NCBI RefSeq assembly: GCF_000686945.1
Contig: NZ_KK366040.1
Location: 124,001 to 188,000 of the forward strand
Direction of reading: 5' to 3'
Source: Selenomonas sp. AE3005
GTDB taxonomy: Bacteria; Bacillota; Negativicutes; Selenomonadales; Selenomonadaceae
DNA: 64,000 bases
Below the pieces are notes generated by a model. The model was not told where the DNA came from and did no database searches. It worked only from the letters and a program-made list of their open reading frames with translations. The translations under genes and the position numbers were made by a program. Shown here piece by piece: positions 1-64,000 of this stretch. Each line of letters opens with the position of its first letter. Position 1 is the stretch's first letter.

Positions 1-1
1 A

Positions 2-820
2 GAAGTAAATAAGAACTGGAAAGTAAAGGCTCGCTTGGACAGCACTATCAATATGAAAACCGATGGTCCTGGCTATGGCGGTGATAATGTAAAGCTCAAA
101 CGTATCTGGGCAGAAGGCAAATACGGCAACACCATGGTACGCTTTGGTAAAATGCCTGTTACCATTGATATGGATATCATGTTCGATACCCAGTTCAGCG
201 GCGCACAGGTGCAGTTCGGCAACAAGCTGAAGACCACCATCAATGCCGGCCGTTTCAACCTGAAGAGCGGTAACGATTACTATAATTACGGTGTAGCTGT
301 GGATAATACGGGAGCAACGACTGCCAGCTATCAGGCTATCGGCTTCACGGGCTGGCTCGGCAAATTAAATGCCGGCCTCGGCTACCATCACTTAACCAGC
401 CATGCCTTTACCAACATGTTAGGCTATGGCCGTAACAATGACGCTATGAACACCATTACGGCAAAAGGCACTTATCACTTTGACAAAAACATCGCCCTGC
501 AGGGTAACTACGGCAAAAACTTCAGTGCTGATAGCTACAACCAGTCTGCCAGCATCGTACTTGGCTATAAGGAATTTGAAAACTTCGATACCACCAATGC
601 CGGCCAGTGGGGTATGGCGTTAGCTTACCGTCACATCGGCCAGAACGTCGGCCCGGCTCCGACCTATACGCTGGACGCTGGTACTAAGGGCTGGGAACTC
701 AGCTATCTGGCCAATGTTATGCCCCATACTTATTTATGGCTCAAGGCTGTAAAGGGCAAGACGCTGATTGGCGACGAAAGCTACAACGAACTGTTCGGCC
801 GTATTGAATGGCAGTTCTAA
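2..820 (+). CDS. Outer-membrane porin, C-terminal part (cut by window edge)
   Basis: The reading frame is open at the left edge and supplies the last ~272 residues of a beta-barrel protein. The text resembles the barrel of the S-layer-homology porin at 7695-8978: both share the pattern E(V/I)NKNW near the barrel start, many short amphipathic strands, and a C-terminus of the form LFGRxExxF ending in Phe, the usual outer-membrane assembly signal. By comparison the missing N-terminus probably holds a signal peptide and an SLH domain, which in Negativicutes tethers the outer membrane to peptidoglycan. It should act as a diffusion porin. Only 31 bases separate it from the nucleotidase gene downstream with no terminator between, so the two are probably co-transcribed. 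Barrel assignment is firm; substrate is unknown. Confidence 0.85.
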   Translation, partial: EVNKNWKVKARLDSTINMKTDGPGYGGDNVKLKRIWAEGKYGNTMVRFGKMPVTIDMDIMFDTQFSGAQVQFGNKLKTTINAGRFNLKSGNDYYNYGVAVDNTGATTASYQAIGFTGWLGKLNAGLGYHHLTSHAFTNMLGYGRNNDAMNTITAKGTYHFDKNIALQGNYGKNFSADSYNQSASIVLGYKEFENFDTTNAGQWGMALAYRHIGQNVGPAPTYTLDAGTKGWELSYLANVMPHTYLWLKAVKGKTLIGDESYNELFGRIEWQF

Positions 821-851
821 TTCTCTCGTGTTAAAGAAAAGAGGCAAAAGT

Positions 852-2513
852 ATGTTTGCAAAACGCTCTTTAAAAACCATGGTTTTGGCAGCACTGACGG
901 CTGCTATTACCTCTGGTACGGCCTTTGCCGGTGACCTCACTGTATTTTCCACTTCCGATATCCACGGCAGCATCATCGGCTGGAATTATTTCACTGCCAA
1001 GCCGGCTGAAGTAGGACTGGCTAAAATCAGCACCCTTATCAAGGAAGCCCGCAGCCAAAAAGGCCCGAATGATGCTATCCTCGTTGTGGACGGCGGCGAT
1101 ATCCTGCAGGGCACTCCGCTGGATACCTATATGGTACAGCATCCCAATGAATGGAAAACCCATCCGATGTTCGATGCCTTCAACACCATTGGTTATGATG
1201 CTATCGAACTGGGCAACCATGAATTCAACTTTGGCCTGGATTTTCTCAAAAAAGCCATCGGCAAAAACAAGAATGTCCTGGCTGCCAACGTCATTGATGA
1301 CAAGACAGGCAAAACCTGGAGTGCTGTGCGTCCTTACCTGATGAAGACGGTTACCATCGACGGTGAAAAGGTCAAAGTCGGCATTATCGGCACTGATACG
1401 CCGGCAATTCCGATGTTCGAAGACCCGTCCCACTTTGCCGGCGTTCACTTCGCTGACCAGGTGCCGGTATTCAAACAGTGCGTCAAGGAACTTAAGGCCA
1501 AGGGTGCTGATATCATCATCGGTATCACCCATTCCGGCGTGCCCCGTGATGACCGTGCCGGTTCTGAAAACCAGGTAGTGGATATCGCCAAGGCCTGCCC
1601 GGAATTGTCACTGTTGGTCTGCGCTCATAACCATGTCGTTATTGATAACAAGAGCGGCATTGTAGGGCCGGACGGCACCAAATACGCTGATTCCGTCATC
1701 AACGGTGTTCCCGTAGTGGAAAGCGGCAAAGATGGCAAATTCCTGGGCAAGAGCGTCCTCACCGTCAACAAGGTGAACGGTAAATGGCATGTTGACAAGG
1801 TAGCTACGCAGGCTATCTCTGTTAAAGGTGTCGCTGATGACCCCCAGATTGTAAACCAGGTAAAACCCTGGCATGACAAGACCTTGAAACATCTGCAGAC
1901 TGTAATCGGCAAGGCCTCGGCTGAATTTGTCGGTGCTGAGTCCAACCATCAGGATTCCGCTATCGTGGACCTGGTAAATGAAGTACAGCGCCACTATGCC
2001 GGCACCCAGCTGTCTGCATCTGCCTCTTTTAACACCAGCCAGAACATTGCCAAGGGTGACATTACGCTGCAGGAAATGTCCGGCCTGTACATCTATGAGA
2101 ACTATCTCTACGGTATCGAAATCAACGGTGCTGAACTGCGTAAGTACATGGAACATGCCGCAGGTTTCTATGGCAAGTCCCCGGACTACAACTATGACAT
2201 GCTGCAGGGCGTTGATTACACCATTGACCTGACGAAACCTGTCGGCCAGCGTATCGTAAAACTCCAGTACAAAGGCAAAGATGTCAAAGATACGGATATC
2301 TTTACCATGGCAATCAACGACTACCGCATGAACGGCGGCAGTGGCTACATGGCTGCTATGGGCTACACCAACGGCAAAAAACCGAAGGTTGTCTTTGATT
2401 CCATGCGCAAATACGGCGATGATGGCCAGATGCGTAATCTCATGATTCGCTATGTCCAGGAAAAAGGCACAATTTCGCCCAGCTGCGACCATAACTGGAA
2501 CGTAATCAAATAA
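852..2513 (+). CDS. Periplasmic 5'-nucleotidase / 2',3'-cyclic phosphodiesterase (UshA-like)
   Basis: A 553-residue secreted metallophosphoesterase. Residues 1-26 form a signal peptide ending AFA before GD. The N-terminal metallophosphatase domain shows the metal-binding series DIHG (~36), DGGD (~79), GNHEF (~121), ITHSG and CAHNH; the C-terminal nucleotide-binding domain shows NDYRMNGGSGY near the end. This is the architecture of the 5'-nucleotidase/UDP-sugar hydrolase/cyclic-nucleotide phosphodiesterase family, which removes phosphate from nucleotides outside the cytoplasmic membrane. The ATG at 852 is preferred over upstream in-frame starts because it follows a GAGG sequence and begins the signal peptide. 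The porin immediately upstream suggests that nucleotides entering through the outer membrane are dephosphorylated here. The exact substrate cannot be told from sequence. Confidence 0.9.
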   Translation: MFAKRSLKTMVLAALTAAITSGTAFAGDLTVFSTSDIHGSIIGWNYFTAKPAEVGLAKISTLIKEARSQKGPNDAILVVDGGDILQGTPLDTYMVQHPNEWKTHPMFDAFNTIGYDAIELGNHEFNFGLDFLKKAIGKNKNVLAANVIDDKTGKTWSAVRPYLMKTVTIDGEKVKVGIIGTDTPAIPMFEDPSHFAGVHFADQVPVFKQCVKELKAKGADIIIGITHSGVPRDDRAGSENQVVDIAKACPELSLLVCAHNHVVIDNKSGIVGPDGTKYADSVINGVPVVESGKDGKFLGKSVLTVNKVNGKWHVDKVATQAISVKGVADDPQIVNQVKPWHDKTLKHLQTVIGKASAEFVGAESNHQDSAIVDLVNEVQRHYAGTQLSASASFNTSQNIAKGDITLQEMSGLYIYENYLYGIEINGAELRKYMEHAAGFYGKSPDYNYDMLQGVDYTIDLTKPVGQRIVKLQYKGKDVKDTDIFTMAINDYRMNGGSGYMAAMGYTNGKKPKVVFDSMRKYGDDGQMRNLMIRYVQEKGTISPSCDHNWNVIK

Positions 2514-2527
2514 ATACCCTCATATAT

Positions 2528-2558
2528 AAAAACCAGTCCCTCTGTGGACTGGTTTTTT
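2528..2558 (+). terminator. Rho-independent terminator after the nucleotidase gene
   Basis: A 9-bp perfect stem (AACCAGTCC with GGACTGGTT) around a short loop is followed by six T residues, 15 bases after the stop codon. Confidence 0.9.
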
Positions 2559-2574
2559 GCATTGAAAATACCAT

Positions 2575-3175
2575 TTGCAGTTTGATGGTTAGTGCCTGCT
2601 TACTTTTAGTTGTTACAGCTCAGTTGGGTGGAGGTGGTAATACTTTTCGCTGTTGCACTGAATGACCCACCAGCAAAAGTTTGGACTTTTCCAGCTACAT
2701 GCGCCGGCAAGCAGTCGGCGCGATTGTTCAGCTCAGTGTCCAGGGGCTGTTGTTTGTGGGCCAGTCCTCACTGCGTTCGGACAGTCGTTCCACTGCGAAA
2801 AGCATCACCACCTCCGCCCTAAGTGACGTCCGTGTAAAATGAATATTTCGCAGTGACAGGTAACAGGCACATCGATGTTCTTGTAACGGGAGCAACGAGT
2901 TCGTAGCAATTGTATAGGCCGTTTGTAGGGGCGAACGGGGGAGTGATTTTTATGCGGGGAGCGACTGCCTGAGCGCAGCGAAGGCCGGCACACTGTAGAC
3001 AATCGCTAAGCAACTACGCTGAAAGGAGCGCCGTTGGCCTGCCCGGCGCAGGTTACTTGACAGTGCTATTTTCCGAGGTGTGTCGTTTAGCGGAGGCAGA
3101 AAAATTACTCCCCCGTGACCCCCATGCACGCATGGACAGGATAATTTTAAGAACTCGTTGACCGTCAAACTGCAA
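2575..3175 (+). repeat. 600-bp interspersed repeat 'A', copy 1 (intact)
   Basis: First of three copies (others at 14612-15211, inverted, and 32812-34902, interrupted by an IS). The ends are imperfect terminal inverted repeats: TTGCAGTTTGATGGTTA on the left, and on the right the complement of TTGCAGTTTGACGGTCAA. Inside are two modules, 2626-2819 and 2928-3123, each closed by its own inverted repeat (GGTGGAGGTGGTAATACTTT against AAAGCATCACCACCTCC; CGGGGGAGTGATTTTTAT against AAAAATTACTCCCCCG). The modules look like diverged, oppositely oriented versions of one another. No convincing protein is encoded. It fills almost the whole gap between the nucleotidase gene and sbcD. The empty insertion target used by the IS in copy 3 lies around 2966-2980. 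Confidence 0.85.
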
Positions 3176-3287
3176 TTTATCTATGTAAAATATATCGCTG
3201 TATTTTGCACGGCCTCTGAGTTTTCTGTGCAAAAAAGGCGGCGTGCCTATATAATAATAACAGATACATCGCTAAGGAGGCCGCACA

Positions 3288-4442
3288 ATGAGATTTTTTC
3301 ACCTATCAGATTTGCATATTGGTTTAAAACTCGTAAACCATGACCTGAAGGAGGACCAGGCTTTCATTCTCCGGCAAATCGCAGACCAGGCAGCCCAGCG
3401 CCAGCCGGACGCCGTAGTCATCGCCGGCGATATTTATGATAAAGCTATTCCTGCCGCCGAGGCTGTAGCACTATTTGACGATTTTATTACGCAGCTGCGC
3501 AACGCCCTGCCCCAGGGGGAAATCATGCTCATATCAGGCAACCATGACAGTGCCCAGCGCGTAGACCTGTTCCGCCAGGTACTGGCTCGCCACAAAATTC
3601 ACCTTATCGGCCTGCCGCCCCGGCTCCCGGAAGAATACATCACCCAGGTCACCCTCACCGATTCATTTGGCCCCGTAAATTTCTACCTGCTGCCATTTGT
3701 CAAACCCTCCATGGTCAAAGAAATTACCGGCACTGACGCTAAGGGCAACAATCTCTCTTATGACGAGGCTGTGCACGCCCTGCTGTCACGGGAAAACATC
3801 GATACTGACCAGCGCAACGTCCTCGTCAGCCATCAGTTTTATCTCTCCACTGCCGGCCAGGACATCGTCCGCAGTGATTCCGAAAGCATAACCGTAGGCA
3901 ATATTGACTCCGTAAACGGCGATATTCTGGAACTGTTTGACTATGCAGCGCTGGGACATATCCATAAGCCCCAACGCCTCAACGGTCAGGATTGTTACCG
4001 CTATTGCGGCACGCCCCTGGCCTGCTCCATCAGTGAGGCCGAACAGGAAAAAGGCATTATCGAAGTGGAACTGAGCGCTAAGGGCGAAGTAAACACCACG
4101 GTTCTGCCCCTCACGCCCCTGCATGCCGTACGCAAAATTCAGGATACCCTGGAAAATGTGCTGGCCTCCCCCTCCACAGATTATGTCAGCATCACCCTGA
4201 CAGACGAAGATGATTTAGACATCTTTGATATGCATGACCGGTTGAGCGCAGCTTTTCCCAACTTGCTGGAAATCCGGCGTGCCGTCAAACAGAAAGTGAA
4301 TTATGAGGGCGCTGACATACCGCAGGAGCAGCTTTCACCCTTTGAGCTATGTAAGACCTTCCTTGGGGAGTTAGAGGACGCTGACGAGGCTCTCCTTGCC
4401 GATATCATCAATACGGTACAAGACAAGCGCACGGAGGCATGA
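3288..4442 (+). CDS. sbcD: Exonuclease SbcCD subunit D
   Basis: Nuclease subunit of the SbcCD (Mre11-Rad50-like) complex, which cleaves hairpins and processes blocked double-strand ends. The 384-residue protein has the Mre11-type phosphoesterase motifs in order: DLHIG (8-12), GDIYD (~47), GNHDS (~84) and GHIHKP (~223), the residues that bind two Mn ions. The start is fixed by CTAAGGAGG 8 bases ahead of the ATG. The stop codon overlaps the first possible start of sbcC, giving a tightly coupled two-gene operon in subunit order D then C. Given the long palindromic repeats in this window, a hairpin nuclease is relevant to their stability, though that link is inference. Confidence 0.97.
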   Translation: MRFFHLSDLHIGLKLVNHDLKEDQAFILRQIADQAAQRQPDAVVIAGDIYDKAIPAAEAVALFDDFITQLRNALPQGEIMLISGNHDSAQRVDLFRQVLARHKIHLIGLPPRLPEEYITQVTLTDSFGPVNFYLLPFVKPSMVKEITGTDAKGNNLSYDEAVHALLSRENIDTDQRNVLVSHQFYLSTAGQDIVRSDSESITVGNIDSVNGDILELFDYAALGHIHKPQRLNGQDCYRYCGTPLACSISEAEQEKGIIEVELSAKGEVNTTVLPLTPLHAVRKIQDTLENVLASPSTDYVSITLTDEDDLDIFDMHDRLSAAFPNLLEIRRAVKQKVNYEGADIPQEQLSPFELCKTFLGELEDADEALLADIINTVQDKRTEA

Positions 4443-4444
4443 CC

Positions 4445-7400
4445 ATGAAACCACGCAAACTTACGCTGCAGGCCTTTGGCTCCTACGGCCAGAAAACTGA
4501 CATTGACTTTTCCCTGCCCCAGCAGAATTTATTTCTGATTACCGGCGATACCGGCGCAGGAAAAACTACCATTTTCGACGCTCTGGTCTTTGCCCTCTAT
4601 GGCGAAAACAGCTCCAATACCAACAAAAAAGCCAGCACCGACATGCAAAGCCAATACATTGGCCGCGATGTAACCCCCTTTGTGGAACTCACTTTCAGTG
4701 AACAGGAAGATGGGCAAGACCGCTGCTATACAGTACGCCGCGTCCCCCATCATTTTCGCAAGCGGCTGCGCGGCCAGGGCGATGATATTGAGGCGCGCGA
4801 GGAATTAACCTTCACCATGCCGGACGGCAGTAATTATAACGGCAAAATTGGCGAAATAAACACCAAACTGCAGGAAATCATCGGCCTGACCAAGGAACAA
4901 TTCATGCAGGTGGGCATGATTGCCCAGGGCGAGTTTATGGAACTCCTGCGTCTGGAATCAACCAAGAAAAAAGAAATCTTCCGCCGTCTGTTCGCTACGG
5001 AAATTTTTGACCGCATCGTGAATGAACTGAAATCTCGTAATGCGGCCACACAGGAAGAAATGAAACGCCTTATGCAGCGCTGTCAGGGTGTTATCGAAGG
5101 TCTGGCAGCCGAGTCCGACGCTGAATTACAGGCCCTTAAACTCCGGCTCAGCCAGACAAAGGACATAAGCATAGTAGATATTGAAGAACTGCAGGCCCGG
5201 CTTGAGCCTTTCTGTGCAGAATTAAAGGCGCAGGCGGCTGCTATCAGCCAGGAATACACGCAGGCCACAGCCCTGCGGGATAAGCACCAACAGGCCTATA
5301 CCGCGGCGTTATCCCTCGTTGCTGCCTACAAGGAACTCGATAATATCACCGTTAAGGAAACAGAACTTGCCAGCCAAAAAACAGCGCTGACCCAAAAAGC
5401 CCAGTTAGGGCAGGCGATAAACACCGCCTGTAAAATAGATTCCCTGTATCAACGCTGGCAGGAAAAACTAAAAACCCTCCAACAGCTGCTCGCCCAGCAA
5501 AAACAGCAGACAGCCGTTTTACCCAAACTGAAAAACGCCGAAGAAACGGCCTGCCAAAAGCGTGAGCAGCTGCAAGCCGCCCAACAGGCAGCCCTGCAAA
5601 CCTACAGTGCCCAGGAAACAAAAGTAACGGCGGCCATGCAAATGCTGGGCCAGCAAAAGGACCTGCAAAAGCAGGAAAAGCAAATGCAAAAGCAGGTACA
5701 GTCAGCCCTGGAACGCCTGACAGCTGCCAGACAGCAGGAAACAGCATTTGCCCAGCAAGTAACCGACTGGCAAAAACGCAAAGACGCCATGCATGATGCC
5801 GGGCAGAAATTAGAACAAAGCCATAACCAAGCGGAACGCCTGGAAAGCTGGCAGGCTGACACCCGGCGCTTAGCGGCTCTGGAAGATAATATTGCCCAAG
5901 CCCGGCAGGCCACTGAACAGGCGCAAAAGGCCTATCAGCAGGCGCAAGCCGCTTACGCCACGGCGCAAAACACCTACACTGTTCAGCAAAAACTGTTTCT
6001 CGATGCTCAGGCCGGGTTGCTGGCTGAAACCCTGCAGGACGGCGAGCCCTGCCCGGTCTGCGGTGCCACCGTTCATCCTGCCCCCCACATTCTCGCAGAA
6101 CAGGCCAAACCCCTGGAACGAGCAGAACTGCAAAAACTGTCCCAGCAGGTTACAGAGTTGAACCAAAAACAAAACCGTCTGGCAGAGCAAGCCGGCCAAG
6201 CCAGCACTAATTTGCAAAACTGCCAGCAGCAGCTCAGTGACGGTCTGCAGCGGCTTTGTCAAAGCCTGGCCGAATTCATGCCCCTGCCTGAAAATCCGGC
6301 TTTAACTGATATAACGCCACAACTCAGCAAATGGGAGTCCCTGCTCCGGCAAAAACGCACCAATCTGGAAAAACAAGCGGACGAATTGAAAAAGATTCAA
6401 AATCAGCTGGCCCAAAGCGATGCCCAGTCTGTCAAACTCAAAGACAGCGTATCTGCTGCCGAACAGGATTATCATCAGGCTGACAGCCAGTTAAAGAACC
6501 TGCAGGGCCAGCAAAAAACCTTGAATGCCCAGTGCCCTTATGAAAGTGAAACCGCCGCACAAGCCGCCTTAGCTGCGGCCAAAGCCCAACTTATGGCCGC
6601 ACAAACCAGCACCCAGCAGGCAGAAACAGCGGCCGCCACAGCAGCGGCCGCCCGGCAGCAGGCTGAAACCCTGTTAAAGGACGCAGAGGCTAAAATCCCC
6701 GGCCTTACTACAGAAACAGAGTCTGCCCACAAAGAATATCAAAACATTTGTACCGCCCTTAACATGAGTGAAAACATCTGGCAGCCATTAGTACACGATT
6801 ATACGGCTGCGGACAGTGAGCGCCTGCTGCAGGAAGTACAAACATACAAGGACACAGTCAACAACCTGCAAGGGCGCAAGCAGGCACAAATCACATTCAT
6901 CGACAGCCGTCCCCGTCCTAATCTTACGGAACTCAAAGAACAGCAGGAACAGGCCCATGCCGCCTGGCAGGAACTATCGCAAAAATTACAAAACTGTCAG
7001 CACATGCTTTCCACCAATGAAAAAGTCGCCGGCGTCCTGCATACTGCCCTCGCCGCCCGTACTGACAAGCTATTGAGTGCTGCCCGTCTGGATAATCTCT
7101 ACAACCGTTTATCCGGCAAGATTTCCGGGTATCGCATGGACATTGAAACCTTTGTGCAGCGCCGCTACCTGACGCAGATTCTGCTTGCTGCCAACCGGCG
7201 TTTCTCCGAAATGACAGCCGGGCAATTTGAGCTGCGCCTTATCCCCATAACCGATGCCGGACAAGGACGCAACCGCGGCCTGGACCTGATGGTGTATTCC
7301 ACCGTTACCGGCAATGTGCGGGATATCAAAACACTCTCTGGCGGTGAATCATTTATGGCAGCCTTATCACTAGCCTTAGGCCTATCTGACCAAATTCAGG

Positions 7401-7627
7401 TGAGCACTGCTGCCATCAATCTCGACATTATGTTCATTGACGAGGGTTTCGGCTCTCTTGATGACCACTCCCGCAACCAGGCCATCAAAGTCCTCAAGCG
7501 CCTTTCCAGCGGCGACAAACTGATTGGCATTATCTCCCATGTAACCGAATTAAAACAGGAAATAGACAACCAGCTCATCGTGCGCAAAGACGACAAAGGC
7601 AGTCATGCCGTATGGCAAATAAGCTAA
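4445..7627 (+). CDS. sbcC: Exonuclease SbcCD subunit C (SMC-like ATPase)
   Basis: ATPase subunit of SbcCD, 1060 residues from this start. The Walker A motif GDTGAGKTT lies near residues 33-41, followed by a very long Gln/Ala-rich coiled coil, a zinc hook CPVC at ~536-539 that dimerises two molecules, a second coiled coil, the ABC signature LSGGES (~963) and Walker B DEGFGSLD (~999). An ATG at 4439 overlaps the sbcD stop but sits one base from the GGAGG at 4433-4437; the ATG at 4445 has ideal 7-base spacing and is preferred. Length and domain order are typical of the family. Confidence 0.96.
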   Translation: MKPRKLTLQAFGSYGQKTDIDFSLPQQNLFLITGDTGAGKTTIFDALVFALYGENSSNTNKKASTDMQSQYIGRDVTPFVELTFSEQEDGQDRCYTVRRVPHHFRKRLRGQGDDIEAREELTFTMPDGSNYNGKIGEINTKLQEIIGLTKEQFMQVGMIAQGEFMELLRLESTKKKEIFRRLFATEIFDRIVNELKSRNAATQEEMKRLMQRCQGVIEGLAAESDAELQALKLRLSQTKDISIVDIEELQARLEPFCAELKAQAAAISQEYTQATALRDKHQQAYTAALSLVAAYKELDNITVKETELASQKTALTQKAQLGQAINTACKIDSLYQRWQEKLKTLQQLLAQQKQQTAVLPKLKNAEETACQKREQLQAAQQAALQTYSAQETKVTAAMQMLGQQKDLQKQEKQMQKQVQSALERLTAARQQETAFAQQVTDWQKRKDAMHDAGQKLEQSHNQAERLESWQADTRRLAALEDNIAQARQATEQAQKAYQQAQAAYATAQNTYTVQQKLFLDAQAGLLAETLQDGEPCPVCGATVHPAPHILAEQAKPLERAELQKLSQQVTELNQKQNRLAEQAGQASTNLQNCQQQLSDGLQRLCQSLAEFMPLPENPALTDITPQLSKWESLLRQKRTNLEKQADELKKIQNQLAQSDAQSVKLKDSVSAAEQDYHQADSQLKNLQGQQKTLNAQCPYESETAAQAALAAAKAQLMAAQTSTQQAETAAATAAAARQQAETLLKDAEAKIPGLTTETESAHKEYQNICTALNMSENIWQPLVHDYTAADSERLLQEVQTYKDTVNNLQGRKQAQITFIDSRPRPNLTELKEQQEQAHAAWQELSQKLQNCQHMLSTNEKVAGVLHTALAARTDKLLSAARLDNLYNRLSGKISGYRMDIETFVQRRYLTQILLAANRRFSEMTAGQFELRLIPITDAGQGRNRGLDLMVYSTVTGNVRDIKTLSGGESFMAALSLALGLSDQIQVSTAAINLDIMFIDEGFGSLDDHSRNQAIKVLKRLSSGDKLIGIISHVTELKQEIDNQLIVRKDDKGSHAVWQIS

Positions 7628-7630
7628 GAC

Positions 7631-7662
7631 AACGCCCCTGTAAGCAGCAGCTTACAGGGGCG
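7631..7662 (+). terminator. Hairpin terminator after sbcC
   Basis: A 13-bp perfect stem (ACGCCCCTGTAAG with CTTACAGGGGCGT) begins 3 bases after the sbcC stop. The following T tract is short and runs straight into a parS site at 7663. It may also serve the porin gene arriving from the other strand. Confidence 0.75.
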
Positions 7663-7678
7663 TTGTTTCACGTGCAAC
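7663..7678. other. parS site 1
   Basis: TGTTTCACGTGCAACA is the reverse complement of TGTTGCACGTGAAACA and matches the ParB-Spo0J consensus TGTTNCACGTGAAACA exactly. It sits between two convergent genes, and ParB and ParA are encoded at 24.4-26.1 kb. Confidence 0.92.
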
Positions 7679-7694
7679 ATTTATATCTTATTTC

Positions 7695-8978
7695 TTAGAA
7701 CCAAAATTCCAAACGGCCAAATAATTTTTCCGCTTTTAAGTCATTTTCCAGCTGTTTGCCCCGGAAGTAAATGGCTTTCGCCTGTACGTTGGGCAGAATT
7801 GTATACTGCGCGCCTATTTCAATACCTTTGGTATTAAAGAATGCACCATCACACGTGGGGTCAATTGAAGTATTACCTCCCTGATAGCGGTAGGACGCAT
7901 AAGCTCCCCATGAGCCCTGCTGCTGTTTTTTGGCGCCTTTATAGTCAAGATGTACCAAATAGGAGCGGTTATATTTATCCGCCTCTGTGTTGCGCATATA
8001 CGCCCCTGTCAGGGCAAAATTCTTATCAAAGCGGTACGTGGCCGCAATTTCCCAAATATGAGCATTATCCTTATCACCGTTATCATTATAGAAGGTGTCC
8101 TTAAACATACCGTTCTTAAAATGGTAGTAGGCCCCGGTCGCTGACAACTTCCCCGGTTTATACGTCACAGCCAGACTTTGGAAATCTACGGCGTCCGCTG
8201 GTGTTTTCCGCTTTGTGGCCCGCTTAAGGGCATCATCATAGCGCATATCACCCGTACTTATACGGCCTGCCCTGGCCTGCAGTTTTACTTTGCTGCCGTA
8301 GTTTACCTCCACACCACTAAGCTGGGTGAAGAACATCAGGTTTTTATTATAACTTGTCCCCGAAGGGATACGTCCCAGCTTTACATTGAAGTCCTTATAA
8401 TTTCCCTGAGCCCACAAACGTTTCAAACTTACTTCATCCGTCGTGTCATTTTTTAAATCGACCTTGGCATCCAGACGGGCATGAACATTCCAGTTTTTAT
8501 TTATCTCTGCCCTGGGTTCCAACCGCAGCAGCACTTCGTTGGTATTAGATGAATCCGTATCACCTTTCGCATTTTCCGTACGCTGACTGTAAAAAGTATA
8601 GCGTGCCTCCCCACTCCACTTTACCACATCTGCATTTCGCTCCAAATTAGCTACACGGACACCCAAATTTTTAAGCTCAGCAGCAAACTCCGCTGCCAGT
8701 TTATCAATCAGCGCCTTGTCAGCTGTACTGCCCTTTTTTTCATTGGCCATGGCCTTCGCTGTCATCTGTGCCATTTCATAGCGTGTAATATTACTCTGCC
8801 CACGGTAACTGCCATCACCATAACCTTCAATAATTCCATCTGCCGCCAAAGCAGCTACAGCATCGTATGCCCAATGGTCAGCCGGCACATCGGCAAATGG
8901 ATTAGCGGCGGCGCTGACACTGGCGGCGCCTCCGGCAATAATGCAGGTCGATAGCAGAGACACAATAGTTTTTTTCAT
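7695..8978 (-). CDS. S-layer-homology domain outer-membrane porin
   Basis: A 427-residue secreted porin. It has a signal peptide ending near SAAA (~25), one SLH domain at about 27-80 (FADVPADHWAYDAV, then GYGDGSYRG and ITRYEMAQM), a short helical linker, and a ~300-residue beta-barrel ending LFGRLEFWF with terminal Phe. In Negativicutes such proteins bind polyaminated peptidoglycan through the SLH domain and form channels in the outer membrane. The GAGGAG before the ATG sets the start. The gene follows the DcuC-type transporter by only 33 bases with no terminator, so it looks like the last gene of a peptidase-transporter-porin operon. The solute is unknown. Confidence 0.9.
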   Translation of the reverse strand: MKKTIVSLLSTCIIAGGAASVSAAANPFADVPADHWAYDAVAALAADGIIEGYGDGSYRGQSNITRYEMAQMTAKAMANEKKGSTADKALIDKLAAEFAAELKNLGVRVANLERNADVVKWSGEARYTFYSQRTENAKGDTDSSNTNEVLLRLEPRAEINKNWNVHARLDAKVDLKNDTTDEVSLKRLWAQGNYKDFNVKLGRIPSGTSYNKNLMFFTQLSGVEVNYGSKVKLQARAGRISTGDMRYDDALKRATKRKTPADAVDFQSLAVTYKPGKLSATGAYYHFKNGMFKDTFYNDNGDKDNAHIWEIAATYRFDKNFALTGAYMRNTEADKYNRSYLVHLDYKGAKKQQQGSWGAYASYRYQGGNTSIDPTCDGAFFNTKGIEIGAQYTILPNVQAKAIYFRGKQLENDLKAEKLFGRLEFWF

Positions 8979-9011
8979 AATCCTACACTCCTCTTTATCC
9001 TAAAATATCTG

Positions 9012-10367
9012 TTACACCAGTACTGCCATAACAAAGGACGTAACCAGGGCCACCAGCATGGGAATAGCCGTCCTTTTTACGACATCAACTGGTGATACAT
9101 CAGCCACACCAGCCACAGCTACCACCGCTGCCGTTATCGGAGACGCACTGCGGGCAATGCTGGACGCCATCTGCATAGGGGTTATCATCGCGGCCGGCAG
9201 CATGGACAATTTGGCAGCAATATCAGGCACCAATGCCCCAAACGAATAGAACGGCGCGTTGCCTGAACCCATAATGACTGCAGATACAGCCACGATAAGC
9301 ACCATTACCAGGGTAATAGCAGTGGCCCCGAAACCGGAACTCTGTGCACCACTGATAATCATGTCCACGGCACCGATTTTCGTCAGACCAAAAGCAAAGG
9401 TTTCACCAGCCACAATCAGCGTTATAACGGTAGCAAAAATCCGCCCCATACCATCGAAGAACACTTTAATGCTGTCAAATACAGTTTTCACATCACGGGT
9501 ACGCACCAGTTCAAATGTCATAGCCAAAGCTATGCTGATTATCATAGCCGTCACTACCGGCATTTTAATCGTAGAGATGCACAGTTTGCTGAATACCAGC
9601 ACCAGACCGATAGGCACCAGGGGCAGAATCGCATAAATAGCCGGTGGCATATTATCGTCTTTTTCCTGAGCAATATATTCCATAGACTTGGCCTCGACGC
9701 CAGCGCGGCGGTCAAACCAACGCTGTACAAGGAAGTGTGATATTGCTATTGCCACAATCGTAACCACAGCAATGGGAATCTGTTCCCCGACAAAATAATC
9801 AGCAACATCCAGACCAGCGGTTTTTGCTGCAAATACGGCAGTACCAGAGGCCGGCCCCAGGTCCAGACAGGGAGCCGTGGCAATAACAGCCGCTGCCGAC
9901 AGACGGCTGACGCCCAGACTTGTTAAGACAGGAAATAAAGTGGCCATCAAAAGTACGCACAGACCGGCGGCGCTGGGAATGACGATATTCAGCAGCTGTC
10001 CCACCACATAGCTGACTGCCAACAGCAGATACGGTGATTTCATCATACTGAGCGGCTTGGCCGACAAATATACCAGCACACGGCTTGCACCGATATGTTC
10101 CATATACTTGGCAAAGCCGCCCACAGCCATAATCAACAGGCCAATACCAGCCGCCCGTGAGCTGAATGTGTCTTCGATAAACTTAAAGATATCAAACCAG
10201 ACCATACCCGTTGATTTCTTGCCTTCCAACAGGGGATATCCCAGCAAAATAGTCATGGCCATCAAAAATATACCGCCGGCAAAAAGCACCGTCTGGGCAT
10301 TCTTTTTGTGCAGAATCATGTAGGCCACAATCACAGTTGTTATCAGGGCCAGGGCCATCGCTAACAT
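9012..10367 (-). CDS. DcuC-family C4-dicarboxylate (or related) transporter
   Basis: A 451-residue inner-membrane protein with about 12 hydrophobic segments. The first half closely follows DcuC: an LLIMAVGGFAKYMEHIGAS segment, then SKPL..SPYLL, and LCVLLMATLFPVLTSLGVSR. DcuC proteins exchange or export C4-dicarboxylates such as succinate and fumarate in anaerobes, but relatives of the superfamily also take up peptides and aminoacyl compounds. The gene starts 16 bases after the M20 peptidase and is followed by the porin, so it could import the peptidase's substrate rather than a dicarboxylate. AGGAGGAG precedes the ATG. Family call is firm, substrate is not. Confidence 0.85.
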   Translation of the reverse strand: MLAMALALITTVIVAYMILHKKNAQTVLFAGGIFLMAMTILLGYPLLEGKKSTGMVWFDIFKFIEDTFSSRAAGIGLLIMAVGGFAKYMEHIGASRVLVYLSAKPLSMMKSPYLLLAVSYVVGQLLNIVIPSAAGLCVLLMATLFPVLTSLGVSRLSAAAVIATAPCLDLGPASGTAVFAAKTAGLDVADYFVGEQIPIAVVTIVAIAISHFLVQRWFDRRAGVEAKSMEYIAQEKDDNMPPAIYAILPLVPIGLVLVFSKLCISTIKMPVVTAMIISIALAMTFELVRTRDVKTVFDSIKVFFDGMGRIFATVITLIVAGETFAFGLTKIGAVDMIISGAQSSGFGATAITLVMVLIVAVSAVIMGSGNAPFYSFGALVPDIAAKLSMLPAAMITPMQMASSIARSASPITAAVVAVAGVADVSPVDVVKRTAIPMLVALVTSFVMAVLV

Positions 10368-10383
10368 AAACTCTCCTCCTCTT

Positions 10384-11517
10384 TTACTTTATACAGATAA
10401 TATGCTGTATAATACGGCATAACAGCTCATAACGGGGAATGATGGTATCTATTTCCAAATACTCATTTTCACTATGGGCACCGCCGCCCACCGGCCCCAG
10501 GCCGTCGATGGTCGGCGTGCCGGCAGCAGCGGCAAAACTGCCATCAGAACCGCCGCCGCTGGCCATCCAGCCAAATTCCACACCGATTTCCTGACCGATA
10601 TCGTCAATACTGCGGCAAAGGGCCATGGTTTTTTCCGAGGGGAGCATCGGCGGTCTGGTGATGCCGCCCTCCACCTCAGCCAACGTTCCCTCCACATGCG
10701 GATGGGCTTGCAGGCTGTTCATTATCCCTGCTACACGTTCGCTTTCTGCAGCGTCATAGTAGCGCACATCCACCGCAGCTCCGGCTTGTCCCGGTACAGC
10801 ACTGATACCCGTGCCGCCCCACACCTTCCCCACATTTACAGTTGTTTCCTTGCTGAGGTCCGTGGCGGCCTGCAGGGCAATAATCCAATGTGCCAGTTCC
10901 TCAACAGCATTTCGCCCCGCCTGGTAGTCAACACCAGCATGTGCCGCTACACCTTTAATATTTATATGATACCTGGCTATCCCTTTGCGTTTATAAACCA
11001 GATTTCCATTAGCCCGGCCGGCCTCTAAGGCCAGTACATAACGACTCTTTCTGGCTAAATTCGTAGAATAAGCCGCCGAATACCGCGAGCTTATTCCTTC
11101 GTGGTCACTGTTCAGAAACACACATACGGCAGCATCAGCCAGCGCCCCTCTTTCCTGCAGGTTGGCCAACGCATAAAAACCACTTAACAGGCCAGCCTTG
11201 CAGTCAATAACACCTGGCCCATAGGCGCGGTTTCCCTCTATTCTAAAGGGACGTTTTGCCGCGGTTCCCAACGGAAAAACCGTATCCATGTGCGCCAGCA
11301 GCAGTACATCGTATTTTTCTGCCTCCCTGTTGACAATCCGCAGGCAAGGCCCGATAGACGGTGCCAGGCTGACCTCTTCCACCAGCCAGCCCAGGGATTT
11401 ATACTTATCCTTCATAAAAGCAGCAATTTTGCCAGCGCCCTCCGGTTCCGAGGATACGCTGTCAATATTGACCAGCCTGGCCAGCTCGTCCAGAAAACGC
11501 TGTTTATCCAGCTCCAT
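10384..11517 (-). CDS. M20-family metallopeptidase (glutamate carboxypeptidase-like)
   Basis: A 377-residue cytoplasmic hydrolase of the M20 family, which splits dipeptides or N-acyl amino acids with two zinc ions. Metal-ligand motifs HMDT (H76, D78) and GVIDCKAG (D105) are present, as is the dimerisation domain (AGVDYQAGRNAVEEL) and the C-terminal GGGSDGSFAA and GGGAHSENE segments. Where the family normally has a paired Glu (catalytic base plus ligand), this protein reads SDHEG at ~137-141, putting His in the base position. The ATG at 11517 is nine bases after AGGAGG; an upstream TTG is too close. First gene of the operon with the DcuC-type transporter and porin, and divergent from a LysR gene. 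Confidence 0.85.
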   Translation of the reverse strand: MELDKQRFLDELARLVNIDSVSSEPEGAGKIAAFMKDKYKSLGWLVEEVSLAPSIGPCLRIVNREAEKYDVLLLAHMDTVFPLGTAAKRPFRIEGNRAYGPGVIDCKAGLLSGFYALANLQERGALADAAVCVFLNSDHEGISSRYSAAYSTNLARKSRYVLALEAGRANGNLVYKRKGIARYHINIKGVAAHAGVDYQAGRNAVEELAHWIIALQAATDLSKETTVNVGKVWGGTGISAVPGQAGAAVDVRYYDAAESERVAGIMNSLQAHPHVEGTLAEVEGGITRPPMLPSEKTMALCRSIDDIGQEIGVEFGWMASGGGSDGSFAAAAGTPTIDGLGPVGGGAHSENEYLEIDTIIPRYELLCRIIQHIICIK

Positions 11518-11576
11518 ACTCAACTACCTCCTGTAAAATTTTAGCTTATGCAATTCTATGCCATAGCCACGACTTT

Positions 11577-11605
11577 ATCATAAAGGCTTTGATATTAAAT
11601 GTAAA
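11577..11605 (-). promoter_or_regulatory. Promoter of the M20-DcuC-porin operon
   Basis: On the minus strand, TTTACA (11600-11605) and TATGAT (11577-11582) are separated by 17 bases. It points at the M20 gene and lies next to the LysR-type palindromes. Confidence 0.6.
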
Positions 11606-11618
11606 ATTCGCAATTCTT

Positions 11619-11641
11619 CTAATTTTATTAGCCAATCTAAT
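11619..11641. promoter_or_regulatory. Overlapping palindromes, probable LysR-type operator
   Basis: Two overlapping perfect inverted repeats lie between the divergent promoters: CTAAT-TTT-ATTAG (11619-11631) and ATTAG-CCAAT-CTAAT (11627-11641). The second fits the T-N11-A form of LysR-type binding sites. Placement between the regulator and its divergent operon supports an operator role; binding itself is inferred. Confidence 0.6.
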
Positions 11642-11671
11642 TGGACAAAATACGACAAATCAGTATATAAT
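11642..11671 (+). promoter_or_regulatory. Promoter of the LysR-type regulator
   Basis: TGGACA (11642-11647) and TATAAT (11666-11671) with 18-base spacing. The -35 element abuts the ATTAG palindrome, compatible with autoregulation. Confidence 0.6.
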
Positions 11672-11709
11672 GATGGCGAACTTGAAAACAAGCAGAAAGG
11701 TGATACGTC

Positions 11710-12615
11710 ATGCTCTTGCGGCAAATACAATACTTTATGGCAGTAGCAGAATCACATCATTTTACCAAAGCTGCCAAACAACTCTTTGTCTCCCAGTCAG
11801 CACTGTCACAGCAAATCAACAAGCTCGAGGACGATTTAGGCGTAAAGCTGCTCGACCGTATTTCGCATCCCATTACCCTGACACCTGCCGGCGAAGAGTT
11901 TTACCGCTGCGCCAAAAAAATTATTTCCGATATAAACCATCTTGAACTGCAAATGCAGCACTACGCTCATGATAATCAGGGCACATTGCACCTCGGTGTA
12001 ATTACCGGTCTGGGCAAACTTCCCCTCACGGATATTCTTTCCAAGTTTAATACGGAAATATCCCCACAAATGCAGTTTTCCCTGACCAATTGCCTTAGCA
12101 AAAAACTTTGCCACATGCTGGGGAATCATGAAATAGATATCGCCATCATGGCTGTACCCGATGATTTTCCCACGGATGAGTTTGAGCTGTTTTCCCTGCA
12201 GCATGAGCCTTTTTTGGTCATTCTGCCGGCGGGCCATCCGCTGACATGTCAAACGCAAATAAGCCTGCAGGAACTGCAGGCCGAGAATTTCATTTTTCCT
12301 ACGGCAGAAAATGTTTCCTATGATGTTTTTATGGCAGCCTGTCAAAAAGCTGGTTTTACGCCTAATATCGTCACCTACTGCAACAGTCCAGGCCAACGCA
12401 TTGACCTCGTCCAATCCGGCCTGGGCGTCAGCCTTATATCGACAAGCGGCTTTGCGTATTTCAATAATCATGCAGATGTTGTCCCGCTGCCCTTAAGCGT
12501 GCCACTCTACAAACACATCGCCATGGTACGGCGGAAAGACAATAACCATCTGCCGCTGGTTGCCAAATTTTGGGAGTATATCCGTACCAACTATGGACAG
12601 GAAACTGTTGGCTGA
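11710..12615 (+). CDS. LysR-family transcriptional regulator
   Basis: A 301-residue regulator with an N-terminal winged helix-turn-helix (residues 1-62; AAKQLFVSQSALSQQINKLE, then LLDR...LTPAGEEFY) and a C-terminal periplasmic-binding-like effector domain. It is transcribed away from the M20-DcuC-porin operon, the classic arrangement in which a LysR protein senses a substrate or product of the divergent genes. The start ATG follows AGAAAGGTG. The effector is unknown; from context it may be a peptide, an N-acyl amino acid or a dicarboxylate. Confidence 0.92.
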   Translation: MLLRQIQYFMAVAESHHFTKAAKQLFVSQSALSQQINKLEDDLGVKLLDRISHPITLTPAGEEFYRCAKKIISDINHLELQMQHYAHDNQGTLHLGVITGLGKLPLTDILSKFNTEISPQMQFSLTNCLSKKLCHMLGNHEIDIAIMAVPDDFPTDEFELFSLQHEPFLVILPAGHPLTCQTQISLQELQAENFIFPTAENVSYDVFMAACQKAGFTPNIVTYCNSPGQRIDLVQSGLGVSLISTSGFAYFNNHADVVPLPLSVPLYKHIAMVRRKDNNHLPLVAKFWEYIRTNYGQETVG

Positions 12616-12674
12616 AAACTTTCTGTCTCATAGCAGGATATCATTATTTATCACCCTTGAAAGGAGTGCTTTTT

Positions 12675-13583
12675 ATGAAGAAACCCTCTCTATTTATGGG
12701 GATGCTATGCCTGCTGGCCTGTCTGTTACTGCCCCTGGGCGCGGTTCAGGCACAAAGCTCACAGCTGCCGGCCGGCTTAAGTAGTTTCTCCCTGCCCGAA
12801 CCAGCCGGCGTCACCGCTGATCCCCTAAAGGTGTATACCTACAAACCAGCCGCCTGGCAGGACGGCCGCCCCATCGTCGTCGTTTTTCATGGTTTAAAAC
12901 GCAATGCCGAAGAGTACTGTCAGGGTTGGAAGGAATATGCGGAAAAGTATAATTTCCTCATCGCCTGCCCGGAATTCACCGAAAGTAAATTCCCTGGTGT
13001 ACGCTATTATAATTTCGGTAATGTAATTGATAATGACAATACCGGCGGCAACGTTCAGCCTCAAAGCAAGTGGATTTTCCCGGTCATTGACAACATTATC
13101 AAAGCCACCAGGCAGCAGGCCGGTACGAAAAAAAGCAAAGTTATTATCTTTGCCCATTCAGCCGGAGCCCAGCTCGTACATCGCTATGTCCTGCTGAATA
13201 AGCGTACTGCGGCTGACCTCATTATTGCCGCTAATTCCGGCTGGTACACTATGCCTGATGAAAATATCTCCTACTCCTACGGCATGAAAGAACTGGCACC
13301 TGCCAAAAAGGATTTCCGTAATGCTTTCGCCAAGCCTGTTGTCATTCTGCTGGGCGAGAAAGATACTGTCCGTTCCAAAGTTCTGCGTAAAACACCTGAG
13401 GCCGACGCCCAGGGACAAAATCGCTTGGAACGCGGCCGTAATTTCTATAACCAGGCACAGCAAAAGGCCGCCAGTCTGGGCCTGCCATTCAACTGGCAGC
13501 TTATCACGGTTCCCGGCGTTGGTCATGATGGTACAGGCATGGCCAAGGGAGCAATCCCCCTTATTGAATCCCTTGCCCGGTAA
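12675..13583 (+). CDS. Secreted alpha/beta hydrolase (esterase-like)
   Basis: A 302-residue exported hydrolase. The ATG at 12675 follows AAGGAG and begins a signal peptide (hydrophobic core LLACLLLPLG, probable cleavage after VQA). The mature part shows an alpha/beta-hydrolase fold: VVVFHGLKRNAEEY as oxyanion strand and loop, the nucleophile elbow AHSAGA, an Asp candidate in GEKDTV and a His in GVGHDG. This resembles polyhydroxybutyrate-depolymerase or feruloyl-esterase type enzymes, which act outside the cytoplasm. No neighbouring gene suggests the substrate. A strong terminator follows directly, so it may be expressed alone or with the LysR gene upstream. Confidence 0.75.
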   Translation: MKKPSLFMGMLCLLACLLLPLGAVQAQSSQLPAGLSSFSLPEPAGVTADPLKVYTYKPAAWQDGRPIVVVFHGLKRNAEEYCQGWKEYAEKYNFLIACPEFTESKFPGVRYYNFGNVIDNDNTGGNVQPQSKWIFPVIDNIIKATRQQAGTKKSKVIIFAHSAGAQLVHRYVLLNKRTAADLIIAANSGWYTMPDENISYSYGMKELAPAKKDFRNAFAKPVVILLGEKDTVRSKVLRKTPEADAQGQNRLERGRNFYNQAQQKAASLGLPFNWQLITVPGVGHDGTGMAKGAIPLIESLAR

Positions 13584-13605
13584 GAACATATAAATCCCCA
13601 CAGGA

Positions 13606-13644
13606 AAAGCCCTGCAAGCATAAACTTGCAGGGCTTTGATTTTT
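13606..13644 (+). terminator. Rho-independent terminator
   Basis: A 13-bp perfect stem (AAAGCCCTGCAAG with CTTGCAGGGCTTT) is followed by GATTTTT, 22 bases after the hydrolase stop codon. Confidence 0.9.
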
Positions 13645-13650
13645 ATCCCT

Positions 13651-13791
13651 TTATAACGCCGTTGTTCCAGTTTTGCCATAGGCAAAACTTCCTCTTGGCG
13701 TTTCAACGAGGCGGGAGATATGCTCGCCGCCTGTTTTGGTATTCGTGCCCCCACCTGCTGAGGTGGGGGACATTTTCTTGCCTCGTTATAA
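13651..13791. repeat. TTATAA-bounded repeat 'B', copy 1
   Basis: A 141-bp unit starting and ending in TTATAA. It contains the hairpin GTTTTGCC-ATA-GGCAAAAC, a GAGGCGG/CCGCCTG pair and the hairpin CCCCCACCTGCTGAGGTGGGGG. It is nearly identical to 63047-63187 (a single difference noted by eye, in GTATTCGTGCC/GTATTCATGCC), and a shorter relative is at 37414. It lies between convergent genes. Confidence 0.85.
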
Positions 13792-13794
13792 TAC

Positions 13795-14487
13795 TTAGTC
13801 TTTATCTGCCTTGGCGTATTTAACCGCCGCCTTGGCCAGTTCTTCTGTCGAATCGATGAAGTCGCCCTGTAAATTGTACATGGATACAGCTACAGGCACT
13901 TCCGTACAGCCCAGAATAAACGCCTCCGCACCATCATGCTGCATATCCTGCAGCAACTGACACACTGCGCTCGTATCATAAGCGTTATTATTGGCTTTTA
14001 CACCATCATATATCAAATCATCAATCAAATGCTGTTTATCTGCCGCTGGGGCTATGCACGTTATCCCCTTTGCTGATAACGCCTTTTGGTACAGGCCTGT
14101 ACGTATGGTGCCACTGGTCGCCAGCAGCCCCACAGACTTACAGCCTCTAGCCAGCACACTGTCTGCCGCTGTCTCGATAATGGACAGTACAGGTATTTTC
14201 ACCTGCGGTGCCACCTCCGGCAGAAAATAATGTGCCGTATTGCAGGCAATAATAATGAAATCTGCGCCCCCGGCCTCCAGCCGCCGGGCGCTTTTCACCA
14301 TAGCCGCCACCGGCGATTCCCCCTGCCCTAATATAGCCTTAGTCCGGTCAGGAATCTGTGGTGCATTATCCACCAGCATGGGAATATGTTCCTGGTCTGT
14401 TGCGGCGGGCGTTGCCAGTATAATTTTTTTCATCAAATCCACTGTAGCCATAGGGCCCATGCCCCCCATAATACCAATTGTTTTCAT
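13795..14487 (-). CDS. Aspartate racemase family protein
   Basis: A 230-residue enzyme of the PLP-independent aspartate/glutamate racemase family, which interconverts L- and D-amino acids using two Cys residues. It has the N-terminal IGIMGGMGPMAT segment, the first catalytic Cys in ACNTAHYF (~82) and the second in LGCTEVP (~190). D-aspartate is used in peptidoglycan cross-bridges of some Firmicutes, so a cell-wall role is possible. The ATG at 14487 is chosen because GAGGAG lies 9 bases upstream; a GTG three codons earlier overlaps that motif. The stop codon falls four bases from repeat B. Confidence 0.88.
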   Translation of the reverse strand: MKTIGIMGGMGPMATVDLMKKIILATPAATDQEHIPMLVDNAPQIPDRTKAILGQGESPVAAMVKSARRLEAGGADFIIIACNTAHYFLPEVAPQVKIPVLSIIETAADSVLARGCKSVGLLATSGTIRTGLYQKALSAKGITCIAPAADKQHLIDDLIYDGVKANNNAYDTSAVCQLLQDMQHDGAEAFILGCTEVPVAVSMYNLQGDFIDSTEELAKAAVKYAKADKD

Positions 14488-14611
14488 ATCCCTCACTCCT
14501 CAACTGAATTATCAAAATAATAGCAAATAATCTCAATAAAAGCATAGCATAATGTAAAACTAACTTCAACTGCTGAAACACTAATGCAAAAATAAGCTAC
14601 ACAATTGTAAA

Positions 14612-15211
14612 TTGCAGTTTGACAGTTAAGTAGTTCTTAAAAGTATCCCGTTAATACGTGCATGGGGTTCACGGGGGAGTAATTTTTCTGCCTCCGCTGA
14701 ACGACACACCTCGGAAAATAGCACTGTCCAGTTACCTGCGCCGGGCAGGCCAACGGCGCTCCTTTCAGCGTAGTTGCTTAGCGATTGACTACAGTGTGCC
14801 GGCCTTCGCTGCGCTCAGGCAGTCGCTCCCCGCATAAAAATCACTCCCCCGTTCGCCCCCAGCAACGCTATTTACAATTGTCACGGATTCGTTGCTCCTG
14901 TTACAAGAACATCGATGTGCTTGTTCCCTGTCACTGAGAAAAAGACGTTTTATATTGACGTTGCTTAGGGCGGAGGTGGTGATGCTTTTCGCAGTGGAAC
15001 GACCGTCCGAACGCAGTGAGGACTGGCCCACAAACAACAGTCCCTGGACACTGTGCTGAACAATCGCGCCGACTGCTTGCCGGCGCATGTAGCTAGAAAA
15101 ACAATATTTTTGCTGGTGGGTCATTTAGTGCAACAGCGAAAAGTATTACCACCTCCACCCGACTGAGCTGTAACAAATAAAAATAAGCACGCATTGACCG
15201 TCAAACTGCAA
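14612..15211 (-). repeat. 600-bp interspersed repeat 'A', copy 2 (inverted)
   Basis: Full-length copy in the opposite orientation to copies 1 and 3, with the same TTGCAGTTTGAC...GTCAAACTGCAA ends and both internal inverted modules. It occupies most of the 850-base gap between the racemase and preA-like genes. The uninterrupted IS target is present around 14808-14820. No credible coding region is seen. Confidence 0.85.
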
Positions 15212-15233
15212 TATATATTTTCTCCATCTGCTT

Positions 15234-15249
15234 TGTTGCACGTGAAACA
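15234..15249. other. parS site 2
   Basis: TGTTGCACGTGAAACA is an exact match to the TGTTNCACGTGAAACA consensus, about 90 bases upstream of the preA-like gene. Confidence 0.92.
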
Positions 15250-15341
15250 AAAATTATTTTCTCCATTTCTAGGAAAAAACTTCTCCTGCCGCGAATATAT
15301 CAGTAATACTTAGTTAGTGAAAATCGCCAGAGGTATTAACC

Positions 15342-16859
15342 ATGAAATCACAAAATTTTATTCGCCGCAGCGATATGTTAAAATGCATGCTCTGTGCTGA
15401 CCCCGTATGCGACAAATCCTGCCCCGCGAAATTACAGCCGTCCAGGATTTTACGCAGTCTGTGGTTTGCCAACGAAGATGTTGCCGCCGTCAGCCTGCCT
15501 GCGGACAATCCTTGTGCAGACTGTTCTGCCCTCTGCGAATCAGCCTGTCTGCGCCCTCATGAAGTCCCGATAAAGAACCTCATCGGCAGGTTAAAGACTG
15601 ATGTTGCCCCGCAGCTCAGTACGGCCCTGCCCACGCATGAGGACCGCCTCAAAACAGATATTTGTGGTATTCCCTTGGAAAATCCTTTTTTACTGTCCTC
15701 TTCCGTAGTGGCCAGCACCTTTGATATGTGCGACCGTGCCTTTACCGCCGGCTGGGCCGGAGCCTCCTTTAAAACCATCTGCAACTTTGACATTCATGAG
15801 GCCTCTCCCCGTTTTTCAGCCATCAATGGCGCTGACGGCAGCATAATCGGGTTCAAAAATATTGAACAACTTTCTGACCATAGCGTGACCGAAAACATGG
15901 CTATTTTCCGTCAGTTAAAGAAAAAACATCCCACAAAGTTTATTTTGGCCTCCATCATGGGACAAAATGACGCCGAATGGACAGAACTGGCCTATACTTG
16001 TCAGGAAAACGGTGCCGATGCTATTGAACTGAATTTTTCCTGTCCCAATATGATGGCCGATGGACTTGGTTCAGATATTGGTCAGGTTCCCGACCTGGTA
16101 GAACGCTTTACCGCCGCGGCCAAACGCCGCACCACCATACCAGTTTTAGCTAAACTCACGCCTAATGTTGCTGTTATGAGTCCGGCAGCTGAAGCGGCCC
16201 TGCGCGGCGGTGCTGACGGCCTTGCGGCTATCAACACCATCAAAAGCATTATGGGCATCAATCTAAACACTTATGTATCGAGCCCTGCCATACAAGGCAA
16301 CTCTGCCGTAGGTGGCTACAGTGGCAATGCAGTAAAACCGATTGCCCTGCGCTTTATTGCCGAACTTGCCAAAAATCCTGCCCTTAAGAACCTGCATATC
16401 AGCGGTATGGGCGGTATTGAAACCTGGCAGGACGGCTTGGAATTTTTACTGTTAGGCGCCACTTCCCTGCAAGTCACTACAGCCGTCATGCAATATGGCT
16501 ATCGTATCATTGATGACCTGAAGTCCGGCCTTAACTACTATCTCCACGAAAAAGGCATTACTTCGGTAAAGGACATTGTAGGACGTTCCCTGCCCTACGT
16601 CAGCGATTCCACAGATGTATTGGAACGTGACAGTATTCTGTTCCCGAAATTTACACATACGACCTGCCTGGGATGCGGCCGCTGTGTTATTGCCTGCGCC
16701 GACGGAGGACATCAAGCCATTAGTCTGAACGAAAACCGCCGGCCTGTACTTGACGGAAAAAAATGTGTTGGCTGCCACCTCTGCCGTCTGGTTTGCCCCA
16801 CACATTCCATCTCCTCCGGTACAAAAAGAATTTACCGCCGTTCCCCTTCCCTGTCATGA
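15342..16859 (+). CDS. PreA-like dihydropyrimidine dehydrogenase / DHOD-fold iron-sulfur enzyme
   Basis: A 505-residue FMN/iron-sulfur protein. From about residue 100 it follows PreA, the catalytic subunit of bacterial NAD-dependent dihydropyrimidine dehydrogenase: a dihydroorotate-dehydrogenase-type barrel with IELNFSCPNM and AINTIKS, then two ferredoxin clusters near the end (CLGCGRCVIAC and CVGCHLCRLVC). E. coli PreA is about 410 residues; the additional ~95 N-terminal residues here carry eleven Cys in two groups (CMLCADPVCDKSC; CADCSALCESAC), like the N-terminal cluster domain normally found on the partner PreT. No PreT gene is adjacent. Pyrimidine reduction or breakdown is the likely role, but other DHOD-like reactions are possible. 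Confidence 0.82.
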   Translation: MKSQNFIRRSDMLKCMLCADPVCDKSCPAKLQPSRILRSLWFANEDVAAVSLPADNPCADCSALCESACLRPHEVPIKNLIGRLKTDVAPQLSTALPTHEDRLKTDICGIPLENPFLLSSSVVASTFDMCDRAFTAGWAGASFKTICNFDIHEASPRFSAINGADGSIIGFKNIEQLSDHSVTENMAIFRQLKKKHPTKFILASIMGQNDAEWTELAYTCQENGADAIELNFSCPNMMADGLGSDIGQVPDLVERFTAAAKRRTTIPVLAKLTPNVAVMSPAAEAALRGGADGLAAINTIKSIMGINLNTYVSSPAIQGNSAVGGYSGNAVKPIALRFIAELAKNPALKNLHISGMGGIETWQDGLEFLLLGATSLQVTTAVMQYGYRIIDDLKSGLNYYLHEKGITSVKDIVGRSLPYVSDSTDVLERDSILFPKFTHTTCLGCGRCVIACADGGHQAISLNENRRPVLDGKKCVGCHLCRLVCPTHSISSGTKRIYRRSPSLS

Positions 16860-16901
16860 CCGGCTCCCTATGAAATCCCTGTTGGTTATATATTAAAGCT
16901 G

Positions 16902-16949
16902 AAAGGGCCGCAGGCTTAGTGATTATCACCAAGCCTGCGGCCCTTTTGT
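16902..16949 (+). terminator. Rho-independent terminator after the preA-like gene
   Basis: A 15-bp perfect stem (AAGGGCCGCAGGCTT with its complement at 16931-16945) followed by TTGTTT. It also overlaps parS site 3 by three bases. Confidence 0.9.
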
Positions 16950-16962
16950 TTCACGTGCAACA
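16947..16962. other. parS site 3
   Basis: TGTTTCACGTGCAACA, the complement of the site 2 sequence, placed between convergent genes directly after a terminator, exactly like site 1. Confidence 0.92.
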
Positions 16963-16973
16963 ATATGATATTT

Positions 16974-17324
16974 TTACAGGCCTATGACCTCTGTAAAATA
17001 AATTACCGTTACCGTATCTTCCATAAGGATACGCCGTTTATAGATACGTTCAAAATCGGCAATCAGTTCCTCATGACTGTTGATATCGGGATTCTGATTA
17101 CCCAAATCTTTGGAGGTCAGGGTTCCCATTGTCTTTACTCTCACCTTATCCAGGTAAGCCGTATAGAGTTTTTGTTTTTGTTCGCCCTTTTGCCCGGTAG
17201 TAATCCAGACAATCGAGCCTTCCGGGAATTGCGCACTGACATCGCCTAAGCGGACCGTACAGCGCTTGGTGCGGCTAATCAGCATCTTTTTATGCTTTTC
17301 GTCGCGGAAATTCAAGGCCATCAT
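16974..17324 (-). CDS. Small ASCH/PUA-like domain protein (tentative)
   Basis: A 116-residue soluble protein with AGGAGG nine bases before its ATG. The pattern of a short N-terminal LNFRDEKHKKMLISRTKRCTVRLG segment, followed by a Gly- and Val-rich strand (GSIVWITTGQ) and YTAYLDKVRVKTMGTL, resembles ASCH/PUA-like beta barrels that bind RNA or modified nucleosides, where an ILSG.K..T.R strand starts the fold. This family call rests on pattern only. It is a single gene between a terminator and parS site on one side and the glutamate synthase operon end on the other; context gives no function. Confidence 0.6.
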   Translation of the reverse strand: MMALNFRDEKHKKMLISRTKRCTVRLGDVSAQFPEGSIVWITTGQKGEQKQKLYTAYLDKVRVKTMGTLTSKDLGNQNPDINSHEELIADFERIYKRRILMEDTVTVIYFTEVIGL

Positions 17325-17372
17325 ACAGGCATTCCTCCTTCGGATGACACATCATCAACTAGCTTGATTATA

Positions 17373-19715
17373 TCACATCTTAGCCCCAGTAGAATACATT
17401 TTAATCGGCTCAGGATTATCTGCTATGCTCCAAACACCGCATGGGCAGACACCAGCACAGATACCACAGCCAATACACTTATCCGGGTCAGATACATATT
17501 CCCAGCTGCCATCAGCTTTTTCGATACGGGTAATAGCCTTTTCCGGGCAGGACTCCAGACACATCTTACAATCGCGGCAGGTACCACAGCTGACACACCG
17601 TGCATGGTCGTCCACGGGGTCACCTAACAGGCAGTGATGGCACTTATCAAAATAGGCTTTTGACAGGCGTTCAGCCGGAATCTGCTGTTTCTGAGGGAAC
17701 GGCTTAACCTCCTGTCCCCTTACGTACTGGTCAACATAATAAGCAGCTTTACGGCCGCTGCCAATAGCATCTGTCAGGCGGCCCGGTTTAATGGTGTCAC
17801 CAGCCGTAAATACACCGGCAGCGATGGACTGGTCAGCCTTCGGCACCAGCCAGCTGTTACGGAAGAATTCTATGCCTTCATTCTCTGGCAGGAAATCCAG
17901 CTCCGGCTCTTCACCGATGGAAACAATAACCTGGTCAGCCGGGATAAACGTACCATCATTGGCATATACACCTTCAGCAGTAATCTTATTGGTGAAGAAG
18001 GGCCATACGAGCTTGCCGCCCAGACCTTCCACATAGTCAATTTCCTCTTTAAATGCCGCCGGTTTCTGTACGTCCACAGCTACAACAGTTTCCGCGCCCA
18101 TCTCATAGGCTCCGCGGCAGGTATCCATACCAGAGTTGCCGGCACCGATAACCACTACATGCTTGCCAGTCCGGGGGTGCTCGCCACGGTTGATGGCTTT
18201 AAGGTATTCCAGCCCCATAGTCAGGCGCTCTGCGCCTTCCCAGGGGAAGAAACGCGATTTGGTGCCGCCCGTTGCTACGACAACAGCATCATTGTCACTA
18301 CGCAGCTGCGCGAATTTTTCTTTATCTACTTTATAATCAGATACAAACTTAACGCCGACACTTTCAATGCGCTTAAGCTCGGCCTCAAGCAGTTCATGTG
18401 CCAGGCGGCCACGCGGAATAACCTGTTCGAGTTTGCCGCCGATATGGGCAGCCTCATCATAAACCGTGACGCTATGTCCCTTGCGTGCCAGCTGCCAGGC
18501 GGCCGACAGGCCGGCTACACCACCGCCGATAACGGCAATTTTCTTTCCGGTCTGTACTGCCGGTTTGACTACCGGCAGAAATGCGGAACGATAGCCCAGG
18601 TCACCAATCTGTATAGGTTCATCAATACTGCCACGGGTACAGCCGTCCATACAAGGGTTGGGGCAGACAGAGCCGCAGACCGAACCCGGGAACGGCGTAT
18701 ATTCCAGTTCCAACTGGAACGCCTCGTCCAGTTTGCCCTGACGAATCAGGTCAAAACGGCGCTGTGTCGGAATACCTGTCGGGCAGTTAAACTCACAGGG
18801 TGCAGCAAATTTAGCATTATCCCAGCTGGGTACACGCAGACGGTAGAGCCCTGTCGAGAGCGTATTATGTACCGCAAAATCATCATGCGCAACATCAGCA
18901 AAGATACCGCCCTTCACCCATTCACTCATGCGGAATCCCTGCATGGACGGTTTATTATTGCCCTTGGCAGTCTTTTCGGCAAAGGTCAGGGGAACTAATT
19001 TCTGCCATTCCTGCCAGTTGGTCAGTTCCGGTTTGAGCCCGTTCTTATCAATATGATTCAGGAAATCATCCATGCCTTCATTCAGGAAAGCAATATCAGC
19101 GTCATCCAAAGGCAGGCATTTTATATCCGCCGGGAACCCGGCAATGGCCCCACGAACGTAAACTACGCCGCCTACCATGCCAACACAAGGACGTTCACCT
19201 AACACAGAAGTATATTCTGCACTGTCATAGCCGCAGACTACAGCCCGGCCGCCGCCCATAAACTCAAAGGAGAAGGAACCGGTATTTTTGAGAATCCACA
19301 GTTCCGGTTCTTCATAGAGCGGGTCATGTTTCATCAAGGAACCGGTACGGGTACCACTGCGGCCGCCGATGAAGATTTTACCACCGGAAGAACAGTGACC
19401 GGCCGTATCACCGGCATCACCCTTTACGGTGATGATACCACCGGCATTAAGCCAGCCCACGTCAGCAGAGGTCGCACCTTCCGCCACGATTTCCGTCCCC
19501 GGCAGGCACATAGAGCCTACACGCTGACCGGCATTCGTCACATGGAAATGCAGTGTCTTGCCCTCAGGGTGCCACAACGGACCGCCAATATCATGCTGAC
19601 CGGAGGCCGCTATCTCAAACTCCGTTTCCCCCTTGGAAACGGCCTGGCCAATGGCCAGCAGCAGGTCTTGGGTGGACATACGGTCATGTCCCTGCATTGT
19701 ATCTATTTTGAACAT
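17373..19715 (-). CDS. Glutamate synthase: GXGXG domain fused to FAD-dependent oxidoreductase
   Basis: A 780-residue fusion and the last gene of a three-gene glutamate synthase operon. Residues ~40-230 form the GXGXG beta-helix (NAGGIITVKGDAGDTAG, GGKIFIGGRSGT) that in large glutamate synthase ends the alpha subunit. Next comes the Cys-rich 4Fe-4S entry domain of the beta subunit (CEFNCPTGIPTQRR, CGSVCPNPCMDGC), FAD and NADPH Rossmann motifs (VIGGGVAGLSAAW; VVIGAGNSGMDT), and C-terminal ferredoxin clusters (CVSCGTCRDCKMCLESCP; CIGCGICAGVCPCG). It should feed electrons from NAD(P)H to the FMN subunit. ATG 19715, preceded by AGGGGG, is preferred to an upstream TTG. 17 bases separate it from the upstream gene. 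Confidence 0.9.
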   Translation of the reverse strand: MFKIDTMQGHDRMSTQDLLLAIGQAVSKGETEFEIAASGQHDIGGPLWHPEGKTLHFHVTNAGQRVGSMCLPGTEIVAEGATSADVGWLNAGGIITVKGDAGDTAGHCSSGGKIFIGGRSGTRTGSLMKHDPLYEEPELWILKNTGSFSFEFMGGGRAVVCGYDSAEYTSVLGERPCVGMVGGVVYVRGAIAGFPADIKCLPLDDADIAFLNEGMDDFLNHIDKNGLKPELTNWQEWQKLVPLTFAEKTAKGNNKPSMQGFRMSEWVKGGIFADVAHDDFAVHNTLSTGLYRLRVPSWDNAKFAAPCEFNCPTGIPTQRRFDLIRQGKLDEAFQLELEYTPFPGSVCGSVCPNPCMDGCTRGSIDEPIQIGDLGYRSAFLPVVKPAVQTGKKIAVIGGGVAGLSAAWQLARKGHSVTVYDEAAHIGGKLEQVIPRGRLAHELLEAELKRIESVGVKFVSDYKVDKEKFAQLRSDNDAVVVATGGTKSRFFPWEGAERLTMGLEYLKAINRGEHPRTGKHVVVIGAGNSGMDTCRGAYEMGAETVVAVDVQKPAAFKEEIDYVEGLGGKLVWPFFTNKITAEGVYANDGTFIPADQVIVSIGEEPELDFLPENEGIEFFRNSWLVPKADQSIAAGVFTAGDTIKPGRLTDAIGSGRKAAYYVDQYVRGQEVKPFPQKQQIPAERLSKAYFDKCHHCLLGDPVDDHARCVSCGTCRDCKMCLESCPEKAITRIEKADGSWEYVSDPDKCIGCGICAGVCPCGVWSIADNPEPIKMYSTGAKM

Positions 19716-19732
19716 TTTCGTAATCCCCCTAA

Positions 19733-21364
19733 TTAGCACACATACTGAATACCAAGCTGTTCAGCCACAGCCTTGTCCGTAGCCACCAGTGCGTCACTGC
19801 GGCCAATAGGCAGGGAACTGTTGCCGATAGGAGCCATGAGCTTTTTCAGCTCGGCATCAAAGGCCAGTACATAATCAACAATCTTCTGTGCACCCTTATC
19901 GACATCCAGACGTTTCACCAGGCGCGGATCCTGCGTACAGATACCCATTGGGCACTTGCCGGTATTACAGGAGTTGCAGCGGCCCTGCTCGTTGCCGACA
20001 CAGCCCAGCAGCTGAATAAGCACCTTACCCACAAACACACCATTTGCTCCCAGGCACATGAGCTTGAAGGCATCAGCTGCAGCATTGCCAGTCATACCAA
20101 TACCACCGCCGCCATACAGGGGAATCTGCCCCTGCAGGCCCTGTTTCACGGCTGCCAGATAACAGTCACGAATCTTGGATACCACCGGATGGCCGGTATG
20201 GTCCAAAGAGACCTCATTGGCAGCACCAGTACCGCCCTGAATACCATCCAGGAAGAAACCACCGCAAATCTTATACGGGTCACGCAATAAGTTATTATAT
20301 ACCGATACAGACGTTGCTGATGCCGCACACTTGATGGCTACCGGCACACGGAAACCAAAAGCCGCATTCATGGACAAGTGCATTTTCTGTACCGATTCCT
20401 CAATGGAGTACAACCCCTGATGATTCGGCGGTGAGGCCAGCGTAGCCTTGGGTACACCGCGAATTGCCTGCACGTGCTCAGCCACCTTGGCACTGGGCAG
20501 CAGGCCGCCGTCACCGGGCTTAGCACCCTGACCGATTTTAATGAGAATACCAGCCGGGTCGGTAACCATATTGGGAATTGCCTTAATAATACGGTTCCAG
20601 CCAAAATGACCAGAGGCAATCTGAATAATGAAGTATTTAAGGTAGTCAGATTCCAGCAATTTACTGGGCATACCACCTTCACCAGAGCTCATACGTACTG
20701 GCAGACCGCATTTTTCGTTAAGATAGCCTACAGCCAACGCCACAGCCTCCCAGGCTCTGGTTGACAAGGCGCCGATGGACATATCCGAGAAAATCAGCGG
20801 ATAAATCCAATTTACCGGCGGTGTACTGGCTGACGATACCAGCTTGCCGTCCTTTACCGTAAAGGGCAGTTTATTAGCCGGCAGAACGCGGCCAAAAGGC
20901 GCACGGATATCAAAGGTATGACGCGCTGCGTCCAGCGAGGGGTCAGTCATCTGCGAGATACGCCCTACCACAATGCTGTCCAAAGTCCGCTGGGCATTGA
21001 GATTAGTACGGCCGCCGCGTTTAATCGGACCGCTGTCCCGTGATAACAAAGTCTTGCGCGTATCCTGATTTCTTACAGGGCGAATAGCATTATTGGGGCA
21101 GATTTTTTCACACATACCACAGCCACGGCAGAAATCAGTCAGGCTGGCCACCTGTTTAATGATAGGTCTTGCCACATGAGTATGCTTAGGCTGGGGCTGA
21201 TTCCCTTCAGATACCGTCAGGGACTGCCGCTGCATTTCCACTTTAATGGCCTTGAAGGAACAACCGGCTACACAGCTGCCGCACATGGTACAGCGTTCAG
21301 CGTGATATTCGATTTTCCAGGGCAGGTCATTTACACCGATGTCCTGAGTTTTTACTGCTTCCAT
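19733..21364 (-). CDS. Glutamate synthase FMN-binding subunit (archaeal-type, ferredoxin-containing)
   Basis: A 543-residue protein with the central FMN domain of glutamate synthase, where ammonia and 2-oxoglutarate become glutamate. Two ferredoxin clusters open it (CTMCGSCVAGC ~25; CRGCGMCEKIC ~84), followed by the synthase barrel (MSSGEGGMPS, KIGQGAKPGDGG, DGIQGGTGAA, YGGGGIGMTGNA) and the Cys cluster of the family (CNSCNTGKCPMGIC). It lacks the amidotransferase and GXGXG domains, which are encoded by its operon neighbours, matching the split archaeal-type enzyme. GGAGG precedes the ATG. Its start overlaps the upstream gene's end by 13 bases, a sign of translational coupling. Confidence 0.92.
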   Translation of the reverse strand: MEAVKTQDIGVNDLPWKIEYHAERCTMCGSCVAGCSFKAIKVEMQRQSLTVSEGNQPQPKHTHVARPIIKQVASLTDFCRGCGMCEKICPNNAIRPVRNQDTRKTLLSRDSGPIKRGGRTNLNAQRTLDSIVVGRISQMTDPSLDAARHTFDIRAPFGRVLPANKLPFTVKDGKLVSSASTPPVNWIYPLIFSDMSIGALSTRAWEAVALAVGYLNEKCGLPVRMSSGEGGMPSKLLESDYLKYFIIQIASGHFGWNRIIKAIPNMVTDPAGILIKIGQGAKPGDGGLLPSAKVAEHVQAIRGVPKATLASPPNHQGLYSIEESVQKMHLSMNAAFGFRVPVAIKCAASATSVSVYNNLLRDPYKICGGFFLDGIQGGTGAANEVSLDHTGHPVVSKIRDCYLAAVKQGLQGQIPLYGGGGIGMTGNAAADAFKLMCLGANGVFVGKVLIQLLGCVGNEQGRCNSCNTGKCPMGICTQDPRLVKRLDVDKGAQKIVDYVLAFDAELKKLMAPIGNSSLPIGRSDALVATDKAVAEQLGIQYVC

Positions 21365-22458
21365 CTCTGTACCTCCAAGTCATTATCGATAACCACAATT
21401 TCCCGTTCATTGGGATAAATATCCTGCGACTGGTCACGGTCAGGCATGATTTCATTGATACCGCATACCTCAGAGGATATCGCCACCATGTTTTCGTTAC
21501 GGCCGATTACCACCGGACGCAGTTTTTTGGAATCACAGCAGGTAATCATCCGGCAGTCCGGGAGTACCCCGATAACAGTGTTCGGGCCGTTTATTTCCAA
21601 ATTAGCCAGTGACTGGCGGATAGCCGTCAACACATCTTTATCCTCACGCTGTTCACATTCCTCAAACGGCAGCGGCGTAATCACATGCTTGTAATAGATA
21701 AGCGGCCATTTCAATTCATGATGAACGTAATGGAGCGTATTCAAGAAACACTGGGAATCGGACTCAAAACCGATGTAGCCCCTGTGCAGCGAGGACTGAA
21801 ATTCCTTGTTCTTGGTATAGAAGGTATTTTCCCCGTTAGCACACAGGGTATAGCCCTGCAGGAAGAAGGGATGTGCTGCATAACGCACAATATCATAGTT
21901 CGTATTCTGACGGCACTGCACGACAATAGATTTAGCGATAAGACAGCCATTATCATCCCACAGATGGAAATAAGTGGCGATATCACGCGGATCACCGATT
22001 TCCTTTAAGGTCAGCACATCAGGCCAGAAGGAGTACACAAAGCCATTCCCTGTTTCCGTAAGGAGCTTGCGCAAAGCCAGCCGGGTATCAAGCAGCAGAT
22101 TTTCCTTCTGTTCAGCCGTCATATCCGCAGCCTCTTCAGGATAATCATAGTTACGGAAGATGTAGTATGGCATTGCCTTGATATCCAGCCCCGGCTGTTT
22201 GTCGGGGATAGGAATCCATTCGGCCAAAGGCACAAAGTTATGTGCGTCCATGTACTCCTCTACCAGCTGGGCACCACGCTGGGTGCAAGCCAGGGACAGC
22301 AGCGGCTTATCCTTGTAGGGAGAGAATATCCCGTACAAATCCTGCATAACCATGGCAAAGCCGGAATTGTCGTGGCCTTCCTGCTGGGGCAGCATCAGGC
22401 GCAATGCCTGTGATGGCTGGATAGGCACCTTGCTTTTTATCGAACCAATTCTGCACAT
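21352..22458 (-). CDS. Glutamate synthase amidotransferase subunit (class II GATase)
   Basis: A 368-residue class II glutamine amidotransferase. The Cys at position 2 (MCRIGSIKSK) is the expected N-terminal nucleophile after Met removal, and GHDNSGFA corresponds to the conserved glutamine-binding loop (usually RGxDSxG). It releases ammonia from glutamine for the FMN subunit next in the operon. First gene of the operon; AAAGGAG lies just upstream of the ATG and a consensus promoter with an operator-like palindrome is 65-110 bases further up. Together the three genes make one glutamate synthase, with domain order divided differently from the usual large gltB. Confidence 0.88.
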   Translation of the reverse strand: MCRIGSIKSKVPIQPSQALRLMLPQQEGHDNSGFAMVMQDLYGIFSPYKDKPLLSLACTQRGAQLVEEYMDAHNFVPLAEWIPIPDKQPGLDIKAMPYYIFRNYDYPEEAADMTAEQKENLLLDTRLALRKLLTETGNGFVYSFWPDVLTLKEIGDPRDIATYFHLWDDNGCLIAKSIVVQCRQNTNYDIVRYAAHPFFLQGYTLCANGENTFYTKNKEFQSSLHRGYIGFESDSQCFLNTLHYVHHELKWPLIYYKHVITPLPFEECEQREDKDVLTAIRQSLANLEINGPNTVIGVLPDCRMITCCDSKKLRPVVIGRNENMVAISSEVCGINEIMPDRDQSQDIYPNEREIVVIDNDLEVQRWKQ

Positions 22459-22508
22459 AACTTTCGCTCCTTTGGGAAATGTATACGCTATTTGATACTT
22501 TTATCTCT

Positions 22509-22536
22509 TTACACTACACATACAGTGTAACACTGT
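22509..22536. promoter_or_regulatory. Operator-like palindromes of the glutamate synthase operon
   Basis: A perfect 15-base palindrome ACAGTGTNACACTGT (22522-22536) covers the predicted transcription start. Its left part also pairs with TTACACT at 22509-22515 (TTACACT-N8-AGTGTAA). The position just downstream of the -10 box suggests repression. The cognate regulator is not recognisable from the sequence. Confidence 0.6.
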
Positions 22537-22540
22537 TCAT

Positions 22541-22569
22541 ATTATATGTACCATGTAAACTATTGTCAA
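22541..22569 (-). promoter_or_regulatory. Consensus promoter of the glutamate synthase operon
   Basis: Minus-strand TTGACA (22564-22569) and TATAAT (22541-22546) are perfect matches with optimal 17-base spacing. It drives the amidotransferase-first operon. Confidence 0.88.
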
Positions 22570-22725
22570 TAAGGGTTTAGCTTAAAATTATGCATTTATG
22601 GTTATCATAACCCCTGTAAAATAGCCGTTTATGCCTTATCAATATGTATTTTTATTCATAAATTAGTATTTTTATAAAAACAACTATTTACACGATGACA
22701 AATATGTTATAGCCATAAAGCCACT

Positions 22726-22762
22726 AAAAAAGCCCTATGCAACAAATTGCATAGGGCTTTTT
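22726..22762. terminator. Bidirectional terminator
   Basis: A stem pairing AAAGCCCTATGCAA with TTGCATAGGGCTTT is flanked by A and T tracts. On the minus strand it ends the peptidase-par operon. The rest of the 434-base gap 22459-22892 holds the glutamate synthase promoter and AT-rich sequence with nothing else evident. Confidence 0.85.
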
Positions 22763-22892
22763 ATATTATATTACTTTTGTTATGTTATGTATTTTTTTAC
22801 GGTATACAGGAATACAAAGAACGTCAGTAACCATCATTATGAATACATAATACTTTTATCTGAACGGTCAGTATTCACAAAAAAACATCATC

Positions 22893-23849
22893 TTAATGCA
22901 AATAAGCCGATGGGTTTACTGCCTGTCCGTTAATCCGTACCTCGTAATGAACATGCGGTCCCGTGGAAAATCCGGTGCTGCCCATATAGGCAATTACCTG
23001 TCCCCGGTGAACCTGTTGTCCGGCCACTACCGCCACCTGCATGGCATGGCCATAACGTGTCATAATGCCGTTGCCATGGTCAATGTCAACCATATTGCCG
23101 TAACCGCCGTCATTCCAGCCAGCTACCCGGACAACACCATCTGCCGTAGCAATAATAGGCGTGCCCATATCGTTGGCAATATCAATACCAGGATGGAAAT
23201 CTGAGCCATTCCAGCGCAGGCCGTATGGCGAGCTGACCACACCGCGTGCCGGCCAAATGGCAGGTGTTGTGCCTCCCGGCAGGGAGATTCCCGGCAAGCC
23301 TAAGGCCTGCTGGCGCTGACTTAATTCTTCCTTCAAAGCTGTGAGCGACTGCCTTCTGATTGCCAGCCCCTGCTCCACTAACGACAGTGTATCACTGACA
23401 TTCTGCACAGTCGGCTTATTTATAGGGCCACCCTGTCCATTATGATTGCCGGCCTCGCCCTGCTTGTCACCGTTGCCAGAATTGTTATCCTGCACAGGCT
23501 GTGCCCCGGACAAGCGTCTGATATCTTCTTCCAGCTTTTTCAGCTGATTCATATCCTCCTGCAAAGCATTGGCTTTTTTAGCCAACTGCAAAAGCTGCTC
23601 CTGCTGAATGGCATTTACCTGCCGCAGGTCCTCAATTTCAGCACTGCCGCTTTTATTGGCCATCGTGGAATACACGGCATAGCTGAATGCACCGACAAAC
23701 AGCAGAGCCCCGGCCAGTAAGGACGCAATACCGTATTTCAGAATACTGCCTGATATACGGATTGTTCTGGTATCTCCTCCCTGACTGGGAATAAATTTTA
23801 TCGTATACTCCTGTCCAGCAGTCTTGCCTGACTCTTTTTCTGCTGACAT
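22893..23849 (-). CDS. M23-family peptidoglycan endopeptidase, membrane-anchored
   Basis: A 318-residue cell-wall protein. It has a short cytoplasmic N-terminus, one membrane segment at about 35-60 (YGIASLLAGALLFVGAFSYAV), a coiled coil (~70-120), a Gly/Asn/Gln-rich linker, a second helix and a C-terminal M23 (LytM/peptidase family) domain with zinc ligands in HPGIDIA, the GHAMQV motif and HVHYE. All catalytic residues are present, so it should cut peptidoglycan cross-links rather than act only as an activator. The coiled coil before M23 resembles EnvC/NlpD-like division hydrolases. It is followed by a terminator and lies downstream of DUF4446 and parAB in one direction. Confidence 0.88.
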   Translation of the reverse strand: MSAEKESGKTAGQEYTIKFIPSQGGDTRTIRISGSILKYGIASLLAGALLFVGAFSYAVYSTMANKSGSAEIEDLRQVNAIQQEQLLQLAKKANALQEDMNQLKKLEEDIRRLSGAQPVQDNNSGNGDKQGEAGNHNGQGGPINKPTVQNVSDTLSLVEQGLAIRRQSLTALKEELSQRQQALGLPGISLPGGTTPAIWPARGVVSSPYGLRWNGSDFHPGIDIANDMGTPIIATADGVVRVAGWNDGGYGNMVDIDHGNGIMTRYGHAMQVAVVAGQQVHRGQVIAYMGSTGFSTGPHVHYEVRINGQAVNPSAYLH

Positions 23850-23879
23850 TTACGTCTTCCTTTCCTAAACTATGGATGA

Positions 23880-24401
23880 TTACTTGGCGGTATTCATGGC
23901 CTCGCGCAAGGCCTCTTCTTCCTCATTGGTCATGGGATAAGTAGATTTGCCGCCGACAATGGGCTTTGCATAGCTCCGGGAATCCTCACGGCCAAAGATA
24001 CTGGACATCACCACACCATTATCATGTGCGTCCAGCAATGCTACTGCATAGCTCAAATCACTGCCCATATCTTCAAAAGCGCGGAACCGTACAATGCCTA
24101 CACGGGTTACAGCCTTTTGCAGCAACTCGTCAATACGGCGGTTTTCCGTATCCAGACGTTTATTTTCTTCAACTACATGGCGCACTTCATCGATATGTCC
24201 CATAAGTAATCTTTCAAGATTATCACCGGTAGCACCACTCATCATCTTGCGATACCGTTTTTTCATATAACTGAGCGTCCATGCCTGTTTAATCATAATG
24301 CCGAGCATGATAAGCATGACCACAGCCATAATCACTACCAAAAACGGCATATTGTCCCCCATAAAGGACATAAAATAATTCATGTTCATTGTGTAAACCA
24401 A
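23880..24401 (-). CDS. DUF4446 family membrane protein
   Basis: A 173-residue protein with one N-terminal transmembrane helix (~18-40, rich in Val/Ile/Met), a coiled coil (~60-95, LLMGHIDEVRHVVEENKRLD), and a conserved C-terminal part (VRFRAFEDMGSDLSYAVALLD, then SRSYAKPI) that marks DUF4446. Family members commonly lie next to parB in Firmicutes; their function is unknown. Here it follows parB by 9 bases, so it is the third gene of a parA-parB-DUF4446 unit. Start uncertain: TTG at 24401 is close to GAGGAG, ATG at 24389 is in frame but 14 bases away. Confidence 0.85.
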   Translation of the reverse strand: MVYTMNMNYFMSFMGDNMPFLVVIMAVVMLIMLGIMIKQAWTLSYMKKRYRKMMSGATGDNLERLLMGHIDEVRHVVEENKRLDTENRRIDELLQKAVTRVGIVRFRAFEDMGSDLSYAVALLDAHDNGVVMSSIFGREDSRSYAKPIVGGKSTYPMTNEEEEALREAMNTAK

Positions 24402-24410
24402 AGCTCCTCT

Positions 24411-25370
24411 TTATACGGTAAATTTGCCAGTCTGCGAGAACTGCCGCAGGGCATCCATTTTGGCCTGTTTTGTGCTCTGCTGGCGTTCTATCATCGTCCC
24501 CATAATACGTTCCAAATCCTCCGGGGAATAGAACTCTATCTCCAGTTTGCTTTTCTTCTTCCCCGTCTGTATCCGCACCTGCGTACCAAACATCTGTGTC
24601 AGCTTATCTACGGCATCCCGGATAAACACATCCTGCTCCGTTTTTTGTTTAGCCGCCTGCTCGCCACCCTGTGCGTGGAATAAATCGGGATTTTCCAGTA
24701 GTTTTTTTACGAGCTGTTCCGACTGGCGGGCAGAAAGCTCCCGGCTTTGAATATAGTCTGCGGCCTCGAGCTGCAATTCCTTGTTTTCCAGGGAAAGCAA
24801 AGGTTTGGCCTGGCCCATGGACAGGGTGCCATTGGCTACATACGCCTGTACCTGGTCTGCCAGATTAAGCAGCCGCAGGAAGTTGGCAATATGCGAACGG
24901 CTGCGGCCTACCTTTTTGGCCACGGCCTCCTGCGTCAATTTGAATTCCTTCATCAGACGCTCGTAAGCCTTGGCCTCTTCCATCGCATTTAAGTTTTCCC
25001 GCTGAATGTTTTCAATCAGAGCTATCTGGCCGATTTCTTCATTATTATATTCCCGGACAATTACAGGTACATCCTGAAGGTTTGCCAGTTTGGCAGCTCT
25101 GAGACGTCGTTCACCAGCGATGAGTTCATAGCCATCATCAGGCAATTTTCTTACCAGCAAGGGCTGCAGAACGCCAAACTCCTTTACGGACTCCTTTAAT
25201 TCCTCCATGGCGCCCTCGTCAAAATCCAAACGCGGCTGATAACGATTGGCCTGAATTTTGGCCACAGGAACTGATTTTACGCCGTCGCTGCTCTCCGGTG
25301 TCAGTTTCGCCTTCTGCAAACCAAAGGCGCCCAGACCTTTTCCCAGTCCGCCTTTTTTAGCCACGGGCAA
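24411..25370 (-). CDS. parB: Chromosome-partitioning protein ParB (Spo0J)
   Basis: A 319-residue CTP-dependent DNA clamp that loads at parS sites and spreads, helping origin segregation and SMC loading. The N-terminal domain holds the CTP-binding motif region GERRLRAAKLA (~90-100) and ENIQRENLNAMEEA; the central helix-turn-helix (TQEAVAKKVGRSRSHIANFLRLL) reads parS; a basic C-terminal helix dimerises. Its substrate sites are visible: four exact parS sequences at 7663, 15234, 16947 and 26290. The start overlaps the end of parA by 14 bases. Confidence 0.97.
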   Translation of the reverse strand: MPVAKKGGLGKGLGAFGLQKAKLTPESSDGVKSVPVAKIQANRYQPRLDFDEGAMEELKESVKEFGVLQPLLVRKLPDDGYELIAGERRLRAAKLANLQDVPVIVREYNNEEIGQIALIENIQRENLNAMEEAKAYERLMKEFKLTQEAVAKKVGRSRSHIANFLRLLNLADQVQAYVANGTLSMGQAKPLLSLENKELQLEAADYIQSRELSARQSEQLVKKLLENPDLFHAQGGEQAAKQKTEQDVFIRDAVDKLTQMFGTQVRIQTGKKKSKLEIEFYSPEDLERIMGTMIERQQSTKQAKMDALRQFSQTGKFTV

Positions 25371-26124
25371 TCACCTCTTTCGCCAGTTTCATATAAACTT
25401 CCGCCCCTTTGGATTTTTTATCATAATATAAAATGGGCTGACCATAGGAAGGCGCCTCACTCAGGCGCACAGTACGGGGAATCCGCGTCTTGTACACCGC
25501 AGTATCAAAGCTGTTTTTAACCTCTGCTACAACCTGCTCAGCCAGCTTTGTCCGGGAGTCATACATGGTCATGACCACGCCCTCGATAGCCAGATTGGCA
25601 TTGAGGTTATTACGCACCAGCTCAATGGTTTTCATCAGCTGCGCCACACCTTCCAGCGCATAGAATTCGCACTGAATCGGCATGATTACCGAATCTGCTG
25701 CCGCCAAAGAATTCAGCGTAAGCAGACCTAAGGAAGGCGGACAGTCTATGAGAATGTAATCATAATTATCCCGCACAGCGTCCAGTGCCTTTTTCAGACG
25801 TGTTTCTCGGGATATGGCAGCCACCAGTTCCACCTCTGCACCAGCCAGTTCAATATTAGCCGGCAGTATATCAACCTTGAATTCCGTCTTTTGTAATACT
25901 TCCGCCACCGGCGCATTATCAATGAGTACATGATAGATAGTCTTGTCCAGTTCTGATTTTTCCACACCAAAACCGCTGCTGGCATTTCCCTGAGGGTCAC
26001 AATCCACCAGCAGAACCTTCTTTTTCTTAGCCGCAATGCAAGCCGCCAGGTTTACTGCCGTAGTGGTCTTGCCAACGCCGCCTTTCTGATTGGCAACAGC
26101 TATAATCTTTGCCAAATTTTTCAC
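25357..26124 (-). CDS. parA: Chromosome-partitioning ATPase ParA (Soj)
   Basis: A 255-residue deviant Walker A ATPase that forms the nucleoid-bound gradient moving ParB-parS complexes, and in Firmicutes also adjusts DnaA activity. Motifs: deviant P-loop KGGVGKTTTAVNLA near the N-terminus, VDCDPQGNAS, and DCPPSLGLLT as Walker B. A GTG start at 26124 (MKNLAKII) follows AGGA with suitable spacing; a GTG four codons upstream lies inside that motif and is less likely. First gene of the parA-parB-DUF4446-M23 run. A parS site lies 166 bases upstream of the start. Confidence 0.96.
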   Translation of the reverse strand: MKNLAKIIAVANQKGGVGKTTTAVNLAACIAAKKKKVLLVDCDPQGNASSGFGVEKSELDKTIYHVLIDNAPVAEVLQKTEFKVDILPANIELAGAEVELVAAISRETRLKKALDAVRDNYDYILIDCPPSLGLLTLNSLAAADSVIMPIQCEFYALEGVAQLMKTIELVRNNLNANLAIEGVVMTMYDSRTKLAEQVVAEVKNSFDTAVYKTRIPRTVRLSEAPSYGQPILYYDKKSKGAEVYMKLAKEVIARG

Positions 26125-26289
26125 CGCTTTCCTCACAATTATTTGCTATATGTAACAGTGATTCTTGTAAAAAACCATGAAAGTAAGTATAATTGTTACA
26201 TTACTTGATTTATTTTGGACAGATGTAAATAAAAAACACCTACAAACAGCCATACCTATATAATAATATGAAATGACAAAAAATGCCAT

Positions 26290-26305
26290 TGTTTCACGTG
26301 AAACA
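26290..26305. other. parS site 4 (perfect palindrome)
   Basis: TGTTTCACGTGAAACA is the full 16-base palindromic consensus. It lies between divergent parA and the methionine synthase activation gene, 28 bases ahead of the latter's start. Confidence 0.97.
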
Positions 26306-26332
26306 TTTAAAAAAATTTAAGGTCGTGATGAA

Positions 26333-27007
26333 ATGCCCATTTATAACGCTCCTCTGCTGGCCATAGATGCACAGGAGACCAAACGCTATGCAGGGCTGAT
26401 GAAGGCCCGGGACTTTGCCGCTGAGAAAATTCTGGAGGCCTGCGACAATGCGCGCTTATTGGCCCAGCCGCGGGGCATTTGGGAAATATACGATTATGAC
26501 TGTCAGGCACAAATGATAAAATCACAGCCCAGCTGCCAGCTGCAGGGCAAAAAAATCGGCCAGCACCTGGCCGGCTGTGAAAAAATCATCGCCCTGTCAG
26601 TAACCATCGGTGAAGATGTCGAGGACGATATTTCTGCCCGTTTTAAGGACGGTGAATACACCCTGGCCCTGCTGATGGACGCTGCCGCAACCGCTGCAGT
26701 AGAGCAGATTGCCGACGGTATGGAAAAAGCCCTGGCTCCCAAGATGGCAGCCCAAGGTTTTGCCATGAAATGGCGTTTCAGTCCCGGCTATGGCGACTGG
26801 CCTTTGGAACAGCAGCCGGAACTGCTGCGCCTGGCCCAGGCTGATAAAATCGGCGTCAGCCTCACGACCTCGCTGATGCTGCTGCCCAGGAAAAGTATCA
26901 CCGCCATCATCGGCCTGTACCGCAAACAGGAAAATTCTGTCCCCAGCCACCAACCGGAAAACTGTGCCCTGTGCAGTCAGAAAAACTGTCCGGCACGCAA
27001 AGTTTAA
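26333..27007 (+). CDS. Vitamin B12-dependent methionine synthase activation-domain protein
   Basis: A 224-residue stand-alone version of the MetH C-terminal reactivation domain, which binds S-adenosylmethionine and re-methylates oxidised cobalamin. The signature RFSPGYGDWPLE..P is present (~152-168), with LTTSLMLLPRKSITAIIGL after it, and a Cys-rich tail (CALCSQKNCPA). In E. coli this domain is part of MetH; in many anaerobes it is a separate gene. The MetH gene follows after 27 bases, so the pair forms an operon. The start ATG is chosen by AAGGT nine bases upstream. parS site 4 sits in its leader. Confidence 0.92.
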   Translation: MPIYNAPLLAIDAQETKRYAGLMKARDFAAEKILEACDNARLLAQPRGIWEIYDYDCQAQMIKSQPSCQLQGKKIGQHLAGCEKIIALSVTIGEDVEDDISARFKDGEYTLALLMDAAATAAVEQIADGMEKALAPKMAAQGFAMKWRFSPGYGDWPLEQQPELLRLAQADKIGVSLTTSLMLLPRKSITAIIGLYRKQENSVPSHQPENCALCSQKNCPARKV

Positions 27008-27034
27008 ATTTCTCCATAGAACAGGAGTCAATAT

Positions 27035-29413
27035 ATGAGCAAAATAGAAATCTTTGACGGTGCCATGGGCACCATGCTGCAAGCCGGCGGCCTCCAGCCC
27101 GGAGCTTGCCCGGAACTGATGAATGTAGAAAATCCCGACGTGGTAAAAAACATTCATCGGGCCTACATTGAGGCCGGTGCCACTATCATTGAAACCAATA
27201 CGTTTGGTGCCAGTCCCTTAAAGCTGGAACATTACGGACTGACAGACCGTATGGCTGAACTAAATACAGCAGCGGTTGCCATTGCCAAGGAGGCTGCCCG
27301 GGGCCGGGCTAAAGTTGCCGGTTCCATGGGACCCACCGGCCGCTTTGTTGAACCGCTGGGCGACTTATCCTTTGATGAGGCTTACGACAATTTCTTTGCT
27401 CAGGCCCAGGCGTTAGCTGCTGCCGGAGCAGATTATCTCATTATCGAAACCTGCATTGATATTCAGGAAATGCGCGCGGCCCTGCTGGCAGCGAAAGCAG
27501 CCTGCAATATTCCCGTAATCTGTCAGCTCTCCTACAGCGAAGACGGCCGCACGGTTACAGGTACTGACCCGCAAGCCGCCGCAATTCTCCTCGACGCTAT
27601 GGGCGCGGATATCATCGGTGTAAACTGTTCCCTCGGCCCGGAGGAACTGGTCCCCATTGTCAAAACGCTGGCGGAAAACTGCAACTGTCCAATAAGTGTA
27701 CTGCCTAATGCCGGTATGCCCTACCTTAAAGACGGCGAAACCGTCTTTCCCATGGGGCCTGCGGACTTTGGCCAATGGGGCGTAAAGCTGCTGGAGGCTG
27801 GTGCCACCTATTTGGGAGGCTGCTGCGGCACCACCCCTGAACACATCAGAGAACTGGCCAAAGCTGTAAAAGGCCAGCCCCTGCCCAAACGAAAAAAACA
27901 GGCCAAAAAACTATGGCTCACCAGCCGCAGCAAGGCTGTCTGCATTGACAAAGAGCTGCCCACCCGCCTGATTGGCGAACGTATCAATCCTACAGGCCGC
28001 AAAAAACTGGCAGCAGAAATCCGTGAAGGCTCCCTGCTGGGTGTAAAAAAAGAGGCCGTCAATCAGGTCAAAGCCGGCGCCCACCTCCTTGATGTAAATA
28101 TGGGTGTTGGCGGCATTGACCAGGCCGCCGCCATGCAAAAGGCCATTACTGAAATTGCCCAGCTTACAGATGCACCGCTGGCCATCGATACCAGCGACGC
28201 CCAGGCTCTGGAGGCCGGACTCAAAGCCTATCCCGGCCGTGCCCTCATTAACTCCGTCAGCTATGAACCGGAACGGATTGCCGAATTCCTGCCTTTGGCT
28301 AAAAAATACGGCGCTGCTATTCTCTGTCTGCCCATTACCCCTGATGGCGTACCTAAGACCGCCGAAGAACGCATTGACGTCATGCATAAAATCATCGCTG
28401 CAGCCAAAGAGCAGGGCCTTGATGATGGCGATTTCCTGCTGGACGCTTTGGTCATGACAGTTTCTGCTGATAAAAGTGCCTGCTACGAAGTCCTCATCAC
28501 CCTGCAGATGTACCGCGAACGCTTTGGCTATCCCACCACCATGGGCCTGTCCAATATTTCCTTTGGCCTGCCAAACCGGCCGCTGATAAACAGCACCTTC
28601 TTCGCCATGTGTCTGGCAGCCGGCCTTGATGCTCCCATCATGAATCCCTATGATGAGTCCATGCAGAATACGCTTATGGCTGCCGCCGCCCTGCTGGCTG
28701 ATGACCCCAATGGACTTGCCTACAGCAAAAACGCCGCGAATCTGGCCGCACCTAAGGGAGCTGCCACCGCCAAAGTAACGGAACTGACACCACTGGCAGC
28801 CATCAAACAGGCCGTTATTGATGGCGAAAAGGACGAAGTTCCTATATTGGTAGAAAATGCCCTCAAAGCCGGCATAGATGCCAATACCATCACCGAACAG
28901 GCCCTCACCGCCGCCATGACCGATATTGGTGTCGACTTTGGTGCCGGGCGCATGTTCCTGCCACAGGTACTGCTCTCTGCCGAAACCATGCGGGCTGCTT
29001 TTAACAAAATCAAAGAATTGACACCCGTAAGCCAATCCCCGGAACAGGGCACCGTCGTTATCGCCACTGTCAAAGGTGATGTCCATGACCTCGGCAAGAA
29101 TATCACCGGCGCCCTGTTGGCCAACAGCGGCTTTAAACTCATCGACCTGGGCAAGGACGTGGACAGCACGGAAATAGTCAAAGCTGCTATCGAAAACAAA
29201 GCCGATATCGTCGGCCTCTGTGCCTTGATGACCACCACCATGGTACAGATTGACAAAGTTATCGAGGACTTGAAAACTGCCGGTTGTGCAGCCAAAGTTA
29301 TGGTCGGCGGTGCCGCTGTCACCCAGGAATACGCTGACAGTGCCGGTGCTGATGCCTACGCTCCCGACGGCGTAAAAGCCGTGGAACTGGCCAAAGAACT
29401 GGTCAAAAAATAA
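27035..29413 (+). CDS. metH: Cobalamin-dependent methionine synthase (without activation domain)
   Basis: A 792-residue enzyme that moves a methyl group from methyltetrahydrofolate via cobalamin to homocysteine. Domains in order: homocysteine methyltransferase (1-~285; zinc Cys in VNCSLG and GGCCGTTPEH), pterin-binding domain (~305-560; LIGERINPTGRKKL, LLDVNMG), helical cap and cobalamin-binding domain (~590-792; GDVHDLGKNI with the cobalt-ligand His, then LCALMTTTM and GGAAVTQEYA). The usual fourth, reactivation domain is absent and is supplied by the upstream gene. ACAGGAG precedes the ATG. Confidence 0.96.
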   Translation: MSKIEIFDGAMGTMLQAGGLQPGACPELMNVENPDVVKNIHRAYIEAGATIIETNTFGASPLKLEHYGLTDRMAELNTAAVAIAKEAARGRAKVAGSMGPTGRFVEPLGDLSFDEAYDNFFAQAQALAAAGADYLIIETCIDIQEMRAALLAAKAACNIPVICQLSYSEDGRTVTGTDPQAAAILLDAMGADIIGVNCSLGPEELVPIVKTLAENCNCPISVLPNAGMPYLKDGETVFPMGPADFGQWGVKLLEAGATYLGGCCGTTPEHIRELAKAVKGQPLPKRKKQAKKLWLTSRSKAVCIDKELPTRLIGERINPTGRKKLAAEIREGSLLGVKKEAVNQVKAGAHLLDVNMGVGGIDQAAAMQKAITEIAQLTDAPLAIDTSDAQALEAGLKAYPGRALINSVSYEPERIAEFLPLAKKYGAAILCLPITPDGVPKTAEERIDVMHKIIAAAKEQGLDDGDFLLDALVMTVSADKSACYEVLITLQMYRERFGYPTTMGLSNISFGLPNRPLINSTFFAMCLAAGLDAPIMNPYDESMQNTLMAAAALLADDPNGLAYSKNAANLAAPKGAATAKVTELTPLAAIKQAVIDGEKDEVPILVENALKAGIDANTITEQALTAAMTDIGVDFGAGRMFLPQVLLSAETMRAAFNKIKELTPVSQSPEQGTVVIATVKGDVHDLGKNITGALLANSGFKLIDLGKDVDSTEIVKAAIENKADIVGLCALMTTTMVQIDKVIEDLKTAGCAAKVMVGGAAVTQEYADSAGADAYAPDGVKAVELAKELVKK

Positions 29414-29419
29414 TGCACG

Positions 29420-29450
29420 AAAAAAGACTGTGAAGTACACAGTCTTTTTT
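29420..29450. terminator. Bidirectional terminator between metH and pfkA
   Basis: AAAAAAGACTGTG pairs with CACAGTCTTTTTT around AAGTA; it serves both convergent genes. Confidence 0.92.
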
Positions 29451-29472
29451 GGTATGTTAAATTCAGCTTTGC

Positions 29473-30435
29473 TTAGAACAGTACCTTGGCCAGGTGCAGG
29501 TATTCCGGGTCAAGCTGCTTTTTATTGTTTACGGAGTCATGCAGGTCAATGGATACTACGCGGCCTTTGCTGAAACCGAATACTACGTCAGACAGACCGG
29601 AGATAAGAGCCAAGGCAGCCTGCTCGCCGAGCTGGCTGGCGCGTACACGGTCGATAACCGTCGGTGAACCACCGCGCTGAATGTGGCCCAATACCGTTAC
29701 ACGCGTATCAAGTTCCGTCTTCTGGGCAATGAAGTCACCAATTTCCTGCGCATTGCCGGCACCTTCAGCTACAACCACGAGGATATAACGCTTGCCCTGA
29801 GCATAAGCGTCCTTCATATCATCGCAGAGCTTTTCCAAATCATATTCTTCTTCCGGTACGAGAATGTACTCAGCACCGCCGGAAATACCGGCCACCAGTG
29901 CCAGCCATCCCGAACTGCGGCCCATAACTTCCATAACGATGACACGACGATGGGCCGAAGCCGTGTCACGTAACTTATTGATGGCATCAATGATGGTATT
30001 GGCTGCCGTGTCACAGCCAATCGTATAGTCAGAACCCCAAACGTCATTATCAATCGTGCCCGGCAGGCCTACGATAGGAATACCAGTTTCCTGTGACAGC
30101 AGGGACGCACCACGGAGAGAACCGTCACCGCCGATAACGCACAAGCCCTGAATACCACGGTCTACCAAATGCTGATAGCCGAGCATACGGCCTTCCGGCG
30201 TTTTCCAGCGTTTGCAGCGAGCCGTTCCCAGGAACGTACCACCGCGCTGAATGATGTCACCAACGTCCTTGGATTTCATCTCGAACATATTTTCTTCCAG
30301 CAGACCATGGTAACCATCGCGGATACCCCAAACCTTAACGCCCTCATACAGAGCCGTACGTACAACAGCACGGGCAGCTGCGTTCATACCAGGGCTATCG
30401 CCGCCGCTAGTCATGACTGCAATACTTTTAAGCAT
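29473..30435 (-). CDS. pfkA: 6-phosphofructokinase
   Basis: A 320-residue ATP-dependent phosphofructokinase, making fructose-1,6-bisphosphate in glycolysis. Motifs: TSGGDSPGMNAA (ATP site, ~8-19), IGGDGSLRGA (~101), PGTIDNDVWGSDYTIG with catalytic Asp (~125), MEVMGRSSGW (~168) and LGHIQRGGSPT (~245). Length and motifs are those of the bacterial group regulated by PEP and ADP. The ATG at 30435 follows AGGGGGA; longer in-frame extensions lack a ribosome site. Single gene, convergent with metH. Confidence 0.97.
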   Translation of the reverse strand: MLKSIAVMTSGGDSPGMNAAARAVVRTALYEGVKVWGIRDGYHGLLEENMFEMKSKDVGDIIQRGGTFLGTARCKRWKTPEGRMLGYQHLVDRGIQGLCVIGGDGSLRGASLLSQETGIPIVGLPGTIDNDVWGSDYTIGCDTAANTIIDAINKLRDTASAHRRVIVMEVMGRSSGWLALVAGISGGAEYILVPEEEYDLEKLCDDMKDAYAQGKRYILVVVAEGAGNAQEIGDFIAQKTELDTRVTVLGHIQRGGSPTVIDRVRASQLGEQAALALISGLSDVVFGFSKGRVVSIDLHDSVNNKKQLDPEYLHLAKVLF

Positions 30436-30641
30436 AATAGAAGTTCCCCCTTGAAATATGAGCAATCTGTAGCAAGTATTCGTTACTACGAGTAAAATCA
30501 AACCTCACTAATCCTTATCATACCATAAAAAGAAGAAATCTAACAGAAATTTTTTCAAGTTTACGCTAAGTTAAGTCTAAAAGGCAGCCAAGCATATCTT
30601 ACTATTTTCCCTGACCTGCACTGCAATATCCGATTCGCCTC

Positions 30642-30670
30642 TTGACAACCGCCTGCTTTTCATGTTAAAT
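30642..30670 (+). promoter_or_regulatory. Promoter of the ZTP riboswitch and AICAR transformylase
   Basis: TTGACA (30642-30647) and TTAAAT (30665-30670) with 17-base spacing, just ahead of the riboswitch. Confidence 0.75.
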
Positions 30671-30677
30671 TTTTCGT

Positions 30678-30776
30678 AGTTGATGCCGTGCAACTGACGG
30701 AAGTGGATAACCACAGGGAGCACGGGGAAGATAAGCCGACCGTCTGGGTGAACACCTGGATTTGTGTCGGCTTTTT
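30678..30776 (+). ncRNA. ZTP (pfl) riboswitch with expression-platform terminator
   Basis: The leader contains the pfl-motif elements in order: GCCGTGCAACTGACGGAAGTGG, split here as GCCGTGCAACTGACGG and AAGTGGATAACCAC, then AGGGAGCACGG, a linker, and the pseudoknot strand CCGTCTGGG (consensus CCGCCUGGGC). A terminator stem AAGCCGAC/GTCGGCTT followed by TTT overlaps the pseudoknot strand, so ligand binding can prevent termination. ZTP riboswitches sense the folate-stress alarmone ZTP/ZMP and turn on purine or one-carbon genes; the gene downstream consumes ZMP (AICAR), which fits. The remaining sequence of the 364-base gap is the pfkA upstream region. Confidence 0.93.
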
Positions 30777-30799
30777 ACGTTATATAAAGGAGAATAGCA

Positions 30800-31969
30800 A
30801 TGACAGAAATGGAACTGAAATACGGCTGCAACCCCAACCAAAAACCTGCCAAGGTATTTTGTGAAAACGGCCTGCCCTTTACGGTACTCAATGGCAAACC
30901 TGGCTATATCAACCTGTTGGACGCATTAAACAGCTGGCAGCTGGTACGTGAACTCAAGGAAGCCACCGGCCTGCCGGCAGCCGCCTCCTTTAAGCATGTC
31001 AGCCCGGCAGGTGCCGCCGTTGCTGTTCCCCTGTCGGAAACCTTACAGAAAACATATTTCGTTGAAGGCGTAGAACTCAGCCCGGTAGCTACCGCTTATA
31101 TCCGCGCCCGTGGTGCTGACCGCATGTCCTCTTATGGCGACTTTGTGGCCCTGTCTGACGAATGCGATGCCCAGACGGCAAGTTTCCTCAAACGCGAAGT
31201 TTCTGATGGCATTATTGCCCCCTCCTATTCGCCGGAGGCTTTGGAAATTTTAAAATCCAAACGCAAGGGCACTTATCTTGTCATTCAGATGGACGAAAAC
31301 TATCAGCCGGCACCGCTGGAACAAAAACAAGTATTTGGCATTACCTTTGAGCAGCAGCGCAACGATATCAAACTCACTGCTGACTGCCTGACAGAAATCC
31401 CCACGGCCAACAAAGACCTGCCCGAGGCTGCCAAACGCGACCTGCTCATTGCTTTAATCACCTTGAAATACACGCAGTCCAATTCCGTATGCTATGCCAA
31501 AGACGGACAGGCTATCGGCATTGGCGCCGGTCAACAGTCCCGTGTACATTGCACGCGTCTGGCTGGCAGCAAGGCCGATATCTGGTATCTGCGCCAGTGC
31601 CCCAAGGTTATGAACCTGCCCTTCAAAGACGAAGTACGCCGCCCGGACAGGGACAATGCCATTGATGTATACGTTGGCGAAGAAAGCGAAGACCTCTTAA
31701 CGGACGGCAACTGGGAACATCTGTTCACCGAAAAGCCTGCCCCCCTCACCCGTGAGGAAAAGAAAGCCTGGCTGGCTACCCAGACTGGTGTTTCCCTGGG
31801 CTCTGACGCCTTCTTCCCCTTTGGTGACAATATCGAACGCGCCCGTAAAAGCGGTGTAAGCTACATCGCCCAGGCAGGCGGCTCTATCCGTGACGATAAT
31901 GTTATCGCCACCTGCGACAAGTACAATATGACCATGGCTATGACGCATATTCGCTTGTTCCATCACTAA
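30800..31969 (+). CDS. Stand-alone AICAR transformylase (PurH C-terminal domain only)
   Basis: A 389-residue phosphoribosylaminoimidazolecarboxamide formyltransferase, which formylates AICAR (ZMP) using 10-formyl-tetrahydrofolate. Catalytic Lys-His occurs in SFKHVSPAGAA (~63-73), and the family segments GAGQQSRVHCTRLAG (~247) and AFFPFGDNIERA (~335) are present. Bifunctional PurH is ~510 residues with an N-terminal IMP cyclohydrolase; that domain is missing here, so ring closure must be done by another protein. AAAGGAG precedes the ATG. Expression is under the ZTP riboswitch directly upstream, whose ligand is this enzyme's substrate or its triphosphate. Confidence 0.93.
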   Translation: MTEMELKYGCNPNQKPAKVFCENGLPFTVLNGKPGYINLLDALNSWQLVRELKEATGLPAAASFKHVSPAGAAVAVPLSETLQKTYFVEGVELSPVATAYIRARGADRMSSYGDFVALSDECDAQTASFLKREVSDGIIAPSYSPEALEILKSKRKGTYLVIQMDENYQPAPLEQKQVFGITFEQQRNDIKLTADCLTEIPTANKDLPEAAKRDLLIALITLKYTQSNSVCYAKDGQAIGIGAGQQSRVHCTRLAGSKADIWYLRQCPKVMNLPFKDEVRRPDRDNAIDVYVGEESEDLLTDGNWEHLFTEKPAPLTREEKKAWLATQTGVSLGSDAFFPFGDNIERARKSGVSYIAQAGGSIRDDNVIATCDKYNMTMAMTHIRLFHH

Positions 31970-32005
31970 TCAGTTACCCCGTTCTTACTTATATACACAC
32001 ACAGC

Positions 32006-32040
32006 AAAATCGCTGGCGGCTAACCGTCAGCGATTTTTGT
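32006..32040. terminator. Terminator between convergent genes
   Basis: AAAATCGCTGGCGG pairs with CCGTCAGCGATTTT (one mismatch) and is followed by TTGT. Confidence 0.88.
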
Positions 32041-32054
32041 CTGTTTTTATTCTA

Positions 32055-32717
32055 TTACAGGGAAACTCTGAACCAGTCCTCCAGCACATCACGTACACTC
32101 TTATGCTTTGGCCAGAGGTTGTCGCCCTTCTTCACTTCTTTTAATACCCTGGTATAGATTTCATCTTCCAGGGAGCCGGACACAAGATTTTCCCAGTTTC
32201 TTACACTATAGGGACGTTCCTTAGCAGTGTTATCCGGCCGCCCGGATACTTCCAACTCACTGAGGAACTGTATCTGCTTAGTTTTAGGCCGCAGGTAATA
32301 ATGCTCCAAAAAGTATTTCTGCGGATAGCTGTATTCCTCATCAGAATCAACCTTCACGAGTTTAATCCACACGTCGAGTATTTCCTCTGACTCCGAATAG
32401 GGGATATTTTTCCAATGCGCATTCTGGGAGTCAAGAAAATAGGCAAAACCATTATCCTCAAACAGGTAAACATAGCGTACCTTCTTTTTGTCCGTACTTT
32501 GCCCATTAGCCTGCTGCTCACGCTCCATAGCCTTGGACAAAGGGCCTTTTTCTACGCTGTCCTCCTGCTTATTAAACCAATCATCAGCATGACTGGTATC
32601 CGAAGAAATCTCGGTACTTTTTATCTCTTCCGGCTCCTCCGCCGCCTGAACCGTCAAAGGCATACACAGGCATAATGCCAGAAAACTGCCAACTGCCAAG
32701 CCCTGCCACTTAAACAT
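32055..32717 (-). CDS. Secreted protein of unknown function
   Basis: A 220-residue protein with a clear signal peptide (hydrophobic VGSFLALCLCMPLTV, cleavage probably after QAA). The mature part is acidic at first (EEPEEIKSTEISSD), then forms a mixed-charge domain with many Tyr and Lys (RYVYLFEDNGFAYFLDS, YPQKYFLEHYYLRPKTKQIQ). This looks like a small domain of the kind seen in envelope proteins of Negativicutes, but no family is recognised. The ATG at 32717 is preceded by GAGGTGGG; longer starts lack one. It is a lone gene before repeat A copy 3. Confidence 0.75.
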   Translation of the reverse strand: MFKWQGLAVGSFLALCLCMPLTVQAAEEPEEIKSTEISSDTSHADDWFNKQEDSVEKGPLSKAMEREQQANGQSTDKKKVRYVYLFEDNGFAYFLDSQNAHWKNIPYSESEEILDVWIKLVKVDSDEEYSYPQKYFLEHYYLRPKTKQIQFLSELEVSGRPDNTAKERPYSVRNWENLVSGSLEDEIYTRVLKEVKKGDNLWPKHKSVRDVLEDWFRVSL

Positions 32718-33313
32718 TTTCCCACCTCTATTCACAGCCATATTATCCTGCTCATGTATTTTATGTATTCTCCATCAGTGGCAAATATCCTTTTCCCTCA
32801 CATGAGGAAAATTGCAGTTTGACGCTCAGTGCCTGCCTTATTTTATTTGTTACAGCGCAGTCGGGTGGAGGTGGTAATACTTTTCGCTGTTCCACTAAAT
32901 GTCCCACCAGCAAACGATTGAGCTTTTTAGCGACCTTGCGCCGGGCAGGCCAGCGGCGCGTATGTTCATCTCATTTTCCAGTAACTGTTGTTTGTGGGCC
33001 AGTCCTCACTGCGTTCGGACAGTCGTTCCACTGCGAAAAGCATCACCACCTCCGCCCTAAGCAACGCCCGTATAAAATGATTCTCTCGCAGTGACAGGGT
33101 ACAAGTACATCGATGTTCTTGTAACGGGAGCAACGGGTTCGTAGCAATTGTAAATACCTTAGCTGGGGGCGAACGGGGGAGTGATTTTTATGCGGGGAGC
33201 GACTGCCTGAGATAATATGTAGTGACCTCCAATTGCAAGCATCGTGGATTTACCTGTATGATACAAATATAACCAAATCAACAGGATTTACCGCATACAA
33301 ATGGAGGTCACTT

Positions 33314-34429
33314 ATGAAAAGTATAGTATATGTCGGGATGGATGTCCACTCTTCAAATTACACGCTTTCCTGCTACATGGTAGAAAATGACAGATGCTTT
33401 GCAACAGTTCAGATAGAGCCAGACTATATGGAAATCTTGAAGTATCTTGCCAAAGTTCAGGAAAACATCGGTGAACCATGTGAATTTCGCTGTGGCTATG
33501 AGGCTGGCTGTTTGGGGTATAGCCTTTACCATCAACTGACAGACCATGGTGTGGACTGCACTATCCTTGCGCCAACAACTATGCCCATTTATAAGAAAAA
33601 TGAAATCAAGACGGATAAACGTGATGCAATGAAAATTGCACGCTGTCTCGCATTCAACACATATCGTGCGGTATATATCCCCACCAAGGAAGATTCTAAT
33701 ACGAAAGAATATATCCGCATGAGAGATGCTCATAAACGTGCCTTAAAAACGGTAAAGCAGCAAATTACGGCATTCTGCCTGCGTTACGATTTTCGCTACA
33801 CAGGTGGCAAAACTTATTGGACATTGAAGCATATTGCTTGGCTGAGAAGCCTTGAAATGGATGCTTTAATGCGCGAGATATTGGACGAATATATCCAAAC
33901 CTACCAGAGCCTTATGAACAAGCTGGAAAGATTTGACAGAAGAATCGAAGAACTCGCTGGTGGAACTTCGTATGCTGACAAGGTGAAGAAACTTTCCAGC
34001 TTGATTGGTATACGTACACATACCGCGCTGGCATTAGTGGTAGAAAGCGGTGACTTTGCGCGCTTTGCAAAAGCAAACCAGTACGCAGCCTTTCTAGGTC
34101 TTGTCCCCGGGGAGAAATCCAGTGGTGAAAAGCAAAATCGTACAAGTATAACAAAGGCAGGAAATAGTCATCTGAGAAGATTGTTGACTGAAGCCGCACA
34201 ATGTTACGGACGGGGACGCATAGGCTATAAATCAAAAGCCCTAAAAGCACGTCAATACGGCAATACGACAGAAACGATAGGATATGCAGATAAAGCCAAT
34301 GAGCGTTTGAGAAGAAAATATTACCACATGGTTTTGAAAAATAATAAGAAGCATAACGTAGCCGTAACAGCAGTGGCACGAGAATTGGCTTGCTTTATCT
34401 GGGGGATGATGACAGAACATATCGCCTGA
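33314..34429 (+). CDS. IS110-family (IS1111 group) transposase
   Basis: A 371-residue DEDD-type recombinase. The N-terminal RuvC-like DEDD domain starts YVGMDVHSSNYTLSCY with the first catalytic Asp, has the Glu in CGYEAGCLGYSLY and Asp residues in IKTDKRDAMKIAR; a long helical part leads to the C-terminal transposase_20 domain (SLIGIRTHTALALVVESGDF, then FLGLVPGEKSSGEK and TKAGNSHLRRLLTEAA), with the conserved Ser candidate in KAGNS. These enzymes act with a bridge RNA rather than cutting by a DDE mechanism. GGAGG is 6 bases before the ATG. The reading frame is full length, so the element may be active. Confidence 0.95.
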   Translation: MKSIVYVGMDVHSSNYTLSCYMVENDRCFATVQIEPDYMEILKYLAKVQENIGEPCEFRCGYEAGCLGYSLYHQLTDHGVDCTILAPTTMPIYKKNEIKTDKRDAMKIARCLAFNTYRAVYIPTKEDSNTKEYIRMRDAHKRALKTVKQQITAFCLRYDFRYTGGKTYWTLKHIAWLRSLEMDALMREILDEYIQTYQSLMNKLERFDRRIEELAGGTSYADKVKKLSSLIGIRTHTALALVVESGDFARFAKANQYAAFLGLVPGEKSSGEKQNRTSITKAGNSHLRRLLTEAAQCYGRGRIGYKSKALKARQYGNTTETIGYADKANERLRRKYYHMVLKNNKKHNVAVTAVARELACFIWGMMTEHIA

Positions 34430-34439
34430 CTAAAGTAAT

Positions 34440-34680
34440 TTATAAACTGCTGAAAGGTATCTTGAAAAGACTTTGGCATAGCTGAGCAATGTTTAGTGAT
34501 CTACGACTGCGCTGAGTTGACACAATGAAATGTGATTCACGATCTGAGATAGTAGCACTTACGGCGAAACCATTACACTGAGGTAACCAATCCACGTATA
34601 ACAGAGTGGCAATGCCGGGAACTATGTTATCTAAGGTCTTTTCAAAATGCCTTTTGGCAGAGATAGAAATCGGTGCTTGA
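34440..34680 (+). ncRNA. Predicted bridge RNA (seekRNA) of the IS
   Basis: Noncoding tail downstream of the transposase, where IS1111 elements encode their guide RNA. A long-range stem TTGAAAAGACTT (34462-34473) pairs with AAGGTCTTTTCAA (34633-34645, one bulge) and encloses two guide regions. Target guides: CTGAGC (34482-34487) equals the target's left side, CTGCGCT (34507-34513) is complementary to its right side AGCGCAG. Donor guides: ATAACAGA (34598-34605), in the loop of a CCAC/GTGG hairpin, equals the element's right end plus core, and TTATCT (34627-34632) is complementary to core plus left end AGATAA. All four include the AG core. Exact RNA ends are not known; matches are 6-8 bases. Confidence 0.75.
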
Positions 34681-34910
34681 CAAAGGTCACTACATAACAG
34701 CGCAGCGAAGGCCGGCACACTGTAGTACGCAGCTAAGCAACTACGCTGAAAGTAGCGCCGTTGGCCTGCCCAGCGCAGGTAACTGGACAGTGCTATTTTG
34801 CTAGGTGTGCCGTTCAGCGGAGGCAGAAAAATCACTCCCCCGTGAACCCCATGCATGTATTAACGGGATACTTTTAAGAACTACTTAACCGTCAAACTGC
34901 AATTTAACAA

Positions 34911-34940
34911 AAGTCTGTTGACATTTTCGTCAACAGACTT
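34911..34940 (-). terminator. Terminator of the 34989-35996 gene
   Basis: A 12-bp perfect stem (AAGTCTGTTGAC/GTCAACAGACTT) followed on the minus strand by TTTTGTT. Confidence 0.85.
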
Positions 34941-34988
34941 TCGTATCTGTTAGTGATAATATCATTACATCAAATATAATCACTACTT

Positions 34989-35996
34989 TTATTCAATTTC
35001 TATAGCGATATCGTTCATAGCCTCTGTCATAGCTTTATCGACAGCCTTTTCCATTAGCCGTCCGTTAACCCCACTACCACTAAAATTAGAACCATGCGTA
35101 GATCCTGCTGTTACAATATCATTTCTATAAGCATAATCACCTTTATTTACGTCTACTAAACGTACACGCACCCAAATGTTTCCCTTATTTGTTGTTGAAT
35201 TAAACAACACAAAGCCATGTTTCTCATGTTTAAGCATACCTACATTCATGGTTACAACAAATAAATAATCATAACCATATTTACGGCCAACTTCTACAAA
35301 ATCTTCACGCCGCAAATCTGCAAATCCCCTAGGCTGTATTCCAACTGGCATTTGGTCAACATCAGTACGCGATGTAATAGATGTTGTCGTACTATTTTCA
35401 TTGTTACTTCCATTGCCACTAATAAGGGTATCTGCCGCAGCTCCTATGAGGGCTCCATTTATTTCGCTTTGACCTCTATTATGCGCTATAACAGCACCTG
35501 CTACAGTACCAGCTACAGATGCAATACTAAATCCACTTGCTGAACGATATGGTTGTCGATTCGTACTTATTGACGAAGATGGTCTGTTATCATAGAATTT
35601 ATCTTCTTCCATCTGCAACAACGAAGTTTTTACATCTGTCCCTTTCATTAAGGCAAACTCCTCTGGTGAAAATTTTGCCCTCAACTTGCTATATATACGA
35701 TTTTTTACCCTATCTTCAACAACAATCTGTTCGTCGCCATTGATGACTACAGCAATGCGAGTACGCTGGTCTTTTGGCACTCTGCCATTAGGATATATTA
35801 TATGATGAGCACGCTTATATATGTCCGATGGCTCATAGTTCTTTTCCTTTTTCATCTCCCGGTCTGCAGCCGCTAAAGACGCCCTAGCCTCTGCTTTCGT
35901 AAAAAAAGCATAGGAATTGCAATCAGTATTTAGAGTCTGCCCCCCAGATACACAAATTCCCATTACCAATGCTATAGCACAAATCCTCTTCTTCAT
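34989..35996 (-). CDS. Secreted protein with glycine-zipper segment, function unknown
   Basis: A 335-residue exported protein, AT-rich compared with its core neighbours. A signal peptide covers about 1-25. The first mature domain (~45-135) is mixed alpha/beta with RIAVVINGDEQIVVEDRVKN. A Gly/Ala-rich stretch follows (~160-205; ASVAGTVAGAVIAHNRG, GALIGAAADTLISG) resembling glycine zippers that insert in or cross membranes. The C-terminal part (DYLFVVTMNVG, VRVRLVDVNKGDYAYRND, then an amphipathic helix) is reminiscent of CsgG/LpoB-like envelope domains, but the likeness is weak. GGGAGG precedes the ATG. It sits between the IS-split repeat and a toxin-antitoxin locus, suggesting an accessory gene. 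Confidence 0.7.
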   Translation of the reverse strand: MKKRICAIALVMGICVSGGQTLNTDCNSYAFFTKAEARASLAAADREMKKEKNYEPSDIYKRAHHIIYPNGRVPKDQRTRIAVVINGDEQIVVEDRVKNRIYSKLRAKFSPEEFALMKGTDVKTSLLQMEEDKFYDNRPSSSISTNRQPYRSASGFSIASVAGTVAGAVIAHNRGQSEINGALIGAAADTLISGNGSNNENSTTTSITSRTDVDQMPVGIQPRGFADLRREDFVEVGRKYGYDYLFVVTMNVGMLKHEKHGFVLFNSTTNKGNIWVRVRLVDVNKGDYAYRNDIVTAGSTHGSNFSGSGVNGRLMEKAVDKAMTEAMNDIAIEIE

Positions 35997-36132
35997 TTAT
36001 ACTGCCTCCCTACAACTCCCTTTGTAATCAACAGTTCCCATTACAAATTTTCCTGTATTCTATATTATATCCTAAATTTTCGCAAAAGTCCATTTTTATA
36101 TATTACAGCTACTTTATCCATAAATTTAAAAT

Positions 36133-36161
36133 TTTACTACACTCCACAAATACATTATGAT
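36133..36161 (+). promoter_or_regulatory. Promoter of the type I toxin mRNA
   Basis: TTTACT (36133-36138) and TATGAT (36156-36161), spacing 17. Transcription should begin near 36168, giving a ~30-base leader before the toxin start. Confidence 0.7.
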
Positions 36162-36201
36162 AAAATATATTTATCTCCTATTGAGAGGAGGTGTATATCT
36201 G

Positions 36202-36288
36202 TTGTTTCAGACATTCGTGGAGTTGATACTCGCTCCGCTGATAGTAGGAATATTAGTTGAACTTTTCAACTACTGGTTAAACCACTAA
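36202..36288 (+). CDS. Fst-like type I toxin peptide
   Basis: A 28-codon reading frame too short for normal gene calling. The peptide is one hydrophobic helix with a polar end; its core ELILAPLIVGILVELFNYWL lines up with the Fst/Ldr toxin pattern (Fst core: VIAPIFVGLVLEM), including the conserved Ala-Pro and the Gly four residues later. Fst peptides insert in the inner membrane and stop growth when the antitoxin RNA is lost. The start is TTG, 10 bases after AGGAGG (36186-36191). A 16-base direct repeat, 36193-36208, covers the start codon and recurs at 36339-36354 beyond the terminator, as in par loci. A downstream GTG at 36217 is a less likely start. Confidence 0.82.
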   Translation: MFQTFVELILAPLIVGILVELFNYWLNH

Positions 36289-36303
36289 CAGCAAAGTAGT
36301 ACA

Positions 36304-36338
36304 GAACCCCCCCAGGACTGGTCCTCCTGGGGGGGTTC
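36304..36338. terminator. Shared terminator hairpin of the toxin and antitoxin RNAs
   Basis: A 14-bp perfect GC-rich stem (GAACCCCCCCAGGA/TCCTGGGGGGGTTC) with a 7-base loop. There is no long T tract on either strand, but the strength and position between convergent promoters suit a bidirectional terminator. Confidence 0.8.
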
Positions 36339-36362
36339 GTATATCTGTTGTTTCTATATCGT
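36304..36362 (-). ncRNA. Predicted antisense antitoxin RNA
   Basis: Minus-strand transcript of about 60 bases from near 36362 into the shared hairpin. It carries the complement of the second direct repeat and of the terminator stem, the two segments through which RNA II of par pairs with RNA I. Ends are estimates from the promoter and hairpin. Confidence 0.72.
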
Positions 36363-36368
36363 ACCATA

Positions 36369-36397
36369 ATTATACCATTCCGCATAATCTAATGCAA
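36369..36397 (-). promoter_or_regulatory. Antitoxin RNA promoter
   Basis: Minus-strand TTGCAT (36392-36397) and perfect TATAAT (36369-36374) with 17-base spacing, stronger than the toxin promoter, as expected for a labile antitoxin made in excess. Confidence 0.82.
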
Positions 36398-36428
36398 GTT
36401 TAATACAACACCATACTGATAGATATAT

Positions 36429-37385
36429 TCACTTTTTCTTTTCCGCTGCCTCTGCTACGCCTTTTTGAATATCAGCCAAATTCATTAAAGACACAGCATT
36501 TTTGCGCACATCTGCAGGGATATTCAATTTATCCTGTTGTTTTGAGCCTGCATAAGTAAGATAGAACTTCAATTCACTGAAATAGCCTAAGGATTCCATA
36601 GTTTCCCGTTCTTCAGCACTCAATTTCACGGTTCCGGCAGCCATTTCCTTGATAACACCTTTAGCATAGCCTCTGATCAACGGGGTTAAATCAGTGCTAA
36701 TCGTAACTGTTTTATGGTTAGCCTTGTTCACCACCCAGTCTACCGTTATTTCCGTACCGGTCAAACTTTGCACCAGACCAGCCAACATTTTGTCATGCTG
36801 CTCTTTCTTATCAGCAGGCATTTTACTGGTATCAGCCATTGCATATTTCTGTGATACCTCTATCATCTTACCGGCGTCCATAACGATACGGAATCCCTGC
36901 ATTTTTTCATTTGTATTTACCAATGAAATATTTTTTACCGCCTGCAAACTTTCATTAAATAAATCTACTGCGCCATTCCGCCAGGCTGCTGCAAGCTCCG
37001 TGGGCAGTCCCGGCAGTGTTATCTTGCTCCATTTACTCTTGCGCTGGGAGTAAATCGTCATTACGCCTTTATCCTGCTCCAGATAAAACGGTATATCCTC
37101 ATGACTGGTGGTTTTATTATCTTTGGCAGTATAATCCCAGCTCATATTACCGCACCAGCGCATACTGCCGTCACGCAAAACCTTGCCGCTGGCATCAAGT
37201 TCCCAATGATAGTTAGGGCCGAATAAATCAATATCGGTATCGACCATCCGCTCATCATTGATATTTGCCATATAGGCCTCTTTGTACGCCCACATAACAT
37301 CCGGCTGGATTTCGGCGGCCATAGCCGGGCTGCAGCCCCATAAAAGCATGCTGCAGCCAGCGGCGGCGATTAACTTTTTCCACAT
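36429..37385 (-). CDS. Exported protein of unknown function (LppX/DUF6612-like pattern)
   Basis: A 318-residue exported protein. Residues 1-24 form a signal peptide (LIAAAGCSMLLWGCSPAMA); cleavage after AMA is likely, though LWGC could act as a poor lipobox. The mature part alternates strands with a Lys/Asp-rich surface and has paired elements DGSMRWCGNMSWDYTAKD, EDIPFYLEQDKGVMTIYSQ and TEITVDWVVNKANHKTVTIS, a pattern seen in LolA/LppX-type folds such as DUF6612 that bind lipids; this is a guess from strand pattern. The ATG at 37385 lies nine bases after AAGGAG. It is a single gene between the toxin locus and a repeat B fragment. Confidence 0.72.
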   Translation of the reverse strand: MWKKLIAAAGCSMLLWGCSPAMAAEIQPDVMWAYKEAYMANINDERMVDTDIDLFGPNYHWELDASGKVLRDGSMRWCGNMSWDYTAKDNKTTSHEDIPFYLEQDKGVMTIYSQRKSKWSKITLPGLPTELAAAWRNGAVDLFNESLQAVKNISLVNTNEKMQGFRIVMDAGKMIEVSQKYAMADTSKMPADKKEQHDKMLAGLVQSLTGTEITVDWVVNKANHKTVTISTDLTPLIRGYAKGVIKEMAAGTVKLSAEERETMESLGYFSELKFYLTYAGSKQQDKLNIPADVRKNAVSLMNLADIQKGVAEAAEKKK

Positions 37386-37413
37386 AATCACTCACTCCTT
37401 TTTACGCTAATAC

Positions 37414-37478
37414 TTATAACGCAGTTGTTCCAGTTTTGCCATAGGCAAAACTTCATATTGGCAGTTCGCCATTATATA
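37414..37478. repeat. Repeat 'B', short variant
   Basis: Starts TTATAACGCAGTTGTTCCAG and contains the GTTTTGCCATAGGCAAAAC hairpin seen in the two long copies, but ends after about 60 bases at a TTATA sequence. The internal hairpins of the longer copies are missing. Confidence 0.75.
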
Positions 37479-37508
37479 AATATCTCTCTTTTATCCCCCC
37501 TAATCATA

Positions 37509-38327
37509 TTAGCGGATTTCGATAAATTTTTGCACTAAATAGCCAAATACAGCCGTAACAGTCAACACATCAGTGCCGTTAAGAACAATATATCCAACTA
37601 TTTCCATCGTGTTTCTATCCAAAATTTGGCTTTGCGATGCAACAAATATTCCCTGATTGATAACCTTAGCAATATCACCAAAAATATTTGCCTCAAAATC
37701 CTGAGGATTATATCCATTTATTCCGCTGAAAAACCCCACCCCGTAATAAGTAATGAATTCCATGGTAGTGAGCATAATCATTCCCAATAAAACAATTTCC
37801 TCACGGGATAAATCTCTTTCCATAAATCTTCTTAAAGTAGCTACACAAACGAAATACGACATCAGCGTAATGCTATATCCATAAATCCACATATCTTCCT
37901 TAAAAAAATCATTCATGTAAAAAATATCAAATACCACTACGCCCATACTGTAAAACATAAATATAACAGAATAGGTAAAACCAAAAATCTCTATAGGAAA
38001 CTCCTTGCGCGATAAATCTTCCTGCGGCGCAAATACAATAACCAATAGAAAATACATTATCGCATTCATTACATCGTCTATAATGCATATTATTCCATAT
38101 TTAATTGGTATAAGCGGCAAAATAAAAAGAATTATAATAAAGGCGATAATAACTTTGACTAAGCGCGGATGGAAAAAAATTATTTTTTTGGCGTAATCAT
38201 AAAGACTAAACAAATCTTTTTTTACAGCTTTCATAAGATTGCCACGCGAACTTTTTTTAGGCAATATATGATAAAAAAAGCGAAAAATAATGAACATCAG
38301 TACCAGCAAAATATATCCTATCAGCAT
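37509..38327 (-). CDS. Multi-pass membrane protein of unknown function
   Basis: A 272-residue protein, rich in Ile and Phe and AT-rich in DNA, with about seven hydrophobic segments (residues ~1-18, 55-75, 80-100, 113-133, 148-165, 180-200, 245-265). A basic loop (KKSSRGNLMKAVKKD) follows the first helix, suggesting that side is cytoplasmic. No family motif is recognised. AAGGGGG precedes the ATG. It lies at the edge of the accessory stretch, separated from rsmG by a terminator; its composition suggests later acquisition. Confidence 0.7.
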   Translation of the reverse strand: MLIGYILLVLMFIIFRFFYHILPKKSSRGNLMKAVKKDLFSLYDYAKKIIFFHPRLVKVIIAFIIILFILPLIPIKYGIICIIDDVMNAIMYFLLVIVFAPQEDLSRKEFPIEIFGFTYSVIFMFYSMGVVVFDIFYMNDFFKEDMWIYGYSITLMSYFVCVATLRRFMERDLSREEIVLLGMIMLTTMEFITYYGVGFFSGINGYNPQDFEANIFGDIAKVINQGIFVASQSQILDRNTMEIVGYIVLNGTDVLTVTAVFGYLVQKFIEIR

Positions 38328-38364
38328 TTGACTCCCCCTTCCCTAAAGTATATTAGTATACTAT

Positions 38365-38397
38365 AAAGCCCCTATTCGCGCTGAATAGGGGCTTTTC
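38365..38397. terminator. Terminator after rsmG
   Basis: AAAGCCCCTATTC pairs with GAATAGGGGCTTT, with A residues on one side and TTTT on the other; it ends the rpmH-rsmG gene run. Confidence 0.88.
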
Positions 38398-38403
38398 CTG
38401 CTT

Positions 38404-39120
38404 TTACACTATGGGATTTTTTGTGGGCGTACCAGCTTTACGTGGATATGTTTTGGGTGTCGGCATGGTCTTATTGATAATAATGACCGCCCGTTTATCG
38501 TCGATTTCCGGCAGTTTTACAGGACGGATTTCCGTACTGCTGCCGCCCATGACCTTGATGGCCTTAACGGCCTCCTCCGCCTCATCATTATACTGCATGC
38601 CTTTAAGAGCGATGAAATGACCGCCTTTTTTTACAAAGGGCAGGCAGTACTCACAGAGAATGGGCAGTCTGGCCACTGCCCGAGACACGGCGATATCGAA
38701 AGACTCGCGATATTTTTTATTACGCGCCCCTTCTTCAGCCCTGGCATGGACGCATTCTACGTCCTTTAAGCCCAATTCCTCGACTACCGTCTGCAGGAAC
38801 TTAATGCGCTTATTGAGGGAGTCCATCAATGTCAGCTTTATTTCCGGACAGAAAATCTTTAAGGGCAGGCCCGGAAAGCCGGCGCCGGTACCTACGTCAA
38901 TAACGGTGGTTCCTGCCTGAAATAAAGCAGCATCATAGGCCGTAATGCTGTCAATTATATGCTTGATAGCTACGTCCTTAGGTGCGGTGATGGCGGTAAG
39001 ATTTATCTTTTCATTCCACTCGATAAGCAGTTCAAAATAACGATTATACTGCGCTATCTGCGTTTCCGTAAGGTTAATGCCATACTCAGCAGCTGCTTTC
39101 TGCAGCTCTTCCTTAAACAT
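38404..39120 (-). CDS. rsmG: 16S rRNA (guanine527-N7)-methyltransferase
   Basis: A 238-residue SAM-dependent methyltransferase (GidB) that modifies G527 of 16S rRNA. The SAM-binding motif [17 protein letters not shown] is at ~70-86, preceded by [21 protein letters not shown], and followed by [16 protein letters not shown]. It has a Lys/Pro-rich C-terminal tail ([17 protein letters not shown]) typical of the family. Its start overlaps the mnmG end by 8 bases, the usual mnmG-rsmG coupling near bacterial origins. Confidence 0.97.
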
Positions 39121-41023
39121 CTGCTTTCCCCTCCCCGGCCTTTAGGCGCTGCTGTTGTTCCAGCCAGATAAGCAGAACGGAGATATCTGCCGGCGACACG
39201 CCGCTGATACGGCTGGCCTGTCCTACGGAACGGGGACGGATAGCCTTTAACTTTTCCCGTCCTTCATCGCGCAGGCTGGGCACATCATCATAATTAAGAT
39301 TTTCCGGCAGGAGTTTTTCCTCCAGCTTTTCCATACGTTCCACCTGTTCCAGCTGTTTTTTGATATAGCCTTCGTAGGTGATAGTGATTTCCACCTGCTG
39401 CTTGACCTCCGGAGCCAGTTCCGGCAGGTCAAATAAACCAGCCAGTTTATCATAGTCCACAGCCGGACGGCGCAATAAATCATAAAAACTCGTGGCATTG
39501 CGAATGGGATCAATGCCGGCTCCAGTCAGCTTATCCGTAATTTCCTGCGTGGGATTGATACTGTTGTTTTCCAAAAAAGCCAGCGCCTCTTTAATAGCCG
39601 TCTGCTTAGCTGTAAATCTTGCCCAGCGGTCGTCCTTTACGAGTCCGACTCTGCGTCCTAAGGGTGTCAGGCGCTGGTCAGCATTATCCTGCCGCAGCAG
39701 CAGGCGGTATTCCGCCCGGCTGGTCATAATACGGTAAGGTTCATTGGTGCCCTTGGTCACCAAATCATCAATAAGTACGCCGATATAAGCCTCACTGCGT
39801 TTTAAGATAAGTGGTTCTTCGCCCTTAATAAACATGGCGGCATTGATACCGGCGATAATCCCCTGCGCCGCCGCCTCTTCATAGCCTGATGTGCCATTGG
39901 CCTGTCCGGCAGAGAAGAACCCCTGAATATTTTTAAATTCCAAAGTTGGTTTCAACTGTGTAGGGTCAATGCAGTCATACTCTATGGCATAACCGGCACG
40001 CATAACCTTGGCGTTTTCCAGGCCAGGAATGGTACGCAGAAATTCGAGCTGTACATCCATGGGCATAGACGTGGACATACCCTGCACATAGACCTCATTG
40101 GTATGACGGCCCTCCGGCTCTAAGAACAGCTGATGGCGTTCCTTGTCCGGGAAACGCAGGATTTTAGTTTCAATTGACGGGCAGTAACGGGGGCCGATAC
40201 CTTCGATGATACCATTGGCCATCGGTGCCCGTTCCATATTGTCCCGCAGGATTTTATGAGTTTCTTCATTTGTGTAGGTCAGATAACAGGGAATCTGCTC
40301 GCGTGTGACTTCATCACTCATAAAGGAAAAGTTACGGCAGGCTGTGTCACCGGGCTGAATTTCCATTTTGCTGTAATCCAGTGTCCGTGCATCTACCCGG
40401 GCAGGCGTACCCGTCTTAAAGCGCATCAGCTTGACGCCGGCCTCTTTGATGGAATCGGAGAATTTCACCGCCGCCCGCTGCCCGGCCGGGCCTCCCTCAT
40501 AGGTATGTTCACCAATGATAATACGTCCCTTTAGATAGGTGCCTGTGGCCATAATGACAGCTTTGGCCTGATATATTTCCCCGGTTTCCGACTGTACGCC
40601 AGTAACCTTGCCATCTTCTACCAGCAGTTTATCGATAAGCAGCTGTTTAACGTCCAGATTTTCCGTGTTCTCACAAGTTTCCTTCATCGTGAACTGATAA
40701 AGTTTTTTATCCGCCTGCGCACGCAGGGCATGTACAGCCGGGCCCTTGCCTGTATTTAACATACGGAACTGAATGCAGGTCTTATCGGCATTTACCCCCA
40801 TTTCACCGCCTAAGGCGTCGAGCTCACGCACTAGATGCCCCTTGGCCGGACCGCCCACGGAAGGATTGCAGGGCATCATGGCGATATTGTCCATGGACAG
40901 CGTCGTCAGCAAGGTATTACAGCCGATACGGGCAGCCGCCAAAGCCGCCTCGACACCAGCATGGCCGGCTCCTACCACTATTACATCATAGTTGCCAGCT
41001 ACAAACACATTTTTATTATCCAT
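39113..41023 (-). CDS. mnmG: tRNA uridine-34 modification enzyme MnmG (GidA)
   Basis: A 636-residue FAD protein which with MnmE adds the carboxymethylaminomethyl group at position 5 of wobble uridine. Features: FAD-binding [19 protein letters not shown] (~16-34), [19 protein letters not shown] (~52), family segment [19 protein letters not shown] (~157), [17 protein letters not shown] (~370) and the C-terminal helical domain that contacts MnmE. Length is normal. It follows mnmE by 15 bases, so both partners are co-expressed. Confidence 0.98.
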
Positions 41024-41038
41024 TTTCCTTAACCTTCT

Positions 41039-42415
41039 TTATTTACCAATACAGAACTTGGAGAATATCTCATCAATTATATCCTCACCCACTGTTTCAC
41101 CGGTGATTTCGCCTAATTTTTCCCAGGCCGAACGCAGGTCGATGGAGATAAAATCGAGTCCCATGCCGGCCTCAATGGTATTTAGGGCTGCCGCTAAGTG
41201 GCTGTCAGCCTGCCGCAGGATATTGGCCTGGCGTTCATCACTGACAAAACTGCCTTCATCAGTCATTACCTGGCCGCCGTAGACCTTATCCTGGATAGCC
41301 GCCGTCAAGGCGTCCAGTCCATGTTGTTCCTTGGTGGATATTTCCAGCACTGCAGTCTTAGTCTTATTTTGCAGCATTGCAGCTGTAACCACTGGCGCTA
41401 AATCGCTCTTGTTTAACAGAACAATGGCCTCCCGGCCCTGCAGCAGTTCCAGTATTTCTTCATCTTCCTTGTCCAGCGGCCTTGACCCGTCAAACAGGGC
41501 CAGAACCAATGCCGCCTCGTTTACCATCTGCCGGGCCTTCTCCACGCCGATTCGTTCCACGACGTCCTCGGTAGCACGAATACCGGCAGTATCAATGATA
41601 CGCAGCGGCACGCCGCCCACATTGGCGTATTCTTCAATGGAATCACGGGTTGTACCGGGAATATCGGTAACGATGGCCCGTTCTTCCTGCAGCAGGGCAT
41701 TTAACAGACTGGATTTGCCTACGTTCGGCTTGCCCACGATGGCAGTCATCAGCCCCTCCCGTAATATTCTGCCTGTACCAGCAGTTTTGAGGAACTTTGC
41801 AATGTTTTGACGTACTTCGCTGACTTTGTCACTTACCTCTTCCGTAACCACATCATCGACTTCATCTTCGGGGAAGTCGATGGCCGCCTCCAAATGGGCA
41901 ATCTGTCCCAGTATTTCATGACGCCATTCCTTTATCTGTGCTGAAAACTGACCTGTCAAATGCCCCGTGGCCATTTTTAATGACCTGTCAGTTTTGGCCG
42001 TGATAATATCCATAACCGCCTGCGCCTGCGATAAATCCAGCCGTCCGTTGAGAAAAGCCCGTTTGGTAAACTCACCGCCCTCTGCCGGCCTCGCCCCATA
42101 TGCATAGGTCAGGGCCAGTGTCTTGCGCAGCGGCATTACACCGCCATGACACTGCAGCTCTACCACATCTTCCCTGGTATAGGAATGCGGTGCCTTCATT
42201 ATTATGGCCATGGCTTCATCAACGGTACGTCCTTCTTCATCCACTACCGTGCCATATACAGCCCGATGGCTGGGATAATCTAAAATGCTTTTGCCACTGG
42301 CCGGCCGGAACATTTTGTCAGCCACGGTTAGTGCCTCACCGCCGCTGAGACGGATAATGCCTATACCGCCCTCGCCCTGAGCGGTAGCAATGGCGCTGAT
42401 GGTATCTCCTTGCAT
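41039..42415 (-). CDS. mnmE: tRNA modification GTPase MnmE (TrmE)
   Basis: A 458-residue GTPase, partner of MnmG. N-terminal tetrahydrofolate-binding domain (DTISAIATAQGEGGIGIIRL), helical domain, a G domain inserted within it (P-loop GKPNVGKSSLLNAL, DIPGTTRDSIEEY, DTAGIR, NKSDL) and the diagnostic C-terminal CIGK whose Cys is catalytic. All motifs are intact. Its upstream region holds a hairpin that separates it from jag. Confidence 0.98.
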   Translation of the reverse strand: MQGDTISAIATAQGEGGIGIIRLSGGEALTVADKMFRPASGKSILDYPSHRAVYGTVVDEEGRTVDEAMAIIMKAPHSYTREDVVELQCHGGVMPLRKTLALTYAYGARPAEGGEFTKRAFLNGRLDLSQAQAVMDIITAKTDRSLKMATGHLTGQFSAQIKEWRHEILGQIAHLEAAIDFPEDEVDDVVTEEVSDKVSEVRQNIAKFLKTAGTGRILREGLMTAIVGKPNVGKSSLLNALLQEERAIVTDIPGTTRDSIEEYANVGGVPLRIIDTAGIRATEDVVERIGVEKARQMVNEAALVLALFDGSRPLDKEDEEILELLQGREAIVLLNKSDLAPVVTAAMLQNKTKTAVLEISTKEQHGLDALTAAIQDKVYGGQVMTDEGSFVSDERQANILRQADSHLAAALNTIEAGMGLDFISIDLRSAWEKLGEITGETVGEDIIDEIFSKFCIGK

Positions 42416-42437
42416 AAATTCACCTTCTCATAACGTA

Positions 42438-42468
42438 AAAGGGCAGCCTCAATAATGAGACAGCCCTT
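42438..42468 (-). terminator. Probable terminator between jag and mnmE
   Basis: On the minus strand AAAGGGCTGTCTCA pairs imperfectly with TGAGGCTGCCCTTT, followed by TTTT-like sequence. Read-through to mnmE is likely partial. Confidence 0.6.
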
Positions 42469-42494
42469 TCACAGCTCTCTTGCTATAGCAATAC

Positions 42495-43277
42495 TTATTC
42501 TTCTCCGTAATTCTCCCGGTCATAATCGCGACGGCGACGGCGGCGACGGGGAGCAATGACCACATAGCGGCGCGGTTCATCACCGGCACTATAGGTCGAC
42601 ACACGGCGGTTATCCTGCAATGCCATGTGAATAATCTTGCGCTCATGGCGATTCATAGGTTCCAAATGAACCTCATCACCGATACGGCAGGCCTTCTCTG
42701 CCAAATGTCCTGCCAGGCGCATCAAGGTTTCTTCGCGGCGGGCGCGATAACCTTCAATGTCCAAAATGATATGCACACGGTTTTCCGCGTTACCGCGGTT
42801 AGCCGTAAGATTTACCAGATACTGCAGGGAATCAAGTGTCTGGCCATGCTTGCCGATCAAAATCCCCAGGTTATCACCTATCAGGTCGTAAACCACACCT
42901 TCACTGGTGTCACGGCGCTGCCACTGTACTTCGATATGCATAGCAGCAAATACATCCTGGAAGAATTGCTCGGCACGCTGCAACTGTTCCTCAGCAGGAA
43001 CTGCACAAGGTTCAGACACAGCCTCTGCCGGCTCGGCAGCTTTTTCTGCCATTACTGGTTCTACAGGCGTTACTTCTGTGTTTTCCTTGACCACAGCCGG
43101 TGCCTTTTTCGTCACACGCAGGTGTGCCGGTTTTACACCGAAAATACCAAAGAGTCCCTTGGAGGGTTCTGCCAGCACTTCGTAATCGACATCACCAGCC
43201 GTACACCCCAGTTCCTTAAGGGCATTGTCCAAGGCCTCTTCAATGGTTTTGCCCTTAGATTCTACCACTTGTGCCAT
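42495..43277 (-). CDS. jag: RNA-binding protein Jag (KhpB)
   Basis: A 260-residue single-stranded-nucleic-acid binding protein. The Jag_N domain (1-50; VESKGKTIEEALDNAL, GLFGIFG) is followed by a Glu/Ala/Pro-rich linker, a KH domain (GILIGKHGQTLDSLQYLVNL, ~145-165) and an R3H domain (MNRHERKIIHMAL with Arg-x3-His), ending in a run of Arg (APRRRRRRRDYD). KhpB works with KhpA in RNA metabolism and cell-elongation control and is nearly always beside yidC. The stop of yidC overlaps its start region by a base. Confidence 0.95.
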   Translation of the reverse strand: MAQVVESKGKTIEEALDNALKELGCTAGDVDYEVLAEPSKGLFGIFGVKPAHLRVTKKAPAVVKENTEVTPVEPVMAEKAAEPAEAVSEPCAVPAEEQLQRAEQFFQDVFAAMHIEVQWQRRDTSEGVVYDLIGDNLGILIGKHGQTLDSLQYLVNLTANRGNAENRVHIILDIEGYRARREETLMRLAGHLAEKACRIGDEVHLEPMNRHERKIIHMALQDNRRVSTYSAGDEPRRYVVIAPRRRRRRRDYDRENYGEE

Positions 43278-43951
43278 TAAGCGGCCTCCTTTTTCGGTGC
43301 CGTGTTTTCACCACGGTACATCCACCACTGCTGTGCAATCTGCACCACGTTCATCGTTACCCAGTAAAGAACCAGACCGGACGGGAAGTTTATGCTGATC
43401 CAACCGATAAAGAGCGGCATGATGAACATCATCATCTTCATCTGCGGATTCATTTCCGTAGTCGTCATCTTCTGCTGCAGGAAAGTTGTCAGTGCGGACA
43501 ACACCGGCAGAATATACAAGGGGTCAGGTTCAGACATATTCGGCATCCATAAAAATACAGCCGAGGCCTCCGACGGATACGTAAAATTATACAGCGAATA
43601 GTACATACCCATAAGAATCGGCATCTGAATCAAGAGCGGCAGACAGCCAGCCAGCGGATTAACCCCGGCTTCCTTATACAGGGCACCGATTTTCTGCTGC
43701 ATCATCTGCGGATTATCCTTATATTTTTCCTGGATTTTCTTCATCTTCGGAGACAGTTCCTGCATGGCCTTCATGGACTTGACCTGCTTAACCGTCAGCG
43801 GATACAAAATCATCTTAATGATGATAGTCAACAACACAATAGCCCAACCATAGCTGGCAAAGCCGGCTGCACTGGTAATGGCAAACAGCGTTTCGAGCAC
43901 AAAACGTAAAAGACTTTCAATCGGAGAAAATAACGTACTAAAAAATTCCAA
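43277..43951 (-). CDS. yidC: Membrane protein insertase YidC
   Basis: A 224-residue Oxa1/YidC family insertase with five transmembrane segments, placing proteins in the inner membrane with or without SecYEG. Recognisable parts: YGWAIVLLTIIIKMILYPLTVKQ (given here in part: IIIKMILYPLTVKQ), where Lys replaces the Arg of the E. coli hydrophilic groove but keeps the charge; the coiled cytoplasmic loop SPKMKKIQEKYKDNPQ; and GCLPLLIQMPILMGMYYSLY. It lacks the lipobox of Bacillus SpoIIIJ. The likely start is TTG 43951 (MEFFSTLF) after AGGA; a TTG eight codons earlier has no ribosome site. Confidence 0.94.
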   Translation of the reverse strand: MEFFSTLFSPIESLLRFVLETLFAITSAAGFASYGWAIVLLTIIIKMILYPLTVKQVKSMKAMQELSPKMKKIQEKYKDNPQMMQQKIGALYKEAGVNPLAGCLPLLIQMPILMGMYYSLYNFTYPSEASAVFLWMPNMSEPDPLYILPVLSALTTFLQQKMTTTEMNPQMKMMMFIMPLFIGWISINFPSGLVLYWVTMNVVQIAQQWWMYRGENTAPKKEAA

Positions 43952-44002
43952 ACCATCACGTCCTAATCTAATCAAAAGACAACAACATATATATAATGCC
44001 TT

Positions 44003-44212
44003 TTACGGCACGGGGTCGTAGCCTCCAGGATGCCAGGGATGGCAGCGCAAAATGCGCTTTAAGGCCAGCTTTCCTCCGCGCCAGGCTCCATATTTCTCAA
44101 TGGAAAGCCGTGCATACTCCGAACAGGACGGAATATAACGGCAAGTAGGTGGTTTCAATGGTGATATAAAAACCTGATATCCCCAAATTAAGAGCAGCAT
44201 TAGTTTCTTCAC
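44003..44212 (-). CDS. yidD: Membrane protein insertion efficiency factor YidD
   Basis: A 69-residue protein with an N-terminal amphipathic or membrane helix ([15 protein letters not shown]) and the conserved [19 protein letters not shown] and [17 protein letters not shown] segments with three Cys. It sits between rnpA and yidC as in most bacteria. It starts with GTG, preceded by GAGG. Confidence 0.96.
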
Positions 44213-44230
44213 TGCTTTAACCTCGATTTC

Positions 44231-44587
44231 CTATTCCTTATCTTTACAGAAAATCCCTGCCTTTTTCCCCAGGGAAAGGAAGGCCTTTTCCACCACGTTG
44301 CATTTCACATCCAGCATGGGCCGCCGGGCCACCAATAACAAGGCTATTCCCGGGCGCAGTTCATGACTGTGCAGGCGATAGCTTTCGCGCAGCAGCCGTT
44401 TCACACGGTTACGTTTCACCGCACAGCCCAGCTTTTTTCCAGCGGCAAACCCCACCTTGCCAGCCAGCTGCTCCGTTTCAAATACATAGAGAACAAAGTA
44501 GCGGTTGGCCAGGGACTTACCCTTACGGTACACCAACTGAAAGTCATTGCGGCGCTTCAGCATTCGCCGTCGCGGTAATGTAAACAT
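44231..44587 (-). CDS. rnpA: Ribonuclease P protein component
   Basis: A 118-residue basic protein that helps the RNase P RNA cut tRNA leaders. The RNR motif appears as KLGCAVKRNRVKRLLRESYR (~56-75), and the N-terminal LKRRNDFQLVYRKGKS is typical. The start is uncertain: ATG 44587 (MFTLPRRR) is the only ATG; TTG/GTG codons up to 44602 are alternatives and no good ribosome site is seen. It is downstream of rpmH with a hairpin between that may reduce its expression. Confidence 0.95.
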   Translation of the reverse strand: MFTLPRRRMLKRRNDFQLVYRKGKSLANRYFVLYVFETEQLAGKVGFAAGKKLGCAVKRNRVKRLLRESYRLHSHELRPGIALLLVARRPMLDVKCNVVEKAFLSLGKKAGIFCKDKE

Positions 44588-44633
44588 ACCTAAATTCACC
44601 AAAATCTATCTAAAAAATCGTTACTAAACTAAG

Positions 44634-44660
44634 AAAAAAGGTCACCGCTAAGTGACCTTG
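44634..44660 (-). terminator. Terminator/attenuator between rpmH and rnpA
   Basis: On the minus strand AGGTCAC pairs with GTGACCT around CTTAGCG-like loop bases and is followed by six T residues, 12 bases after rpmH. This would give more L34 than RnpA from one transcript. Confidence 0.78.
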
Positions 44661-44669
44661 CTGTAAAAT

Positions 44670-44804
44670 TTATGCCGAAAGCTTCTTTCTGCCACGCTGG
44701 CGTCTTCTCTTCAAAACGAGACGGCCGCCCTTCGTCTTCATGCGCTCACGGAAGCCATGAGTCTTCTTTCTCCAATGGTTGTTCGGCTGAAAAGTCATTT
44801 TCAT
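44670..44804 (-). CDS. rpmH: 50S ribosomal protein L34
   Basis: A 44-residue, very basic ribosomal protein: it begins [18 protein letters not shown] and ends in [12 protein letters not shown] with the internal [14 protein letters not shown]. This small gene marks the left boundary of the origin. AGGAGG lies 10 bases upstream of the ATG. Confidence 0.98.
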
Positions 44805-44959
44805 TCGGTAAACACCTCCTTAACCTGTTTTTATTCTGATATTCTCTGTCGTATAGAAGCAAGGCATCAGAAATTGCTAATCTAAGCTCTCATTCGCAGG
44901 AAATTTGCATCCTCGCGCTAAGAATCACTATGAATTATAGCCTAAGCCCTGTGTGGTGT

Positions 44960-45210
44960 CAATATTTTATCCACTTATTTTTGCTGTCAATCTGGGGATA
45001 ATTTTCGTTTTTATCAGCTTATCCACGGAAAAACTGTTGATAACTCCGAATTATTTTGATAAGATATTGTTGATAATTTTGCGGAAAACTCTACAAGACG
45101 TATTTTTCGGGAGTATTTGACTCCCGCCTTTTTATCCCATTTTGCCGCCTCTCTCCTGCGGAAACCTTCATTTATCCACAACTGTGGATAATAATGTGGA
45201 TAATTTTATG
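44960..45210. other. oriC part 1: DnaA-box cluster upstream of dnaA
   Basis: AT-rich rpmH-dnaA gap with TTATCCAC-type boxes: 44967-44975 (TTATCCACT), 45019-45027 (TTATCCACG), 45035-45043 and 45068-45076 (TGTTGATAA, variant boxes on the other strand), 45172-45180 (TTATCCACA), 45183-45191 and 45195-45203 (TGTGGATAA). The last three form a tight group 58 bases ahead of dnaA and probably autoregulate it. With the second cluster behind dnaA this is a bipartite origin as in Bacillus. The sequence 44821-44960 shows nothing specific. Confidence 0.93.
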
Positions 45211-45260
45211 CACTTGTGGAAACTTTTTTCTAATTCTATACGCAGAAAGGAACTTAATAC

Positions 45261-46676
45261 ATGGAGCAATCACAGCTGCAAGCTGTTTGGGCACAGATTT
45301 TAGATAGCATGAAGGAACAGCTCGCCCCCTCGGCTTTTAATTGGCTCAACCCCATCCAGCCCCTCTCCCTCTCCGATTCTGAACTCGTTCTTGGTACCCA
45401 GACCGAAATGGCCAAGGAATGGATAGCAGGTCACTATCAGACATTTATTGAAGATGCTGTCAGTGAGGTACTGGGAGCACAAAAAAACATAACCTTTACG
45501 GTAGTTGCCGAAGAAACACCTGCCGAAACCACACATGTTGTGGCCAGCAGCCGGAGCAATAAAGACAATCCCAATCAGGGCAGTCTCTTTACCGAGGGCG
45601 ATAACAGCGCTGAAACTGCAGCTGAAACTCATATTGTCGCCCCAGGCGATAATTCATCACTCAATCCTAAATATACATTTGATACTTTCGTAACCGGCAA
45701 GTCCAATAACTTTGCCCATGCGGCTGCCATGGCCGTAGCCGATAAACCCGGCAAGACTTACAACCCCTTCTTTATGTACGGCGGTGTAGGTCTGGGCAAA
45801 ACCCATCTCATGCATGCCATTGGCAACCGGGTACTGAAAAATCATCCGGATATGCGCGTACTCTACGTATCCAGTGAACAGTTTACCAACGAAATCATTC
45901 AGGCCATTCAGCAGGGTACGTCGGATAAGTTCCGTCAGAAGTACCGCAACATCGATGTGCTGCTGATTGACGATATTCAGTTTATTTCCGGCAAAACCAG
46001 TACACAGGAAGAATTCTTCCATACCTTTAACACCCTTTATGATGCCCAAAAACAGGTTATCCTGTCCTCCGATAGGCCGCCCCGGGAAGTGGAACGCTTA
46101 GAAGAACGCCTCCGTTCCCGTTTTGAATGGGGACTTACGACGGATATTCAGGCACCGGACCTCGAAACACGCATCGCCATTTTAAAGACCAAGGCCCAAA
46201 GCGACCATTACAGTGTGCCTGATGATGTACTGGTTTACATCGCCAGCCGCATCGACAGCAACATTCGTGAGCTGGAAGGTGCCTTGACCAAGGTGGCAGC
46301 CTACGCCTCCCTGACCAAGCGGCCGATGAACACCGACCTGGTAGCCGAGGCCCTGAAAGACATTCTGCCCTCAGGCAAGACCAAGGAAATTACGATGGAT
46401 GTCATTCAGGAAATTGTTGCCTCCTACTTCAAAATTAAGGTTGAGGACCTGCAGTCCAAAAAGCGGACACGCACCATTGCCTACCCACGGCAGATTGCCA
46501 TGTACCTGTGCCGCTCCCTGACTGATACGTCCCTGCCACAGATTGGCCAGTTCTTTGGCGGCCGTGACCATACTACCGTCATTCACGCCTTTGAAAAAGT
46601 CAGCCAGGAAAAGGAAAGCGACAGCAATCTTAACTCTATCCTCAACGAGCTGATAGAACGCGTCCAGAAGGTCTAA
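45261..46676 (+). CDS. dnaA: Chromosomal replication initiator DnaA
   Basis: A 471-residue AAA+ initiator that binds the DnaA boxes on both sides of its own gene and opens oriC. Domain I (1-~85, [12 protein letters not shown]) is followed by a variable linker, the AAA+ module (P-loop [16 protein letters not shown] ~170, [12 protein letters not shown] Walker B) and the C-terminal DNA-binding domain with [11 protein letters not shown]. All motifs are intact and length is normal. GAAAGGAA precedes the ATG. Confidence 0.99.
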
Positions 46677-46699
46677 GACGCAGTACAGCCTGTCAACAG

Positions 46700-46930
46700 G
46701 CATGCCGTGGATAACCTTGTGGAAAGCCAGATGGTTTTCTTGTCAATAAAATGTGGATAAAAAGCAGGGGAGATTATCACCGTGGATTATGTGGATAACC
46801 TCCCCTCTAGTTATAAACAAATTACTAACAGCTAATCTGTCGATAACCAATAAGCGCAGCAGGCTTTTCCACATTTCCACAGGGCCTACTACTACTACGG
46901 CTATTTATTTATATATTTAGAGAGTAATAT
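46700..46930. other. oriC part 2: DnaA boxes, DnaA-trio and unwinding element
   Basis: The dnaA-dnaN gap holds boxes at 46706-46714 (CGTGGATAA), 46752-46760 and 46790-46798 (TGTGGATAA), 46838-46846 (TGTCGATAA), 46865-46873 (TTTTCCACA) and 46873-46881 (ATTTCCACA). The last two are followed by GGGCC, then CTACTACTACTA (46886-46897), i.e. four 3'-GAT trios on the minus strand, then the AT-rich TATTTATTTATATATTTA. Box, GC clamp, trio and AT tract in this order form the basal unwinding system known from Bacillus, pointing toward dnaN. Confidence 0.9.
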
Positions 46931-46956
46931 TAAAAAAAAGAAAGGGTCTATCCAAG

Positions 46957-48069
46957 ATGAAAATAACCTGTTCCAAAAGCGAAATGGTCAATGCCCTGCA
47001 GATCGTCACCAAGGCCATAGCCTCTAAACCCCAAACGCCCATCCTCTCTGGTATTTTTCTGAGAGCAGAGAATGGTATCTTAGAGATGCAAGCCACCAAT
47101 AATGAGATAGGCCTGATAAACAAGATACCTGCCGAAGTTGAGGAATCCGGGCAAATTGCCCTTGGTGGCCGTTATTTACTCGAAGTTATCCGCAAAATGC
47201 CTGGGGATAGCCTGACACTCAGTTATAACCGTACTGAAAAAATCGTCAATATAACTTCAGGACAGGCCAATTTTACCCTGCTCAGCATGAACGCTGCCGA
47301 ATTCCCGACCATCAAAGAAATCGAAAGCACGGTAGATTTCACAATTAAAGATAATGTACTGCGTTCTTTAATTAAGAAAACAGTATTTGCCTGCTCCAAA
47401 GATGAATCCCGTCCTGTATTCACCGGCTGCTCCCTGGAAGTTGCTGACAACAAAATCACCATGGCAGCTACGAATATGCACAGACTGGCTGTTAAATATG
47501 AACAGTTAAATGACGAGCTCGGCAATATTAAAGTCATCATTCCGTCGCTGATTTTGCAGGAACTGCTGCACAATATGACATCGGAAATCCCGTCAGATGT
47601 TCATGTAAGCTGCAATTTCAATCAAATCAGCTTTGCCTTTGATAATCTCTACATGACTTCCCGTCTGATTGAAGGGGCATTCCCGGATTACAACAATGTT
47701 ATTCCGGCTAATCACACCACTTTGGTAACACTGGACTCGGCGGAATTCAATGCCGCTGTTGACCGTGTTTCCCTTATTTCCCGGTCAGGCGATTACAATG
47801 TCATCAAATTAGAATTTGCCAATTCCCAGCTGGTGATTTCTTCCAATAACCCCGATGTGGGTAATGCTGTGGAAACCATTCCGGCCTCTATCGAAGGCCC
47901 GGATATCACCATTGCTTTCAATGCCCAGTACATCATCGATGTGATGAAGAATATAGACAGCAATAAGTGTGAACTGCGTCTGACGCAGCCACTCTCCCCC
48001 ATCACCATCCGCGAAGAGCATTATGATGCCTTTATCTATGTGGTAACGCCGGTACGTACGGCTCACTAA
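46957..48069 (+). CDS. dnaN: DNA polymerase III beta subunit (sliding clamp)
   Basis: A 370-residue ring-forming clamp that tethers DNA polymerase III and many repair proteins. The three-domain pattern is complete, opening MKITCSKSEMVNALQIVTKA and ending PITIREEHYDAFIYVVTPVR with the family's typical C-terminal YVVTPVR. GAAAGGG precedes the ATG. It follows the oriC unwinding element and is 11 bases from the next gene. Confidence 0.98.
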   Translation: MKITCSKSEMVNALQIVTKAIASKPQTPILSGIFLRAENGILEMQATNNEIGLINKIPAEVEESGQIALGGRYLLEVIRKMPGDSLTLSYNRTEKIVNITSGQANFTLLSMNAAEFPTIKEIESTVDFTIKDNVLRSLIKKTVFACSKDESRPVFTGCSLEVADNKITMAATNMHRLAVKYEQLNDELGNIKVIIPSLILQELLHNMTSEIPSDVHVSCNFNQISFAFDNLYMTSRLIEGAFPDYNNVIPANHTTLVTLDSAEFNAAVDRVSLISRSGDYNVIKLEFANSQLVISSNNPDVGNAVETIPASIEGPDITIAFNAQYIIDVMKNIDSNKCELRLTQPLSPITIREEHYDAFIYVVTPVRTAH

Positions 48070-48080
48070 GGAGGATTTAT

Positions 48081-48302
48081 ATGGCAGCAGCTATTATCGA
48101 TGTGGAAATAGAAACGGAAGAAATTCAGCTGGATCAGTTTCTCAAATGGGCTGGTGTGCTGGCGTCCGGCGGAGAAGTAAAGGCCCTGCTGGCCGACGGT
48201 CTCATCAAACGCAATGGTGAGAAGGAAAGCGCCCGGCGCCGCAAGCTGCACGCTGGTGACGTCATCGAAATCGAGGGCATGGGGGCCTGGCGGGTGAAGT
48301 AA
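48081..48302 (+). CDS. S4-domain RNA-binding protein (YaaA/RlbA type)
   Basis: A 73-residue protein made of one S4 RNA-binding fold: IQLDQFLKWAGVLASGGEVK, ALLADGLIKRNG and RRRKLHAGDVIEIEG. This small gene lies between dnaN and recF in most Firmicutes and is thought to act on ribosomal RNA or ribosome assembly. GGAGG is just upstream of the ATG; its stop overlaps the recF start (TAATG). Confidence 0.95.
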   Translation: MAAAIIDVEIETEEIQLDQFLKWAGVLASGGEVKALLADGLIKRNGEKESARRRKLHAGDVIEIEGMGAWRVK

Positions 48303-49405
48303 TGCATATTTATACATTACGCTTAAGAAATTATCGGAACTATTATTCGCTGGAACTGACATTTGACCCCAATATCAATGTTTTTCTGGGGCCTAATGCC
48401 CAGGGCAAGACCAATGTGATAGAGGCTGTTTACTATGCCTCTTTGGGACGTTCCCATCGCACCAGTACTGATAATGACTTAATCAGCTGGGAAATGCCGG
48501 GCGGCAGTATTTCTTTGGACTTTGACCGCCTCGGGGTGCAGAACAGGCTGGATTTTCAATTCAGCCAAAACAAACGGCGCCGTATACTTTTAAATGAACA
48601 TCCCATCCGGCCCAAGGAACTGGTCGGGAATCTTAATACAGTGTTGTTTTCCCCGGAGGATTTATTTCTCATCAAGGGAGCGCCGGCAGGACGCCGGCGT
48701 TTTTTGGACGGAGAAATAAGCCAGGCCAGTCCGGCTTATTACCATGAGTTGAATAAATATGGGAAAATCATCACGCAGCGCAATAATCTGCTGAAAAAAA
48801 TCCGGGAACGGCAGGCCACTATAGATATGCTGGAACTGTGGGACACCCAGCTGGTTGATAGTGCGGTTAAAATCGTCACCAAGCGTCTGGCGGCGGTAAA
48901 AAAATTAAATATGCTGGCTAACCTAATGCAGCGGCGTATTTCCGGCAACATCGAGAATCTGGCAATTACCTATGACATACATGGGGCCGCTGGGGAAAAT
49001 GTGACAAATGACCTGGTTTCATGGTATAATAAAGAGCTTGTTGCACATCGTCAGGTGGACATTATGCGTGGTTCCACCGGTCGTGGGCCGCATTTGGACG
49101 ATATAATTTTGACCGTAAATGGGATAAATCTGCGTTCCTTCGGCTCACAGGGACAACAGCGTACTGGTGTATTGTCTCTTAAATTAGCCGAGCTCGAATT
49201 TTTACGCTCGGAAACGGGGGAATATCCTGTACTGCTGCTGGACGATGTGATGAGTGAACTTGATGTATCAAGGCGGACAAAGTTACTGGAATTCATTCGT
49301 CATGAGCGGATTCAGACTATGATTACAGCCACAGACGAGGCCTATTTCCCGGCCGAGAAAATCGGAACTTATTACCGGGTGGCGGCCGGGGTGATTACGA
49401 GGTAA
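48302..49405 (+). CDS. recF: DNA replication/repair protein RecF
   Basis: A 367-residue SMC-like ATPase that loads RecA at gaps with RecO and RecR. Walker A GPNAQGKTNVIEAVYY (~30-45), the family segment LLIKGAPAGRRRFLDGEIS-like region at ~115-135, signature GSQGQQRTGVLSLKLAE (~282) and Walker B LLLDDVMSELD (~305) are all present. Start overlaps the S4 gene's stop by one base, so translation is coupled. Confidence 0.98.
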   Translation: MHIYTLRLRNYRNYYSLELTFDPNINVFLGPNAQGKTNVIEAVYYASLGRSHRTSTDNDLISWEMPGGSISLDFDRLGVQNRLDFQFSQNKRRRILLNEHPIRPKELVGNLNTVLFSPEDLFLIKGAPAGRRRFLDGEISQASPAYYHELNKYGKIITQRNNLLKKIRERQATIDMLELWDTQLVDSAVKIVTKRLAAVKKLNMLANLMQRRISGNIENLAITYDIHGAAGENVTNDLVSWYNKELVAHRQVDIMRGSTGRGPHLDDIILTVNGINLRSFGSQGQQRTGVLSLKLAELEFLRSETGEYPVLLLDDVMSELDVSRRTKLLEFIRHERIQTMITATDEAYFPAEKIGTYYRVAAGVITR

Positions 49406-49409
49406 CAGC

Positions 49410-50360
49410 ATGGCAAGGCGTACACCGGGACTGGAACGTCCGGACACCATTATCAAAAAGACCATCCACCATATGGGCAAGCCGGCAGAATTGAAGTACT
49501 ATATGCACTGGGTACTTTGGCATTGGCCGGATATTGTGGGGGAGTTTATTGCCCGCAATACGGAGGTGCAGGGGATTCGCAAGGATGTACTGTATCTCTA
49601 TAGCGATAATGCTGCCCTGCGCAATGAATTGCAGATGATGATGCCGCAGATAGTCCAGCAGGTCAATAACTTTGCCGGGCAAAAGATGATAACCAAGGTG
49701 GTTTTCGGCAAGCGTTGGGATAAAGCCGATACTGAGGGGCTGGAGGAAATCAGGCTGGCTCAGCAGGAAAAAGAGGAAAATCTCGGTGCCCAGCGGCGTA
49801 AAGTTCCCTTGTCACCCGTGGAAATGCAGCAGGCTGAACAGCTGGCTGCCCAGGCCAGTGACGCGGAAATTGGCACAGCTGCCGGCAATGTCTACCGCAA
49901 ATACCTGCAAATGCAAAAGCTGCGACAGCAGAGCAATTGGCAAAAATGCCCGGAGTGCGGCCGGCTGATGGAGCCGGAGTCCAGACTGTGTCCGGAATGC
50001 AGCCGCAGGGAACGGGAGCAGGTGACAGCCGCTGTACGACAGGTGCTCAGAGATATGCCTTGGGCAAGGTACAAGGAAGTGCACGAATTTGTGCCTCTGT
50101 GTACCCCAAAAATCATCAATGAACAGCGGGCCGCAATGGTACAGCAGCTGGCCGCGGAAGTGGAGGCCGGTGATACCAAAAGCATGAAGGCCAAAACCCT
50201 GGTTATGCTTTATCGCTGTTTGCCGCCGGAGCAGCTGAACGAAGATAATATCACCAGAACAATCTATGATTTGCGGTTTGACCTGCATCGGCCACGTGAT
50301 TATAAAGCACCCCGGCGCTACGATGTGATAAAACTGGGTAAACGCAGGCAAGGCAGTTAG
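49410..50360 (+). CDS. DUF721/DciA-family protein with a zinc ribbon
   Basis: A 316-residue protein. Residues ~1-100 form a DUF721 (DciA) domain (WVLWHWPDIVGEFIARNTEV, LYLYSDNAALRNELQMM), the fold of the DnaB-helicase operator DciA. After a charged linker there is a four-Cys zinc ribbon (CPECGRLMEPESRLCPEC, ~178-195) and a helical C-terminal half with no known motif. Plain DciA proteins are about half this length. It lies between recF and gyrB, 4 bases after recF, which fits a role in replication initiation or helicase loading. Role is inferred from the domain and place. Confidence 0.82.
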   Translation: MARRTPGLERPDTIIKKTIHHMGKPAELKYYMHWVLWHWPDIVGEFIARNTEVQGIRKDVLYLYSDNAALRNELQMMMPQIVQQVNNFAGQKMITKVVFGKRWDKADTEGLEEIRLAQQEKEENLGAQRRKVPLSPVEMQQAEQLAAQASDAEIGTAAGNVYRKYLQMQKLRQQSNWQKCPECGRLMEPESRLCPECSRREREQVTAAVRQVLRDMPWARYKEVHEFVPLCTPKIINEQRAAMVQQLAAEVEAGDTKSMKAKTLVMLYRCLPPEQLNEDNITRTIYDLRFDLHRPRDYKAPRRYDVIKLGKRRQGS

Positions 50361-50373
50361 AAGGAGGCAAGTG

Positions 50374-50691
50374 ATGTTTCTCCATTTGGGTAATGGCATA
50401 TCTGTGCGCACCAAGGAAGTGGTGGCTATTCATGATTATGCTATCTTTGCCAAGGGAACAGGCAGTGAATTTTTGAATAGGGAACAGGCGGCAGGCCGCC
50501 TGGTAAACACCTTGCCGGCTGAAATAAAGAACAATGACGGGGCGCGCAAGTCCCTGATTATTACTGATGACAAAACTTATCTGTCGGCTATTTCACCGTG
50601 GACTTTAAAGCGGCGGTCGCAGATGATTTACGATACAATGGATAGTGATAAGGACCTTTCCGAACTTGTGGCGGAAGAGGCAGAGCTTTGA
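50374..50691 (+). CDS. RemB-like protein (DUF370, YaaB type)
   Basis: A 105-residue protein beginning MFLHLGNGISVRTKEVVAI, the typical opening of the YaaB/RemB group encoded between recF and gyrB in Firmicutes. The C-terminal SLIITDDKTYLSAISPWTLK segment also matches. In Bacillus RemB is needed for normal matrix-gene expression together with RemA. ATG 50374 follows AAGGAGG by 6 bases; a GTG one codon earlier is too close. Confidence 0.88.
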   Translation: MFLHLGNGISVRTKEVVAIHDYAIFAKGTGSEFLNREQAAGRLVNTLPAEIKNNDGARKSLIITDDKTYLSAISPWTLKRRSQMIYDTMDSDKDLSELVAEEAEL

Positions 50692-50694
50692 TGA

Positions 50695-52707
<2,013 letters not shown>

Positions 52708-52718
52708 TATATTTTTAA

Positions 52719-52746
52719 TTGACATTTCGCTTGGTTATGGTAAACT
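52719..52746 (+). promoter_or_regulatory. Promoter of the Mn riboswitch-terC-htpX unit
   Basis: TTGACA (52719-52724) and TAAACT (52741-52746) with 16-base spacing, directly ahead of the riboswitch. Confidence 0.75.
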
Positions 52747-52761
52747 AAGCGTATGAATCCC

Positions 52762-52894
52762 GTACAAGGGGAGTAGCTGAACGGTCAGATATCGTCAGTA
52801 CGGTGCGCAGCACCCGGTATGACCGGCTATATTTAGTAAGCGAGACCTTGTCTTACAGCAGCCTGTGGGCGAAGTGTAAGGCAAGGTCTTTTTG
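52762..52894 (+). ncRNA. yybP-ykoY manganese riboswitch with terminator
   Basis: The leader shows the two conserved boxes of the yybP-ykoY family, CAAGGGGAGTAGCTG (52766-52780) and AAGCGAGACCTTG (52838-52850), separated by paired arms GTCAGTACGG and ACCCGG/ACCGGC. A stem AGACCTTGTCTTACA with TGTAAGGCAAGGTCT (52843-52857 and 52875-52889) followed by TTTTT competes with the second box. Mn binding should prevent termination and turn on the downstream TerC-family gene, the standard target of this riboswitch. Confidence 0.92.
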
Positions 52895-52935
52895 TATATT
52901 GATTTTTGTGTAGAAAAAGGAGATTGACGAAAGAT

Positions 52936-53658
52936 ATGGAATCTATATTTGCAGGAATGTTCAGCCCCGAGTGGCTGGCGGCATTTTCCGGGATTTTGCT
53001 GTTGGATATTCTGCTCTCAGGTGACAATGCCATTCTCATTGCGCTGGCCTGCCAGAATCTGCCGGCACATAATCGCAAAAAGGCGATTTTTATCGGTGGT
53101 TTCGGTGCGGTGTTTATCCGCATTGTATGTACGCTTTTTGCTACCAGCGTGCTGGCAGCTCCTTATATCGAGTTTGTCGGCGGTGTGGCGCTGCTCTACA
53201 TCGCGGTGAAACTGCTGACGGACCACAAGGACGGCGATAAGGAAGGCGGTGCAGCTCCGGCCAGCTTTGGCGCAGCTGTGCGGACGATTCTCGTGGCTGA
53301 TTTCATCATGAGTATTGATAATATCCTGTCTTTGGCCGGTGTGGCCAACACTGTGCCCGAGGGCAAGTGGAGCCTTATCATTTGTGGTTTGTTGATTTCC
53401 ATTCCTATTGTGCTCTTTGGGGCGCAGGTATTCCTGAAACTCATGCAGAAGGTACCTGCTCTTATCTATGGCGGTGCAGCTATCCTGGGCTGGACGGCAG
53501 CGGCTCTGATGGTGGCCGATAAGGGCCTGGGCATGTACTTTGCTCCCTATGAACTGGAAATGAAGATATGCTTTGTGGCAATTGTTCTGAGACTTGGTTA
53601 TTATTTGAACAAGCGTTATGAGAAAGAAGAAAAGTTAGGAGTGACGGATAATGAATAA
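52936..53658 (+). CDS. TerC-family membrane protein (probable Mn exporter, YjbE type)
   Basis: A 240-residue protein with seven hydrophobic helices. The two TerC motifs are clear: [18 protein letters not shown] (~22-40) and [16 protein letters not shown] (~128-143), whose acidic residues bind metal. TerC proteins such as Alx, YceF and YkoY export manganese, sometimes to load exported enzymes. Control by a Mn riboswitch immediately upstream supports this. AAGGAG is 13 bases from the ATG at 52936; a TTG at 52924 is an alternative start. It overlaps htpX by 8 bases. Confidence 0.92.
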
Positions 53659-54499
53659 CCTGAAAACCTTAATGCTGATGGTGCTGTTAGGTGCCATTAT
53701 GATTTTTATCGGCGGCCTCGTGGGCGGCAAGGGCGGCATGATGGTCATGCTGATGATTTCCCTGGGTATGAACTTCTTTTCCTACTGGTTCAGTGATTCG
53801 GTGGTGCTTAAGATGTACAACGCCCAGGAAGTAAGCCGGGATGACGCACCGCAGTTATACGGTCTGGTAGAGAATCTGGCTGCCAATGCGCAGCTGCCTA
53901 TGCCCCGTGTGTACATCATCAATGAAGATACGCCGAATGCCTTTGCTACGGGACGTAATCCGTCCCATGCGGCTGTGGCGGTAACCACGGGGATTATGCG
54001 GGCTTTAGATTATAATGAGTTGTCCGGCGTCCTCGGGCATGAACTGGCTCATGTCAAGAACCGTGATATCCTGACGGGCACGATTGCGGCCATGATGGCT
54101 ACGGTTATCACTTATACGGCCCAGTTCTTTGCCTTCTTCGGCGGCCGCAGTGATGATGATGAAGGCGGTAATCCGATTGCAGCGCTCGTCATGGCCCTGT
54201 TAGCTCCTTTGGCTGCCAGTCTCATTCAGATGGCGATTTCCCGTTCCCGGGAGTATGAGGCTGACCATGATGGTGCCGAAATTTGCGGCAATGCCAATTA
54301 TCTGGCTGATGCCTTGGAAAAAATTGAGTATTATGCCTTGAATGGCCGCCAGATGAGTGATGCCACGCCGGCCACGGCGCACATGTTTATCATCAATCCG
54401 TTCAGCGGTATTGGTTCTACCATGAGCAGGCTGTTCAGCACGCATCCGCAGACCAGCGAACGTATCGCCCGCCTGCGTGCTCAGGCTAACGGCAGATAA
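53651..54499 (+). CDS. htpX: Membrane zinc metalloprotease HtpX
   Basis: A 282-residue M48 protease that degrades misfolded membrane proteins. Two N-terminal membrane helices, the zinc motif [12 protein letters not shown] (~130-141), two more hydrophobic segments, the third ligand in [13 protein letters not shown] (~203) and the C-terminal [16 protein letters not shown] are as in the family. Its start overlaps the TerC stop, so it is translationally coupled and shares the Mn riboswitch, an uncommon combination that ties membrane quality control to manganese status. Confidence 0.95.
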
Positions 54500-54513
54500 A
54501 CCTGTAGACAGCA

Positions 54514-54638
54514 AAAAGCCCGGAATATTTATTCCGGGCTTTTTTATTGAAAAAATAACAAAAGCAGGAACTACCGAACGTTCCTGCTTTTGCCGCCTCT
54601 ATACCTTCTGCCTACAACGATACACTACATATCGTTGT
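54514..54638 (+). terminator. Terminator plus two further hairpins after htpX
   Basis: Hairpin 1 (AAGCCCGGAAT/ATTCCGGGCTT, 54516-54541) ends in a T run and is the htpX terminator. Two more perfect stems follow: AAAAGCAGGAAC/GTTCCTGCTTTT (54560-54591) and ACAACGATA/TATCGTTGT (54614-54638), the latter close to CCCTTTTTT. The remaining gap up to 54804 is AT-rich with no other evident feature. Confidence 0.85.
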
Positions 54639-54804
54639 TCTCCCTTTTTTATAATACAACATTTGCCTAGTGATTTCAATAGAAAAAATGGAGTTTAGGT
54701 AAATTTATGAAAAAGGGATTAGAGAATTTCTGGCGAATATAATAATATAGTATACGATTACGCAATACTGTAAAATTATAGCACTGATTTTGGGAGGGGT
54801 TGCC

Positions 54805-55800
54805 ATGTATTTTTACTGTGAGAAGTGCAAAAAACCATATCCGCTGAACACGCATTCCTATATGTGTGAGTGTGGGGGAATGTTCCGTTTGCACAAAGAC
54901 CCTATGGATGATGTTCATACGGAAATAACGTTGGGCGAAGTGGAAACACCATTGCTGCCCATGAAATCCGGGAAACTGGAGGTCCTGTTGAAACTGGAAA
55001 ACCTTCAGCCGACGGGGTCTTTTAAGGACCGTGGTGCCCGTACTTTGATAAACGAGATAAATCATCTGGGTATCAAGAAAATCGCTTTGGACTCCGCTGG
55101 CAACGCCGGTGCGTCGATGGCCGCTTATGCAGCTGCAGCCGGCATTGAATGTACCGTGTATGTGCCGGATGATTTGTCCAGTGAAATGAGCAATCAGATT
55201 GAGTCCTACGGTGCTAAGATTGTTAAAGTGGCCAATGGCCGTATGAATACCTGCGCGGCAGTGAAGAAAAATCTGGGTGATGCTTACTATGCCTCCCATG
55301 TATATAATCCGCTGTTCTTTGAGGGTATGCGCCCCATGGCCAAGGAAATTTACAAACAGCTGGGCAATAAGATTCCTGAGTACATTTTCATGCCGGTAGG
55401 CAATGGCACCATGCTTATTGGCCTCTATTTAGGCTTTATGGAGCTAGGACGCCTGCCTCACTTTGTTGCGGTACAGAGCAGCAAGTGTGCACCTTTGTAT
55501 GAGGCTTTCTATGACAAGGAACCGCAGCCGAAAAAGACGACGATTGCTCATGCTATCCGTATTGAAACGCCGAAACGCTTGACGACAATGGTGGATATTT
55601 TGAAACAAACCGGCGGTGACGTGGTGATGGTGGAGGACACTGATATTCTGAAAGCCAAGAAATTCCTGGCCTCCAAGGGTGTGTATGTGGAGCTTACCTC
55701 TGCTGCAGCTATGGCCGGAGCCGAAAAATTCTTTGCGGCAGGCAAGCCGGATAACTATAAAGTTGTTATCCCTATGACGGGCAGTGGTCTGAAACGGTGA
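54805..55800 (+). CDS. Threonine synthase-like PLP enzyme
   Basis: A 331-residue fold-type II PLP enzyme. An N-terminal zinc-ribbon-like stretch (CEKCKKPY, CECGGMF) opens it, the PLP Lys is in PTGSFKDRGA (~78), followed by DSAGNAGASMAAYAAAAGI and the phosphate-binding Gly region PVGNGTM. This is the pattern of threonine synthase class 2 and of cysteate synthase, so it likely acts on an O-phosphorylated substrate such as phosphohomoserine. The ATG at 54805 has GGAGG seven bases upstream; the upstream TTG overlaps that motif. Nineteen bases separate it from the Ppx gene. Confidence 0.82.
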   Translation: MYFYCEKCKKPYPLNTHSYMCECGGMFRLHKDPMDDVHTEITLGEVETPLLPMKSGKLEVLLKLENLQPTGSFKDRGARTLINEINHLGIKKIALDSAGNAGASMAAYAAAAGIECTVYVPDDLSSEMSNQIESYGAKIVKVANGRMNTCAAVKKNLGDAYYASHVYNPLFFEGMRPMAKEIYKQLGNKIPEYIFMPVGNGTMLIGLYLGFMELGRLPHFVAVQSSKCAPLYEAFYDKEPQPKKTTIAHAIRIETPKRLTTMVDILKQTGGDVVMVEDTDILKAKKFLASKGVYVELTSAAAMAGAEKFFAAGKPDNYKVVIPMTGSGLKR

Positions 55801-55819
55801 TTATTTAGGAGAAATGGCA

Positions 55820-56728
55820 ATGCTACAGGGGATAATTGACATTGGTTCCAATACGATACGGATGGCAGTTTATCTTATCGAGGGCAACCATTTTGAACAA
55901 CTGATGAAACGCAAGGCTACGGTGGGACTGGCCTCCTATGTAAAAGAAGGCGTAATGCAGCCGGAGGGGATTGAACGGGCAGTGGAGACTTTGCTGGAGT
56001 ATAAGCGTTTTCTCCATTGCTTTAAAATCAATCGCGTGGCGGCTTTTACCACAGCGGCTTTGCGTAATGCCAAAAACAGCCGCGAGGCTGTAGCGGCCAT
56101 CGAAGAGCGTACGGGCATTAAGATTCAGGTTATCAGCGGTGACGAGGAGGCTACTTTTGATTTTATCGGTGCCACGCATAATCTGCAGAATGATTCCGGC
56201 CTGCTGATTGATATCGGCGGGGGCAGTACGGAGATTGTGACTTATCGTGACCGGCAAATCCAGTATAAGACCAGCCTGCCTATCGGCTCGCTGAGTTTTG
56301 CCAGCAAGTACGTAAAAGATGTCCTGCCGACAATGCAGGAGTGTATGGATATGCATGGTGAGGCTGAGGCCACCATCGCTGCGGCCTCAGATTTCATCAG
56401 TATAAGTGAGGCGGAAATTGTGGGCATAGGCGGTACTTTTAAAGGAGCCTGTGCATTAAACAATGAATTATTTAACCTGCCGGCAGCTAACCGCCGTTTG
56501 GAAACTAAGAATATCCGCAGCATTATCGGCAATTTTGTCAGTGATTTGGGCATGACTCAGGAAATGTCCATAACACTGATGCGTTCTGTGCCGGAAAGGC
56601 TCAATACCATTATCCCGGGGCTGATTATCGCCAGCGTGCTGTCCCGCAGGTTCCAAAGCCATTGGATTACGTATAGTGATTCGGGGGTAAGGGAAGGTTA
56701 TATATATGACCAGATAATGGGGAAATAA
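55820..56728 (+). CDS. Ppx/GppA-family exopolyphosphatase
   Basis: A 302-residue member of the ASKHA fold Ppx/GppA family, which hydrolyses polyphosphate or pppGpp. The phosphate-1 motif IDIGSNTIRMAVY (~7-19), phosphate-2 region LLIDIGGGSTEIV (~133-145) with adjacent SLPIGSLSFASKYV, and VGIGGTFKG (~203) are present. It is the short two-domain form lacking the C-terminal HD domain. ATG 55820 has AGGAG eight bases upstream; ATG 55814 is too close. Confidence 0.93.
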   Translation: MLQGIIDIGSNTIRMAVYLIEGNHFEQLMKRKATVGLASYVKEGVMQPEGIERAVETLLEYKRFLHCFKINRVAAFTTAALRNAKNSREAVAAIEERTGIKIQVISGDEEATFDFIGATHNLQNDSGLLIDIGGGSTEIVTYRDRQIQYKTSLPIGSLSFASKYVKDVLPTMQECMDMHGEAEATIAAASDFISISEAEIVGIGGTFKGACALNNELFNLPAANRRLETKNIRSIIGNFVSDLGMTQEMSITLMRSVPERLNTIIPGLIIASVLSRRFQSHWITYSDSGVREGYIYDQIMGK

Positions 56729-56738
56729 CCGTCCCTGG

Positions 56739-56931
56739 CAACCGTGGCGGCAGTTTTGCGGCTGCGTATAGACTACGGACTAAAAAGTATTTTTTGCCCT
56801 TTATTATCAAAAAATGTTTTAAACTCACTATGTTCAAACAAAAAACATTTTTTGATATGAGGATGAGGGCAAAAAATACTTTTTTTGCGTCCTGCGTCAA
56901 AAACTTCGCCGCAAAACTACCACCACGGTTG
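56739..56931. repeat. Long inverted repeat between ppx and gyrA
   Basis: Nearly all of this ~193-base stretch folds on itself. Outer arms: CAACCGTGGCGGCAGTTTTG and the complement of CAACCGTGGTGGTAGTTTTG. Middle: AAAAAGTATTTTTTGCCCT pairs with AGGGCAAAAAATACTTTTTT. Inner: ATCAAAAAATGTTTT pairs with AAAACATTTTTTGAT-like sequence. The arms are similar along their length, with an imperfect loop at 56830-56842. No coding region is seen. It fills most of the 340-base gap before gyrA. Confidence 0.85.
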
Positions 56932-57068
56932 AAGAATGTACACAATAGAGGTCCGTATTTTGCTTTTTATTGTTAAAAATGATATAATAAGGAGCTAGTA
57001 TTTTGCATTTTTATTATAGCTTTAGCATATATTTTTATGGACAAGCAGGAAGATTTTGAGGTGAGATT

Positions 57069-59498
57069 GTGGAGTTTGAACAGGGAAAAATAGTCCCCGT
57101 CAATCTGGAACACGAGATGAAGAACTGCTACATCGACTATGCGATGAGTGTTATCGTCTCCCGTGCATTGCCGGATGTCCGCGATGGTTTGAAGCCGGTA
57201 CACCGCCGTATACTCTATGCCATGCAGGAAGCTGGTATGGGCTCAGGCAAGCCCTATAAGAAATCGGCTCGTATCGTCGGTGAAGTACTCGGTAAATATC
57301 ACCCGCATGGTGATAGCTCCGTTTATGATGCCATTGTGCGTATGGCTCAGGACTTTTCTATGCGTTACATGCTGGCAGATGGTCATGGTAACTTTGGTTC
57401 CGTCGATGGTGACCCGGCCGCAGCTATGCGTTATACGGAAGTCCGTATGTCCAAGATTTCCGAGTTGATGTTACAGGACATCGACAAGGAAACGGTGGAC
57501 TTTACCCCGAACTACGATGAATCCCTGAAGGAGCCGTCGGTATTGCCGGCCAAGTTCCCACAGCTGTTGGTAAATGGTACGTCCGGTATCGCTGTAGGTA
57601 TGGCCACCAATATTCCTCCGCACAATATGGGCGAGGTTATTGACGGTACGTTAATGCTTATTGATAATCCCGATACTTCTATCGAAGAGCTTATGACGGT
57701 TATCAAGGGGCCGGACTTCCCGACTGCTGGTCTGGTACTGGGCAAAGAAGGCATTCGTCAGGCTTATACCACTGGCCGCGGCATTATCAAAATGCGCGCC
57801 AATGCCCATATCGAAACCATGAGCAACGGCAAGCCACGTATCGTAGTTACGGAACTGCCCTATCAGGTAAACAAGGCTCGCCTTATTGAAAAGATTGCCC
57901 AGCTTGTCCGTGATAAGCAGATTGAAGGCATTACTGATTTGCGTGATGAATCTGACCGCAATGGTATGCACATTGTTATCGACCTGCGCCGTGACGCTAA
58001 CGCCAATGTTATTCTGAATCAGCTCTTTAAGCATACGCAGCTGCAGGAAAGTTTCGGCGTAATCATGCTGGCCTTGGTAGACGGCAAGCCGCAGGTATTG
58101 AACCTCAAGCAGGTGCTGCATTATTACATCAAGCACCAGGAAGAAGTTATTACCCGCCGCACGCAGTATGAACTGAAAAAGGCTGAGGCCCGCGCACATA
58201 TCTTGGAAGGCTTGACCATCGCCCTCGACCATCTGGACGCAGTCATTACGACCATCCGCGAGAGCCGCACGGCTGATATCGCCAAAGAGGCCTTGATGAC
58301 GGGCTTTAAGCTCTCTGACAAGCAGGCACAGGCCATCCTCGACCTCCGCCTCCAGCGCCTCACCGGCCTGGAACGGGAGAAAATTGAGGAAGAATATCAG
58401 GAAACTTTGAAGGCTATTGAAAATTTCAAGGCTATCCTGGCTGATGAACAGAAAATCCTGAACATCATCAAAGAAGAACTTACGGCTGTGAAGGAAAAGT
58501 ACGGCGATGACCGCCGCACGAAACTCACCATTGACACCTCGGAAATCGATGTTGAAGACCTCATCGCGGAAGAAGATGTGGTGATTACCCTCACGCATAA
58601 CAACTACATCAAGCGTATGCCGCTGGATACTTACCGTCGTCAGAATCGCGGCGGCAAGGGCATTAAGGGCATGGGTACTAAAGAAACGGATTTTGTGGAA
58701 AACATGCTTATTACCACTACCCACCACACTATTCTGTTCTTTACCACCCGGGGCCGTGTGTACAGTCTCAAAGCCTACGAAATTGCCGAATCCAGCCGTA
58801 CGGCCAAAGGAACGGCGATTATCAATCTTTTGCAGCTTGATCAGGGCGAAAAGATCACGGCCGTCATTCAGGTCAAGGGCTTTGACCCGGATAGATACCT
58901 CTTCATGGCTACCCGCAAGGGTATCGTGAAGAAAACGTCCCTGTCTGAGTTCAGCAACCTGCGTAAAAATGGCTTGAATGCAATCAACCTTGACGATGAT
59001 GATGACCTGATGGGCGTTAAATTCACCGATGGTGAAAGCTATCTGATGCTGGGTACCAAACTCGGTAAGGCTATTGCCTTCTCCGAGGACGATGTCCGCG
59101 CAATGGGCCGTATGGCTCGCGGCGTAAAGGGGATTACACTGTCTGACGGTGATGAAGTTGTCGGCATGGATATTCTTGTGCGCAATGCCGAAGTCCTTAC
59201 CGTTACGGAATGCGGCTATGGCAAGCGTACCAGCACGGACGAATACCGTGCGCAGACGCGTGGCGGCAAGGGCCTTATCAACATGAAGGTCACGGAAAAG
59301 ACTGGCTGTGTGGTAGGCATTAAGGTAGTCCGTCCTGACCATGAACTAATGCTGATTACCACCGATGGTATTGTCATCCGTACCAATGTGTCCGATATCT
59401 CCGTTATCAGCCGTAATACACAGGGCGTCAAGCTCATGACCACGGCGGAAAATGATAAGGTAGCCTCTATGGCAACTTTGGAGCAGAAGGAAGACTAA
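57069..59498 (+). CDS. gyrA: DNA gyrase subunit A
   Basis: A 809-residue DNA-cleaving gyrase subunit. The breakage-reunion domain has catalytic Tyr in [11 protein letters not shown] (~121) and the quinolone-determining loop [15 protein letters not shown] with Ser and Asp at the positions of E. coli S83 and D87, i.e. the susceptible type. The C-terminal beta-pinwheel carries a GyrA box variant [12 protein letters not shown] (~520) and another Gly/Arg loop [10 protein letters not shown] (~720). It starts with GTG, preceded by GAGGTGAG. It is separated from gyrB by five genes. Confidence 0.98.
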
Positions 59499-59513
59499 TT
59501 TCATACTGGATTT

Positions 59514-59544
59514 AAAAAGGAACCGTGTAGCGGTTCCTTTTTTT
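59514..59544 (+). terminator. Terminator after gyrA
   Basis: AAAAGGAACCG pairs with CGGTTCCTTTT around TGTAG, followed by more T residues. Confidence 0.93.
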
Positions 59545-59566
59545 GAGCATAAATTTATTTTTATGA

Positions 59567-59594
59567 TTGACAAAATTTACAAAAACTCTATAAT
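59567..59594 (+). promoter_or_regulatory. Promoter of the ECF S-component gene
   Basis: TTGACA (59567-59572) and TATAAT (59589-59594) are both perfect, spacing 16. Confidence 0.83.
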
Positions 59595-59649
59595 AAGCAT
59601 TGTAATCATGTAAAGTATATTTGTTTAATAGGTAATTGGAGGGATTCGT

Positions 59650-60162
59650 ATGTCAGCTTACGGAGCGGTTCAGGGACGTTGGACGGCAAGAGATATATGT
59701 TTAACGGCAGTGATGACAGCTGTGGTGTTTTTTATGACCTTTGTGCCCAAGATTCCCATTCCCTTGGGGTATGCGCATTTAGGTGATGCGGCGATATTCC
59801 TGCTGGTGGTACTGGCAGGACGGCGTGAGGCTGTCTGGGCAGGCTGTCTTGGTTCAGCCCTGGCTGATTTTTTGGGAGGGTTTGCCCTGTGGATAGGGCC
59901 TACACTGCTCATTAAATATCTGATGGCTATGACCTTTGTCCTGCTGATGGACAAAGGCAATGAATGGCTCAAATCACCGCGTACATTCATAGCTCTGTTA
60001 GCTGCCTGCCTCGTGATGGCTGCCGGCTATACCCTGTTTGGTGCAATACTCTATGACAGTCTGGCCGCTGGCCTGTCCTCGGCCCCCGGGCTCCTGTTGG
60101 AAGGCGGCGTAAATATTGCTGCTTTTTATCTGGCAGCTGTGGTACTGAAAGATAGGATTTAA
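59650..60162 (+). CDS. ECF transporter S component, substrate unknown
   Basis: A 170-residue protein with six hydrophobic segments. The N-terminal TARDICLTAVMTAVVFFMTF with its short Ala/Thr-rich helix, then PIPLGYAHLGDAAIFLLV and WAGCLGSALADFLGGF are typical of the substrate-binding (S) subunits of ECF transporters, which capture vitamins or precursors and need a shared EcfAAT module. None of those energising genes is in this window, so it must use one elsewhere (group II). GGAGG precedes the ATG. Substrate cannot be assigned and no riboswitch is visible. Confidence 0.85.
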   Translation: MSAYGAVQGRWTARDICLTAVMTAVVFFMTFVPKIPIPLGYAHLGDAAIFLLVVLAGRREAVWAGCLGSALADFLGGFALWIGPTLLIKYLMAMTFVLLMDKGNEWLKSPRTFIALLAACLVMAAGYTLFGAILYDSLAAGLSSAPGLLLEGGVNIAAFYLAAVVLKDRI

Positions 60163-60167
60163 TATAC

Positions 60168-60214
60168 AAAAAGCCTCTTAACTAGCTGTGGGCAGCTAGC
60201 TAAGAGGCTTTTTT
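60168..60214. terminator. Bidirectional terminator
   Basis: AAAAAGCCTCTTA...CTAGCTG pairs with CAGCTAG...TAAGAGGCTTTTT; it serves the convergent ECF and malic enzyme genes. Confidence 0.93.
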
Positions 60215-60233
60215 AGGCAATGATATTGCGCCG

Positions 60234-61469
60234 TTATTTATTTTTCAGCAGTTCCCGTGTATGCTCCGCCACCATTTCCGGCGTCATATCGCGGTTGCGG
60301 GCCACGCCGGTTTTGCGGGCGGCTTTGGCGACGGCTGCGGCTACAGTCGGTGCTACTTCCGGGTTAAAGGGGCTGGTGATGATGTGTTCTTCATCAAGCT
60401 CGGCGGGGCTTATCAGTGAGGCAATGGCTTTGGCTGCAGCCATTTTCATTTCCTCGTTGATAGTGCTGGCCTGTACGTCCAACGCTCCACGGAAGATACC
60501 GGGGAAAGCCAGGAGGTTATTGACCTGATTAGGGAAATCGGAGCGGCCCGTGCAGACGATTCTCGCACCGGCCTTCTTGGCCAAATCGGGCATAATTTCC
60601 GGTTCGGGGTTGGCCATACCCATGACGATAGCGTCTTTTTTCATGGTGCGTACCATATCGGGCGTCAAACAGCCGGCAACGGATACGCCGATAAAGACGT
60701 CAGCCTTGCGGATAACGGCGTTTAAGGGGCCGGCCTCGTGGTCAGGATTGGTTATTTTGGCAATGTCTTCCTTATAGGGGTTCATGCCATTGGGACGGCC
60801 GTCATAGATGGCACCACGGGAGTCACAGAGAATGATATTGCGGCCGCCGGCACTATGAATCAGCCGGGTAATAGCCTGACCGGCTGCACCGGCACCATTT
60901 ACGACAAATTTGGCCGTGGCAAAGCTCTTGCCGACGATTTTAAAGGCATTTATCAGGGCAGACACCACGACGATAGCCGTGCCGTGCTGGTCGTCATGGA
61001 ATACGGGAATATCCAGCGTTTTCTTCAATTCGCGCTCAATATCAAAGCACTGGGGCGCTTTGATATCTTCCAGATTGATGCCGCCGAACGTGGGCGCCAT
61101 AAGCTGCACGGCCTTTATGACTTCCATGGGTTCCTTGGCGTCCAGACAAATGGGAACGGCATCAACGCCGGCAAAGCCCTTAAAGAGGATAGCTTTGCCT
61201 TCCATGACCGGCAGGCCGGCCAGAGCACCGATATTTCCCAGGCCCAGTACCGCAGTGCCATTGGTGACTACTGCCACCATATTGCCTTTACTGGTGTAGT
61301 CATAGGCTTTGCGCTTATCGTCCTTGATGGCCAGACAGGGCGCTGCCACACCAGGGGTGTAGGCTAATGTCAAATCTTCGGCCTTTTCCAGGGGCACTTT
61401 GCTATGTACGGCTAATTTACCTTGATATTCTTTATGCAGTTTCAGAGCTGCGTCATTTACATTGCTCAT
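60234..61469 (-). CDS. Malic enzyme (oxaloacetate-decarboxylating malate dehydrogenase)
   Basis: A 411-residue enzyme oxidising malate to pyruvate and CO2 with NAD(P). It has LTLAYTPGVAAPCLAI (~40, catalytic Tyr), the Lys/Asp active-site region (GFAGVDAVPICLDAK, FHDDQHGTAIV), a Rossmann motif VNGAGAAGQAI (~190) and MGMANPEPEI. It is the short form without the phosphotransacetylase domain. Cofactor is not decided by sequence. ATG 61469 follows AAAGGAAG; an upstream ATG lies before that. In anaerobic Negativicutes it may link C4-dicarboxylates and pyruvate. TTACACTTT and AAAGTGTAA half-sites lie upstream. Confidence 0.94.
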   Translation of the reverse strand: MSNVNDAALKLHKEYQGKLAVHSKVPLEKAEDLTLAYTPGVAAPCLAIKDDKRKAYDYTSKGNMVAVVTNGTAVLGLGNIGALAGLPVMEGKAILFKGFAGVDAVPICLDAKEPMEVIKAVQLMAPTFGGINLEDIKAPQCFDIERELKKTLDIPVFHDDQHGTAIVVVSALINAFKIVGKSFATAKFVVNGAGAAGQAITRLIHSAGGRNIILCDSRGAIYDGRPNGMNPYKEDIAKITNPDHEAGPLNAVIRKADVFIGVSVAGCLTPDMVRTMKKDAIVMGMANPEPEIMPDLAKKAGARIVCTGRSDFPNQVNNLLAFPGIFRGALDVQASTINEEMKMAAAKAIASLISPAELDEEHIITSPFNPEVAPTVAAAVAKAARKTGVARNRDMTPEMVAEHTRELLKNK

Positions 61470-61544
61470 ATTTATACTTCCTTTCATATTACGGCTAATA
61501 GTATATACAGAGAACGTGTGAATTTCTGTATTATAAGTTACAAT

Positions 61545-61589
61545 TTACACTTTCTTTATAAAATGAGTACAAATATATATAAAGTGTAA
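61545..61589. promoter_or_regulatory. Widely spaced inverted half-sites upstream of malic enzyme
   Basis: TTACACTTT (61545-61553) and AAAGTGTAA (61581-61589) are perfect 9-base inverted repeats 27 bases apart. The half-site AGTGTAA also occurs at the glutamate synthase promoter. The AT-rich surroundings (61488-61684) show no clear consensus promoter. Confidence 0.4.
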
Positions 61590-61679
61590 TATCTATTATT
61601 ATATACAGTAATGAGAAAAAGACAAATATAAAATATGCATGGATATAATAAACATACGCTATGGATATTTTTCAAAAAA

Positions 61680-61726
61680 GAAAAGCCTGTGTAACAATTT
61701 ACTCTTTAGCAGATTGTTACACAGGC
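61680..61726 (-). terminator. Terminator after the LCP gene
   Basis: A 14-bp perfect stem (GCCTGTGTAACAAT/ATTGTTACACAGGC) with a 14-base loop, followed on the minus strand by TTTTCTTTTTT. Confidence 0.9.
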
Positions 61727-61749
61727 TCTTGGTATTGTGAGGTAATTAT

Positions 61750-63015
61750 TTAGCGCGTTTTGCTGACGCCGCTGCTGGGCGTGGGAACGGCGGCCGGTTC
61801 ACGACTGCTGCCGCTGTCACTGGCTTTATTGGAATCGCCGCCGGAAGTATTGGCAGTTGTTTCCTTGCGCTCTTCGCTGTCAGAGGTACGCTTTTCCTTG
61901 CTGGTTGTTTCCTTGCTGGGATTGCGTTTTTCCCTGTCAGTGGATTTTTCTTCTTTTTTGCGGTTCTTAATGTTATCCGCAGGTTTGGTGCGGCCAATGG
62001 AGGTATCGCTGGCCGGAACTTCGCTGGCACCGGCAGGAATGCTGTTTTCGTACTCGCGGATATCGGCCTCCATACGGGTTTTATACTTGCCGCTGAGGGA
62101 TACACCCAATGTATCAGCCACCGTCATACGGAGCTTGTTCAAGTCAGGAATCCAATAGCTGATACCTTCAATATACAACGGGCGCCCAGGTACCATGTCG
62201 GTTTTGAGGCCGTTATTTTTTGATTCTTTGAGCGTGCCGGCAAATTCCAGCAGCTGACGGAAGGACAGGTCTGTTTCAATAGAACCCATTACTTCCTTGA
62301 TGACAACAGGCAGTTTGGGAATAATGGCCGGGGAAACAAGTTTTTCCATGCAGGCTCTGACAAAGTCCTGCTGACGGCGGATACGTCCCAAATCGCCTTC
62401 TTCATCACGATAGCGTACATAGGTTACGGCTTTGGCGCCGTCCATGTGCTGCATACCGGGCTGGAAGTCGATGATAAGACCGCCATCATCGTCCCAGGGG
62501 TCCTCATAGTGCATACGTTTAGGCACATCGATATCAATGCCGCCTATGGCGTCGATTATCTTTTTGAAGGACTTGGTGTTGATGATGATGTAGTGGTCAA
62601 TATTTACCCCTAAGAGGCTCTCTACCGTGTCCTGGGAGAGTTTCTCCTTACCGTAGGCATAAGCAGCATTAACCTTGTCAAAGCCGTGTCCCTTTATCTT
62701 TACCCGGGTATCACGGGGCACAGACAGCAGGGAGGCCTGATTGGTTTTGGGGTCAATGGAGGCAATCATCAGCGTGTCGCTGCGCCCCACATCGTCGTCG
62801 CGTTCATCGACACCCATAATCATGATGGTGGCCTTGTCCTTGGCGGTCAACAGTTCTTCTTTCTGCTTGTTCTCTGTCGGCTTTTCCAGCAGGCTATTGC
62901 TGGCGAAATACGCACCGCCTATAGCTGCGGAAAGAAAAACAACGATAAGCAGCAACCAGGGCCAAATGCGTCGTTTATTTTTTGCTTTACGTGGTGGAAT
63001 ATTTGATTCTTGCAA
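61750..63015 (-). CDS. LytR-CpsA-Psr (LCP) family cell-wall ligase
   Basis: A 421-residue membrane-anchored protein. A short basic cytoplasmic start (PPRKAKNKRR), one transmembrane helix (~17-40, LLLIVVFLSAAIGGAYF), the LCP domain (~70-260; MIMGVDERDDDVGRSDTLM, SVPRDTRVKI, AVTYVRYRDEEGDLGRIRRQ) with its conserved Arg and Asp residues, and a long Ser/Lys/Glu/Thr-rich tail (~335-421). LCP enzymes attach glycopolymers to peptidoglycan. The start is TTG 63015 (VLQES region) because AAGAAGG lies seven bases upstream; a longer frame running to 63102 translates repeat B and is rejected. Confidence 0.88.
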   Translation of the reverse strand: MQESNIPPRKAKNKRRIWPWLLLIVVFLSAAIGGAYFASNSLLEKPTENKQKEELLTAKDKATIMIMGVDERDDDVGRSDTLMIASIDPKTNQASLLSVPRDTRVKIKGHGFDKVNAAYAYGKEKLSQDTVESLLGVNIDHYIIINTKSFKKIIDAIGGIDIDVPKRMHYEDPWDDDGGLIIDFQPGMQHMDGAKAVTYVRYRDEEGDLGRIRRQQDFVRACMEKLVSPAIIPKLPVVIKEVMGSIETDLSFRQLLEFAGTLKESKNNGLKTDMVPGRPLYIEGISYWIPDLNKLRMTVADTLGVSLSGKYKTRMEADIREYENSIPAGASEVPASDTSIGRTKPADNIKNRKKEEKSTDREKRNPSKETTSKEKRTSDSEERKETTANTSGGDSNKASDSGSSREPAAVPTPSSGVSKTR

Positions 63016-63046
63016 AACAATACCTTCTTTTCTGTAGTTTGTAGTG

Positions 63047-63225
63047 TTATAACGCCGTTGTTCCAGTTTTGCCATAGGCAAAACTTCCTCTTGGCGTTTC
63101 AACGAGGCGGGAGATATGCTCGCCGCCTGTTTTGGTATTCATGCCCCCACCTGCTGAGGTGGGGGACATTTTCTTGCCTCGTTATAACGCGGAAGAAGAT
63201 ATCTTCCGCCTCGTTGGCGTTATAA
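63047..63225. repeat. TTATAA-bounded repeat 'B', copy 2, with an added unit
   Basis: 63047-63187 repeats the 141-base copy at 13651 almost exactly. It is extended by a short palindromic unit (CGCGGAAGAAGATATCTTCCGCCTCG) that runs to another TTATAA at 63220-63225. The gap 63016-63328 otherwise contains only AT-rich sequence. Confidence 0.85.
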
Positions 63226-63328
63226 ACAAATAAAAGACATATAGTGTTATTATAGCAAAGAAATATGAAAAAAGGAGTAGATAAGCAAAAAAAGTGTTAC
63301 AATTACGAGAGAAAAGGAGGTTGCTGAT

Positions 63329-63793
63329 ATGGCACAGGAAATAGAGCGTAAATTTTTGGTAAAGGCTGGCTGGCAGCCACAGGGGCAGGGGGAAAAAATT
63401 GCCCAGGGCTATCTGTCCACAGTGCCGGAGCGTACAGTTAGAGTCCGCATAAAGGGCGAAAAGGGCTTTTTGACAATAAAAGGAAAAAACAAGGGAATAA
63501 GCCGGGCGGAGTTTGAATACGAAATACCGCTTAAAGAGGCCGAGGCGATTTTAGAGCTGGCTGAGCAGCCTGTACTGACCAAGACACGTTATCTGGAAAG
63601 ACACGGCAGCGATATATGGGAGATAGACGTATTTGCCGGGGAAAATGCAGGACTGGTTGTGGCTGAAATCGAACTGACTGCCGAGGATAGTGATTTCTTT
63701 AGGCCGGCATGGCTCGGAGAAGAAGTATCAGGCGATGTGCGTTACTATAATGCGAACTTAATAAAATCACCATATTCCCTGTGGAAAAAGTAA
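63329..63793 (+). CDS. CYTH-domain triphosphate tunnel metalloenzyme
   Basis: A 154-residue single-domain CYTH protein. The N-terminal EIERKFLV motif (ExExK) binds metal and triphosphate; strand residues RVRIKGEKGFLTIKGK, EFEYEIPL, KTRYLE and EIELTAED build the tunnel. Bacterial members hydrolyse tripolyphosphate, thiamine triphosphate or act as adenylate cyclases; the short form here most resembles the tripolyphosphatase group, but substrate is uncertain. AAAGGAGG precedes the ATG. It is a lone gene between repeat B and a DnaA-box cluster. Confidence 0.92.
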   Translation: MAQEIERKFLVKAGWQPQGQGEKIAQGYLSTVPERTVRVRIKGEKGFLTIKGKNKGISRAEFEYEIPLKEAEAILELAEQPVLTKTRYLERHGSDIWEIDVFAGENAGLVVAEIELTAEDSDFFRPAWLGEEVSGDVRYYNANLIKSPYSLWKK

Positions 63794-63823
63794 AAAATTG
63801 TAACTATTGGGGAAGAATGACTG

Positions 63824-63937
63824 TTATCCACAAGAAATTGACTAAAATTGGTGGAAAAAACCACAAAATATATGGAAAATCAACTTGTCAAGAGGGGATA
63901 TATAGGGTTATCCACGGATTTATCCACATTGTCCACA
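63824..63937. other. DnaA-box cluster at the right edge
   Basis: TTATCCACA (63824-63832), TTATCCACG (63908-63916), TTATCCACA (63920-63928) and TTGTCCACA (63929-63937), all in the same direction, in AT-rich noncoding sequence 17 kb from oriC. The last three are almost back to back. The window ends before the next gene. Confidence 0.75.
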
Positions 63938-64000
63938 GATTTTAGCGTATTTGTTTTGAACAATATACACATGTCGCTTATATATTATAGTAGGAAAATG

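Follow-up and report, generated by a model that had tools for sequence, protein, structure and literature searches.

A palindromic repeat found between the genes of Selenomonas sp. AE3005, in three copies within the 64 000-nucleotide stretch of DNA analyzed here as a whole (the window), consists of two homologous modules with a conserved fold that is kept by compensatory changes in Selenomonas and in other genera of Selenomonadaceae. The copies within one genome recombine, and their sequence follows the species group rather than the site. Rather than the remains of a known transposon, it seems to be a folded repeat of a new kind. It is probably an old, non-autonomous palindromic element that encodes a putative structured RNA and would be homogenized by ectopic recombination blind to orientation.

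Copies and architecture of the element

The three copies in the window sit where the original prediction had placed them. Copy 1 (2575..3175, plus strand, 601 bp) opens with a terminal inverted repeat at 2575..2594 (plus) and closes with its counterpart at 3156..3175 (minus), followed by TTTA. Copy 2 (14612..15211, minus strand) is 600 bp long. Copy 3 (plus strand) is split by an IS110-family insertion (33212..34698, plus) into a left part of 400 bp (32812..33211, positions 1–399 of copy 1) and a right part of 204 bp (34699..34902, positions 398–601 of copy 1) that overlap by 2 bases, so that the copy measures 602 bp once the IS is removed. Identity to copy 1 is 90.4% for copy 2, and 86.5% and 88.0% for the parts of copy 3. 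The inserted IS110 element has a transposase ORF at 33233–34429 with the Pfam domains DEDD_Tnp_IS110 and Transposase_20.

Each element holds two modules that face outward from its centre. In copy 1, M1 (2624..2822, minus strand, 182.4 bits with the covariance model described below) and M2 (2926..3124, plus strand, 193.7 bits) flank the centre (2823..2925), the core of which is ACATCGATGT; in copy 2, M1 lies at 14965..15162 (plus, 184.9 bits) and M2 at 14663..14861 (minus, 193.5 bits); in copy 3, M1 is intact (32861..33060, minus, 196.5 bits), and the IS is lodged within the P2 hairpin of M2, the rest of which is in the right part and which still scores 88 bits. A single covariance model thus matches all six modules, one per strand per element, as expected if the two are homologous and oppositely oriented, which is how they had originally been described. 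Compared with its own complement, the whole element aligns at 60.5% identity over 618 columns (E 5e-26).

The ends shared by the copies in the window are indeed TTGCAGTTTGA(C/T), and palindromic conserved bases extend ~4–6 nt beyond the ends first assigned (TnTAAA/TTGCAG...CTGCAA/TTTA, with slashes at those ends); the outer TnTAAA flanks most AE3005 copies and is not seen at the left end of copy 1. Consistent with the earlier observation, no clear target-site duplication is found: among 23 copies, junction repeats are at most 4 nt without slack, and with 0–6 nt of slack the mean longest repeat is 3.5 nt, a slight excess over the 2.9 nt (sd 0.28) of shuffled controls. As to the claim that no protein is encoded, there is no ORF of at least 100 amino acids over copy 1; copy 2 overlaps a 111 amino acid ORF with no counterpart among the ORFs listed for copy 1. 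Terminal inverted repeats are present and conserved coding capacity is absent, as in MITEs.

In the AE3005 assembly as a whole (2.82 Mb, 25 contigs), 51 BLAST matches resolve into 36 copies and one 37-bp remnant (L038), and the 23 full-length copies are on average 88% identical to each other (range 83–93%). One module is mostly or wholly missing from six of the 36 copies (M1 in three, M2 in three). Longer variants of 727–736 bp (L085, L087 and L185) occur as well, and one AE3005 locus (L028/L029) is a 924-bp composite of two incomplete copies. Two relatives, G010 and G011, have 33 and 36 places, respectively, fragments included. The copies lie between genes (33–36 copies in each of the three genomes counted).

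A BLAST search with copy 1, limited to the best few candidates per genome, finds matches in 15 of the 22 genomes of the genus and in none of the 38 others; those in relatives are 66–84% identical to the query. In a pattern scan of named genomes, the matches listed (80 of 109 stretches) are all from Selenomonas ruminantium, and the single plasmid match, a partial one covering 40% of the query, is to S. ruminantium pSR1; by these sequence matches, the element is placed in Selenomonas. None was found in phages or, with a single exact pattern, in viral contigs. The sequence type of the element tracks the species group, and G010 and G011 copies are equally alike between and within the two genomes (86%). 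No description of the element was found in the open-access literature; PMC8632094, in the part available, names other motifs of these orders.

A conserved fold and its probable strand

Modules M1 (minus strand) and M2 (plus strand) align as one family of 49 modules. In the 49 Selenomonas modules aligned with MAFFT, RNAalifold predicts 31 pairs, 18 of which have changed on both sides. A covariance model built from the Selenomonas module alignment and searched in 380 Negativicutes genomes (best six candidates per genome) matches 27 of them at E ≤0.01, including nine outside the genus. Strong, full-length matches (E 2e-25 to 1.5e-12) occur in six of these nine genomes, which represent three other genera of Selenomonadaceae; the remainder comprise a moderate match (5e-8) and two weak ones, of which one spans 93 nt and lies in another family. 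Among the loci fetched, there is one module in each of L373–L375 and L378–L380, two that face outward in L376, and three in L377.

The compensatory changes in the module stems by which the structure was to be judged are abundant across genera: in an alignment of 19 cross-genus modules that was fitted to the structure (A3), 26 of the 31 pairs have changed on both sides, and 95.6% of the cells are paired, compared with 71% in shuffled and 37–46% in slid controls. The unpaired stretches of the module are strongly conserved as well. Because conservation follows base pairs and loops, the modules are not decayed pieces of a transposase gene, the outcome named at the outset as fatal to the prediction. 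Among 28 AE3005 copies, the minor-base fraction is 0.6–1.7% in the stems, P2 and P4, and 11–21% in the variable segments, ends and centre; this low variation of the fold across so many copies implies a constraint that acts genome-wide, beyond one master copy. A uniform rate would leave ~52 of the 602 columns invariant in the AE3005 copies, and 329 are. The longest stretch of invariant columns, 19, falls within the permutation extreme of 22 (mean 9.7).

An unbiased scan of the variable segments detects no further strongly covarying helix, and a pattern test for hairpins within them matched only 38 of 224 modules and pointed neither way. Nor is there a sign of a bridge-RNA-like guide for the element's own site: in 28, 27 and 26 copies of three genomes, the variable segments match their own flanks about as well as the flanks of other copies (largest excess in longest match, 8.15 versus 7.73).

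Like the families of Rfam 15, the module combines a covarying multi-helix fold, conserved unpaired stretches and G-U wobbles; unlike them, it occurs in tens of copies as an inverted pair and has no match at the gathering score, either in the copies of the window or in 11 loci, and therefore does not belong to a known RNA family. Around copy 1, a scan with E up to 10 gives only five sub-threshold matches. For RNA biologists, the module is a new family, a sizeable covarying fold absent from Rfam.

The wobble pairs favor the outward strand, on which G-U predominates as it does in RNA. Read outward, alignment A1 contains 110 G-U versus 22 A-C cells, which are not independent, as 103 of the 110 G-U cells fall in three columns; A3 contains 26 versus 4, and its nine rows from outside model building (L373–L380, with two of the genomes belonging to the genus) contain 7 versus 0. 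The outward strand is also the more stable one in four overlapping sets (43 of 49, 13 of 19, 99 of 112 M1 and 107 of 112 M2 modules), the opposite strand folding better in six of the 19 modules of A3. Both marks of a structured RNA, covariation beyond controls and strand asymmetry of the wobbles, are accordingly found, and the suggestion of a structured-RNA element stands with respect to the fold (covariation, G-U bias and stability), as a prediction. The module is a structured nucleic acid, most probably an RNA that reads outward from the centre; more tentatively, the modules may be transcribed and bound as RNA. A promoter scan of copy 1 is at the chance level (one found, 0.7 expected).

The M1 stem contradicts the outward reading: once its two fixed wobbles are set aside, it has 59 G-T versus 35 A-C cells on the plus strand. 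Such an excess would fit an element that acts as DNA, with hairpins that matter as a cruciform or as a gyrase, nucleoid or SbcCD site, and not as functional RNA, and so would the near-palindromic architecture, the position beside terminators and the loss of a whole module from some copies. The compensatory changes, too, could arise by DNA hairpin correction. Nevertheless, a purely DNA-level role is quite improbable in our estimate, given the preference for G-U over A-C on the outward strand, the greater stability of this strand and the strong conservation of the unpaired stretches.

Terminator-side sites and the turnover of their occupants

The element mostly lies beside a terminator-like hairpin. 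In front of copy 1, such a hairpin (2528..2557, plus strand) is located 3' of a 5'-nucleotidase gene, 17 nt ahead of the element; on the other side, sbcD-sbcC follow directly downstream (3288–7627). A terminator-like hairpin is found within 70 bp of 28 of the 36 AE3005 copies, always on one side only, compared with two of 36 at a distance of 200–270 bp; the corresponding numbers of hairpin-flanked copies are 18 of 30 in G010, 17 of 28 in G011, 16 of 23 in G003 and 11 of 22 elsewhere, with hairpins on both sides at three loci in the sets outside AE3005. In AE3005, G003, G010 and G011, 78 of the 94 flank hairpins end 0–14 nt from the element, and 48 of the 94 have a GTTGAC, GCTGAC, GCTGGC or GTTGGC stem. 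A strict terminator pattern has 21 matches at 17 places in the AE3005 genome, 10 of which are beside an element or its remnant. Of the seven GTTGAC-type places without an element, one (L327) looks like a chance match; the others might be vacated or potential sites. Group IIC introns also insert behind terminators, and the element resembles them in following terminator hairpins directly; it differs in having symmetrical ends, in occurring in either orientation and in the absence of any intron match in the Rfam scans.

Comparison of related genomes reveals long-lived sites with changing occupants. Altogether, 21 sites of G011 match G010 on both flanks, with eight elements flipped, and more sites are shared with partial copies; in most of the pairs displayed, the junctions are at the same place or within a few nucleotides. 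Turnover was assessed in 20 pairs, leaving out L185/L107 (flipped; too long at 733 bp) and L166 (which matches three G010 loci) and including L162/L105, matched on one flank only. At seven of the 20 sites, the occupant is retained (closest of 30, 91–98% identical, none flipped), and at the other 13, it is another member of the family (not the closest, 82–92% identical, seven flipped), the range for random, non-orthologous pairs being 80–90%; since G010 and G011 share one sequence type, the call rests on modest differences, and as G011 is a 20-contig assembly, some of the flips or swaps could be assembly errors. The concentration of flips among the replaced occupants (seven of 13, versus none of the seven retained) has a Fisher p of 0.044 two-sided and 0.022 one-sided, in a small test. 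In four pairs (L182/L116, L183/L123, L161/L108 and L174/L120), one end is kept while the other differs, a mosaic expected of gene conversion.

Six pairs of AE3005 and relatives' copies at four sites matched on both flanks are 74–81% identical, with flanks at 77–91%, which is less than the mean identity among the AE3005 copies themselves. In nine AE3005-relative pairs, mostly matched on one flank, the ortholog is not the closest of 34 copies in eight cases; the two pairs with both flanks rank 23 (L007/L057) and 1 (L023/L041). Within AE3005, linkage between variable positions drops from an r2 of 0.53 under 10 nt to at most 0.05 beyond 60 nt (permutation p <0.002), and 488 of the 630 pairs of sites are incompatible by the four-gamete test; the decay in G010 and G011 is similar, though weak.

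One could ascribe the flips at shared sites, with their junctions kept, and the symmetrical ends to a dedicated site-specific recombinase that acts on the terminal repeats, inverting the element as a cassette and exchanging it between sites. This is highly improbable: the flipped occupants are other family members and not flipped orthologs, L126/L178 have opposite orientations though neither shows the TTGCAG ends, in some pairs one end is preserved and the other changed, and linkage decays within ~60 nt as it does in gene conversion.

Among the 11 species in which a long stretch of flank matches, nine have an element at the L007 site, in one orientation or the other and in several cases visible only in part; the site is empty in G010 and G011, whose terminator is different as well. 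Four genomes have an element at the L118 site, and another four lack one. A clean empty site was not found at L118, L157, L007 or the site of copy 1 (G017 only): in the empty alleles that were aligned or read, the stretch adjacent to the junction differs as well, including the terminator, which leaves no example of a clean insertion and would be compatible with movement of a larger unit. Copy L157, present in G011 only, suggests that terminator and element might be moved or replaced jointly; the G010 allele of this site (L336, ~11200–11370) carries another palindromic repeat, CCTTCCCCTCTAGGGGAAGG.

The inverted ends, the little coding capacity, the proximity to terminator-like hairpins and the filled and empty alleles of L118 would all be accounted for by a large MITE, mobilized in trans by a transposase that prefers sites behind terminators, with the shared sites inherited vertically or being hot spots, and the sequence types resulting from repeated bursts. 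Like bacterial MITEs, the element has inverted ends, codes for little or nothing, and occurs between genes in tens of copies; it departs from them in the lack of a target duplication, in an internal covarying fold common to several genera and in the exchange of occupants in place. Moreover, it seems unlikely that 13 of the 20 shared sites were each filled anew by an independent insertion, and no parent transposon, with matching ends and a transposase, was seen in the AE3005 genome, where a 12-base end scan has 72 matches (33 with a control pattern), 48 of them at known copies; of the 24 stray ones, the nine that were inspected do not continue as the element, and the other 15 are single-mismatch. 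As no target duplication was found, nor a parent among the end matches inspected in AE3005, the element is not shown to be a MITE, and an origin of its present distribution as one is unlikely. Of the alternative name given at the start, non-autonomous transposon, the first half is supported within the AE3005 genome; ‘transposon' describes the present behavior poorly, because the sites are common to species and the occupants are exchanged in place.

Mobilization by a RAYT was rejected, as the Y1 transposase is not consistently present among the 22 genomes of the genus. There is no Y1 match in six of the 15 element-carrying genomes (G001, G002, G005, which is 86% complete, G010, G011 and G017), and that of AE3005 is a fragment only (positions 76–121 of 121, with a stop); the element is absent from the 20 Y1 loci fetched, and a GTAG or CGTC tag at one end, sought by eye, is not consistent.

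Resemblance to extragenic palindromes and a possible mode of persistence

The closest parallels are among the REP/BIME repeats, which are, according to the available part of PMC3733652, extragenic, palindromic, often paired in opposite orientation, located 3' of genes and plausibly transcribed; insofar as this account goes, the element is like them in being extragenic and palindromic, with modules paired in opposite orientation 3' of genes. REPs are also targets of IS110-family insertions (PMC1525189, likewise in the part available). Unlike the 20–40 bp palindromes of REP/BIME, the modules are ~195 nt long with several helices, and unlike REP/BIME with a RAYT, six of the 15 carriers have no Y1 match, so that on size and transposase the element is not a REP/BIME. 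It may best be viewed as a new variant of palindromic intergenic repeat with a new structured module, which would work like a paired, RNA-forming extragenic palindrome.

The ectopic recombination that we favor would proceed as follows. Once folded into a hairpin or cruciform, the palindrome would be cut, for example, by SbcCD, a nuclease of hairpins whose genes adjoin copy 1, and the break would be repaired from another copy of the element. The broken ends are inverted copies of one another, and repair could therefore proceed in either orientation, which would lead to concerted evolution and to flipping at fixed sites, with insertion at new sites now rare. Transcription and binding of the modules as RNA would hold the variability of their core to about a tenth of that in other parts of the element. 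The shared sites, the genome-wide likeness of the copies, the mosaic ends and the orientation-blind replacement all fit such repair, because broken ends can pair with either donor arm. SbcCD is the obvious candidate for cutting a palindrome; the location of sbcD-sbcC next to copy 1 may be a coincidence.

A bolder generalization, which we put forward as possible and rather doubtful, is that Selenomonadaceae possess a class of multi-copy RNA-coding palindromes that persist less by transposition than by provoking their own repair, the fold being broken at long-lived terminator-side sites that are refilled from any copy in either orientation. If true, this would amount to a gene-conversion drive by which non-coding RNA genes, dozens of them, stay alike inside one genome and yet diverge from one species group to the next. 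For rRNA genes, the concerted evolution of dispersed copies is a familiar phenomenon; to our knowledge, reports of it for non-coding repeats of bacteria, dozens at a time, are scarce, and the literature found on it deals mainly with organelles and eukaryotes. In this family, the persistence of the sites through exchanges and flips of their occupants makes it possible to distinguish replacement from transposition at each locus.

The window contains two further features of note. A second repeat family is represented by two 141-nt copies that are 99% identical (13651–13791 and 63047–63187) and a third of 54 nt (37414–37467); it includes the palindrome GTTTTGCCATAGGCAAAAC, and a similar sequence is present in L325. 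A ZMP/ZTP riboswitch is located at 30680–30756 (RF01750, 51.3 bits).
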